Origin: Candidatus Babeliales bacterium | GTDB taxonomy: Bacteria > Babelota > Babeliae > Babelales > JACPOV01 | DNA length: 60,651 bases | NCBI GenBank assembly: GCA_020054235.1 | Contig: JAGVLQ010000004.1 | Location: 1 to 60,651, forward strand | Direction: 5' to 3' | Shown: in pieces, positions 1-60,651 of the stretch | Numbering within the stretch: the stretch's first letter is position 1 | Layout: the number at the start of each line of letters is the position of its first letter | Program-made: the position numbers and the translations under genes | Notes under the pieces: generated by a model | What the model saw: the letters and a program-made list of their open reading frames with translations, nothing else | Database searches by the model: none | What the model was told of the DNA's origin: nothing

Positions 1-1101
1 AAATACACCTGTTAAATCACATGTTGGACACGTTGAACTCGCTATTTCATCTAAAATATTTTCCAATATTGTCCACGTGCCAACAAACTTGTCGCACAAT
101 ACCGTCTTGGTGTTAAATATTTCTGCTTCTAGTAAGGTGCAACAATTGAAAATGTCTTCTTGTATTTCTTCTAATACCGTAAATATACTGTTCAAATCTA
201 TATTTATAACAGCAGTAACAGTAAGATTTTCTATAGTTACGGTAATATTTAAGTTTTCAATTTCATCTAAAATGTTTTCCAATATTGTCCACGTACCTAC
301 AAACTTATCGCACAACATTGTTTTCGTATTAAATATGTCTGCTTCTAGTGATGTGCAGCAAGTAAATATGTCTTCTTGGATTTCTTCTAAAATCGTCCAG
401 GTAAATGCAAATTTTTCACAAATAAGCTGCTTAAGCATATCAATTCGTTTTTTCATTGCATGTATCAATGAAAAAATTTGTGAAAAGTCACAACCATTTT
501 TTCCAACCACGGCGTCATTAACTGTTACTGATGGTGCGTCAAGGCGAGGAGCTTTGTGTACAATACTTTCATTCGCTTTTACGGAGAGATCTTCTTTGCA
601 GGCATCTTCAACAACAAACGAATTATCCTCTTTTATTGCTATTGGAACAGCTAATATAACATCTGGTTCATTTATTTTATTTGATAGGTTAGAATTTTGC
701 GGAATTTCACGCAACTGTCTTTGAGCTTCTTGTTGGAGTGCATAAACTTCTATCAACTCCTGAGGCGTTGATTCATCCTGTAAATTATGCAGCGTTTTTA
801 AAACATCATCTAGATTTTCATTAATAAGATTCCATTGCTCATGTTCGAGCAAGGATGTATTGTAAAAAAAAGTTTTCTGATTATTGAGAACTTCTTTCAA
901 ACAATCAATAATTTCAGCAACTGAATAGCTTTCTTTCTTAGTCTGGTTTTCAAAATTATTAGAACTAATTTCTTGCGTAATTTTTTTTTGAACAAAATCG
1001 TTTTGCTTTTTTGATCGATCAAAAGCAGAAGAAGAAAAATTTATATAAAAAAGAAATAAAGGAATTATAAATTTATAAAACTTTAAGAATTGTTGCTTCA
1101 T
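1..1101 (-). CDS. Secreted repetitive protein, C-terminus beyond the left edge
   Basis: The frame is open from an ATG at 1101 to base 1 with no stop, so at least 367 codons are present and the C-terminus lies outside the window. The N-terminus is a signal peptide (Lys-rich start, then a run ending near NFSSSA). The middle is polar and predicted helical. From about residue 225 it becomes repetitive: a block containing CDKFVGTWTILENILDEI occurs twice, 72 codons apart, with shorter relatives reading TWTILEEIQEDIF and FTVLEEIQEDIF. Paired cysteines recur in each unit (NCC/TCC and LCDK). No known domain was recognised. Similar Cys-containing helical repeats in exported proteins suggest a surface or host-facing role, which is inference only. 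The opposite-strand reading at 77..724 is a shadow of this gene. Confidence 0.75.
   Translation of the reverse strand, partial: MKQQFLKFYKFIIPLFLFYINFSSSAFDRSKKQNDFVQKKITQEISSNNFENQTKKESYSVAEIIDCLKEVLNNQKTFFYNTSLLEHEQWNLINENLDDVLKTLHNLQDESTPQELIEVYALQQEAQRQLREIPQNSNLSNKINEPDVILAVPIAIKEDNSFVVEDACKEDLSVKANESIVHKAPRLDAPSVTVNDAVVGKNGCDFSQIFSLIHAMKKRIDMLKQLICEKFAFTWTILEEIQEDIFTCCTSLEADIFNTKTMLCDKFVGTWTILENILDEIENLNITVTIENLTVTAVINIDLNSIFTVLEEIQEDIFNCCTLLEAEIFNTKTVLCDKFVGTWTILENILDEIASSTCPTCDLTGVF
45..396 (-). repeat. Two 216-bp-period repeat copies inside the left-edge gene
   Basis: The stretch from base 45 to about 180 matches the stretch from 261 to about 396 closely; both begin TTTCATCTAAAAT. 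The offset of 216 bases equals 72 codons, so the repeat keeps the reading frame and the protein repeat matches the DNA repeat. A third, more diverged partial unit starts near 384. The array may continue past base 1. Confidence 0.75.
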
Positions 1102-1215
1102 AACACTTCTCTCTTTTAAAAAATGCATCAAACTACTCTCTTTGTAGCCTATACAAAGTTTTAAAATTATTCAAAAAAAAAACAAACTTTTGAATATACA
1201 ATCTGGCCGAACTAT

Positions 1216-3153
1216 TTATGACAATCTAGTACCGTTCGCAACGCGTTCTTGTGGCGCAACAAGTCGCAATAAACCATCAGAATCTTTTGCAATGAGCATC
1301 ATACCTTGTGATTCGGTTCCCAACATTTTTCTAGGCTGTAAGTTATACACAAAAACCGCTTGCTTGCCAATTAACTGCTCGGGAGAAAATGATTGTCGCA
1401 CACCAGCCAGAATTTGCCGAACACCAAAATCTCCAAAATTCACACGCAATTGGTATAATTTGTCAGATTTTGGTAAATCTTGGCAGTCTTCAATAGTTCC
1501 AACGCGCAGCTCTATAGGCATTAATTGATCAATGGTAATATAATTTTGCACTGCTGATTCTTCAGTTTTTTCTTTTTGCATAACTTCTTCTTTCTTTGCT
1601 GGTTCAGGTTTTTCAAATAAAGTTTGAGTAATTTGAAGATGAAAAATATGATCCCAACGATTATCTTTAAGGAGATCAATAATATTATGGCTATCGACCT
1701 GAACTGTTTTACCTAAATTTTGCATAAGTTCGTTCATTTTTTTTGGCATAATAGGCCAAAGTAAAAAACCAATAGTATACAGACTGTGGCATACCGCAGA
1801 AATAATTTCGGTAAATTCTGCTCGATTTTCTTTTGCTAATTTCCAGGGCTCATTTGCATGAAAATAACTGTTAACTTGATTAATATATTTCCACAATCGG
1901 GCAAGCGCCATGTGGTACTGACAATCATTCATATATTGTTCATATTCTTCAATGGCATCCCAACAGGCATTACGCAAATCAACACCGGCTTCATTCCAAA
2001 CCGTATGCTTTGGCACCTCTGCTAAATTATTTTTGAAAGCAAGCGTCAACATACGATTTAAAAGATTACCTAAATCATTGGCCAGATCTGATGTTATACG
2101 TTCTTCTAAATCTTTTATACTAAATTCACTATCATGCGTAATGGCCATCGAGCGCGTTAAATAATAACGCACACAATCAGCACCATAGTTGTCATACAAT
2201 ACTTCTGGATCAACAACATTCCCTAATGATTTTGACATTTTTTGCTGATTAACTTTAATCCATCCATGTACCAATAATTTTTTTGGTAATTTCAAATCTG
2301 CTGCCATTAAAAATGCTAGCCAATAAACGGCATGAAAACGCACAATATCTTTGCCTAATATTTGTAAATCAGCAGGCCACCAAAAATTAAACTCGTTTTC
2401 ATGTCCTTTTTGCCCATACCCTACGGCAGAAATATAATTGGTTAGTGCATCGGCCCAGACATACACAATATGTTTTTCATCGCCTGGAAATGGCACACCC
2501 CACGAAATAGTTGTGCGTGAAATACTCAAATCTTTTAAACCTGATTCCACAAAACGAATAACTTCGTTCAAGCGTTCTTTGGGCACCATAAAGTTTGGAT
2601 TATTTTTGTAAAATTCAAGCAATCTATCTTGATATGCGGATAATTTAAAAAAGTACGATTCTTCTGAAACATAATTCGTTTCGCGATTGCAGGAAGAACA
2701 ATTGGGAGCTTTATCCGTTGGCCCCGCTTCAGTTTCAGTAACATAAGTTTCACAGGGCGTACAATACCAGCCACTGTAAACCGATTTATAAATATCACCT
2801 TTTTTTTGTACCGTTTTTACCCATTCTTGTACCGCATGAATATGTTCAGGATCAGTGGTACGAATAAATTTATTATACTCAAATTCGTACTTATGCCACA
2901 TATTCATATAATCAGGCACCAATTTATCCACAAATGCTTTGGGAAGCTGGCCTGCCTTTTCTGCTGCTTGTGCAACTTTCTGGCCATGCTCATCAGTGCC
3001 CGTTAAAAAAAAGGTCGCGTGTCCATAGAGTTTGTTCCAACGTGCAGCAACATCCGCCAGTAGTGTAGAATACAAGGAACCTAAATGCGGTTTTGCGGTT
3101 CCATAATAAATGGGTGTAGTTACATAAAATTTATTTGAATGCTTTTTTTCCAT
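1216..3153 (-). CDS. metG: Methionyl-tRNA synthetase
   Basis: Charges tRNA(Met) with methionine in the cytoplasm. Visible are the class I signature TTPIYYGTAKPHLGS at the N-terminus (HLGS is the HIGH equivalent), a zinc knuckle of two CxxC pairs (CTPC and CSSC), the KMSKS loop near residue 305 and a C-terminal tRNA-binding OB-fold domain (RVGTIEDCQDL onward), so this is the long form of about 645 residues. The frame also opens at an ATG at 3192, adding 13 residues, but that extension lies inside one arm of a palindromic repeat. It does have a GAGGAG motif 12 bases upstream, which the 3153 start lacks. I prefer 3153 on protein conservation. Function is certain, start is not. Confidence 0.95.
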   Translation of the reverse strand: MEKKHSNKFYVTTPIYYGTAKPHLGSLYSTLLADVAARWNKLYGHATFFLTGTDEHGQKVAQAAEKAGQLPKAFVDKLVPDYMNMWHKYEFEYNKFIRTTDPEHIHAVQEWVKTVQKKGDIYKSVYSGWYCTPCETYVTETEAGPTDKAPNCSSCNRETNYVSEESYFFKLSAYQDRLLEFYKNNPNFMVPKERLNEVIRFVESGLKDLSISRTTISWGVPFPGDEKHIVYVWADALTNYISAVGYGQKGHENEFNFWWPADLQILGKDIVRFHAVYWLAFLMAADLKLPKKLLVHGWIKVNQQKMSKSLGNVVDPEVLYDNYGADCVRYYLTRSMAITHDSEFSIKDLEERITSDLANDLGNLLNRMLTLAFKNNLAEVPKHTVWNEAGVDLRNACWDAIEEYEQYMNDCQYHMALARLWKYINQVNSYFHANEPWKLAKENRAEFTEIISAVCHSLYTIGFLLWPIMPKKMNELMQNLGKTVQVDSHNIIDLLKDNRWDHIFHLQITQTLFEKPEPAKKEEVMQKEKTEESAVQNYITIDQLMPIELRVGTIEDCQDLPKSDKLYQLRVNFGDFGVRQILAGVRQSFSPEQLIGKQAVFVYNLQPRKMLGTESQGMMLIAKDSDGLLRLVAPQERVANGTRLS

Positions 3154-3170
3154 GGTATCTAATCTGTTAA

Positions 3171-3340
3171 GTTCGTATGATTCGAGATGCATTTTTATAA
3201 AATGCTCCTCACCACGAACGGGATTTAAAAATTAATCTCTTTACCAATCTAATTGGATTAGGACAACTTAAAAAACTAAAAAAATCTAATTGATAGTCCG
3301 TTCGTGGTGAGGAGCCGAAGGCGTCTCGAACCATACGAAC
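3171..3340. repeat. Palindromic intergenic repeat pair (REP/MITE-like)
   Basis: The left arm (3171-3221) and right arm (3298-3340) are inverted copies. Both share GTTCGTATG, TTCGAGA and GCTCCTCACCACGAACGG on one strand. The left arm carries an extra AT-rich segment (3191-3203). About 76 bases lie between the arms. The consensus resembles short palindromic repeats seen in many bacterial genomes that run CCGTTCGTGGTGAG to TCGAAC. The left arm overlaps the possible upstream start of metG. Confidence 0.75.
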
Positions 3341-3388
3341 TCGTTTACAAATACTACAATCAAGATAACAAAAAAAAAGATCCGCGTA

Positions 3389-3424
3389 AAAAAAATCAGG
3401 GTCTTGTTTTTCACAAGACCCTGA
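3389..3424 (-). terminator. Rho-independent terminator downstream of the beta-barrel gene
   Basis: A perfect 11-bp stem (TCAGGGTCTTG pairing with CAAGACCCTGA) closes a short loop. Read on the minus strand it is followed by a run of seven T. It lies 27 bases past the stop codon of the gene ending at 3451. Confidence 0.9.
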
Positions 3425-3450
3425 TAAAAATAAGCTAATCAATTGTTCAA

Positions 3451-5211
3451 TTAAAAGAAGGCGATTAGACCAATATGCCAATCGGTTTCTTTTGGTGCAT
3501 TACGTCCGGCAAATACATGTGTCCAACCTGCAAAGAGCTCCCAGAAATCTCCTTGATGGAACATCTCTGTACGTACTTTATGGCTAACCACTTTTGTACG
3601 TTGCTCTAAAACATTTGCATCAAGTGCTTGGGTATTGCCAAGGAAGTCAGTTGCGCTTGTTTGTTTCAAGGTAACTTTATCTTTAGATTTAAAGTAACCT
3701 TCATAACCCATCAAGAAACCAACGCGTGGATTGCATGGTACTAACCAAATAGTATCCAAGCGTCCAACAACTTGATTCCAAGAAATTTTTGCATCAATAG
3801 CAGGACCAACGTTCTTGATTGTTGCTCCAGCAAATGGCGCAGCAACGCGTTCTGTACGCGGTGCAACATAAGAATAGAAAGCTTCAGCTTTTACATGAGC
3901 CCATACACACGGATCATAGGTTACAATACCACCAACTTTTGCAACCCAGTGACGGTTGTTGCCTGTGGTGAAAATACGATAAATTTGACCTGGATCTTTT
4001 ATTTTCAAACCAGTTGGCGCATTAAAACCAACAATACCTTCGAAGAACCAGTTACACCAGTCACGGTTTGCATAAAATTCAAATTCCATTTGCCCAGCGC
4101 CAACGTTGTGTTGAGTGTCAAATGAAACACCGTGTTCAGCAAAGAATTGGATAGCAGATTTGTTCATTTTACGAACAATAGCTTCTATCTGACTGCCTAT
4201 TTGGCTAGCAGCATTAACCATCGTTCCATTTGTAGAATCTACCGTAGGTCTTAACCAAAGTTGTCGTAATTGTTCTGGATTATTACTTAATGGAACATAA
4301 CGATTTGCACCTGATTCAAATCGAGCACTTTCATTATTTGCTAATCCAGAGCCATCACCTGGAAGAAAAGGCAATGCTGATACTCCCAGTGGCGCATTTG
4401 GAGCAGGAGAGCCAATCATACAATAATTTCCTTGAGGTGCTGTAGTATCATCTCTTTGTGTTACAAAAACCGGATTTCGGAATGTACCATTAGTTTCCGT
4501 AACGTCATTAATTGTACCAATTCTTAATGCATTACCTACATCATACTGAACTAAAAGCCTATTATCCGTTGCTGGATTAGAACTTGCCTGTGTTACATAT
4601 AATGCTGAAAGGAAATCCATACGATACGTATAACAATCATTAACACGCACAGTTGCCGGCTCAGGTATCTCTACAAGTTCATCTTGCTGACGACAAACAT
4701 CTGCAATAGTTTCTTCTAGATCGCAGCAATTTTCAAGATTAATATCAATTGCTCTGAATGGAACGGTAACGCGCATACCACCACGCCATGCACAATCACA
4801 ACCCCAAGGCAATTGGCGTTCTATATAGAAACCAAAGTAGGCTGATTTTTCTCTATAATTTACGCGTGGTGTAATTTGTGCAAATGCTAAAAAAGGATTT
4901 TGTGGGCTAATAGTTCCTGGGGCAAAAGCATCTAAGCCAACAAAACTATCTTTACCAAAAATAATTCCTGCTAATGAACTATTAGTACGGAAGCCATCTT
5001 TGTCTGCAAATGCTTTATTTGCATAACGGTACAAACCAGCTGCCCAAAGGTCTACATTCCAACATTGTTCATCATCGGTTGGCCTGCATGGAACTGGATA
5101 ATGAAACGGTCCACGCTCTAAGCCCCATGGCGTTCTGAGTTCGCGCGCCATTGTATCAAATGGCGACAAAAAAAGAAGCACGGGCAACAGCCGCATAATT
5201 TGTTTCTTCAT
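3451..5211 (-). CDS. Putative outer-membrane beta-barrel protein
   Basis: This 586-residue protein starts with a signal peptide (MKKQIMRLLPVLLFLSPF) and ends in ...LIAFF, the aromatic C-terminal signature of proteins assembled by the BAM machinery. The body is rich in alternating polar/aromatic strands and has several Cys pairs (CDCAW, NCCDLEE). A shorter protein at 22887..24446 has the same architecture (signal peptide, Cys-rich N-terminal half, barrel-like C-terminal half, terminal Phe), so I regard them as members of one family. A start at 5211 is supported by AGGAG seven bases upstream. A role as a porin or major surface protein is inference; no Pfam family was recognised. Confidence 0.7.
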   Translation of the reverse strand: MKKQIMRLLPVLLFLSPFDTMARELRTPWGLERGPFHYPVPCRPTDDEQCWNVDLWAAGLYRYANKAFADKDGFRTNSSLAGIIFGKDSFVGLDAFAPGTISPQNPFLAFAQITPRVNYREKSAYFGFYIERQLPWGCDCAWRGGMRVTVPFRAIDINLENCCDLEETIADVCRQQDELVEIPEPATVRVNDCYTYRMDFLSALYVTQASSNPATDNRLLVQYDVGNALRIGTINDVTETNGTFRNPVFVTQRDDTTAPQGNYCMIGSPAPNAPLGVSALPFLPGDGSGLANNESARFESGANRYVPLSNNPEQLRQLWLRPTVDSTNGTMVNAASQIGSQIEAIVRKMNKSAIQFFAEHGVSFDTQHNVGAGQMEFEFYANRDWCNWFFEGIVGFNAPTGLKIKDPGQIYRIFTTGNNRHWVAKVGGIVTYDPCVWAHVKAEAFYSYVAPRTERVAAPFAGATIKNVGPAIDAKISWNQVVGRLDTIWLVPCNPRVGFLMGYEGYFKSKDKVTLKQTSATDFLGNTQALDANVLEQRTKVVSHKVRTEMFHQGDFWELFAGWTHVFAGRNAPKETDWHIGLIAFF

Positions 5212-5256
5212 TCTTCTCCTTTATTTATAAAGATTCTCATGTCACAGTCCTTTTTA

Positions 5257-5294
5257 AAGTACGCCTGAAATTTTTTCAAATTTCAGGCGTACTT
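5257..5294. terminator. Terminator-like hairpin between two envelope genes
   Basis: A perfect stem of about 15 bp (AAGTACGCCTGAAAT against its complement) with a short loop starts nine bases past the stop of the 1,478-codon gene. The T-rich tract follows on the plus strand; the minus-strand side continues CTTTAAAAAGG. It could terminate or protect the 3' end of the upstream minus-strand transcript. Confidence 0.6.
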
Positions 5295-5302
5295 ATTTTT
5301 CT

Positions 5303-8300
5303 TTACTCAGCTGTAGCACCACGAACTTCAAAAGCTTGATCTAGTGCGCGAGATTCAGTATTTAAGGCTATACCTACCGCACCTATACTTAATGAATGAT
5401 CATGATCTGCCATATTAAATCCATTGATACCATAAATAAATTGAATATCTTCACGTCGAATATTAGGATTTGTCAATGTTCCTTGAATATCATCCAGGAA
5501 GCCAATAGTTGATAACTGAACTTGATTACGGAAAATATTTGCAAGACCAGAAGACTGGCTATCAAATGGAATCGTTGATAGATAATTAAAGTATGCTTGC
5601 GGACTTACCAATATCGGTTGTGCTGCAGCTTGACCTTTATCTTCAAGGAGCAATTTACTTGACATGATACCAACTTGTAGATTTTCATTAATTACGCCAG
5701 CAGTACTTTGAACTACCGGATTGATGCAAGAAATAATAACTGCACGCAATGCTTTTTGTGCTTTTGCCTTCATATCATTACTTCTATTCATCATATCACG
5801 TGCTTTTGCAAGCATTTCTTTCTTGTCACCACCACGAGTTACAGCAGATTTCATCATTTCTTTTGCTTCTTCAAGCATTTTCTCTGCGCTAGTCATCATT
5901 TGAGAAGCTTTCATATACATCTGACGTTTCTCTGGGCTTACTTTTTGCAACATATCACGCATAACAATATCTCTGTTAATAACACAATCACCATCGATGC
6001 AATTAGTAATTTGAACCATGTTGCCACCACCAAGAATAATTGCTTGTGTTAAATCGAAGGTCCAGGTATATGCTGTCGATGGCCCAACTGCTAGCAATGA
6101 AGCAGTACTAACATCGCCAGTGCGGATTTGGTTGTGTTTGAAGGTACCTTGCTCAATGTTCATTGCAAAAAGTGCTAAGTTTTCAAGACAGTTAACTGAC
6201 CAGTTATTAGGAATTTGGCTAGCTTTATCGCATACACCAACACCAAGGCCCATGAAGCCTTGACGATTGATTTCCCAAAGAGTGCCAACGCCATCTAGAA
6301 TAATAGTAAGATCAACTGATGAACCATTTTGGCAAGTAGCATTACCAACTTGCAACACACCACCAGGACGAGAATCAGTCCCGATTTGTACTTTAGCCTG
6401 ATTATTCAACAACCAAGTTATTGAAGTTACCAAACTACATTCTGGATCAGATTCTATACCAACAAAGGCATTTTGAAGAATTTGACACAATGCATCTTCT
6501 TGCATAATTATTTGACCACGTCCAATGATTTTAACGCGAATATCATCAAGATCGCTGGTGCTATTACCAGAAAGAAGATTTTCATTTAATACACGTTCAA
6601 ACGCAAGCTGCGTTTCATCAGTAAACTGGATTGATCCACCACCAAGAACTAAGCGTGAGCCTGGTTCAAAAATCAAACGAACGTTACCAGCAAAGTTAAG
6701 AATCTTGTTTTGATTATTAAACTGTGTCAAGTCAAGTAAACCAGTTGATTTAACACGAAGTTCTTTATTGTCTTCAGAGAAAATCGTTAGAACATTTGGA
6801 CCGTTAAGACCGAATGAAGTACCACTCAAAATATGGCATACATTATTAATAATTACATCTTCATTCAATTCAATCGTTGCATCACCGTTAGCGCAAATGC
6901 TGAGACCATTTACTCCAAGAACCACAGATGCTGAAAGTGAATCAACATTGCGGTGTGCAGTACCAATACCAACATGAGCTTGATCTTGTACAACCAAGAA
7001 GCCAACTGGTGCCTCTGCTGGGTTACAACCTACCAAGAAGACTAATTCTCTAATAAAGCCACCTTCTTTAACTTGCAAGTGTGCTTGATCACCAATACGT
7101 GAACGACGAATTTGGAACTGATCAACTTCGCCTTCAACAATTGGCAATGCACGTAAGTTAGCATCTGTTACAGGAGGGCAATCACATGGGCTTGGTGTAC
7201 ATTTTAATTCATACGGAACAAAGCTACCACTTGAAGTATAGTCTTTTTGTAATGCACCCCAATCCATAGTAAAGTCTGATATACTAGTGCCAAACGGAAC
7301 TAGTACACGATCTGCCGCAACAGAAAGGTTCGGTTGCCATACTGTTGTTCCAACACGGCTTGTAAAGAATACTTGATTTTTTGGAAGATCAATTACACCA
7401 TTATGGCTGCGTGTCACCATAGTAGAGAAGCTAGCGCGGCATGGACTCTTGATCGTACCATTCTTATCAACAAAGATTCCACCTTGACCTGTTGTACCAC
7501 TTGCACCAGGCAGACCCCACTGACCACCCATAGTGTTGAATGAGAAGAACTCACCACCAACAAAGAATTGAGGGAACGTTGTTAGATCAAATAGTTCACA
7601 GCCACCTTTAATATCAAGACCTTGGTCGCCATCAGTACCAATTGAAATATTACTTTCATTATTTAAGTAAATTTCATGTACTGCACATTGGCCAGAAATA
7701 TCGTATGTTAGGCCTTCTGTAATACATGCATCATTAGAACCAACTTCTAACGTTAAAGAATGAGGCGTTGGATTTGATTGTGAAGTTGTTTGGAATACAT
7801 CAATATGAGAATTATGATCAATTAAGAAACCACAAGCAGATACTGAGCCGATGTTAGTACCAGCTACGTAAACACGACCGTATGCATTATCTATGGCACG
7901 ACCATTGTTGTAGAAACGGAAAATGCTTTGGTTTCCATCAATATTACCATTATTTGCTACAGCAATATCAACACCAGTTAAACCTACACTAGTTGCAATA
8001 CGGAAGATTGAATTATTAAGTGAAATTGTTGGACGTTGATAAATGCAATCGCAATGTAAAGCGCCAGCACACAACTTCCAAGTTTCACCACCAATATACG
8101 TTGGCTCAGAATTCAAGTTTGCAAGACCTAAATCATTATTTTGGAATACTTCGTGAATTTCATCAGTGTGGAGCAATGAAGTATATTTTATTTCCATACA
8201 GTTGTTAATTAACCATGCCGCTTTATTATATTGTTTGTATTTTGGTTGCGGACAATCAGGTACTTTTACAAAGGTACGTTGCGGGAATATCGGTTTAGTA

Positions 8301-9739
8301 TCAACTTCTACAAAGATTGGACACCCAGTTTTAGTTACACAAAGTGAAAGAACGTTCATTGCGCTATTTTCACCTTGTTCACCACACACTAATAGTTGAC
8401 CCTCAACATCAAATACAATGTTACCTGCTCCATCTGATTCCTTATTTGGATCGATAGTAAAATCAGGCGATACATCACCTTCGCAATCTACACCAGAACG
8501 GAAATATATCGCTGAAGTACCTAAGAATCTTATTTGTGCTTCAGTTGCATTAGGATTTGGGTTACCATCTACAAAAAATGCTGAACAGTTACGCTCCTTA
8601 ATAAGATCCTGTGCGCCAGAGAGTTTTCCACAATCAATAAGATCTTGTACTGCAGGTTGCAACGCACTATATGGTGTATTAACAACAGGAACAGTATTAG
8701 TAACCGTACCAATATAATCAAAGTAACTGCAATTATCTACTTGAAGTAAACCGTTTGCACCTAAAACAAAACCAAATTGAGTGCCGGTAAACGCATTATC
8801 ACAAAAAGGATCAATTAATAAGTTAGGGCATTTTTGGTTTTCGTTAATTAAACGTACAGAAGATGGAACATCGCCACCTAAGCTATTTGCAATTTCAAAC
8901 TTAGCTTCTAACCCTGCAGGCACTGCTAAATCAATATCCGTTAAAAGAAACTCTGTATCAGATGGAACTGTTAGCCAATGACCCCAAATGATAAAACATG
9001 AACAGTTTTCTAAGCGCAAAATGTTACAACCTGTACCCGTATTTGCACCATCATAAATAATAGAGCCTTCTTCATTAGCTGTACCTGAAGCAACTGTTCG
9101 CCGAGCAGCATATGAAATACAAGATTTTGGACCAACCTTAACTTCTATATTGTCATTTATATTACCAGCAATTGGATCTAAACGTTGAAAGCGCAATTCT
9201 GGAGAGCCATTACATACGTTATCCATAATAACAAAAAGCTGTGCACCGCCACTGCCAGGAATCGAAGTAAAGCATACTTGATTATCACCTTCAATACTGA
9301 ATTGAACGGTACCACAACCTGAAACCGTAATTAAAAGATCACGTGGCAGACCTAAATCTGAAGTACCACGGAATACTAGATCCCATGTTAATTGGAAAGT
9401 AATTGTTCTATTAACATCAGCAAATAAATACAGACGAGAAGGACCAGTTGGCACACCATCGCAACGATTACCAGAACCGGTTATAACTGAATCTTGATTG
9501 GTGACCGTAATTAAAATATCTTGATTAACCGCAGCAACTTTAATACCATCAACTAAAGCATTAACACCAATAACATCGATGTCACAGTCAAAAACATCAT
9601 TTAAAACACCGGGACTATCACAACCACTAAGATTGTGCCAAAGAACTGTGTTGCCTACACCATGAACTGCTTGCGATATTCCCAACAAGGAACATGCAAG
9701 TATGGCTAGCAAGCCAAATCTAGAAGGGTGCTTCTTCAT
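5303..9739 (-). CDS. Very large secreted surface protein (1,478 residues)
   Basis: The start is a clear signal peptide (residues 1-27, ending SQAVHG). Most of the length is Gly/Asn/Val-rich short-strand sequence of the kind found in parallel beta-helix or autotransporter passenger proteins, with scattered Cys. At about residues 1254-1333 there is an abrupt change to a Met/Lys/Glu-rich, strongly helical segment (KASQMMTSAEKMLEEAKEMM and onward), probably a coiled coil, after which strand-like sequence resumes to the end. There is no obvious LPXTG motif, lipobox or terminal Phe. AGGAAGAG precedes the ATG at good spacing. I did not recognise a family. A surface adhesin or coat protein is plausible but unproven. 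Confidence 0.7.
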   Translation of the reverse strand: MKKHPSRFGLLAILACSLLGISQAVHGVGNTVLWHNLSGCDSPGVLNDVFDCDIDVIGVNALVDGIKVAAVNQDILITVTNQDSVITGSGNRCDGVPTGPSRLYLFADVNRTITFQLTWDLVFRGTSDLGLPRDLLITVSGCGTVQFSIEGDNQVCFTSIPGSGGAQLFVIMDNVCNGSPELRFQRLDPIAGNINDNIEVKVGPKSCISYAARRTVASGTANEEGSIIYDGANTGTGCNILRLENCSCFIIWGHWLTVPSDTEFLLTDIDLAVPAGLEAKFEIANSLGGDVPSSVRLINENQKCPNLLIDPFCDNAFTGTQFGFVLGANGLLQVDNCSYFDYIGTVTNTVPVVNTPYSALQPAVQDLIDCGKLSGAQDLIKERNCSAFFVDGNPNPNATEAQIRFLGTSAIYFRSGVDCEGDVSPDFTIDPNKESDGAGNIVFDVEGQLLVCGEQGENSAMNVLSLCVTKTGCPIFVEVDTKPIFPQRTFVKVPDCPQPKYKQYNKAAWLINNCMEIKYTSLLHTDEIHEVFQNNDLGLANLNSEPTYIGGETWKLCAGALHCDCIYQRPTISLNNSIFRIATSVGLTGVDIAVANNGNIDGNQSIFRFYNNGRAIDNAYGRVYVAGTNIGSVSACGFLIDHNSHIDVFQTTSQSNPTPHSLTLEVGSNDACITEGLTYDISGQCAVHEIYLNNESNISIGTDGDQGLDIKGGCELFDLTTFPQFFVGGEFFSFNTMGGQWGLPGASGTTGQGGIFVDKNGTIKSPCRASFSTMVTRSHNGVIDLPKNQVFFTSRVGTTVWQPNLSVAADRVLVPFGTSISDFTMDWGALQKDYTSSGSFVPYELKCTPSPCDCPPVTDANLRALPIVEGEVDQFQIRRSRIGDQAHLQVKEGGFIRELVFLVGCNPAEAPVGFLVVQDQAHVGIGTAHRNVDSLSASVVLGVNGLSICANGDATIELNEDVIINNVCHILSGTSFGLNGPNVLTIFSEDNKELRVKSTGLLDLTQFNNQNKILNFAGNVRLIFEPGSRLVLGGGSIQFTDETQLAFERVLNENLLSGNSTSDLDDIRVKIIGRGQIIMQEDALCQILQNAFVGIESDPECSLVTSITWLLNNQAKVQIGTDSRPGGVLQVGNATCQNGSSVDLTIILDGVGTLWEINRQGFMGLGVGVCDKASQIPNNWSVNCLENLALFAMNIEQGTFKHNQIRTGDVSTASLLAVGPSTAYTWTFDLTQAIILGGGNMVQITNCIDGDCVINRDIVMRDMLQKVSPEKRQMYMKASQMMTSAEKMLEEAKEMMKSAVTRGGDKKEMLAKARDMMNRSNDMKAKAQKALRAVIISCINPVVQSTAGVINENLQVGIMSSKLLLEDKGQAAAQPILVSPQAYFNYLSTIPFDSQSSGLANIFRNQVQLSTIGFLDDIQGTLTNPNIRREDIQFIYGINGFNMADHDHSLSIGAVGIALNTESRALDQAFEVRGATAE

Positions 9740-9933
9740 ATCCTCTTCCTTTTTTTAAAGGTTAAACAATTTCTCCAAAAAAACTATAAATTGACAGATT
9801 AGAAATGAACTTATCCAAAGTTTTTTTTTATTGCAATAGTTTATTCATTTCTAACTATCAAATTTCTATGTACCCTCTTGTATATCTCTTAGTTCTTTTA
9901 AAATATAATGTCAAGCTTGAAAATGTTTTTTTT

Positions 9934-11016
9934 CTATGACGTTTTAACATTCATCCAAACTCTATTAGCAACATCATGAGGGATTATATTTTTAAAAAAA
10001 TTCAATGTAAGTTCAGTATTAAAATGAGCATCAATAATAGACCGAGGAATATTATATTCTTGCATCAAAGCTTTTGCATCACGAGTCGTAGGAAAAAAAG
10101 GAACATTTAAAAAATGATGCAATAGAATTTCTGGTCTAAATAAATAATTTATAAATTCGTAAACCATAGCATCTTTTTTGGTAGCGCTTGATAATGATAA
10201 AGCATCAATAAGAATAAAACTTCCTTCCTTTGGAAAAATAAAATCAATCGATGCATCTTCTTGCATAAGTTCAACAATATAAGGTGTCGCAGCTATTGAA
10301 ACAGGAACTGTTTCAGATGCTAATAAATAATTTACCCGCAAATCGGCATCGGTATATGTTTCAACGCGCTGTTTTTGCTCAATAAGTTTTTGTTCAATAG
10401 CAGCAACTTTTTCTTGGGTAATATTTTCAATCGTTCCATAAAAATATTGGGCCGCTACCAACATTGCTTCTCGCGCAACATTAAACATCGCAACTTTTGC
10501 ATGATTCAAAGGATAATCAAATAACAAACTCCAAGAATGAGGCAGTTCTTGGTTGCCAAAAAATTCTCGATTTACACCAAGGCCATAAACGGCCCAAAAA
10601 TAAGGTATGGTATACGTATTATCAGGATCAAAATAACAATTAAGCAAACGAGGATTAATCCGCTGCCAAAAATTAATTTTACTTTTATCAAGAGGTTTTA
10701 ATAAATCATATTTAATAAAGTTCTGAATAGTATAATCGGAAGACATAATAAGATCATAACCTTTCCCTTTTGTTGTTAGTAACTTTACAAAAAGCTCTTC
10801 ATTATTTTCAAAATAAACAAAGTTAACATGAATGCCAGTTTCTTTTTCGAAATCCGCTGCTATTTTTGGATCCAATGTAGCAGTCCAGGTAAAAACATTA
10901 ATAGTTTTATCATTCTGGGTTAAATTAATTACAGAAGGCACTACTAAAAAAAGAATAAAGCATATAAGCCAAAAAATAACAACACTCATTCTGAAGAAAA
11001 GGATTGAATATTTCAT
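9934..11016 (-). CDS. potD: Polyamine-type ABC transporter substrate-binding protein (paralogue 1)
   Basis: This periplasmic type II binding protein of the PotD/PotF family has 360 residues, the usual length. It keeps the family opening (INVFTWTATLDPKI, FEKETGIHVNF, then the NEELFVKL and GYDLIMSSDY segments). The N-terminal hydrophobic helix has no lipobox Cys, so it may be a signal anchor. It is the last gene of the pot operon and clearly paralogous to the gene just upstream (11106..12185). The usual Trp-x-x-Asp polyamine-contact segment of PotD is replaced by a small-residue stretch (VSIAAT), so the true ligand is uncertain. Spermidine or putrescine is the family default. Confidence 0.8.
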   Translation of the reverse strand: MKYSILFFRMSVVIFWLICFILFLVVPSVINLTQNDKTINVFTWTATLDPKIAADFEKETGIHVNFVYFENNEELFVKLLTTKGKGYDLIMSSDYTIQNFIKYDLLKPLDKSKINFWQRINPRLLNCYFDPDNTYTIPYFWAVYGLGVNREFFGNQELPHSWSLLFDYPLNHAKVAMFNVAREAMLVAAQYFYGTIENITQEKVAAIEQKLIEQKQRVETYTDADLRVNYLLASETVPVSIAATPYIVELMQEDASIDFIFPKEGSFILIDALSLSSATKKDAMVYEFINYLFRPEILLHHFLNVPFFPTTRDAKALMQEYNIPRSIIDAHFNTELTLNFFKNIIPHDVANRVWMNVKTS

Positions 11017-11105
11017 AATTTTTTAAATAATCGTATTTTTTTACTTGCAAAAATAACAATACAACCTTTCTGGAATCAAGAATACATACATTAACAATCA
11101 ACGGC

Positions 11106-12185
11106 TTAAGAAGTTTTTACGGTTATCCAGACATTATTTGCACTTTCATCCGAAAGCACATTTTTAAAAAATTCTAACTTTAATTTCGTATCAAAATGAG
11201 CCCTAATAATCGATTCTGGAACCTCATTTTCTTCCATAAGCATTTTTAGGTCGTTAGTAACAGGAAAAAAGGGATAATTTTGAAAAAGATGTAATAATGC
11301 AGATGGTTTAAATAAAAAATTAATAAATTGATACACTAAATCATCTTTAGTTGTCGCCGTTGGAAGTGCCCAAGAATCAATTAAAATAAAAGTTCCCTCT
11401 CGTGGCAAAATAAAATCAATTGCTTCATTTTCTTTCATAAGCTGTGCTATAAATGTACTAGCAGCAACTACCACCGGGGAAGCATCCGAAGCCAATAAAT
11501 AGTTTGCGCGAAAATCTGCATCTATGTACGCTTCAACATTCTTTTTTTGGTTAACTAAGATTGTCTGAATTTGCTTAATTTTTTGCTCTGTTAAATTTTC
11601 AATACCACCAAAAAGATACAGTGCTGTTGTCAATAAAGCTTCTCGCGCAAGATTAAACATACCAACTTTTGCATGCGATAAAGAATAATCAAATAACAAT
11701 TGCCAAGAATCAGGTATTTTTTTATCAAAAAAGTTACGATTAATGCCAAGACCATACACTGTCCAAAAAAAAGGTATCGTGTATATATTCTCTGGGTCAA
11801 AATATTGGCCAATCACCCGTGGATTTATCCTGTGCCAAAAATTAAGTTTTGATTTATCAATCGGCTTCATTAAGCCATGCTTAATAAATCTTTCTACACT
11901 ATAATCAGAAGGCATAAATAAATCATACCCCTGCCCCTTAGTTGTTAACAACTTTACAAAAAGTTCTTCATTATTTTCATAATAAATAAGGTTTACACGA
12001 ATTCCTGTTTCTTTTTCAAATTCTGCAATTATTTTTTGGTCAAGCGTTGCAGGATACGTCAAAACATTAATCGTTTTAACATTTTGAGACAAAGAACCAA
12101 CAGAAGCTATTGCTAATAAAACAATAAGGCATCCGATCCAAAAAAAAATAATGCCTGCTCTAAATAATAAACTTACAATTTTCAT
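11106..12185 (-). CDS. potD: Polyamine-type ABC transporter substrate-binding protein (paralogue 2)
   Basis: This 359-residue PotD-family binding protein is collinear with its downstream neighbour throughout: both have FEKETGI, ENNEELFVKLLTTKG, a PFFP near the C-terminus and an identical VKTS end. The N-terminal hydrophobic helix includes a Cys (IGCLIVLL) but not in a convincing lipobox. It follows potC by six bases. The two paralogues probably arose by tandem duplication and may have different affinity or ligands, since the rest of the transporter exists in one copy. As in the neighbour, the polyamine-contact region reads VVVAAS instead of the usual Trp/Asp pattern. Confidence 0.8.
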   Translation of the reverse strand: MKIVSLLFRAGIIFFWIGCLIVLLAIASVGSLSQNVKTINVLTYPATLDQKIIAEFEKETGIRVNLIYYENNEELFVKLLTTKGQGYDLFMPSDYSVERFIKHGLMKPIDKSKLNFWHRINPRVIGQYFDPENIYTIPFFWTVYGLGINRNFFDKKIPDSWQLLFDYSLSHAKVGMFNLAREALLTTALYLFGGIENLTEQKIKQIQTILVNQKKNVEAYIDADFRANYLLASDASPVVVAASTFIAQLMKENEAIDFILPREGTFILIDSWALPTATTKDDLVYQFINFLFKPSALLHLFQNYPFFPVTNDLKMLMEENEVPESIIRAHFDTKLKLEFFKNVLSDESANNVWITVKTS

Positions 12186-12191
12186 ACAATA

Positions 12192-12974
12192 TTAAAACAA
12201 TCGTGCTTTGACTTGTAAAAAAGAAAATAACAATACAACAGTACTACTTATTAATAATAAGATAGTTGACAATGCATTAATCGTAGGCGAAATACCAGTA
12301 CGAATCATCGCAAAAATATATAATGATAATGTCTGTGCTGTACTTCCTGCACAGAAAAATGAAATTAAAAAATCATCCAATGAAATAATAAAAACTAAGA
12401 GGCCAGCTGCTATAAGTGCAGGGATTAAAATAGGAATAATAACGCGAAAAAAAGTCTGATTTAAGGAGGCCCCTAAATCTAATGATGCTTCAATAACACT
12501 ATAATCAACCTCCGAAAACCTCGCAGAAATCATAGGAACAGCAAAACCCAATCCTAAAACAGTATGTCCGCAAATTAAGGTTGTCAATCCAAAAGGCACA
12601 GAACAATAGGTAAACAAAATTAACAATCCGAGCGCTAAAATAATTTCTGGAACCATTAAATTAATGTAAAAAAGAAAACCAGAAGAACGCAATCTACTTT
12701 GAGTACCATAAAAAACAAACAATAATGCTAATATCATACTTAAAATAGAAGACGCAGAAGCAACTATCAATGAATTTTTAGTAACTTGCCATATTTCAGT
12801 AGACTGAAAAAGCTCTTGATACCAGTGCGTTGAAAATTCTACCCAGCGATAAGGAAATGCGACACTATTAAATGAAAAAATAATAAGCACAACAATTGGA
12901 GCATATAAAAATGTATACATACTTATTATAAACAGCGGCAATAAATAGCGTGAAAGTCCACTAAACAACTTCAA
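12192..12974 (-). CDS. potC: Polyamine-type ABC transporter permease
   Basis: This inner-membrane permease of the PotC/PotI type has 260 residues and about six membrane helices. The cytoplasmic EAA loop that docks on the ATPase is visible (EASLDLGASLNQTFFRVIIP), about 60% along the chain. It sits 10 bases downstream of potB and six upstream of the second binding-protein gene, within one operon. It pairs with PotB to form the channel. No anomalies were seen. Confidence 0.9.
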   Translation of the reverse strand: MKLFSGLSRYLLPLFIISMYTFLYAPIVVLIIFSFNSVAFPYRWVEFSTHWYQELFQSTEIWQVTKNSLIVASASSILSMILALLFVFYGTQSRLRSSGFLFYINLMVPEIILALGLLILFTYCSVPFGLTTLICGHTVLGLGFAVPMISARFSEVDYSVIEASLDLGASLNQTFFRVIIPILIPALIAAGLLVFIISLDDFLISFFCAGSTAQTLSLYIFAMIRTGISPTINALSTILLLISSTVVLLFSFLQVKARLF

Positions 12975-12984
12975 CCATCAATCC

Positions 12985-13836
12985 TCATAAATTTTTAATA
13001 ATTAGTTTTAGTAGTCCAATAAGAAATAAAATTCCCACGGTCAAAGCACAACATGAAAGAATGGTAAATGCAGCACCTCGAGGTAAATTGAGCGCAGTAA
13101 AAACATAATGAGAAATACAATTACCAACAAACATATACTTGTCTCCTCCCATTAAAAGAGGAATCGTAAATTCACCAAAAACAGGCACAAAAACTAAAAA
13201 ACAACCTGTTCGTATTCCTGACCAAGTACCGGGAACAATAACCTTAAAAAAAGTCTGGGTAGGTGTTGCACCAAGATCTGCTGATGCCTCTAAAAGTGCT
13301 GGGTCAATTTTTTCTAATGCATTATAAAGCGGCAAAACCATAAATGGCAAATAACAATAGAACGTAACCAAATAAACCGCATTCATACTATTCAATATAA
13401 CTAAGGGTTCTTGTATAAGACCAAGAGTTTGCAAAAAAGTATTAAATATACCACTTCGCTCTAGAATAAAAATCCACGAATAAACCAAAATAAGCAAATT
13501 CGTCCAAAAAGGAATTACTAAAAAAAATAAAAATAAATTTTTATAATTTTCAATACGTCGCGCAATATAATAAGCGAGAGGATAACCAAACAAAAGACAT
13601 GCTAGGGTGGTAAAAAAAGAAAGACTAAGTGACCAAAAAATCATTTTAAAATGGGGATGATTAATTATCGAACTGAAATGTTTCAAAGTAAAGGTTAATT
13701 GCGAAATATCTATAAAACTAAGGGCAGCAATCAACAATAACGGTAAGAAACAAAAAATTATTTGCCACAAAAGAGCAGGTATGGCCATAAAAAAGGAAAA
13801 ATCTGAAGAAAAAGTTGCGCGAAATTTCTTTAACAT
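12985..13836 (-). CDS. potB: Polyamine-type ABC transporter permease
   Basis: This inner-membrane permease of the PotB/PotH type has 283 residues from the chosen start. The EAA loop reads EASADLGATPTQTFFKVIVP. The frame opens upstream at 13875, but the ATG at 13836 is preferred: it lies two bases past the potA stop, has GGAGCG six bases upstream and yields the standard N-terminus (MLKKFRATFSS) ahead of the first helix. It forms the transmembrane pore together with PotC. Confidence 0.9.
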   Translation of the reverse strand: MLKKFRATFSSDFSFFMAIPALLWQIIFCFLPLLLIAALSFIDISQLTFTLKHFSSIINHPHFKMIFWSLSLSFFTTLACLLFGYPLAYYIARRIENYKNLFLFFLVIPFWTNLLILVYSWIFILERSGIFNTFLQTLGLIQEPLVILNSMNAVYLVTFYCYLPFMVLPLYNALEKIDPALLEASADLGATPTQTFFKVIVPGTWSGIRTGCFLVFVPVFGEFTIPLLMGGDKYMFVGNCISHYVFTALNLPRGAAFTILSCCALTVGILFLIGLLKLIIKNL

Positions 13837-13838
13837 AG

Positions 13839-14930
13839 CTAGCGCTCCAATAATACAGCATTTTCTTTCTGCCAATACAACATCACGGAATCCCCATAGT
13901 CAATCACTTCCTTAGTAAAATGTTCTTCGTTCTGCTCAAAAACATGAATCACATGATCATTTGACAAACGAACATTGTATTGCGTTGATCTTCCATGATA
14001 AATAATTGCTTCAACGGTGCCCTGCAACTTGTTGGCAAAACCTTCAACTTCTTTTTTTGAAATTAAAATTTTTTCTGGCCGTATACTTACAAATACTTCT
14101 TTACCATCTACCATCCAACTTTTTCGCTCAGGTACATAAACTTTTATAAGATTTGAAAGCCCAAGTGAAACCTCTGCAACGTTATCTGCAAAGGAGACAA
14201 CACCTTTAAAAAGATTGGTCGTCCCAACAAATTTTGCAACAAACGTTGACACTGGAAACTCATAGATCTGCTCAGGTTTGCCAATTTGCTCAATCTCTCC
14301 ATCGGAATTCATAATTGCCATTTGATCAGCCACCGTTAACGCTTCAAAATGATCATGAGTCACATAAACAAAGGTTGTTTTTAACTTGCTCTGCAAATCG
14401 ATAAGCTCAATTAACATTCTTTCGCGCAATTTAGGATCAAGAGCTGTTAACGGCTCATCTAACAAAAGAACCTCTGGCTCATTAATAATAGCTCGCGCAA
14501 GTGCAACACGTTGTTTTTGACCACCCGATAATTGCGCGATTGATTTATAAATATGAGCATCAAGATGAACAGTGCGCAACATCTTTAAAACTTTATTTTC
14601 AATAACATCCCGCGAAAAACCACGAATACGCAGACCATAGGCAACATTATCAAAAACATTTAAATGCGGAAAAAGAGCATAATTTTGAAAAACTGTATTA
14701 ACATGGCGCTCATTAATAGGAAGATTGGTAATTTCTTCATCACCCAAAAAAATTTTGCCACCATCAGGTTGTTCAAAACCCGCAATCAAGCGCAATATGG
14801 TTGTTTTTCCACAACCACTTGGACCTATCAGAGCGAAAAACTTACCAGCCGGAATAGTCAAGTTTAAATTATCAAGAATTATTTCACCATTAAAGGACTT
14901 TTTAATATTTACAAGCTTGATGCTTTTCAT
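13839..14930 (-). CDS. potA: Polyamine-type ABC transporter ATP-binding protein
   Basis: This ATPase of 362 residues from the chosen ATG energises the PotBC permease. Seen are Walker A GPSGCGKTT (36-44), signature LSGGQ (134-138), Walker B LLLDEP (155-160), the switch His in THDH (191-194) and a C-terminal TOBE-like domain typical of PotA/MalK-class ATPases. The start at 14930 follows GGGGAAG and gives the family N-terminus (MKSIKLVNIKKSF); the longer frame to 15002 adds an unrelated hydrophobic leader read from the upstream gene. Its 5' end overlaps the preceding membrane-protein gene by 29 bases, indicating translational coupling. Confidence 0.95.
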   Translation of the reverse strand: MKSIKLVNIKKSFNGEIILDNLNLTIPAGKFFALIGPSGCGKTTILRLIAGFEQPDGGKIFLGDEEITNLPINERHVNTVFQNYALFPHLNVFDNVAYGLRIRGFSRDVIENKVLKMLRTVHLDAHIYKSIAQLSGGQKQRVALARAIINEPEVLLLDEPLTALDPKLRERMLIELIDLQSKLKTTFVYVTHDHFEALTVADQMAIMNSDGEIEQIGKPEQIYEFPVSTFVAKFVGTTNLFKGVVSFADNVAEVSLGLSNLIKVYVPERKSWMVDGKEVFVSIRPEKILISKKEVEGFANKLQGTVEAIIYHGRSTQYNVRLSNDHVIHVFEQNEEHFTKEVIDYGDSVMLYWQKENAVLLER

Positions 14931-15657
14931 TAGTCTTCCCCAATCGAGCAAAAAATACCGGGACAATAACGTCAGCAAAGGTACATGGAATAACAACAGC
15001 AATAATTAATAAAACAAATACTAATCCCATATAGGAATTCCACTGCGTAAATCCCTCACCAACCAAATAAAATAAAGAAGCCAAAGAACTTGTTAAAATA
15101 TGGCCAAAATGAGAAGCAACGGAATAAACAGACTTGTTAACGGTTGCATGATTACTCAGTATTAAGCCATTTAATAAGCCAACTACCAAAAAAGGAACAA
15201 TATTATGAATCTCAGAAATGAAACAAATATGAAAGTGCATATGTACACCAAACATACGTCCTGTTAAGTAGGGCAAAACAACATCTGAAAGTGTACAGAA
15301 AAATAGCGCAGCACATAAAGAAACAATAAAGCCAAAAAGAATGTTTTTGGAAAAACGAGAGAAGGTTACCAAGCACCCTGTTGTTGCAAAAACTATATGC
15401 AAAAAGTGAAAAGAATGAAAAAGAACATGAAGCCCTTTAGCATTTGCTTTCGCACCATTGGCAATTCCGTTATAGGAAATAAAACTAAGGAGAATAAGAC
15501 CAATTGCCACAGAAAAGATTGCATACGGCAAGTGGCAAATAATTTCAGTCATTATTGAAGCCGATTCATGTTCATGGGTATGGCAGGCACCTTTTTGAAC
15601 ATCAACATTATTCTGCATACGATGAGCGGTTTTGTGTGTATCCATTTTTACATTCAT
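14902..15657 (-). CDS. His-rich polytopic membrane protein, first gene of the pot operon
   Basis: This protein of 251 residues has about six membrane helices. The cytoplasmic N-terminus carries a CHTHEHE cluster. Histidines also line the second helix (HVLFHSFHFLH) and the fourth (VHMHFHICF), an unusual density for a membrane protein and suggestive of metal or proton handling. No family was recognised. It overlaps the start of potA and has its own good promoter upstream, so it is probably co-transcribed with and translationally coupled to the transporter. It may be an accessory subunit or an unrelated metal transporter; the sequence does not decide. Confidence 0.75.
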   Translation of the reverse strand: MNVKMDTHKTAHRMQNNVDVQKGACHTHEHESASIMTEIICHLPYAIFSVAIGLILLSFISYNGIANGAKANAKGLHVLFHSFHFLHIVFATTGCLVTFSRFSKNILFGFIVSLCAALFFCTLSDVVLPYLTGRMFGVHMHFHICFISEIHNIVPFLVVGLLNGLILSNHATVNKSVYSVASHFGHILTSSLASLFYLVGEGFTQWNSYMGLVFVLLIIAVVIPCTFADVIVPVFFARLGKTNEKHQACKY

Positions 15658-15705
15658 GGAGATACCCTATTTTCGAGGTAAAATATTATTAAAATTATGC
15701 TTTTA

Positions 15706-15733
15706 AGTATATAACCTTTTGCCAATTAATCAA
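15706..15733 (-). promoter_or_regulatory. Probable sigma-70 promoter of the pot operon
   Basis: On the minus strand a TTGATT -35 box (15728-15733) and a TATACT -10 box (15706-15711) are separated by 16 bases, about 50 bases upstream of the first gene's ATG at 15657. Confidence 0.55.
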
Positions 15734-15791
15734 AAAAAATATCGATTTTGCCAAGATGCTTTCAAACTGTCAAACAAACAAAATCAATTGA

Positions 15792-16142
15792 TTACTCGAG
15801 TGCTTGTTCTGCTTGATAAACTTCTTCAATAATATCTTCAGGCCGCAAGGTTTCATCATCTTCAAACAAATCTAGTTGTGCATTGTAAAAAATATCGTAG
15901 GCAACTTTTCTTTTCTCAGGATCTTTCTGGCTCAAAAGATAAATCGCCAGAACAATATCGTTGCAAGAACTGCACGGATCATTTTCACACTTTTTACGTA
16001 ACCAAGAATCTTCAGGAAGCTTGGATAAAAAAGCAGACCAGGGATCTCGAGTTGCTGAAGAATGCGATATTACTGAATTTTTAGCATTCACTTGGGTAAA
16101 ACCCCCTAAAACTAAGAAACCCAGTAAGATTGATTTTTTCAT
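15792..16142 (-). CDS. Small secreted protein
   Basis: This 116-residue protein has a signal peptide (MKKSILLGFLVLGGFTQVNA). The mature part is acidic, with four Cys in the first half (KKCENDPCSSCND), a likely disulphide-bonded element, and a helical C-terminal half (FEDDETLRPEDIIEEVYQAE). The start at 16142 is chosen over 16157 because GGAG lies five bases before it, inside the longer frame. There is no recognised family. It stands alone between the pot operon and bamA. Confidence 0.7.
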   Translation of the reverse strand: MKKSILLGFLVLGGFTQVNAKNSVISHSSATRDPWSAFLSKLPEDSWLRKKCENDPCSSCNDIVLAIYLLSQKDPEKRKVAYDIFYNAQLDLFEDDETLRPEDIIEEVYQAEQALE

Positions 16143-16213
16143 GAAAACTCCATTCATATAAAGATAAAGAAGATATATTACAAAGTATAACTATTTTTTA
16201 GACAAAATCTATC

Positions 16214-19105
16214 TTAAAACGCGTTGCCAAACGTCAAAAACCACGCAATTGATGAATCTTCCAATTCTTCGCGACGCCATTTAAAACCAAGATCAAACCG
16301 CAAAGGACCTATGGGTGTTTCGTACCGCAAACCAAAACCTGTAGCAGCCAATAGTGAACCAGCTGTTACATCACTCATGCTTGTGGTGGACAAAACACCG
16401 AAATCCTGGAAAATGGTTCCACCAAAATTTTTGGTAACCCAAAAGCGCATTTCAATATTGGCATTAAACATCGACTTACCACCTTGAGGCACCAAGCGAC
16501 GTTTGCCATTTTCCTCAATATAAATTCCCAAGGGCGGGGCATAATCTGGTTCATACCCACGCAAGGAGTTTGCGCCACCTAAAAAAAAGCGCTCAGGAGG
16601 CATAATTGAACTAAACTTTTGATTAAAAATATGGCCAAAACGCACGCGAACACCCAAAACCATAGGATCAAGGGGTGCAAAGAACGATTGTTCTGCAAGC
16701 ATTTTAAAAAAAGTTACTGCACCTGAATGCCAGGAAAACATACCCTTTGCTGACAATACAGTCAAAGTACCCTTTGTGGGATTTATTTTATTATCAAGCC
16801 CATCAATAAAAATACTCGGTTCTGCATAAAAATAAGGGACCCCTTTATCTACCAGTTTAGGCTCAAAGTTAATAGCCTTGGCAAGTTGTATCGATAAACC
16901 ACTCGTTTCCATAACTTCAAAACCAACATTAAGACCAAAGTCTACAATTTTAAAAGGGCGACTAAGACCCACCAAAAAGCCTTCTTGTCTTGCGTTGTAT
17001 AAAGTTTTATTGCTTCCAATAATAACCGGTTGGGTATATTTATTTGCATAACCCTTAAAGATAAGATTTATCGGATTATACATGCTCCAAGGGCGAAAAT
17101 ACATACCAGAAAAATAGCGGTAATATTTCGTAACATCAGAATTTACGTAAAAATAGTCGCCAACATTGGTTGGATTTTTATATAAAAATGAACCACCCAA
17201 TCTATACGTAGAGCCATTCCTGAAAGAAAAATAGCGGCTAACTTGCTGAAAACCAACACGTAACCGAGCTTCGAAAGGATCATCTTCAATTAATTTTACT
17301 ATAATCGGTTTTTCTACTTCTGGAACTGCAATATTATGCGGATATAAGTATAATGTTTCAAAACAATTTAAATTCCGTATGCTCATCAAAGAATCTTCTA
17401 ACTTTTTTTTATTCCATGGCATTCCCTCTCGATATTCCATACGATACATTAAATGTCGAAAGGGAAATGTGTTGCTGCCTGTAACAATTACTTTGCCAAA
17501 AGAAACTTTAGACTCCTGCATATGAACATGCCATATTAAATCAATACAATAATCACCTTCTAGAACTTCTGGTTTTACCTCTACATATAAATATCCTTGC
17601 TCTTGAAAATGACGAATCAGCCATTGACGTTGTTCATAAATTAGTTTTAAATCAAAAGGTTTTGGTTGCGCATTCGGCACTATTTTTTGCAAAGGACCCT
17701 GCCCAACTAATTCTGGAAAGTTTTTTACTGTTAGCGACCGCAATAATCGACGTGGCCCTTCATCTACCGTTAAAACAAGGTGAAATCCCTCTTTATTTGG
17801 CAATAGTTTATATTCTTGTTTAAGAATAGAAAAATCCCAAAAACCCTCCTGTACATAAAAGTTGGTAATTTGTTTTAATGCTTGTTTCAATGCTTCTGCA
17901 TCAAAATATTTTTGTCGACTAAAAGAATAAAAAAAACGTTTTGCAAGTTCTTGGGGATTAAAAAAGTTCACACCTTGCAACGTTACTTGATAAACGCCAC
18001 TTCTAGGACCTTCTTTTATAACAAAAAAATATTCTGAGCCTTTTTGTCGGGCATCTATAGAAATAGACCAAAATCCCTTTTTTTTGTAAGCAGTTACTAA
18101 TTCCTCTGCAATAATTGAAGGCGGTAATAAATATAATGAATTACCAAAAACCAGAATTTGCTCAAAAAGGTCATTCTTTGAAAAAAAATAATTACCAAAA
18201 AAAGTAATTTTTTTTCGTTGTTGTAAATAAATATCAAAAACCAAGTCTACTGATTTATGGGCATGATCCATATTTTGGTGCAAATCAATTTTTGCATTAA
18301 AAAATCCTTTTTTTGCTAAATACTCTTTTAAATATTGAATATGTTTGTCAATTTTGGCTTGAGAAAATAATACACCATGTAATGTTGTTCCAAAATTTTT
18401 TTTTATTTTCTTAGTAATAAGCTCTGATTCATCAGCCAAACAAGAATAATTATCATATACTTTGAGCTCTATTCGATTGATAACATAACAAATGCCCGGG
18501 TCGAAAACGATATTTACCGTAACTGACTTTGTTTTAGTATTATAATGTAAAGTATCAACAAGCGTTGCATCAAAATAACCTTCATGCACAAAAACTTCTT
18601 TTATTTTTTCAAGACAATCACGATGCTTTTTTATATCAAATCGCTCAGTAGGCTCTAAGGAATAGTATTGTCGATATTTATCTTTGCCTAAAACAGCCCC
18701 ATAGAATTTTACGCGTTGAAATGTCCATGTTCCTTCTAAGTCAAAATATAAGACGAAGCCTTGATCTACAGGCAACAGCTCAAGCTTAATAATTGAAAAT
18801 TTATTTTTGAGTTTCAAATACCTTAAAGCTTTTTTCAGGTCTTCTGGTTTAACCCAACTATTTTCAGAAATACCAACAAGATAATGAAATTCATCCTGCT
18901 GAAAAAAAACATCGCTGATAAAATTTATTTTTTTTACAAAAATCTCTGTAAAAGTGAAAAGTCTATCAACCTCTTGAAAATTATTATCTCCTAACAAATC
19001 AATAACAATGGATTGACTTACAGGAGCAACAATTTGTTCATTACTCAAGCAGAAAAAACATAAAAAAAAAGAAAACAAAATGCTGAGATGATAAATTAAG
19101 AGCAC
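16214..19105 (-). CDS. bamA: Outer-membrane assembly factor BamA (Omp85 family)
   Basis: This is the central pore of the BAM complex, inserting beta-barrels into the outer membrane. The 963-residue chain has a signal peptide, several POTRA repeats across roughly residues 30-560 (e.g. VKFYGAVLGKDKYRQYYSLE, ITFFGNYFFSKNDL, VTVKNFPELVG-type units) and a C-terminal 16-strand barrel with GPLRFDLGFKWRRE and a terminal Phe. It is longer than E. coli BamA (about 800), mainly from the N-terminal half. No ATG is available: the frame opens with GTG at 19105 just after an in-frame stop, preceded by AGGA eight bases upstream. A long inverted repeat lies directly in front. Confidence 0.9.
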   Translation of the reverse strand: MLLIYHLSILFSFFLCFFCLSNEQIVAPVSQSIVIDLLGDNNFQEVDRLFTFTEIFVKKINFISDVFFQQDEFHYLVGISENSWVKPEDLKKALRYLKLKNKFSIIKLELLPVDQGFVLYFDLEGTWTFQRVKFYGAVLGKDKYRQYYSLEPTERFDIKKHRDCLEKIKEVFVHEGYFDATLVDTLHYNTKTKSVTVNIVFDPGICYVINRIELKVYDNYSCLADESELITKKIKKNFGTTLHGVLFSQAKIDKHIQYLKEYLAKKGFFNAKIDLHQNMDHAHKSVDLVFDIYLQQRKKITFFGNYFFSKNDLFEQILVFGNSLYLLPPSIIAEELVTAYKKKGFWSISIDARQKGSEYFFVIKEGPRSGVYQVTLQGVNFFNPQELAKRFFYSFSRQKYFDAEALKQALKQITNFYVQEGFWDFSILKQEYKLLPNKEGFHLVLTVDEGPRRLLRSLTVKNFPELVGQGPLQKIVPNAQPKPFDLKLIYEQRQWLIRHFQEQGYLYVEVKPEVLEGDYCIDLIWHVHMQESKVSFGKVIVTGSNTFPFRHLMYRMEYREGMPWNKKKLEDSLMSIRNLNCFETLYLYPHNIAVPEVEKPIIVKLIEDDPFEARLRVGFQQVSRYFSFRNGSTYRLGGSFLYKNPTNVGDYFYVNSDVTKYYRYFSGMYFRPWSMYNPINLIFKGYANKYTQPVIIGSNKTLYNARQEGFLVGLSRPFKIVDFGLNVGFEVMETSGLSIQLAKAINFEPKLVDKGVPYFYAEPSIFIDGLDNKINPTKGTLTVLSAKGMFSWHSGAVTFFKMLAEQSFFAPLDPMVLGVRVRFGHIFNQKFSSIMPPERFFLGGANSLRGYEPDYAPPLGIYIEENGKRRLVPQGGKSMFNANIEMRFWVTKNFGGTIFQDFGVLSTTSMSDVTAGSLLAATGFGLRYETPIGPLRFDLGFKWRREELEDSSIAWFLTFGNAF

Positions 19106-19115
19106 ACCCTACATC

Positions 19116-19175
19116 CTAGAGCAAAAATTAGAACTCGTAGTTTTTAATTGTAACAGATTCTAAAAATTGCTCTAG
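19116..19175 (-). promoter_or_regulatory. Long inverted repeat in the bamA leader
   Basis: The 18-base arms (19116-19133 and 19158-19175) pair at 15 of 18 positions; both begin CTAGAGCAA when read appropriately. The 3' edge of the stem on the bamA transcript runs into the AGGA ribosome-binding site (19114-19117), so folding could mask translation start. It could instead be a protein-binding operator. Confidence 0.5.
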
Positions 19176-19226
19176 AATTAGATAATCTCTTTATATGGTA
19201 AAGTTTATTGAAAAGATCTTTTTAAA

Positions 19227-19511
19227 TTATTCAATAATCCTAAAAACACCACGAAAATCGCGCTCCTTAATAAAAGGTTCTATTTCCATGTTCTTAATAG
19301 CATCCTTGGCAACTTCTTTATGTAGAAAATCCAAAAAATCATCCATAGAATCACGTTCGCCACAAACAAGAAGCTTAATCAATTTCCCCCCACCATTGGC
19401 CACTTGAACTGTTCCTTCAAGACCTAATGTTCGAGCAAATTTTTGGATGCCATTATGAAGAAACTTTTGGGGCGCATCTATCCAAAAAGTTATATGTAGA
19501 CATCTGCTCAT
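19227..19511 (-). CDS. Acylphosphatase-like small protein, catalytic residues not conserved
   Basis: This 94-residue protein follows the acylphosphatase fold pattern: HITFWI strand, a helix (GIQKFARTLGLEG), a TVQVANGGG turn, a KLIKLLVCG strand, a second helix (DDFLDFLHKEV) and a final FRIIE strand. In true acylphosphatases the first loop carries a catalytic Arg (GxxFR) and the second an Asn (GWVRN). Here the equivalent positions read FLHN and GTVQV, so catalysis is doubtful. The ATG at 19511 is favoured over the GTG three bases upstream because GGAGAAG precedes it. It lies upstream of bamA on the same strand. Confidence 0.6.
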   Translation of the reverse strand: MSRCLHITFWIDAPQKFLHNGIQKFARTLGLEGTVQVANGGGKLIKLLVCGERDSMDDFLDFLHKEVAKDAIKNMEIEPFIKERDFRGVFRIIE

Positions 19512-19705
19512 CACCTTCTCCTTTTTTTATGAAGATTTTTCACGACATGGCAAACCTAACAAAACCTTACTACTCATGTCAAAAAAAAATAACTAATAAA
19601 TTAAACCTGCTATTACTAGACGATCTTTTGGTCTAAGAGTAAACTAAAGCAAAATAGTTTTCCGTGTCAGCTGAACCATAGAAAATAAATAATTAGGAAT
19701 ATATC

Positions 19706-21133
19706 ATGAATTCTCAGGTTCGCGTTAGATTCGCTCCTTCTCCTACAGGTCTTATACACTTAGGGAGCGTACGCATTGCATTATTCAATTATATTTTTGC
19801 AAAACAGAATAATGGGAGTTTTCTTTTACGTATAGAAGATACTGACCCAGAAAGAAATTTTGATCCTGGTGCAAAAATAATCATGCAAGACATGGCTTGG
19901 CTTGGCCTAGCCTATGATGAAGGTCCTGAAATCGGGGGACCTTTTAATCCTTATTTTCAATCTCAACGGTCCAGAGTTTATCAAGAACGATTGGATATTC
20001 TAAAAGAAAAAGATTTAGTCTACCGTTGCTTTTGTTTTCCAGAAGAACTTGAAAAAAAACGCAAACGCCAATTAGCCTTAAAACAGCCTCCGCGTTACGA
20101 TAAAACATGTTTAGGGCTTTCTGAAAACGGAATTCAAGAAAATCTCAAAAAGAATGTTCCTTATATTTGGCGTTTTAAAATAGGTGAAACCAAAAAAATC
20201 TTTATTAATGATTTAGCTCGCGGACAAATCGAATTTGATCTTCAGCATTTTTCTGATTTCCCTTTAACTCGCTCAACTGGTTCTTTTACGTTTATATTTG
20301 CCAATGCAATTGACGACATGGTTATGAAAATTACCCATATTTTACGCGGAGAAGATCATATTTCTAATACACCTTGTCAAGCTTTGCTTTTTGAAGCCTT
20401 TAATGTTTCATTGCCAATATTTTGGCATATGCCAATAATCTGTAATGTTCAAGGAAAAAAACTTTCAAAGCGTGATTTTGGTTTTTCTTTGCAGGACCTT
20501 AAAAATGCCGGCTATTTGCCTGAAGCAATAAACAATTATCTAGCTATAATTGGTGCTTCCTTTGAACAAGAAATCATGAATATGAATACACTTATTAAAA
20601 CCATAAATTTTAATACTATTCATTCTACAAGTTCAATTAAATATGATGTTGAGAAACTAAATTGGGTAAATCATCAATGGATAACTCAGTATCCAGCCGA
20701 TAAGCTTGCTCATAAGCTTATGCCATTCATTGCTGATAAATATCCTCAAATAAAAAACTTAGACAAGACAATTCTTATTGAGCTTATTAAAATTATTCAG
20801 CCAGAGTTAAAAACGCTTGCACAAGCTAAGGATTTAGTAACTTTTTACTTTGAAGCACCTAACATTGACAAACTGATGCTTGCCAACTTTGCATCATCAT
20901 CTGAACAGATCACAATTAAAGCTATTTTAGATGAGCATGTAAAACTTTTAGAAAGTCCTGATCAATTTTATGAAGCAGTAAAAAAAGCTGCCAAACAAAA
21001 AGAAATTTCCATTAAAATAGTATGGCAAGTGATCAGAGTCTTATTGACCGGAGCTCCAAGCGGACCGGGAATAAAAGAATTAGTTTTTATACTCAAACCT
21101 GATGAAATAAAAAAGCGATTTGCAAAAATCTAA
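19706..21133 (+). CDS. gltX: Glutamyl-tRNA synthetase
   Basis: Charges tRNA(Glu), and in many bacteria tRNA(Gln), with glutamate. At 475 residues it has normal length. The class I motifs are clear: RFAPSPTGLIHLGSVR at the N-terminus (HLGS for HIGH) followed by RIEDTDPER, and KKLSKRDFG for KMSKS. The C-terminal half is the helical anticodon-binding region. It is a single gene with TAGGAATA upstream of the ATG. No glutaminyl-tRNA synthetase is present in this window, so whether it is discriminating cannot be judged. Confidence 0.95.
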   Translation: MNSQVRVRFAPSPTGLIHLGSVRIALFNYIFAKQNNGSFLLRIEDTDPERNFDPGAKIIMQDMAWLGLAYDEGPEIGGPFNPYFQSQRSRVYQERLDILKEKDLVYRCFCFPEELEKKRKRQLALKQPPRYDKTCLGLSENGIQENLKKNVPYIWRFKIGETKKIFINDLARGQIEFDLQHFSDFPLTRSTGSFTFIFANAIDDMVMKITHILRGEDHISNTPCQALLFEAFNVSLPIFWHMPIICNVQGKKLSKRDFGFSLQDLKNAGYLPEAINNYLAIIGASFEQEIMNMNTLIKTINFNTIHSTSSIKYDVEKLNWVNHQWITQYPADKLAHKLMPFIADKYPQIKNLDKTILIELIKIIQPELKTLAQAKDLVTFYFEAPNIDKLMLANFASSSEQITIKAILDEHVKLLESPDQFYEAVKKAAKQKEISIKIVWQVIRVLLTGAPSGPGIKELVFILKPDEIKKRFAKI

Positions 21134-21249
21134 ATTAATACTTTTCTAATTCATCAATGAAAGTAATAATTGATCTTTTTTTCTTCAACAAAGTTTTTTA
21201 CCACCTTCTCTACCCATAAATCTTCATACTTGTCAGAATGGGTTATAGA

Positions 21250-21304
21250 TAGATTTTTACAAGAAATTAACGGATGTTCTATTTATTTTCTTGTAAAAAT
21301 CTAT
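21250..21304. repeat. Near-perfect 17-bp inverted repeat
   Basis: TAGATTTTTACAAGAAA at 21250-21266 is repeated in exact inverted orientation at 21287-21303, with a 20-base loop. The right arm covers the last codons of the small gene ending at 21279. There is no T-tract after it on the minus strand, so it is not a standard terminator. Confidence 0.6.
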
Positions 21305-21524
21305 TAGGTAATTCCACAAATTCCGTTACAATATTTTTTTCTTGAAAATAAGCAATAAGATCCAAAAAATACTTTTCTAATTGGTTGGGAACAAAAAATT
21401 CGAAAATACTTTTTTCTTTATCATAGGTTCGCTCAAAAACAAGATGGTCAAAACTTCGTAAGGCACCTACAAAAAACCAGGCTTTGTGTCTCAGAACATG
21501 AGCTTGATAATATTTACAATACAT
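21279..21524 (-). CDS. Small conserved-looking protein of unknown function
   Basis: This 81-residue, probably cytoplasmic protein has no signal peptide. The pattern is alternating strand and helix (WFFVGALRSFDHLVFERT, then FEFFVPNQLEKYFLDLIAYF, then ELPNRF), like a compact alpha/beta fold of the ferredoxin/RRM type. I did not identify the family with confidence. The ATG at 21524 has only weak ribosome-binding signals. It lies between gltX and the permease gene, opposite to both. Its 3' end coincides with an inverted repeat, and a different frame stays open for about 45 codons beyond its stop. Confidence 0.6.
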   Translation of the reverse strand: MYCKYYQAHVLRHKAWFFVGALRSFDHLVFERTYDKEKSIFEFFVPNQLEKYFLDLIAYFQEKNIVTEFVELPNRFLQENK

Positions 21525-21540
21525 CGTAGACTATTTTTTA

Positions 21541-21569
21541 TTGTTAGAAAAACATAGAAATTCTATACT
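21541..21569 (+). promoter_or_regulatory. Probable promoter of the amino-acid permease
   Basis: TTGTTA (21541-21546) and TATACT (21564-21569) are separated by 17 bases, 38 bases upstream of the permease ATG. Confidence 0.55.
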
Positions 21570-21607
21570 ATCAAAAATAAAATAAAAAATACACCACAAG
21601 GATCCTT

Positions 21608-22804
21608 ATGCCTTCCTCTGAACAATCAAAAATCAGTCTAGCAGTAGCAACTATTGTCGGTATGAATGCTATGATTGGTGCTGGAATCTTTGCTGTCCCT
21701 GCAGCATTAGCCTCAAATGTAGGACCCGCAGGAATCTTAACCTTCGCTTTTGTTATTGTTGCCGTTTGGCTTATGGGCAGCTCACTTGCTCGCGTTGCAG
21801 AATTATATCCACAAGAAGGATCTTTTTACACGTATGCAAAACAATGGGGTGGCCATACAATGGGCTTAATTGCTGCTGGCTCTTATTTAGTTGGTCTTTT
21901 AATTGCCATGGGATTACTAGCACAACAAGCAGGCGGATATCTTCATGATTATTTGCCCTTCTTTTCGAGTTTTACCTGGAGTATTGCAACTCTTATTCTT
22001 CTCGTTTTACTGAATAGTAAAGGCGTTATACTTTCAGAAATTGGCCAACTAATTCTCATATGTACTACCATTTTTCCCTTACTTGCTACAATTATATTGT
22101 GCTTGACAAAAGCAAATATAAACAATCTATTTCCCTTTATGCCATATGGCTTTGGCAATCTTTTTGCGGCAACCAAAGCAGTAATTTTTGGATTTTTTGG
22201 TTTTGAATGCGCTGCATCACTTTTTAATATTGTTGAAAATCCTGAAAAGAATGTTTCGCGGGCCCTTACTTTGGGTATAGTATTAGTAGGTCTGTTATAT
22301 CTTTTTTTTGTAAGTGCCCTTATTTTAGCAATCCCTTTAGACTACTTTTCAACAAGTGAACGCCTTTCACAAACACTCGCAAAAATTTTTCCTCACAATA
22401 CCTGGATTGTTTCTTGTATTCATATTTCCATACTTTCAGCAATTATTGGCACTGTTCATTCCATGATTTGGTCAGGAAGCTCTCTCATGGTTTCCTATTT
22501 AAATCAATTTAAAAATAAAACAGTTCGTCAATGGATTCAAAAAGGAATTATTTCACAAAGCAACATGGTGTTTTTAGTTGGACTTTTTATTTTCTTAAGT
22601 TTTTTATTTCTGAAGAATATCGATCTCTTTTTTAGTTTTACGGCTTTATTTTTAATTTTTGCTTTTACCAGTTCTATTATTACTTTACTTACGTTGCCAA
22701 AAGAATGGGAATCTGGAAGAAATATAATTACGGTTTTAGGCCTAGGCACAGCTGCAATTATATTTTATTTTGCTGTTGAAGGAATAGTAATTAATCTATT
22801 TTAA
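21608..22804 (+). CDS. APC-superfamily amino-acid permease
   Basis: This 398-residue inner-membrane transporter has about 11-12 helices. The first helix holds the unwound GAGIF motif (MIGAGIFAVPAAL) that binds the amino-acid backbone in APC transporters. The general resemblance is to the YjeH/AdiC group. Substrate cannot be read from the sequence. AAGGA lies seven bases before the ATG, with a clear promoter just upstream. For a host-dependent bacterium, uptake or exchange of host amino acids is the natural role (inference). Confidence 0.85.
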   Translation: MPSSEQSKISLAVATIVGMNAMIGAGIFAVPAALASNVGPAGILTFAFVIVAVWLMGSSLARVAELYPQEGSFYTYAKQWGGHTMGLIAAGSYLVGLLIAMGLLAQQAGGYLHDYLPFFSSFTWSIATLILLVLLNSKGVILSEIGQLILICTTIFPLLATIILCLTKANINNLFPFMPYGFGNLFAATKAVIFGFFGFECAASLFNIVENPEKNVSRALTLGIVLVGLLYLFFVSALILAIPLDYFSTSERLSQTLAKIFPHNTWIVSCIHISILSAIIGTVHSMIWSGSSLMVSYLNQFKNKTVRQWIQKGIISQSNMVFLVGLFIFLSFLFLKNIDLFFSFTALFLIFAFTSSIITLLTLPKEWESGRNIITVLGLGTAAIIFYFAVEGIVINLF

Positions 22805-22818
22805 TTAGAAATTACTGG

Positions 22819-22848
22819 TTGACTGACAATGGCATATGATGCTATAAG
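22819..22848 (+). promoter_or_regulatory. Probable promoter of the second outer-membrane gene
   Basis: TTGACT (22819-22824) and TATAAG (22843-22848) are spaced by 18 bases. The ATG follows at 22887 with AAAGGA before it. Confidence 0.55.
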
Positions 22849-22886
22849 TTAACAAGACGCTGCTTTCGATCTTGAAAGGAATAGTA

Positions 22887-24446
22887 ATGAACAAACGTCT
22901 TATTAAACTGGCTCTTTTTTTATTTATTCTATGCTTTAAACATCATACTACATTAGGTGGATTAAGTACTTTAGCAAAAAATGATCCCTATCCCCTATTT
23001 TCAACTGCATATCCTTATGGATTTCTTTTGGATCAAACACTCACCTATTTAAAATGCACCTACGATCCCTATGCAGGTTGCTGTTATAAACCTAAAGATT
23101 GTGTTCCTTGTCAAGATGGAAACGCAAGAAATAGTCATTTCAGTTTAGCATTTTCTGGATACTATCAAAAAGCAAATTGTGGTCGTAATTATGACCGTGA
23201 AAAAGTTGAACTTGGTGATCTTGAAGGCCGTTGGAATATGCTTGGGATGTGCTATGGTCCCGTTCCTGGCGCGCCAGCTTTTCCTCCGACTTTAGTTGGC
23301 ACGCGCCTTGGCCAAGCAAAAACGCTAATTTTTAATACACCTCCCGATAGTGAAGTTGCTCCCGATAGGATTTTAACAGACTCTTCACTTCAAGTTGGCT
23401 TTTTTTCTGTTCCTACGCACTATCGAAAACATGGCGTTCGTTTTGAACTTTGTTTCCAACCTCATCCCGATTTTGGCTTATTCGTACAAGGTGGTTATGC
23501 GGATATCAAAAATACTGCAACTCAGTTTATTAACTTAACACCACCATGCGATCCCTGTAATGCCCCTTGCAATCAAACATTTGATACGCCAATGCCAGGC
23601 GATACTTTTTTGCCAACAGCACCGCAATTCACCTGCTCGGTCGTCACAATCATTAACGAGCTTTTGATGTCAGCAACCTCTGCCAATAGGATTTTTAGAG
23701 AACAAGGCATTGAAAAACGCAGCAATACCCAAAACCGTTGTGATTTTCGAGAAAGTAGTTTTGAAGATTTACGTTTTAGTGTTTGGCTACGGCATATTTT
23801 TTTGTTAAATCAATACAACTGCGAATGGCCTGAACTTGCACTTATTCCTTTTTTCCATGTTGAAGGCAGTGTTGCGCTTGAACGCAAAGTTGATACCATG
23901 CGCGCTCTCGCAGTTCCATTTGGTAACAACGGGCATAATTCTATAGGCTTTACCGGAGGTTTTCATATAGACTTTTTTGATACCATTGAAATTGGGTTCA
24001 CTGGCGGTGCAACATTCTTTACACCGAGAAATGTAACAAATTACCGCTTACCAACTCATGAAACACAAAGTGGCGTATTTCCTTTTGCAACCAACGTAAA
24101 GGTACAGCCGGGGGATAACCATGAATTCCAGGTCATGCTCCATGCTTATCGCTTCCTTGGCAAACTTTCAGGCCACGTGGCCTTTGTGGTAGTGAATCAC
24201 GCTGAAGATAGCATAACGATTTTGGATGAAACCTTACGTACTAAAATTGATAATACAGGACAACCCGTATTCAAAGTAGGCCAACAGGAATGTTTAACAA
24301 AGTTTATGTCACAATTTTTAACCACTGCAGGAAATTATGAAATTTCACCAAATATAAGCCTTGGTTTTGCGGTTCAATGGCCAATTCAGCAAAGAAACGC
24401 CTTTCGCTCAACAACAGTGATTGGCACTATCAGAGGAACATTTTAA
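22887..24446 (+). CDS. Putative Cys-rich outer-membrane protein
   Basis: This 519-residue protein has a signal peptide and terminal Phe (IRGTF). The mature N-terminus is unusually Cys-rich (CTYDPYAGCCYKPKDCVPC), with further pairs midway (CDPCNAPCNQ). The C-terminal half shows barrel-like alternation (FVQGGYADI, GFTGGFHIDFF, IGFTGGATFF). The architecture matches the protein at 3451..5211. The ATG at 22887 is chosen over the upstream TTG frame opening because AAAGGA sits at the right distance. Cross-linked Cys-rich outer-membrane proteins stabilise the envelope of some intracellular bacteria; a similar job is possible here but is inference. Confidence 0.7.
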   Translation: MNKRLIKLALFLFILCFKHHTTLGGLSTLAKNDPYPLFSTAYPYGFLLDQTLTYLKCTYDPYAGCCYKPKDCVPCQDGNARNSHFSLAFSGYYQKANCGRNYDREKVELGDLEGRWNMLGMCYGPVPGAPAFPPTLVGTRLGQAKTLIFNTPPDSEVAPDRILTDSSLQVGFFSVPTHYRKHGVRFELCFQPHPDFGLFVQGGYADIKNTATQFINLTPPCDPCNAPCNQTFDTPMPGDTFLPTAPQFTCSVVTIINELLMSATSANRIFREQGIEKRSNTQNRCDFRESSFEDLRFSVWLRHIFLLNQYNCEWPELALIPFFHVEGSVALERKVDTMRALAVPFGNNGHNSIGFTGGFHIDFFDTIEIGFTGGATFFTPRNVTNYRLPTHETQSGVFPFATNVKVQPGDNHEFQVMLHAYRFLGKLSGHVAFVVVNHAEDSITILDETLRTKIDNTGQPVFKVGQQECLTKFMSQFLTTAGNYEISPNISLGFAVQWPIQQRNAFRSTTVIGTIRGTF

Positions 24447-24555
24447 AAAATTTAACCAAAATCTGGACATTATTAAGCAAAAAACGTAAAATAGTATAAA
24501 GAATTTCTATTTTTTTTAATAAATTATTTCAAATATGAAAGGATGCTGATCTCCA

Positions 24556-24765
24556 ATGAGTAAAAAAGCTAATATCACCATCAATGTAACAAGCAATATT
24601 GAAAAAGCACTTCGCCAATTAAAAAAGAAAATCGAGCGCGAAGGCATCGTTCGTGACATGAAGCGCCTTGTCTATTTTGAATCTCCTACACAAAAAAAAC
24701 GCAAACGCCTTATGCGTGCTGTGAAGCAAAATTATATTCGTATGGCGTCTCAAAAACTTATCTAA
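24556..24765 (+). CDS. rpsU: 30S ribosomal protein S21
   Basis: This 69-residue basic protein has the S21 core (ALRQLKKKIEREGIVRDMKR, then Tyr-Phe-Glu-x-Pro and a Lys/Arg tail). It binds near the 3' end of 16S rRNA and assists initiation. The N-terminal strand ITINVTSN is slightly longer than in E. coli. It stands directly upstream of rbfA, a sensible pairing of 30S biogenesis genes. Confidence 0.9.
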   Translation: MSKKANITINVTSNIEKALRQLKKKIEREGIVRDMKRLVYFESPTQKKRKRLMRAVKQNYIRMASQKLI

Positions 24766-24788
24766 TTTTTGTGATAAACCACTAATAA

Positions 24789-25154
24789 ATGTCAAACATT
24801 CGCATTCACGATATAAAAAGAGCACAAAAAGAAAAACTGCTTTTTCGTGAAATATCACAACTATATCTCCAATTAATTCTTGATGATTCACGGTTGCGCG
24901 CTATCTCATTAAGCCGTGTTGAACTTTCACCTGATAAAAGTTTATGCACGGTTTATTTTTACACTCCTAACAAAGAAATCTTTGAAGAAGGTCTTGAAGT
25001 TTTAAAACTATACAAATCCTCAATTCGTAAAGCAATTGCGGCAAATATTAAAGGGCGCTATACTCCGGACTTACGATTTGAGTTTGATGAACGTTATGAA
25101 AAGCAAGAACGTTTAGACGAACTCCTTGAAAAAGTAAAAAAAGAAGAAGGATAA
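24789..25154 (+). CDS. rbfA: Ribosome-binding factor A
   Basis: This 121-residue KH-fold protein is required for late 30S maturation and 5' processing of 16S rRNA. The recognisable parts are the opening helix (RAQKEKLLFREISQLYLQLI), SLSRVELSPDKSLCTVYFY and TPDLRFEFDERYEKQERLDELL at the end. It begins 23 bases after rpsU. The next gene follows in the same frame immediately after its stop, suggesting coupling. Confidence 0.9.
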   Translation: MSNIRIHDIKRAQKEKLLFREISQLYLQLILDDSRLRAISLSRVELSPDKSLCTVYFYTPNKEIFEEGLEVLKLYKSSIRKAIAANIKGRYTPDLRFEFDERYEKQERLDELLEKVKKEEG

Positions 25155-25157
25155 ATT

Positions 25158-25919
25158 ATTAATCCCTTATTGCTCACCCCTTTTTTTTTATGCTGGGGAT
25201 CTTTCTTAAATGTTATTGCCTTTCGCTTGATGCATCCGAAATTTTCTTTTTTTGATCAGCAATCCCGGTGTCCACAGTGCACTTACGCTATTGCTTGGTA
25301 TGACAACATCCCCCTATTTTCCTGGCTTATGTTGCGCGCACAATGCAGGCACTGCAAAAAGTCTATTTCTTGGTTGTATCCTTTTATTGAAATTTTGACA
25401 GCACTAAGTTTTTTTCTTCTCTTTGAACAAATATCCCCTCTTTATCTGCCAGCCTATTTCTTATTTTTCTCAGCGCTCATTATCACCATACGCACTGACC
25501 TTGAAACTATGCTCATTTCTCGCTTTGTGTCACTTTGGCTTATTCCTTTTGGTCTATTTTATAGTTACCTCAACCTACTCCCGTTAACACTCAATGAAAG
25601 TTTAATTGGTTCAATCTCTGGCTATCTCGTTTTATATTGCGTTGCACAAGCATATTACTTTTTGACTAAAAAAGTTGGTATGGGACAAGGCGATATTGAA
25701 CTTTTAGCTTTTATCGGTTCTTTTACTGGATTTCTTGGTTGGTGGCTTGCGTTATTAATTGGGTCATGTCTTGGAACACTAGCTGGCTTTATTATTGTTG
25801 CTGTCAAAAAAACTTCCTTAGCCACTATTAAAATTCCATTCGGGCCATTTTTGGCTTTTGGTGCTATTCTTTATGTTCTATTTGAACCATATCTGGTAAA
25901 ACAATTGTTTGGGTTCTAA
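25158..25919 (+). CDS. pilD: Type IV prepilin peptidase with a non-standard start
   Basis: This polytopic inner-membrane aspartic protease cleaves prepilin leaders and can methylate the new N-terminus. Seen are GSFLNV near the start, the two zinc-type CxxC pairs (CPQC and CRHC), the two catalytic Asp contexts (RTDLETMLIS and GQGD) and eight or so helices. No ATG or GTG exists upstream of GSFLNV. The best ribosome-binding site, AAGAAGG ending at 25150, is seven bases before an ATT codon at 25158; the alternative TTG at 25170 is 19 bases away. The ATT start is therefore proposed but unproven. The likely substrate is the pilin-like protein at 26935..27426. Confidence 0.85.
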   Translation: MNPLLLTPFFLCWGSFLNVIAFRLMHPKFSFFDQQSRCPQCTYAIAWYDNIPLFSWLMLRAQCRHCKKSISWLYPFIEILTALSFFLLFEQISPLYLPAYFLFFSALIITIRTDLETMLISRFVSLWLIPFGLFYSYLNLLPLTLNESLIGSISGYLVLYCVAQAYYFLTKKVGMGQGDIELLAFIGSFTGFLGWWLALLIGSCLGTLAGFIIVAVKKTSLATIKIPFGPFLAFGAILYVLFEPYLVKQLFGF

Positions 25920-25997
25920 AGCTACCTTTTGATTGATTTAATTTTGTAATATAAAATTGTGTTATTAATTTTAAATCTTTATTGAGAAACATAAGCT

Positions 25998-26525
25998 ATG
26001 AAATTTAAACAAATCTTTATATTAATCAATTTAGCTATTTTGGCTCAACCTCAAAATGCTCAGAATTTTCCTTATGACCCTTGTGTACTTCACATAGAAC
26101 GCATTCATGCAGTTTTAAGAATTCTTGAACATGAAAAATTAGTTGATGAAAAAGGCAACTATAATAAAAATGGAAAATTTATCAATAACGAACTTAAACG
26201 ATTTAAAACAGACTCTGATTTAGCAAAAAGTAGTAATCAAAAAAATTGTGCTTCTTGCCCCAATTATAATCTTACCCTAAGTTATATTGAACACTTGAAA
26301 GCACACAAGCATAAGCTTATAGAAAGCGATCAAGAAATAATTGATAATCTTAAACCATTTTTATCACAGCAAGAATGTAAAATTCAATTGTACGGTAAAA
26401 TAATACAAGATGGCCAAATTATTCATAAATTAGAGGAAGCACCAAACTCATGGTGGAACTCTTTCATTGTTTTAGGTATCGGTATAATTATTGGTTATGT
26501 TTTTCAACACAAATCTAAAGGCTAA
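25998..26525 (+). CDS. Small exported protein with C-terminal membrane anchor
   Basis: This 175-residue protein has a signal peptide (MKFKQIFILINLAILAQPQNA), a polar helical middle with one CASCPN motif and other single Cys, and a C-terminal membrane helix (SFIVLGIGIIIGYVF) followed by HKSKG. The topology is that of an anchored periplasmic protein. No family was recognised. It is preceded by 78 bases without a gene and ends two bases before the convergent gene at 26528. Confidence 0.65.
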   Translation: MKFKQIFILINLAILAQPQNAQNFPYDPCVLHIERIHAVLRILEHEKLVDEKGNYNKNGKFINNELKRFKTDSDLAKSSNQKNCASCPNYNLTLSYIEHLKAHKHKLIESDQEIIDNLKPFLSQQECKIQLYGKIIQDGQIIHKLEEAPNSWWNSFIVLGIGIIIGYVFQHKSKG

Positions 26526-26527
26526 GA

Positions 26528-26938
26528 TTAATTAACACTTAATCTCACTTTAAAATACTGGTAAAAAACATCCATTTTTTTATCATTCCGAGCTACCGGT
26601 GAGTTTAAACTTTTTTCAAGTAATTTTGCTGCTAAAACACTTTGATTTGTACGAGCTAATAAAATTGCTCCATAACGATAAGCAATAGCAAAATGTGGGT
26701 CAAGCTCTGTAATCATTGAAGTAAATAACCAAATATATTTAGGTTCTAACCTTTTTGCTACCAAAATTTTAAACCAAAAATAATCTGCTGCGATATTTTT
26801 CAGGGAACAGTACAATGAAGCAGGGACAAAAAAATAGGAATCGTTTTGAACTTGATACGATTTTTGTAAATATTTATTGCAAAAAATAGTAATAACAAAA
26901 AAAAAGGCGAAAAAAATTGATTGAACAATTTTTTTCAC
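26528..26938 (-). CDS. Signal-anchored TPR-like protein linked to the pilin gene
   Basis: This 136-residue protein has one N-terminal membrane helix (SIFFAFFFVITIFC) and then a helical segment containing AADYFWFKILVAKR and ELDPHFAIAYRYGAILLAR. The latter resembles a TPR-like protein often found beside prepilin genes in other phyla (from memory; function unassigned). Its start overlaps the pilin-like gene's stop by four bases (ATGA), so the two are translationally coupled and probably act together. Confidence 0.6.
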   Translation of the reverse strand: MKKIVQSIFFAFFFVITIFCNKYLQKSYQVQNDSYFFVPASLYCSLKNIAADYFWFKILVAKRLEPKYIWLFTSMITELDPHFAIAYRYGAILLARTNQSVLAAKLLEKSLNSPVARNDKKMDVFYQYFKVRLSVN

Positions 26939-27426
26939 GCTAAATCATCTTGTACAATTTTTATATCATTAAATTGATTTACCGTTAAAATATCAGCAAG
27001 ACCATCACCATCAATGTCACCTGCTGCAGCAGCAACAAAGCTATCTTGTCCTGCTTGTGTTTGTTGTAAATCAGAAGCAGGAGAATTTAATTTACCAGTA
27101 AAATAACTTTGTCCTTCTTGGCCACCAGCAAAACCATAGGTATAATAAAACCGCTCGTTAGCACCACCTGTTGTATATCCTTCAGGCTTCCAGCCAACCC
27201 CACCTGGTCCATTTAATACTGTTGAATATTTACCATGTTCAGCATGAAAAGCTTTTTGAGCTATGTAAAGAGCACCTAGATTCATATATGCTTCTGCTCG
27301 TTTTGCTTTTGATAAAAAACGCATAAAACTTGGTACTGAAATCATTGAAAGAAATGCAACAATTGCAACAACAATCATTAACTCAATAAGGGTAAAACCG
27401 CTGTGTTTTTGCTGCATTTTTTTCAT
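26935..27426 (-). CDS. Type IV pilin-like protein (PilA/GspG class)
   Basis: This 163-residue protein has a class III leader: a short basic peptide, then G|FTLIELMIVVAIVAFL with Glu at position +5, exactly the prepilin peptidase site. A helical stem (AEAYMNLGALYIAQKAFHAEHGKYS) is followed by a Gly-rich globular domain with no Cys pair, and it ends with GDIDGDGLADIL, an Asp-rich loop like calcium-binding loops. It could form a pilus, a competence pseudopilus or a type II secretion pseudopilus. The ATG at 27417 is an alternative start. The peptidase gene is at 25158..25919. Confidence 0.85.
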   Translation of the reverse strand: MKKMQQKHSGFTLIELMIVVAIVAFLSMISVPSFMRFLSKAKRAEAYMNLGALYIAQKAFHAEHGKYSTVLNGPGGVGWKPEGYTTGGANERFYYTYGFAGGQEGQSYFTGKLNSPASDLQQTQAGQDSFVAAAAGDIDGDGLADILTVNQFNDIKIVQDDLA

Positions 27427-27510
27427 TCACCTACTCCCCTAACCTCATCTTCTTTTGATTCTAGTTTAATGAAATTTCATCTTTGAAAGTCAAGAGTTAA
27501 TTTTTTTATT

Positions 27511-28110
27511 TTATAAATTGATCTTAAAAGACCCTTGCCGAATTATTTTTATTTTTTCAGGATCTGTGCAATCAATAATAGTAGAAGGCAAAGCTTCACC
27601 AGAATCTTTTCTGTCTGTAACAATATATTCAATTTCTTTTAAGATTTCTGGATTGATTTTTTCAACGGTTTCCGGAATCACCTGTCCCGCTAAATTTGCA
27701 CTAGTAGAAAACAAGGGCCCTACGACCTTCATTACAGCTTGTAACCCTTGATGCGCAGGAATTCTCAAAGCTATGGTTCCTTGGTTTGATTTCATAAAAT
27801 CTGGCACTTTTGCTTTAGCTTTAAAAATTAGGGTAACTGGCCCAGGCCAAACAGATTCAATTAAATCTTTGAGCTTATTGGTTTTTAAATCCACCAATTC
27901 CTCTACTTCCTCTTTTGAGGGTACTAAAATTAGATATGGCTTTTCATAGCGCCCTTTAATTTTGTTTAATAGTTCAAATGAATTTTTTGTAACTGTAGCA
28001 AGTAACCCCAAGACCGTATCCGTAGTACAAATAGAAATATTTCCGACAGCAAGAGAAGTTACTAGTTGTGCAACATTCTCTGAATTATCCCAGAATAGAT
28101 GCTTTTTCAT
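27511..28110 (-). CDS. tsaC: Threonylcarbamoyl-AMP synthase (TsaC/YrdC)
   Basis: Makes threonylcarbamoyl-AMP from Thr, bicarbonate and ATP, the first step of the t6A37 tRNA modification. The 199-residue chain is the short TsaC type without a Sua5 C-terminal domain. Diagnostic segments are TTDTVLGLLA, KGRYEKPYLILV, WPGPVTLIFKA, ALRIPAH and FSTSANLAGQ. It stands divergent to folC across a 190-base promoter region. Confidence 0.9.
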   Translation of the reverse strand: MKKHLFWDNSENVAQLVTSLAVGNISICTTDTVLGLLATVTKNSFELLNKIKGRYEKPYLILVPSKEEVEELVDLKTNKLKDLIESVWPGPVTLIFKAKAKVPDFMKSNQGTIALRIPAHQGLQAVMKVVGPLFSTSANLAGQVIPETVEKINPEILKEIEYIVTDRKDSGEALPSTIIDCTDPEKIKIIRQGSFKINL

Positions 28111-28160
28111 AAATTTTAATCTTTTATAAATAAATACTTTAACTTTTTACAACTTAATTT

Positions 28161-28193
28161 ATAGTTTGACATTTTTAAAATAAACTATACCAT
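28161..28193 (+). promoter_or_regulatory. Probable promoter of the folC-atp gene cluster, with short dyad
   Basis: A consensus TTGACA -35 (28166-28171) lies 16 bases before TACCAT (28188-28193). The -35 and spacer are framed by a 7-bp dyad, ATAGTTT (28161-28167) and AAACTAT (28182-28188), which may be an operator. Confidence 0.45.
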
Positions 28194-28301
28194 AGATTAT
28201 AGGCAATTTTCAATTAAAATTGCAATCCCAAAAAATGGTTGAGTGGTAATTTTGGAGGTTTTAGAAAGAAGTTTTTTTTATACTTTTGAGTGGAGAAAAT
28301 C

Positions 28302-29720
28302 ATGGTCAATGCTACAAGAAAAACTGTTTCTCAAGGAAAAGAAATAGTAACAGGCATTCAACGAAATTATAATGAAATCGTTGAATATCTCGATTCTCAT
28401 TGGTCAACGCGCACTGAAAAAGACTTAAGCGTTATGCAAGCTCTTGATAGAGCACTCAACAATCCTTCAAAAGATGTTAATGCAGTTTTAGTTGGTGGTA
28501 CTAATGGAAAAGGACTAACCATCAATTTTGCAAGCATTCTTTTAAAAGAAGAAGGCTTTCGCGTTGGTACTTTTTATTCGCCGCATATCCTAACCTATAA
28601 TGAGCAATTTGCGATCGATAATGAAATTATTTCAAATAAAGCTTTTACTGAACTAGCCAATGAAGTCATAAACACCGCTGAAGTGCATGCAATTAAAGCA
28701 ACTACTCTTGAAATTTTATCAGTAATGGCTCTTATGTATTTCAGAGATCAAAAGGTTGACGTTGCACTTCTTGAAATGCGCAAGCGTAATGCCTTTGATC
28801 CATTTGCAATTTGCAGTCCAAAAATTGTAGCAATCACCCGTATAACTGATGATATGATTCCAGGATCAACAACTCCGTTAGAAACTATCATTAAAGATAT
28901 GTTGCAATCAATTAAAACAGAAACACATGTTGTTTCTGCAGATCAAAGCAAAACAAATCTTCAAGCAATGCTTGATGAAACTAAAAAACATGGCGGTACT
29001 TGGGCAATGCCTATTCGTAAGCTTGCACCATTAGCGTATCCTTTTGAACAACTTCATGGCCGATGTGCAGCTCTTGCAGAGCGTATTTGCCAAATTTATG
29101 TTGATGAATTTAGTCAAACAGCTGCCGTAACCGATGCAAGTTTACTTGCAAAACAAAAAGGTCAACGTGGCCGCCCTACCCTAGAAGCAAAACGCCAAGC
29201 TGAATTAAATCCTAAAAAGACTCTTGATCAATTTTGGAAAGAAAATAGTGCACAATTACCAGCGCACTTTGAGCTTCTTGATAAAGAAAAACCATCTATT
29301 TTGCTCGATAATGCACGCAATATAGATGCTATTAAAAACTTATTGCTTGGTATTCGCTTAATGCATTACCAACGACCTCTTAAAGGTTTAGCCTTTATTT
29401 TCGGTTGCGATAAAAATCTTATCAATGCAGAAAAATTCTTGAGAGAATTGCGCTATTTTTCAAAAAAAATGTCTGCGCACATTATTTTCTGTCCAATCTC
29501 TCAATCAATTCCTGGCGTTTTTGAAGAATCATGGAATGTTGATCAAATTACCAATGATGTTAAAAGTTTAAAAATAAAAGCAAAATCTGCAAAAAACTTT
29601 AACGAAGCCTTTGAAATGGCAAAACAATTAGTTGATGAACGCCATGGGCTTGTGGTAATTTCAGGATCTCAAACACTTATTGCTGAATACTGGCGTCATA
29701 AAGGTATGAAAAAACTGTAA
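28302..29720 (+). CDS. folC: Divergent folylpolyglutamate/dihydrofolate synthase (Mur-ligase family)
   Basis: The 472-residue protein keeps the family P-loop GGTNGKG (65-71), SPHILTYNEQF, TTLEILSVMAL and a C-terminal ligase domain. Two hallmark motifs are altered: the central GLGGRxDATN-type segment reads EMRKRNAFD, and the LDGAHN motif reads LDNARN. There is also a basic insert (KQKGQRGRPTLEAKRQ) before the PAHFEL segment. It may still add glutamate to folate, may use another substrate or may be inactive. GGAG is eight bases before the ATG at 28302; the longer GTG frame is not needed. It heads the cluster with the ATPase membrane subunits. Confidence 0.75.
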   Translation: MVNATRKTVSQGKEIVTGIQRNYNEIVEYLDSHWSTRTEKDLSVMQALDRALNNPSKDVNAVLVGGTNGKGLTINFASILLKEEGFRVGTFYSPHILTYNEQFAIDNEIISNKAFTELANEVINTAEVHAIKATTLEILSVMALMYFRDQKVDVALLEMRKRNAFDPFAICSPKIVAITRITDDMIPGSTTPLETIIKDMLQSIKTETHVVSADQSKTNLQAMLDETKKHGGTWAMPIRKLAPLAYPFEQLHGRCAALAERICQIYVDEFSQTAAVTDASLLAKQKGQRGRPTLEAKRQAELNPKKTLDQFWKENSAQLPAHFELLDKEKPSILLDNARNIDAIKNLLLGIRLMHYQRPLKGLAFIFGCDKNLINAEKFLRELRYFSKKMSAHIIFCPISQSIPGVFEESWNVDQITNDVKSLKIKAKSAKNFNEAFEMAKQLVDERHGLVVISGSQTLIAEYWRHKGMKKL

Positions 29721-29726
29721 TCACTT

Positions 29727-30020
29727 ATGAGCATTATTTCAGTATTTGTTTCAAGCATACTAGGAATTATATTAGGTTTTGCATATGGGCTTTCCTTCAC
29801 AAGAAGGAAAGCCTTTTGCTTGAGCAATAATAAATCTCAGAATTTTGTACGTATGAGCGGTCTTTCAATAGTAAGAATTGCTTCTTTGGCTTATATTCTT
29901 TTTTATATAATACAAGCGGATTCTATACAAACTAGCCTTGTAGTGATACTATTTGTAGTAACTTCGTGGTCTATTATATTAAAAAACAAGGTTCTTTATG
30001 ATGGAAATAGAATCATTTGA
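29727..30020 (+). CDS. Small membrane protein, AtpR/AtpI-like
   Basis: This 97-residue protein has three membrane helices (about residues 5-22, 40-60 and 68-85) and the cluster SFTRRK after the first helix. Placement directly before ATPase subunit a, size and helix layout fit the small proteins AtpI (F-type) or AtpR (N-type ATPases), which aid c-ring assembly or ion delivery. Sequence similarity is too weak to choose. It starts six bases after folC and overlaps atpB by 20 bases. Confidence 0.5.
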   Translation: MSIISVFVSSILGIILGFAYGLSFTRRKAFCLSNNKSQNFVRMSGLSIVRIASLAYILFYIIQADSIQTSLVVILFVVTSWSIILKNKVLYDGNRII

Positions 30021-30735
30021 ACAAAACCAAGTCAATATTGGTTCATGGTTCGGCATAGAATCTTCTTTTCTTACAATTTCCCTTGGCACAATCTTTAATA
30101 CTTGGTTTATTCTTTTACTTCTCATACTTATCCTTCTTCTGTTCCGCTTTTCCTTAGAAAGGAAAAAAAGCACTCTGGCATATATACTATTATCAGCTAC
30201 AGAATCTTTCATGGAATTAATTAGTCAAACGCTGGGAAAGTTTATATATAAACATTTTGCCTTCATAACTTCACTTTTTATTTTTATTTTATTCTGCAAT
30301 TGTATCGCAGTAATTCCATGGACAACAGAACCTACTACTGATTTAAACACAACGCTCGCTCTTGGTCTCGTATCCTTTTTTTACAAAGAATATTATGCCA
30401 TAAAAACACAAGGTTTATGGGGATATTTTCAAGAATTTTTAAGACCATTCTTTTTAATGCTACCAGTTAATATTATTGGACATTTTTCAAAAATTATCTC
30501 AATATCGTTCCGCTTATTTGGCAATATCTTTGGTGGCTCCATCATCATGGAACTTTACCGACATGCAATAGCTGGATCATTACTTTTGGAACTTCTTGGT
30601 CTCTTTTCAGGATTAAATTTTTTAATTCTGATTTTTTTTGGCCTTTTTGAAGGAATTATTCAAGCTTTTGTATTTTCTATGTTATCATTAACCTATCTAG
30701 CTCTTGCTTTGCAAGAAGATGAACCAGAGGCATAA
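30001..30735 (+). CDS. atpB: F-type ATPase subunit a
   Basis: This 244-residue integral subunit forms the ion half-channels next to the c-ring. The essential stator Arg is R171 in the segment ISISFRLFGNIFGGS, matching the LRLFGN motif of the family. About five or six helices are visible, with TTEPTTDLNTTLALGLVSF before the long hairpin. Adjacent ATGs occur at 29998 and 30001. It overlaps the preceding gene and is separated from the fused c-subunit gene by one base, so expression is coupled. Confidence 0.9.
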   Translation: MEIESFEQNQVNIGSWFGIESSFLTISLGTIFNTWFILLLLILILLLFRFSLERKKSTLAYILLSATESFMELISQTLGKFIYKHFAFITSLFIFILFCNCIAVIPWTTEPTTDLNTTLALGLVSFFYKEYYAIKTQGLWGYFQEFLRPFFLMLPVNIIGHFSKIISISFRLFGNIFGGSIIMELYRHAIAGSLLLELLGLFSGLNFLILIFFGLFEGIIQAFVFSMLSLTYLALALQEDEPEA

Positions 30736-30736
30736 A

Positions 30737-31696
30737 ATGTTTGATCTTGCTTTTATCCTTCATTTTGCAAGTATTGCCCTAATAATTATTTTATGTACTT
30801 TAGGAGGTGGGATTGGTGGTGGATTAACAGGTGAAGCTGTTATTGAAGCAATTAATATTCAACCGCGCGCTCAAGGTCAAATTTTAAAAACCTCTATCAT
30901 CGGCTTAGCTCTCATCGAAACAGCATCAATTTTAGCGCTCATTATTACCTTTTTATTATTTAAAGAAAAATCACTCGAAAATTTTACACTGACAAATGGT
31001 GTCGCAAAAATTGGTATAGCTCTTTCGATTGGCATTACTTCATTATTTGTTGGTATCGTTTCAGCCCTTCCTGTAAGAAAATCCTGTTTGGCTATTGCAC
31101 GTCAACCTTTTTTTAGCCAAAAGATTCTCAATCTCATGATCATAACTCTATCTATCATTCAAACGCCGGTAATTTTTGGCTTTCTGATTGCTCTTTTTAT
31201 TAACTTTCAGATATCATCTTCGTCTATCTTTTACGAAAGCATACGATTTCTTGCTGCTGGTATTGCAATAAGCATTGGATCAATTGGCCCTGTGCTTGGA
31301 CTTGCAAAATTTGCAGAAAAAGCTTGTTATAGTCTCAGCATTAATAGAAATTCTTATGATGTTATAATACCGTTTGTTTTTATGAGTGCAGCAATTATAG
31401 AAACTCCTTTAATCTTTGCATTTTTGGTATCACTTATTATCACCTTAACGCCTCTCTCTAATGAGAATCCTTTAGCTGCAATTCGCATGATAAGTGCAGC
31501 ACTATGCATCGGACTTGGCACTTTAGCACCAAGTTTGAGTTCAAGCAAAACAGCAACAGCAGCTTGCCAAGAAATCGCCTACAAGCCTCAACATTATTCA
31601 TTACTCTCTCAAGCTAGCATGTTCGGTCAAGGTCTTATCGATGCAGCAGCAGTTTATGCACTTTTAATTGCTTTAATGATTATATTTATTCCTTAA
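30737..31696 (+). CDS. atpE: F-type ATPase subunit c, four hairpins fused in one chain
   Basis: A normal c subunit is a single hairpin of 75-90 residues; this chain has 319 residues and reads as four consecutive c-type hairpins. The ion-binding positions on each outer helix are E61 (ALIETASIL), Q142 (SIIQTPVIF), E222 (AIIETPLIF) and D302 (GLIDAAAVY), spaced 80-81 residues apart. Polar loops recur in register (IQPRAQG, ARQPFFS, INRNSYD, YKPQHYS). The Gln codon is CAA, one base from Glu GAA. The first hairpin has the Gly-rich GGGIGGGL helix. The start at 30737 is one base after atpB; the frame opening at 30704 reads back into atpB. No other ATPase subunit gene is in the window. Confidence 0.88.
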   Translation: MFDLAFILHFASIALIIILCTLGGGIGGGLTGEAVIEAINIQPRAQGQILKTSIIGLALIETASILALIITFLLFKEKSLENFTLTNGVAKIGIALSIGITSLFVGIVSALPVRKSCLAIARQPFFSQKILNLMIITLSIIQTPVIFGFLIALFINFQISSSSIFYESIRFLAAGIAISIGSIGPVLGLAKFAEKACYSLSINRNSYDVIIPFVFMSAAIIETPLIFAFLVSLIITLTPLSNENPLAAIRMISAALCIGLGTLAPSLSSSKTATAACQEIAYKPQHYSLLSQASMFGQGLIDAAAVYALLIALMIIFIP

Positions 31697-31730
31697 TGCA
31701 ATTTAAAAAATTTTAAACCTGAAGGATATC

Positions 31731-32867
31731 ATGAAAAAAAAGGAACTGCAGGTTCTTTATATTCTCACGAAACTTGAACTTGGGGGTGCACAAAAAGTAT
31801 GTCTTTCTCTTTATCATGAACTTATTAAACACGGAAATCGTGCATTATTAGTTTCTGGAAATGACGGAGCATTAATCAACAAACTTCCTAAAAATGATTC
31901 GATCATTCTTCTTGAAAATTTTAAAAGGGAAGTTTCTTTGTTTGGATTTTGGCGAGAAATAAAAAACTTTTTCCAACTTATTCGTCTTTTAAAACAGAAA
32001 AAAAATGAATATTCTTACTTAATAGTTCACACTCACAGTACCAAAGCAGGAATACTCGGTCGCTGGGCTGCATATCTTGCAGGAATTCGTACAAGAATTC
32101 ACACCGTGCATGGTTTTGGTTTTCATCCTTATCAAAATATACTCGGATGGTTCATAAATTATAGTTTAGAATTTTTAACTTCTTTTATTACAACACATTA
32201 TATTTGTGTTTCTTCTTATGATGTTAAAATAGGGCTACGTCTTTTGCCAAATTTTGCTAAAAAAAATTCTATCATTCGAGCAAGTGTTGATGATGAAAAA
32301 TTCTTACCGGCACAAAAAACATCCTTGGAAAAAAAACATTTTATTTTTGGTACTATTTCTTGTTTTAAAAAACAAAAAAATCTCTTTGATTTATTACAAG
32401 CATTTAAATACAGCCATCAAAAAAATCCTCACATTAAACTTGAAGTTATTGGTGATGGGCACTTGAGAGCTAATCTTGAAAAATGGATTAAAGAAAACAA
32501 TCTCGAACAGCATGTTAAATTACTTGGTTGGCAAGAAAATGTTTCAGCATATATGAACTCCTGGGATGCTTTTGTTTTGAGTTCATTATGGGAAGGGTTA
32601 CCCTGTGCAATTATTGAAGCTCGTTTACTAAAATTACCGGTAATTAGCTATGATACTGGTGGCATTCATGATGTAATAATGCATCAAGAAAACGGCCTTC
32701 TTATAAAACCTAAAAAATGGATTGATCTTGCTGAAAGCATGATTACTGTATCTTCAGATAAAAATTTGTATCAAAAACTAAAAAATTATCAAGATAATCT
32801 TCATGATTTTTATTTAAATACAATGATTACAAAACATATCAAACTCTATAAATCATTTATCAATTAA
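31731..32867 (+). CDS. Glycosyltransferase family 4 enzyme
   Basis: This 378-residue GT-B enzyme of the group 1 type has an N-terminal acceptor domain starting YILTKLELGGAQKV, the linker region HTVHGFGFHP and a C-terminal nucleotide-sugar domain with the family Glu pair in SSLWEGLPCAIIEARLLK. It has no signal peptide or helices and is cytoplasmic or membrane-peripheral. It probably adds a sugar during envelope glycolipid or polysaccharide assembly. It follows the c-subunit gene by 34 bases on the same strand, with AAGGATAT before the ATG. Confidence 0.85.
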   Translation: MKKKELQVLYILTKLELGGAQKVCLSLYHELIKHGNRALLVSGNDGALINKLPKNDSIILLENFKREVSLFGFWREIKNFFQLIRLLKQKKNEYSYLIVHTHSTKAGILGRWAAYLAGIRTRIHTVHGFGFHPYQNILGWFINYSLEFLTSFITTHYICVSSYDVKIGLRLLPNFAKKNSIIRASVDDEKFLPAQKTSLEKKHFIFGTISCFKKQKNLFDLLQAFKYSHQKNPHIKLEVIGDGHLRANLEKWIKENNLEQHVKLLGWQENVSAYMNSWDAFVLSSLWEGLPCAIIEARLLKLPVISYDTGGIHDVIMHQENGLLIKPKKWIDLAESMITVSSDKNLYQKLKNYQDNLHDFYLNTMITKHIKLYKSFIN

Positions 32868-32940
32868 GGGTAGACGTCACAGACATTAATGTTACAATAA
32901 ACGGTATCAAAATCTAGAAAGAATTAATATCATAAATTAT

Positions 32941-33029
32941 CTCGTAAACCCTTCATCAAGCTCGTGGTGATCGTTATATATTAGTATTTATCTGTCCGTT
33001 CATCATAAGCATGTAGAAGAATATAAACG
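32941..33029. repeat. Decayed copies of a palindromic repeat
   Basis: CCCTTCATCAAGCTCGTGGT at 32949-32968 and CCGTTCATCATAAGCATGTA at 32996-33015 each look like degenerate versions of the common CCGTTC...CAAGCTC...GAACGG palindromic repeat. They are roughly inverted to one another. The region lies just upstream of the cysteine-synthase-like gene. Confidence 0.4.
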
Positions 33030-33044
33030 ATTAAAAGGGAAAAA

Positions 33045-34031
33045 ATGTTTTATCAATCTTTAACTAAAGCAATAGGCAATACTCCACTCATAAAATTTTC
33101 TGCTGATTGCCCGGCCACTATACTCATTAAATTAGAATATCTAAACCCAGGTGGAAGTGTAAAAGATCGGTCAGCATTATATTTAATCGAAAAAGCTGAA
33201 AAATCTGGACAATTAAAACCTGGTGGCACTATTATCGATGCTTCATCTGGGAATCAAGGTATTGCAACAGCAATGATTGGAGCTATGAAGGGTTATAAAG
33301 TAATTATTTCTGTTTCAGAAAAAATTAGTCAGGAAAAATTAAAAACCATACAAGCATATGGTGCTGAAATTATTATGTCAAAGCCTACAAAATTTCTCGA
33401 AGATCCAGAAAGCTATCATAGCAAAGCACTTGCATTACACAAAAAAACACCCAATTCATTTATGCCAAATCAATATTTTAACCCTGTTAATGCTGAAGCT
33501 CATTATTACTCGTTAGGACCTGAAATATGGGAACAAACCGACGGTAAAATAACGCATTTTTTTGCCGCTGCAGGAACTGGTGGTCATGTAAGTGGTGTGG
33601 GCAAATATCTTAAAGAAAAAAATCCAAATATTCGTGTAATTGCCTTTGATTCCGAAAATTCTTGGCGATCAACCCATGGTAAACCAAAACCTTATAAAGT
33701 AGAAGGAATGGGCATAGACTTTGATTCTCCTGTTTTAAATAAAAATGTGATTGATGAAATTCTTACCGTGTCTGACCGTGATGCCCTTGCCATGCTTAAA
33801 AAACTAGCTCATAACTACGGATTACTTGTTGGTCCAACTAGTGGCGCTGTAGCCTATGCAACATTTGAATATGCAAAAAAATTAGATAATAAGGCTATCT
33901 GTGTTATGGTTTTTGGAGATTCAGGACGTGCCTACTTGAGTAAAAATTTTTACGAACAAGGAAAAGGTAAACAACTTCTAAAAAGTACAAAAACAAAACA
34001 ATATCGCGAATTAGAAAAATTACAAATATAA
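33045..34031 (+). CDS. PLP-dependent cysteine synthase / cystathionine beta-synthase family enzyme
   Basis: This 328-residue fold-type II PLP enzyme has the Schiff-base Lys K40 in NPGGSVKDR, a substrate loop SSGNQG (67-72), a phosphate-binding Gly loop AAGTGGHVSGV and a C-terminal PTSGAVAYA. It makes Cys from O-acetylserine plus sulphide, or condenses Ser with homocysteine; the sequence does not separate CysK from CBS lacking regulatory domains. GGGAAAAA precedes the ATG. No serine acetyltransferase gene is nearby. Confidence 0.85.
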   Translation: MFYQSLTKAIGNTPLIKFSADCPATILIKLEYLNPGGSVKDRSALYLIEKAEKSGQLKPGGTIIDASSGNQGIATAMIGAMKGYKVIISVSEKISQEKLKTIQAYGAEIIMSKPTKFLEDPESYHSKALALHKKTPNSFMPNQYFNPVNAEAHYYSLGPEIWEQTDGKITHFFAAAGTGGHVSGVGKYLKEKNPNIRVIAFDSENSWRSTHGKPKPYKVEGMGIDFDSPVLNKNVIDEILTVSDRDALAMLKKLAHNYGLLVGPTSGAVAYATFEYAKKLDNKAICVMVFGDSGRAYLSKNFYEQGKGKQLLKSTKTKQYRELEKLQI

Positions 34032-34040
34032 AAAAGGCCG

Positions 34041-34083
34041 CAAAACAGAAACCCCTATCCAGACAGAACGTCGTGGACAGGGG
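34041..34083 (-). terminator. Probable terminator of the glycosyltransferase/acyl-CoA ligase transcript
   Basis: The hairpin 34052-34083 pairs CCCCT and TCCA with GGACAGGGG, with one mismatch and a bulge. On the minus strand it is followed by TTTCTGTTTTG. It lies about 170 bases beyond the stop at 34256. On the plus strand no T-run follows. Confidence 0.45.
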
Positions 34084-34255
34084 AAATGGAGGTTATCACG
34101 ATTAATTTTTATAGTTTAAAAATACAACAATTGATGCTAAAAATCAAATTATTTTTCAGGAGTAACAACGATAACACCTTCTTATTTGAATATTTTTTCA
34201 TTATAATTTAAAAAGCTCAACTCTGCCGACTATTATTTCAGATATGAAATTTTTA

Positions 34256-35371
34256 TCAATGCAATCTTTTTCCACTTAATAACGATTCAAAAATCTGAAT
34301 GTATTTGTTAGTCATAGCCGTCATAGTAAATTCATGATTAATAGATTCGAATGCCTTTTTACCTATTCTTTTTCTTAATTGAGGGTCTTCCATAAGAACC
34401 TCTAATTTATCCACTAAAGCCGCTTCGTCATTTGAAGAAATCACAAAACCATTTTCCTCTGATCTAATTACCTCATGATACCGCGTGGAACTTGTTACAA
34501 TGCAGGGCAAAGAAAAACACATAGCCTCAAGCAAAGCGACAGACATACCCTCCTGAAAGGAGGGTAAAACAAAACAGTCAAACAGGTGGTAATAACCATA
34601 TGCCGCTTGACCTACAATAAAACGCACCTTATCTTCAATGTTCAACTGTCTAACCAAACTCCTCAGCTTTTCTTCTAAAGGACCAAAGCCAAGAAGAACT
34701 AATGCTATCTTTTTATTCTTTTTCAAAATTTCTGCAAATGCATTAATCAAAAGCGGAATATTTTTGATTTCTACAAATCTTCCAACAAATCCAATAACAA
34801 AAACATCGGGCTCTAGGCCCAGATTAAGCCGCGTTACTTGCTCACGTTCGGCCAAAGCACGAATACGCTTTACGCTAATTCCATTAGGTATAGTAAAAAC
34901 ATTACGCTCAGAAATCCACCCAGAACGCTTAAGTGATTCGGCAATATCTTGAGAAACACCAACCACCTTTTGGGCGAGCTGAAAGGTAAAACTATCAAGT
35001 ATATTACGCAACGTTCCGTCACGAAAAATACTCCAATGTAATACCGAAATCAATGGAACATGATGAAATCTAGCAATAATCCGCGCCGCAAAATTTGCAG
35101 CCCACAATGACGAATGTATGCAATCAGGTTGCAATCTTTTTACAAGACTCCACAAACGAAGAAAAAAAATAGGATCATATAACGAAAGCAGTCCCTTCAC
35201 CTGATATGTTTTAATGTTCATAGCTTCAAGGCGCTCTCTATTAGGCCCATCATAAAAATAGATAACATGATGCTCATAATCAGAAAGCTCAGCCAAAAGA
35301 TCGACTAAAAGACTTTCTGCTCCCCCACGTTTAAGACTTGAAATAATATGAACCAATTTTTGGCTTTTCAT
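34256..35371 (-). CDS. Glycosyltransferase family 4 enzyme
   Basis: This 371-residue GT-B protein has the acceptor-domain opening HIISSLKRGGAESLLVDLL, the inter-domain FVGRFVEIKN (start of the donor domain) and the Glu pair in PSFQEGMSVALLEAM. It is about as long as its plus-strand counterpart at 31731 but clearly a separate paralogue. It starts eight bases after the acyl-CoA ligase gene, so the two form an operon. A joint role in modifying a lipid or glycolipid is inferred from this pairing only. Confidence 0.85.
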   Translation of the reverse strand: MKSQKLVHIISSLKRGGAESLLVDLLAELSDYEHHVIYFYDGPNRERLEAMNIKTYQVKGLLSLYDPIFFLRLWSLVKRLQPDCIHSSLWAANFAARIIARFHHVPLISVLHWSIFRDGTLRNILDSFTFQLAQKVVGVSQDIAESLKRSGWISERNVFTIPNGISVKRIRALAEREQVTRLNLGLEPDVFVIGFVGRFVEIKNIPLLINAFAEILKKNKKIALVLLGFGPLEEKLRSLVRQLNIEDKVRFIVGQAAYGYYHLFDCFVLPSFQEGMSVALLEAMCFSLPCIVTSSTRYHEVIRSEENGFVISSNDEAALVDKLEVLMEDPQLRKRIGKKAFESINHEFTMTAMTNKYIQIFESLLSGKRLH

Positions 35372-35379
35372 ATGTCACG

Positions 35380-43498: not shown

Positions 43499-45150
43499 AC
43501 CAGATTCGTTTAAGTTTCTTAATTTTTTTGTTACTGAATTCAGTCCATATTTTTTTTGCAAAAGAAACCTTCCAAGATTCGAACCCATACCATATTTATC
43601 TGTGGAGTTGTTATAATCAATTTGAAAAAAAAACATCAATAGTGAAAGACTGTTTTGATGTTCTTATAAATGATGATTGTTCAGTGTATATTTATGCAGG
43701 CTATATTGATTACCTATTTTCAACTAAACAATACAAAACAATTATTCAACTTATTTCAAAGATCGATAGCGCTCTTGGAGATCACCTTGAAACACAATTA
43801 ACACTGGTCAAAGCACTCGAACTTTCCGGAAAAAATAAAGAAGCTGAAGCCCGCATTATAGCATTACAAAATAAATTTCCAACAAATGCAGAAGTAGTCT
43901 ATGGTTGTGCACTAGCCTATATGCGTAATAATCAAAACATGCAGGCAGAAAAAGTATTGAATCATTACCTTGAAAGCACAACCGAAAAACCTATGCATTT
44001 TATTTTTTATTATTTAAAAGCACAAATTGCAGCACATGACAACAAGCAAAACCAAGCTCGTGAATATATCAATAAATGCTTGCAACTAAACCCTTCGTTT
44101 GACCAGGGTTGGCTTTTTTGCGGATTGTTGCATGAACTTGAAGGAAACTTAAATGAAGCTATCTCAGGCTACCGAAACTTCTTACAAATTGTTGGCCACG
44201 ATAGTGCAGTTGAACAACAAATTATGTCCTTATTACTCAAACAACAACAATCATCTCCTAAAACAAATGTACGAGAAATGTTTGAAGAAAGTTTAATGCT
44301 CTACCGTCAACATCAGCATTCATTAGCACTCAAACGAATTGAGCACTGTTTGCAAATTGATAGCACCTACAGGCCTGCACGCTTATTAAAGATTGAATTG
44401 TTATGCGCATTACAGCAACCTGCAGAAGCAATTCAACTGCTTCAAACCTGGATACACCAAGCTCCGAAAGAAGATATTTGGTATCGCACAGCACATCTGT
44501 TATATCAAGCTGGTATTGAAAAAGATAAAATTATTGCAATTCTCGAGCATCTTGAACAACAAAATAATCACAATTTGCTTCCTATTTTGTATCTTGCAGA
44601 TATACATTTGAAAAATAAATCACTTGAACAAGCCGAACAATACCTAAAAAAAACTTTAGCACTTTCTACCAATGCTACCCTTAAAACAAAAATTATCTAT
44701 CAACTTGCAATTTTGTATTTTAATGAAAAAAACCATTCAGCTTTTGCTCAAGCAGTTGATCACGGTCTAGATTTAGAGCCAAACTTTGCCCCTCTTGCAA
44801 ATTTAGCTGCTTATTACTATGCAACCAAAGGTAAAAATCTTAAAAAAGCACAAAAACTTATTGAGGTTGCACTCGCTCAACAGAAAAACAATCCACATTA
44901 CTTAGATACGCAAGCGCTCATATGGTACAAAGAAGGTAATTATCAAAAAGCAGGACAATTGTTAACACAACTTTCTGCTCAACTATCTCGTGATTTTTAT
45001 ATACAAAAACACTTAGGAAAAACCTTATTCAAGCAAGGGCATAAACAATTAGCTTTAGATGTCATGAAAAAAGCAATCCTTTGCACAGGACCGGAAACAC
45101 AAAAAAAGAAATGCTTACAAATAGTTGATCAATGGAAAACTCAAAGATAG
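43495..45150 (+). CDS. Exported tetratricopeptide-repeat protein
   Basis: This 551-residue protein has a signal peptide (MNQIRLSFLIFLLLNSVHIFF) and is then helical throughout with many TPR units; clear ones include AREYINKCLQLNPSFDQGWL, LEQAEQYLKKTLALS and the terminal YKEGNYQKAGQLLTQLSAQL repeats. It probably serves as a periplasmic scaffold. The start at 43495 overlaps the DciA-like stop; the longer frame is unnecessary. It overlaps murG by 19 bases. The context suggests an envelope-assembly role, but TPR proteins are too general to name one. Confidence 0.8.
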   Translation: MNQIRLSFLIFLLLNSVHIFFAKETFQDSNPYHIYLWSCYNQFEKKTSIVKDCFDVLINDDCSVYIYAGYIDYLFSTKQYKTIIQLISKIDSALGDHLETQLTLVKALELSGKNKEAEARIIALQNKFPTNAEVVYGCALAYMRNNQNMQAEKVLNHYLESTTEKPMHFIFYYLKAQIAAHDNKQNQAREYINKCLQLNPSFDQGWLFCGLLHELEGNLNEAISGYRNFLQIVGHDSAVEQQIMSLLLKQQQSSPKTNVREMFEESLMLYRQHQHSLALKRIEHCLQIDSTYRPARLLKIELLCALQQPAEAIQLLQTWIHQAPKEDIWYRTAHLLYQAGIEKDKIIAILEHLEQQNNHNLLPILYLADIHLKNKSLEQAEQYLKKTLALSTNATLKTKIIYQLAILYFNEKNHSAFAQAVDHGLDLEPNFAPLANLAAYYYATKGKNLKKAQKLIEVALAQQKNNPHYLDTQALIWYKEGNYQKAGQLLTQLSAQLSRDFYIQKHLGKTLFKQGHKQLALDVMKKAILCTGPETQKKKCLQIVDQWKTQR

Positions 45151-46190
45151 AAAATAAAACCATTTGCTTTGTAGCGGGACGCTCAGGTGGGCACATTAAA
45201 CCAGCACTCACCTTAGCACACCAAGCAAAAGAAAACGGCCCCGCAAAAATTATTTTTATTTCAACAGCACATGAGCTTGATAAAAAAATTATTCAACAGT
45301 CTGCTAGTGTTGATAAGCATATAAGACTGGCGCTTGGAAACATTCCCAGGAATCTTTTTTTCTATCCTTGGTATTGCTACAAGCTTTTTATGGCAACATT
45401 ACAAACATTTTTTATATTCTACAAAGAAAAACCATCAAAAATAATCAGTATGGGCGGTTATATTTCTTTGCCAGTTTGCCTAGCAGCAAAACTACGCAAT
45501 ATTCCGGTTGAGTTGTATGAGCTCAATGCAACGCCGGGCAAAGCATCAAAAATGCTGGCTCCATTCTGCAATGCAATTAAAGTGCCATTCAAACAAGCTC
45601 GCCGTTATTTTGACTCAAAAAAAATTAGCTGGACTAAATATCCTTTAACATTTAAGCACACTGATAAAATTTCACAAAAACAATCCCTCGAAGCGCTCAA
45701 CCTTTTTCCTGACAAAAAAACAATTGTAGTACTCGGCGGCTCGCAAGGTTCTCTGTTTATCAATCACTTAATGAAAAACATGGCAGTGGATTCTGCATTA
45801 TCAAAAAACATACAAATAATTCACCAGACGGGTGCCAATGATCCATTTAACTGGAAATCATTTTATACAGAACTGAATATTCCTTCCCATGTGTTCACCT
45901 ATAGTGATAGTATGGCACTTTATTACAATGCTGCTGATATTATTATTTGCCGTGCGGGAGCCGGCACGTTATTTGAAGCGTTGTTTTTCCAAAAATCATG
46001 CATTGTTATTCCTTTAGAAACCAAAAGCACTGCGCACCAAGTTGATAATGCTTTAGCAATGAAGGAAGAATATCCAGAATGGTTCACTGTTATTCGGCAA
46101 AAAGATTTGGATAAAAAGCCAGCACTATTACTTGAAACATTAAAGACCTGTCTTTTTAAAGATAGCCTTCTTAGGCGTTCTTCAAAGTAA
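45132..46190 (+). CDS. murG: Peptidoglycan lipid II synthase MurG
   Basis: Transfers GlcNAc from UDP-GlcNAc to lipid I at the inner face of the membrane. The 352-residue GT28 protein has the N-terminal Gly loop AGRSGGHIKPAL, the SMGGYISLPVCLAAKL segment, a second Gly loop LGGSQGSLF, and the donor-site RAGAGTLFEALFF and AHQVDNA motifs. Its ATG lies within the TPR gene's last codons, so translation is probably coupled. The 3' end overlaps the convergent rhomboid gene by 20 bases. With the PBP and UppS genes it supports peptidoglycan or at least lipid II synthesis. Confidence 0.93.
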   Translation: MENSKIENKTICFVAGRSGGHIKPALTLAHQAKENGPAKIIFISTAHELDKKIIQQSASVDKHIRLALGNIPRNLFFYPWYCYKLFMATLQTFFIFYKEKPSKIISMGGYISLPVCLAAKLRNIPVELYELNATPGKASKMLAPFCNAIKVPFKQARRYFDSKKISWTKYPLTFKHTDKISQKQSLEALNLFPDKKTIVVLGGSQGSLFINHLMKNMAVDSALSKNIQIIHQTGANDPFNWKSFYTELNIPSHVFTYSDSMALYYNAADIIICRAGAGTLFEALFFQKSCIVIPLETKSTAHQVDNALAMKEEYPEWFTVIRQKDLDKKPALLLETLKTCLFKDSLLRRSSK

Positions 46191-46863
46191 CTTGAGGAAA
46201 TAATCTGCAAAAAATAGCGCTAATAATAAATCCAAAAATATGACCGTATGTATCAATGGTATATGCCGTTGATTGAGTAAGATCAAACTGCATTATCCAA
46301 AACAAAAAAGCAAGAGTAAAAAATCCTAAGCAATATTCTTTGAATGTTATTTGTAGATCATCAAAAAAATAAGCAGCCAGCAAACCAGATAATCCAGAAG
46401 AAGCACCAATAGCAACAGTTGGTTCTGAGAAAAAAAACACAGAAATTGATGACAATACACCACTAACACAAAAAACAAGCAGAAACCGCAAAGCCTTTAC
46501 CCTGCGCTCATAGAGAGATAGTACACCCAATAGCGAAACATTGAGCAATAAATGGCGGAAATCCATATGCATAAAAATATGCGTGCAAGATTGCACCAAC
46601 CACCAGGGAAAATATTGCAAGGATAGAAATGTAAGATTATTTACGCCTAATAGATCTAGCCAATATTCTTGAATCTCATAGGAATTTACACCGACGGTGA
46701 GAAAAAAAATAAAAATCAAAACAAACCCGAGCCAAAAAGTAGCTTGAATCTGTCTAAAGCTTTCCCAATAGGTTGGTATTTTTGCCCGCAAATCATTGGG
46801 CATTGGTCTGGCCATAAAAAGAACAAAAAACCAAATTGAAAGACTTATTACCCCAAAAAGCAT
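46171..46863 (-). CDS. Rhomboid-family intramembrane serine protease
   Basis: This 230-residue polytopic protein has six or seven helices. The conserved HMDFRHLLLNVSLL segment, the catalytic Ser loop GASSGLSGLLAA (with Ser for the second Gly of the usual GxSG) and the catalytic His in YGHIFGFIIS are all present, so it is probably active. Rhomboids cleave membrane proteins within the bilayer. There are extra hydrophobic residues before the core. It starts six bases after the stop of the upstream neighbour on this strand. Confidence 0.88.
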   Translation of the reverse strand: MLFGVISLSIWFFVLFMARPMPNDLRAKIPTYWESFRQIQATFWLGFVLIFIFFLTVGVNSYEIQEYWLDLLGVNNLTFLSLQYFPWWLVQSCTHIFMHMDFRHLLLNVSLLGVLSLYERRVKALRFLLVFCVSGVLSSISVFFFSEPTVAIGASSGLSGLLAAYFFDDLQITFKEYCLGFFTLAFLFWIMQFDLTQSTAYTIDTYGHIFGFIISAIFCRLFPQVTLKNA

Positions 46864-46869
46864 GCTTCG

Positions 46870-47274
46870 CTACCCCGACTTAGAAAGCAAATATTCCTTA
46901 GTTTTTTCATCGAGTGTTGCAACTCTACGTGCTCCTTTTAATTGAGCTTTAAGTTTAAGCGCTCGTCCATTTACAAAAGTTACCTTGAGCGGCGCTTGCA
47001 AAAACCCACTACCTAATTTTAAGGTATTCATTTCCGGGTATGAAAAAAAATCATACGTATCTGGTTTGCCCCACATGGTAAATTTGTGAAACTGCAAACC
47101 TTTATTCGTAACGGCAATAAGATAGGTTCTCATTGCAAAAAGAGAAAGTGGGCCAATCAAAAAATACCACCACATTGATGGTGTATAGGTTGCTTGAAAA
47201 AATCCAATCAATTCTTCTTCGGACTTTAAATGCGGAAGAATAAGTTCATTTTTTATCTTATCTTTAGCGATCAT
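46870..47274 (-). CDS. PH-like (bPH) membrane-associated protein
   Basis: This 134-residue protein has one hydrophobic segment (WWYFLIGPLSLFAMRTYLIAV) followed by a strand-rich region (YLIAVTNKGLQFHKF, TYDFFSYPEMNTLKLG, KVTFVNGRALKLKAQL) and a final helix. This is the layout of bacterial PH-domain proteins of unknown ligand. The ATG at 47274 has AAGGA upstream and is preferred to 47313. It is adjacent to the rhomboid gene, so a shared membrane role is possible. Confidence 0.55.
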   Translation of the reverse strand: MIAKDKIKNELILPHLKSEEELIGFFQATYTPSMWWYFLIGPLSLFAMRTYLIAVTNKGLQFHKFTMWGKPDTYDFFSYPEMNTLKLGSGFLQAPLKVTFVNGRALKLKAQLKGARRVATLDEKTKEYLLSKSG

Positions 47275-47304
47275 ACAAATTCCTTTTTTTATGTGCTTTA
47301 AAGA

Positions 47305-47331
47305 AGGCGGCAATTTTAAAAATCACCGCCT
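47305..47331 (-). terminator. Terminator-like hairpin after the MutS-like gene
   Basis: AGGCGG (47305-47310) pairs with CCGCCT (47326-47331) around an AT-rich loop with further internal pairing. T-rich tracts occur on both sides, so it may work in either direction. Confidence 0.55.
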
Positions 47332-47347
47332 AATTTTTAATGCAATT

Positions 47348-49423
47348 TTATGCAGCTACTGAAGAAAAAATTCCTTCTTCTTCTAATAAGTCCATAGCAA
47401 TATTAAGCTCAGATTTACCTTCTTCAAGCTTAAACGGTCGAACAATTTTACCATGCTCATTTTTATACACTAAAACTTTATAGTTCTTGTAAGAACCTTC
47501 TTTTTCAAGATCAGGCATTAACGGGAAATGCGTCGCAATAGTGCACATACTATTTTTGCAAAGTGCAAGTTCTTTAGCATAACGCAATGCAGCCTGCTCA
47601 CCTTCTTTTGGTGAAGTACCACTAAAAACTTCATCCATAATAGTATAAGCAAATTGATGTGCCACTAAGCCTCGAATTCTTTCCATGATAGTTTTTGCGC
47701 GTAACACTTCAGCTTTGAATAATGAAACACCACCAGAGGTATCATCAGCAACATTAAGTGAGCAATTAATCACCGCAAATGGCGTAAATACTAATTGATC
47801 TGCTGGTACAATGCCTAACGTTTGTGCCATGAGCAAGCTCAATTGTAAACCCTTGATCACCGTTGATTTACCACCGGTATTTGGACCGGTCAAAATAATG
47901 TTATTCGGTTTTTGATCGCCAAGCACAATTGAATTGCAAACAACTATTTCCGGGTTAATAAATGGGTTCCAGAAATTCTGTGCAAGAACATATGGTGTAT
48001 TTGCTTGCTCAACAAACGTAGCAAAACTATAGCGTGCCGGCTTGGTTTCATGTTCTTGGTATAATTTTGCAATTGAAAGCAATGCTTCAACGCGACCTGC
48101 AAACTCTATGAATGGCGCAAATTCATCTTTGACGTCTTTCATAATTTTATGAGCCGCCAACACTCTACCGGTCAATGAAAACACTGAAGGATTACCTTTA
48201 AAGGTATTATGATCAAGGATATGTAAAAAATTGTTAAAATCTTTTGAACCGGAAAAGTTAAATTCATGTATAGCTAAAGATTGTAATGCAGGGTTATCTT
48301 GCATCAAGAAATACAACTTTTTAATTTGACGAACAAATGATGCTGTGGCAATAAGTTTACTTTGTAAATGCTTTGCAATATCTACTTTAAGTTTAGCATC
48401 AAGAAATAATTGATAATTTTTATATACAGAATTAAATATTAGAAAAGCAAAATTCGCTGTAACTATTCCCTTCATCTCAACAGGCTTTAATCCAAATCCA
48501 GCAGCTGTATGATCGCTGAAGAGATACCAGTCCTGCAATGAAATAGGGCTGTATCTTTCTCCTGATTTAACTAGTTCTGGAAAAGACTTTTCTCTATATC
48601 TTTCAATCCAAGGGCTCATCCCTCTAAGTCCATCTTTGAGGCCATTGCAAAAAGCCTTGGTTAAAGAAATTGGTTGGCTTTTGCTTCGTGCATACAAATA
48701 TTCAGTTATTCCCAAGCTTATACCAAAATCTATAACAAAATATCCAAGACCTAATGTTACCATTAAGTTCTGCAAGCGGGTAAAAATTTCCATTGCATAG
48801 GGATTTTTATTATAACGTTTAAAAAGGTCCCAGAGATATACTTTACTAATCAATTCTTCATTTGTTGAAATTTCTTTTTCCCAATAGGAAAGAAAAATAG
48901 GCTCTGCCTTTTTTATTTCATCAAAAATAGCTTCAAGTTCCTCAAAAAGAGCTGGATTTGCCAACAGCTCTTGTACTGCCGCTTGTCGATTCCGTAAAAG
49001 ACCAATATCAGAAATTGGATAGGAAATTAGCTTTGCAAGGCCAGCTTCTCCGGCTACGGTTTTGGTTCTTTTGATAGTATTGAATAGATTTTGGAAAGAA
49101 TCTTCACCCCCACAAAAGATTTCTAAATTTTTTAACAAGGTTTGGTCAATAAAAGTAGCTTCAGCATCATTGGCTGGAATTTTTGAGACTAGATCAAAAA
49201 CGATTTCACGCTGCTCGCGTTCAGAAAGTTCTCGCACTTCCAGGGTAATTTTTTTGTTTTCATCCTTTTTTTCTTGAGATTTTTCCTCATGCACAATGGG
49301 AAATGACCGTAAATATTGCTGCTTTGCTGTCTCAAATAAATCTGTTTTGTTTTCAGCTTCTGCTATAAAAGCAAGAAAAGACAACATTACAAAAAATTTT
49401 GTTGCGGGTTTGAATGTGTTCAT
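47348..49423 (-). CDS. MutS-family ATPase with an N-terminal signal peptide
   Basis: This 691-residue protein has a signal-peptide-like start (NTFKPATKFFVMLSFLAFIAEAE). The C-terminal part is a MutS ATPase domain: Walker A LTGPNTGGKST (about residue 510), the DDTSGGVSLFKAEVLRAKTI segment, Walker B TIMDEVFSGT and ATHFPLMP with the catalytic-type His. The N-terminal half has helical core/lever sequence like MutS domain III but no mismatch-recognition FxE motif. An ATPase outside the cytoplasm would lack ATP unless it works in the host or the leader is not cleaved. The presence of a full ATPase motif set argues for function. Confidence 0.82.
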   Translation of the reverse strand: MNTFKPATKFFVMLSFLAFIAEAENKTDLFETAKQQYLRSFPIVHEEKSQEKKDENKKITLEVRELSEREQREIVFDLVSKIPANDAEATFIDQTLLKNLEIFCGGEDSFQNLFNTIKRTKTVAGEAGLAKLISYPISDIGLLRNRQAAVQELLANPALFEELEAIFDEIKKAEPIFLSYWEKEISTNEELISKVYLWDLFKRYNKNPYAMEIFTRLQNLMVTLGLGYFVIDFGISLGITEYLYARSKSQPISLTKAFCNGLKDGLRGMSPWIERYREKSFPELVKSGERYSPISLQDWYLFSDHTAAGFGLKPVEMKGIVTANFAFLIFNSVYKNYQLFLDAKLKVDIAKHLQSKLIATASFVRQIKKLYFLMQDNPALQSLAIHEFNFSGSKDFNNFLHILDHNTFKGNPSVFSLTGRVLAAHKIMKDVKDEFAPFIEFAGRVEALLSIAKLYQEHETKPARYSFATFVEQANTPYVLAQNFWNPFINPEIVVCNSIVLGDQKPNNIILTGPNTGGKSTVIKGLQLSLLMAQTLGIVPADQLVFTPFAVINCSLNVADDTSGGVSLFKAEVLRAKTIMERIRGLVAHQFAYTIMDEVFSGTSPKEGEQAALRYAKELALCKNSMCTIATHFPLMPDLEKEGSYKNYKVLVYKNEHGKIVRPFKLEEGKSELNIAMDLLEEEGIFSSVAA

Positions 49424-49526
49424 GCAATAAGCCCCTTCGACAAGTAGAAATTATTTTTGATAAAGAAATTAATCTATAATTAAATTAATTTTATCCAAAA
49501 CAAGACTTATTGCAACCAAAAATGAG

Positions 49527-51752
49527 CTATTGTGGCCAATTTTCGGGCTTATCACCCAACGTTCTGGTATACCAGTTAGTTCCGGCTTTGCGCATAATCG
49601 GATAATTTTTCAGACTAATAGGCCCATCAACAAGCGTATGTAAAAGATTTTTGCCCTGTAGGGTAAATTCTCGTTGTGCTGGGGATAATTTTGCATTAAC
49701 AAAAATGCCATTGCTTTGATCATCTCTTGGATCTCCCGCATTTCCTTTTTCCTGCAAATATTTTTTAAGCGCTGCTTTAGCGGAATCAGGGTTTGTTTTG
49801 TACTGCTCAATCCATTGCGGCAAGAGCGTTGAAAGATCTTTGAGCACGTCAACACTTAATTGTAATGAACCGGTTTTTTCATCTTGCGTATAAAATTTAC
49901 TATCATACCAAATAGCATTAGCAAATTGATCAACCCTCAAAACCCCTGGATCCAGTTCATAATAAAAAGGACCATCGCCAACTCCCTGAGGCGCAAACCA
50001 GTCCGCAAGCACCACGGCCCCGGTCACTCCCGAGGCATCGGACCCTTGTAGGTCTTCAATAAAGCCATTGAGATTAGGCTTCATGCTCAAAACTGTTTTT
50101 TTATCAAGTTCATCATTCGTAACGTCCGTATAAACAGCCTTGGTGCCAATAATGCCTGCGCTCAACCGGTCCAAGAATTTTTTTGCCTTTGCATCATCTG
50201 TGGTTTGCACAGTGACGATATACAACCATGCTTCTTTTTCTTTAATTTGTGGGCGAATCAGATAAAAATCTTTAACCGTTCCTGTTGGGACTTTTTCCTG
50301 CAAAACTTGATCAGCCGTTTTATAATTAATCCAGACTTGTTCAGGAATATCAAAAGCAACAGCATTGTAGTCAAGCGGCACATTTTGCGCTTGTTGTTCC
50401 TTTTCCATTTCGGCTTGTGCTGTCTTTGCATCTTTAAACCAGAGATGGCACACCGCAGGATTAATATCACGTACATTTTGTGAAACGGGTTGATCAAAAT
50501 TACCAATTTTTAAACCTTGTACACCAACGGCTGGCCCTTGCGACGTATCGACCACTTCATAGGTGTACAATTTAGGACCAACTACAACTAAATCATCTTT
50601 TTTGACCATTTTTTTGGGATCTTGTTGCGTACTGATAACGTTGCCAATACCTTGAGAAGAAAGCGGTATAAAGCCTATACTATTTTGTGCACTCACCGTT
50701 CCATTATAAAACTGAAACCCTATTCCTTTATCATCTTCTTTTGGTCGAATCGAATAATCTATATCTCTCGATGATTGCAAAAGATTAAACGTTTCTGGCT
50801 CAAGCGTTACCGTATAGGGCCGGCCATCTTTAGTAAATTGGAGCGGAATATTTTTGCTACTATGATTGTAAAATTGACCAGAAAATTCGCTGGTGGTACC
50901 GGCAAGATCTAGGTATTCAGCTTCCATTTTTAATTTTTGATCTTTTTCATTATACCGTGCAAAAGCATGATAATAATAAACTTTATCATCATCTTTTGGC
51001 GCAGGAGGATATATTGTTTTCATTAACAAAGCATAACGCTCCAACGCATCAGAAACCTGCCCTTTGCCAGTCTTTATACCAAAAGCACTAAGAGCAGCAT
51101 TCTTTGCAGCATCAGTTGTTGCCTGAACTATATCAATAATACCACTCGCGACAGCGCCTAGATCTGTTCCAACAACACCACCAATATCACCAATAACATT
51201 CACTATTTTAGCAGGAACCTTCCAAAATCCCTTTCCAGAAAGATGTAATTTTCCTGCAATACCACCATATTTTTGAAGATAATTACGAGGAGTTGCCTGA
51301 TATTGATTCAAAGCGCTATTTTTGGTATCACCACAAATAAAAACCGTTAAATACAATTGTTGATTGTATAAAGCCTCACCTGTATTTGCGTTGGGGCCTA
51401 GAACAATAGCATTTTTTAATTCACCCCTAAAACTTGCACCCAAAAATTCGGTCAATTGTTCCGTTGCAACAAAAACAGAACTTGGTGCATCATTAAAAAC
51501 ACGATAACTATATTTGTAATCTGAACTGACATAGCCAAACCCTTGGCCCATGCCTTCCAGCATATTCATACCACCATTAAAAACGTTTTTCCCCTGATTA
51601 ACAATACTGTTAAATTGGTCTTTAATCCGGTCTGAACTTGAAACTTTATCGTATTTCTGTTGGGACGCTTCACTCACATCAGGTGACCTAGTATCACCCT
51701 GTAACCATGAAAAAAACAAAAAAATAGCAAAAAACTTTTTTTTGCAAATCAT
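49527..51752 (-). CDS. Large secreted protein of unknown function
   Basis: This 741-residue protein has a signal peptide (MICKKKFFAIFLFFSWLQG). A Gly/Asn-rich segment (GGMNMLEGMGQGFGYVSSDY) precedes a folded part. A stretch near residues 195-230 is Ala/Gly/Ile-rich (GDIGGVVGTDLGAVASGIID) and could insert into or lie on membranes. The rest is strand-rich, with few Cys. No family was recognised. The ATG at 51752 is preferred to 51764 because GGAG lies six bases before it. A secreted effector or surface protein is a guess from the leader and Gly-rich segments. Confidence 0.65.
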   Translation of the reverse strand: MICKKKFFAIFLFFSWLQGDTRSPDVSEASQQKYDKVSSSDRIKDQFNSIVNQGKNVFNGGMNMLEGMGQGFGYVSSDYKYSYRVFNDAPSSVFVATEQLTEFLGASFRGELKNAIVLGPNANTGEALYNQQLYLTVFICGDTKNSALNQYQATPRNYLQKYGGIAGKLHLSGKGFWKVPAKIVNVIGDIGGVVGTDLGAVASGIIDIVQATTDAAKNAALSAFGIKTGKGQVSDALERYALLMKTIYPPAPKDDDKVYYYHAFARYNEKDQKLKMEAEYLDLAGTTSEFSGQFYNHSSKNIPLQFTKDGRPYTVTLEPETFNLLQSSRDIDYSIRPKEDDKGIGFQFYNGTVSAQNSIGFIPLSSQGIGNVISTQQDPKKMVKKDDLVVVGPKLYTYEVVDTSQGPAVGVQGLKIGNFDQPVSQNVRDINPAVCHLWFKDAKTAQAEMEKEQQAQNVPLDYNAVAFDIPEQVWINYKTADQVLQEKVPTGTVKDFYLIRPQIKEKEAWLYIVTVQTTDDAKAKKFLDRLSAGIIGTKAVYTDVTNDELDKKTVLSMKPNLNGFIEDLQGSDASGVTGAVVLADWFAPQGVGDGPFYYELDPGVLRVDQFANAIWYDSKFYTQDEKTGSLQLSVDVLKDLSTLLPQWIEQYKTNPDSAKAALKKYLQEKGNAGDPRDDQSNGIFVNAKLSPAQREFTLQGKNLLHTLVDGPISLKNYPIMRKAGTNWYTRTLGDKPENWPQ

Positions 51753-51845
51753 TACAAACTCCATAAATGTAAAATTACACTTAATAAATATCAGTTATCT
51801 ATTTATGACAGTACTATCATGTATATTGCAAAAAAAGAAATAATT

Positions 51846-53747
51846 TTATGCATAATTATCAGGAAGCAATAAAGAAAAAACACCCGGCTGATTTATACTA
51901 CTGGCACGCTGACCGGTTTTACTATCAATCAAGACTTCTTTTAAACTTGAATCATATGAAAAGCTTTTTTTTGGTGTTGGCAAATTTTTATAAAGATCTA
52001 ACCAAATAGGGAAAACAGTACGCGCTGCATAAATATGTTTGCCCATTGACTTGTTATCATCAAGACCGACATACAACCCAGCTGTGTAATTCGGAGTAGC
52101 TCCACAAAACCAATTAGTTCGACATTCATTAGTCGTTCCTGTTTTTCCAATCGCTTGCGCATTAATCCAATCATCGGGATGGAGCTTTTTAATACGTGAC
52201 ATACCAATACCCAAAACCTTGGCAACTTGACTTGTTACCGCGTTGCTTAAAATTCTTTCCGTATCAACATTTTTCTTCCATATTTTGCTACCACAAGAAT
52301 CTTTGACCCATTTTAAAAAATGCGGTTCAATATAATTTCCATTATTGGCAAAAATATTAAACATACCAACCGCTTCTTTGAGTGTACCGTCAACACAACC
52401 GAGAGCTAAAGAAGGATACGGCAAAATTTCGTCTGAAAGTCGTAATTTTTTTGCCAGGTCAACTACTTTATCGACACCAATAGCAAGCAATGTTTTTATA
52501 GTAATGATATTATTTGAATGCGAAAGCGCACGTGCCAACGTCATTTGTCCTTCGTATTTTCTGGTCGAATTACGGGGTTGCCATGCGCTTGCCTCTTGAC
52601 CTATGCTCAAAGGTTCATCAATTGCCGTTTGAGCAAAATGCATTCCTTGATTTATTGCTGCTGCATATACAAACGTTTTAAAAATCGAGCCAAACTGTCT
52701 CTTTGCTTGTAATGCTCGGTTAAATTGAGATTGACAAAAATTTGCACCGCCAACTAAGGCTTTAATTTCTCCTGTTTTTGTTTGCATACAAATAAGAGCA
52801 CCATCAATTTCTGGTTGTAATGTTTCTTTTAATTGATTAATTTGTTTTTCAAATGCTTTTTGCGCTTCAGCTTGTATGGTTTTATTCAACGTTGTTTGCA
52901 CAATATAGCCATTAGTATAGAGATTTTCTTTCCCAACTAAATTTTCTAAAAAAACACGAATTGTTTCTTTTAAATGTGGCGCCAATGGCTCAATTGATTC
53001 TTGCACTAAGTTGAGAGGCTTATTTTTTGATTCTTCGTACTCTTCTTGCTGTATAAAACCAAGTTTATGCATCGACAATAAAATAACATCCCTCCGTTTT
53101 TTTGCTGAAAGTGGATACAACAAGGGACAGTATTGTCCCGGTGATTTGACAACCGCTGCAAGCATAGCTGCTTCATCCAAGGTTAAATCATAGGCATGTT
53201 TTGACCAAAAACGCTGTGCTGCTGCTTCAATCCCATAAATCCCACAACCAAAATAGACATGGTTCAAGTAGGTTTGCAAAATATGCTCTTTACTAAAATA
53301 ACGCTCTACTAATAATGCATAACATTGTTCTTTGAGTTTTCTTCCAAACGTACGACGTGCATCAAAAAAAAGAAGTTTTACCAATTGTTGCGTTATGGTG
53401 CTTGCACCTTGCACAATTTTACCATGATAACAATTAGCTAATAATGAACGAAAAATCCCTCTTAATGAAATTCCCCAATGAGCCCAAAAATAATGATCTT
53501 CCGCCGCAACAAATGCATTTTTTACATGTTCAGGTACTTGATTAAAATCAATAGGGTCTCGCCTATCTAGCGCAAAACGGGTCCATTCGCAGCCTTCATC
53601 GTCTAAAAGAATAGTTGGACGGCCTGGATTGTAATGTTCGAGAGCAGAAAAATCGATATGCTTGTTCTGAATAACATACGTTAAAAAGCCAAGCATAAAT
53701 GAAAAAAAAATTACACCAAAAAAAAAGCAAAACTGATAAAATTTCAT
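51846..53747 (-). CDS. Class A penicillin-binding protein (glycosyltransferase/transpeptidase)
   Basis: This 633-residue bifunctional murein synthase is of the PBP1a type. An N-terminal membrane anchor is followed by the GT51 domain with the catalytic Glu in EDHYFWAHWG (about residue 82) and GASTITQQLVK, then a transpeptidase domain with the nucleophile motif SIFK (about 352), SHSN and KTGT (about 535). All catalytic motifs are intact, so the organism probably polymerises glycan and cross-links peptides. It is downstream of a strong terminator, so it has its own promoter. Confidence 0.94.
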   Translation of the reverse strand: MKFYQFCFFFGVIFFSFMLGFLTYVIQNKHIDFSALEHYNPGRPTILLDDEGCEWTRFALDRRDPIDFNQVPEHVKNAFVAAEDHYFWAHWGISLRGIFRSLLANCYHGKIVQGASTITQQLVKLLFFDARRTFGRKLKEQCYALLVERYFSKEHILQTYLNHVYFGCGIYGIEAAAQRFWSKHAYDLTLDEAAMLAAVVKSPGQYCPLLYPLSAKKRRDVILLSMHKLGFIQQEEYEESKNKPLNLVQESIEPLAPHLKETIRVFLENLVGKENLYTNGYIVQTTLNKTIQAEAQKAFEKQINQLKETLQPEIDGALICMQTKTGEIKALVGGANFCQSQFNRALQAKRQFGSIFKTFVYAAAINQGMHFAQTAIDEPLSIGQEASAWQPRNSTRKYEGQMTLARALSHSNNIITIKTLLAIGVDKVVDLAKKLRLSDEILPYPSLALGCVDGTLKEAVGMFNIFANNGNYIEPHFLKWVKDSCGSKIWKKNVDTERILSNAVTSQVAKVLGIGMSRIKKLHPDDWINAQAIGKTGTTNECRTNWFCGATPNYTAGLYVGLDDNKSMGKHIYAARTVFPIWLDLYKNLPTPKKSFSYDSSLKEVLIDSKTGQRASSINQPGVFSLLLPDNYA

Positions 53748-53753
53748 GGTAGT

Positions 53754-60651: not shown

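Follow-up and report, generated by a model that had tools for sequence, protein, structure and literature searches.

Across the Babelota/Dependentiae, a four-hairpin F-type c subunit and an ordinary single-hairpin c subunit are encoded as a pair, and this pair is fixed in the phylum. The fused gene was found in the window, the whole 60,651-nucleotide stretch of Candidatus Babeliales DNA analysed here. Taking all the evidence together, we think it reasonably likely that the fused protein is part of a mixed ring in the sole F-type ATPase of the cell and that this enzyme probably operates as an ATP-driven ion pump.

The gene lies on the forward strand at positions 30737-31696, where an uninterrupted reading frame encodes 319 amino acids. 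Searching its translation against the Pfam ATP-synt_C profile PF00137 (curated cut-off, 24 bits) gave four matches (E=2.5e-26, 92.1 bits), and each of the four hairpins, taken alone, exceeds the cut-off. Hairpin 1 spans residues 2-75 (30740..30961), which form helices 2-41 and 43-75 in the AlphaFold2 model, with the ion-site Glu61 at 30917-30919. Hairpin 2 spans residues 85-159 (30989..31213), with a neutral residue, Gln142, at its ion site (31160-31162) and the loop A-R-Q-P-F-F at residues 121-126. Hairpin 3, residues 165-237 (31229..31447), carries Glu222 at 31400-31402 and a nearly invariant E-T-P motif, and hairpin 4, residues 245-317 (31469..31687), carries Asp302 at 31640-31642. All four are on the forward strand. 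The helix-2 carboxylate is present in hairpins 1, 3 and 4, with Gln in its place in hairpin 2; the codons are GAA, CAA, GAA and GAT in that order, and the sites are 81, 80 and 80 residues apart. The AlphaFold2 model, for which the input alignment comprised 96 orthologues, has a mean pLDDT of 97.4 and a pTM of 0.93. These results bear out the first-pass annotation of this DNA, which had read from the letters four c-type hairpins with sites E61, Q142, E222 and D302, one of them uncharged. For close orthologue pairs, the dN/dS of the fused gene is 0.03–0.13, indicating strong purifying selection. With orthologues in 96 of 101 genomes, the low dN/dS and a confident structural model, the four-hairpin observation stands far above chance.

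The start codon of the fused gene is one base past the stop codon of atpB (29998..30735, forward strand), which encodes an F-type a subunit of 245 amino acids (PF00119, E=4.6e-38), the sole a subunit in the genome. The start of atpB is overlapped by a gene for a small membrane protein of 97 amino acids (29727..30020, forward strand), for which position and topology provide a weak assignment as AtpI/AtpR-like. The window protein had no significant Pfam match and none to AtpR, and its homologue in Dependentiae bacterium Noda2021 matched PF03899 (ATP-synt_I) with an E value of 0.0028, failing the Pfam cut-off. A small membrane ORF precedes the a gene at 81 of the 96 loci of relatives. The gene had been described as part of an F-type operon, and the context is indeed F-type and not V-type, but the local set consists only of the AtpI/AtpR-like, a and c genes, the genes for F1 and the stalk being on other contigs.

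Further features were observed near these loci. Just upstream, at 28290-29720, the window encodes a FolC-like protein of the Mur ligase family, which scored 145.6 bits against a TIGR01499 cut-off of 162.65 and may be a diverged FolC; a homologue occupies the same place in Noda2021 (L010:3557-4966). At 26935-27426 there is a type IV pilin/pseudopilin-like protein with an FG-GAP-like tail, and a similar gene lies near the equivalent locus of Noda2021 (L010:2160-2639). At another locus (L011:741-4364), the region upstream of the a gene encodes a pyruvate phosphate dikinase/PEP synthase-like protein of 1207 amino acids, compared with 795 in L012. Its extra stretch (C..GDTILLTSKGF ... LGAMSTDGSIYL ... 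LGGVIDGDGTF ... VVFTERYTPILVNNC) resembles an intein with a LAGLIDADG endonuclease. The a-subunit gene of genome G064 (C66:14698-15402; L011/L045) contains an internal TAG, representing a sequencing error, a frameshift or a real stop.

The remaining ATPase genes, which the first-pass annotation had proposed to search for, were located on other contigs of this genome (1.25 Mb, 95% complete). An ordinary single-hairpin atpE of 82-87 amino acids is present on contig C5, just 5' of the genes for b, b' and delta, and alpha belongs to the same gene run. PF00119 had a single match, the a subunit encoded with the four-hairpin c on contig C13. PF00006 matched alpha once (C5) and beta once (C22), the third match being Rho, and gamma (PF00231) had a single match, on C3. 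The F1 genes are therefore scattered over C5, C22 and C3, and the two c subunits are encoded at different loci. The genome thus encodes every one of the F-type subunits a, alpha, beta and gamma, and its two c genes are accompanied by a single F1 and a single stator. A second complete ATPase serving the fused c is ruled out by the single copies of a, alpha, beta and gamma, and the idea of a genome devoid of atpE by the gene on C5. A normal-length atpE had been named beforehand as a finding that would count against the annotation; its presence weakens what was concluded about ring composition and leaves the four-hairpin observation intact.

Right after alpha, at a position where gamma could have been expected, a recombinase-like ORF was observed on the opposite strand (C5:61224-63362; L007:2701-3597). 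At another locus (L001:1732-2584), two small ORFs of 123 and 165 amino acids follow the single c at the position of b and b', and judging from these the peripheral stalk may be heterodimeric.

The distribution of both c genes was surveyed in 101 Babelota/Dependentiae genomes. The four-hairpin c was recovered in 96, and all 96 orthologues have four hairpins. The single c was also recovered in 96 genomes (85 aligned sequences and 11 further genomes), its ion-site Glu being invariant among the aligned sequences (85/85), and 92 genomes contained both genes. At all 96 loci of the fused gene, the a gene is directly upstream, with one full a gene per genome. Four genomes had the fused gene only (G051, G053, G058 and G060) and one had neither c gene (G010), and all five lacked alpha; four others had the single c only (G021, G040, G046 and G061), and all of these lacked the a gene. 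Given that the adjoining alpha or a gene is absent too, the missing c genes look like assembly gaps, as far as this can be tested, and a true absence of the single c in some species is disfavoured. Named relatives include the complete genome of Noda2021, in which the fused protein is 45% identical, and Babeliales/TM6 metagenome-assembled genomes. A contig scan using short exact peptide patterns, an approach insensitive to distant relatives, returned only four loci, all from Dependentiae.

The ion-site states differ among hairpins. Site 61 of hairpin 1 is E in 92 of the 96 orthologues and D in 4, site 222 of hairpin 3 is E in 91, and site 302 of hairpin 4 is D in 56, E in 39 and G in 1. At site 142 of hairpin 2, Q was found in 62 orthologues (52 with CAA and 10 with CAG), E in 24, M in 7, V in 2 and G in 1, so that the site is neutral in 72 of 96. 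The most frequent four-site patterns are E-Q-E-D (44), E-E-E-E (21), E-Q-E-E (13) and E-M-E-D (7), others being rare. On a tree of the a subunit and the fused c with ion sites masked, the neutral state corresponds to one clade of 72 species (71 neutral, the exception being G076 with E) and Glu142 to a counterpart clade of 24 (with the neutral exception G049), requiring three changes versus 21 in shuffles. Gln142 is a fixed feature of a large lineage. The tree is unrooted and does not itself give the direction of change; since the other hairpin positions keep a carboxylate in nearly all species, the natural reading would be that a carboxylate was lost at 142.

In helix 1 of hairpin 3, the Gln position (L189 in the window, 31301-31303) holds Gln in 23 of 24 members of the E142 clade; in the neutral-142 clade, Leu or a different hydrophobic residue predominates. 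Covariation between this position and site 142, strong in the raw counts, was considered and rejected: G076 and G049 retain the hairpin-3 state of their own clades, and the association therefore reflects one deep branch. Several ion-site changes appear, from the alignment and the tree, to sit on that branch.

A tree of individual hairpins, built from 77 columns and thus of limited resolution, recovered one group for each of H1, H2, H3, H4 and the single c (support 97, 99, 87, 94 and 86, respectively). Each hairpin position being one clade phylum-wide, the tree shows a single fusion of the hairpins that preceded the radiation of the phylum, and the tandem duplication of a c gene that the first-pass annotation had proposed as their origin is supported. 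In profile comparisons, H4 was nearest to the single c and H2 was the most diverged. The A-R-Q-P-F-F loop of H2 is the most conserved of the loops (R in 92, Q in 88 and P in 95 of 96); the corresponding loop reads N-R/K in H3 and is variable in H4. Loops of this type contact the central stalk in the c subunit of Escherichia coli.

The Na+ ligands of c-rings are Gln/Glu32, Glu65 and Ser/Thr66 (PMC2359735, PMC3692424). The full motif Q/E32-E65-S/T66 was found in 73 of 85 single c sequences, 68 of 96 H1 and 24 of 96 H3, and in none of the 96 H2 or H4 sequences. In the window's genome the single c has the full motif and no hairpin of the fused chain has it, the helix-1 Gln being absent from all four. 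Judging by these residues, ion specificity looks uneven among the hairpins.

The first-pass annotation could not place this architecture, and a parallel does exist. In the hybrid F/V rotor of Acetobacterium woodii and Clostridium aceticum, a fused c likewise occurs beside an ordinary c within one F-type enzyme, and the second hairpin of the two-hairpin c1 lacks the carboxylate and has Gln instead (Q....QT; PMC7911925). The gene content of such a rotor, comprising a fused c with a lost carboxylate, an ordinary c and one F1Fo set, was found in the window's genome. By sequence, A. woodii c1 (4bem_J) is the PDB chain nearest to both the fused and the single c, and it also heads the listed fold matches of the fused chain. 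At the ion site of its second hairpin, c1 has the residues A-Q-T-T, and the deposited 4bem entry contains nine c2 chains and one c1 chain. Among the matches listed, none covered all four hairpins well, the best TM-score by query being 0.45. In contrast to the two hairpins of A. woodii c1, all 96 Babelota orthologues have four; the Babelota fusion is fixed in a whole intracellular phylum; and the fused gene comes directly after that for a, with the single c at another locus. In the hairpin tree, the halves of A. woodii c1 are each other's partners, so the two fusions are independent.

Other systems show partial likeness. V-type proteolipids (NtpK of Enterococcus hirae and eukaryotic c, c' and c'') also combine fused hairpins with a lost carboxylate, and V-type 2bl2 matched two hairpins of the fused c with a TM-score of 0.82 by target. 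However, the window's genome has F-type a, alpha, beta and gamma, and its fused c has lost one in four sites and not one in two; the matches to PF00006 (alpha, beta and Rho) and PF00119 (the stator a) gave no indication of the A/B head and I/a-type stator of V/A-type enzymes. Serial fusion of hairpins is shared with archaeal c subunits, of which that of Methanocaldococcus has three hairpins and that of Methanopyrus kandleri 13, in one protein of 1021 amino acids with a full site in each hairpin (PMC2359735). These are, unlike the present case, archaeal enzymes, and that of M. kandleri has no lost sites. N-ATPases were considered as well. The order of small membrane protein, a and c resembles their R-B-E arrangement, and there is sub-threshold similarity of a and c, but membership was rejected: c scored 76.6 bits against TIGR03322 (cut-off 130.85) and a scored 98.9 against TIGR03306 (cut-off 302.1). 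Nor does the genome have the single operon atpDCQRBEFAG with AtpQ and AtpR: alpha (C5), beta (C22) and gamma (C3) lie apart from one another and from a and the fused c (C13), and there was no Pfam match to AtpR.

With only one gene each for a, alpha, beta and gamma, the two c proteins have to work with the same stator and the same F1, and a mixed c-ring is the best-supported reading, its assignment to the hybrid-rotor kind resting on gene content. In such a ring, the four fused hairpins would cover four neighbouring places, and the remaining places would most likely be filled by the single-hairpin c, making the ring permanently mixed in the manner of Acetobacterium. There would probably be one four-hairpin chain per ring. 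Hairpin 2, with Gln142, is unable to carry an ion and would be an empty step when it moves past the a subunit; in this species the number of ions per turn would equal the hairpin count minus one per fused chain. The unequal Na+ motifs among hairpins count against the mixed ring, as does the separate location of the two c genes. A more specific form of this proposal, which we put forward tentatively as a possibility, is an obligately asymmetric rotor with exactly one fused chain per ring and a division of labour among its hairpins: H1, H3 and H4 would carry ions, and H2, which in most species no longer does so, may act through its almost invariant A-R-Q-P-F-F loop as a docking key that holds the central stalk on the ring.

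Rings built of four-hairpin chains only, as the first-pass annotation had assumed, appear unlikely. Such a ring could consist, for example, of three chains with 12 hairpins and 9 carboxylates, the single c serving another ring or condition. The constant position of the four-hairpin gene beside the sole a gene and the selection acting on all four hairpins would suit it. Nevertheless, the single c is equally universal, with its Glu invariant and its gene beside those for b, delta and alpha of the only F1; this phylum-wide conservation of an ordinary c gene speaks against the assumption, and another ring would require a stator of its own, of which there is no sign with one a gene.

We regard as still less probable the converse, a ring of the single c only, with the four-hairpin protein serving as an assembly template, a plug or another Fo accessory. 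AtpI-type proteins help ring assembly, and the fused gene lies near an AtpI/AtpR-like gene, but three carboxylates are retained in nearly all 96 species, as expected for ion exchange with the a subunit, and one neutral site within an intact fold also occurs in c1 of A. woodii, a component of the ring there. Sequencing error, which the first-pass annotation had allowed for at Gln142 given that Gln and Glu codons are one base apart, as well as chimeric assembly or a decaying pseudogene, can be set aside as extremely improbable, since the evidence comes from 96 separate genomes, with Q in 62 encoded by both CAA and CAG, M, V or G in 10, frames open throughout and dN/dS of 0.03-0.13.

Regarding the direction of operation of the mixed ring, ATP/ADP translocases (PF03219) were found in 98 of the 101 genomes, the three without them being drafts of 68-82% completeness; the window's genome has four matches to this family, including C10:32410-33705. 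Complex I (PF00346) was detected in 0 of 101 genomes, and the search of the same genomes for the terminal oxidase COX1 (PF00115) returned no intact copy, only a 69-aa fragment at a contig end in G023. These data agree with the earlier suggestion of a host-dependent cell that imports ATP. Three ATP/ADP translocases have been described in Babela (PMC4378268), and the ATP synthase of Chromulinavorax destructans has been proposed to run in reverse (Deeg et al. 2019, PMC6561590). Given the near-universal translocases, the lack of complex I or an intact oxidase in the survey and this published proposal, ATP-driven pumping is likely, and the F-ATPase is probably run as an ion pump; within the host cell, imported ATP would drive the rotor mainly in reverse, energising the membrane. 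The lost site itself had been thought to favour this direction. The clade that retains Glu142 also carries the translocases, which therefore do not separate the Gln and Glu clades, and Gln is not needed for ATP-driven pumping. Moreover, if a mixed ring contains one fused chain, loss of the site would alter the ions per turn by just one.

Two-hairpin hybrid rotors of acetogens and multi-hairpin archaeal c subunits are already known. Among open-licence papers, we found no report of a bacterial F-type enzyme with four hairpins in one c chain, or of a phylum in which a fused c is fixed throughout. To our knowledge, the four-hairpin protein would be the largest fused c subunit known in bacteria, if it does act in an asymmetric rotor.

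Ring composition determines the ion-to-ATP ratio of rotary ATPases, and it has long been asked why ion sites have disappeared from some rotors. Here, a phylum of intracellular bacteria, sampled in about 100 species, keeps a gene set of a single and a four-hairpin c, and it offers a natural comparison between one clade with all four sites and a sister clade with one silenced, apart from the apparent exceptions G049 and G076. If the rotor is asymmetric as proposed, these clades would represent a natural rotor series with four versus three active sites per fused chain. A mixed ring would depart, in a genetically fixed way, from the symmetry usual in F-type rotors, and such a mixed rotor may contribute to membrane energisation in these ATP-importing parasites.
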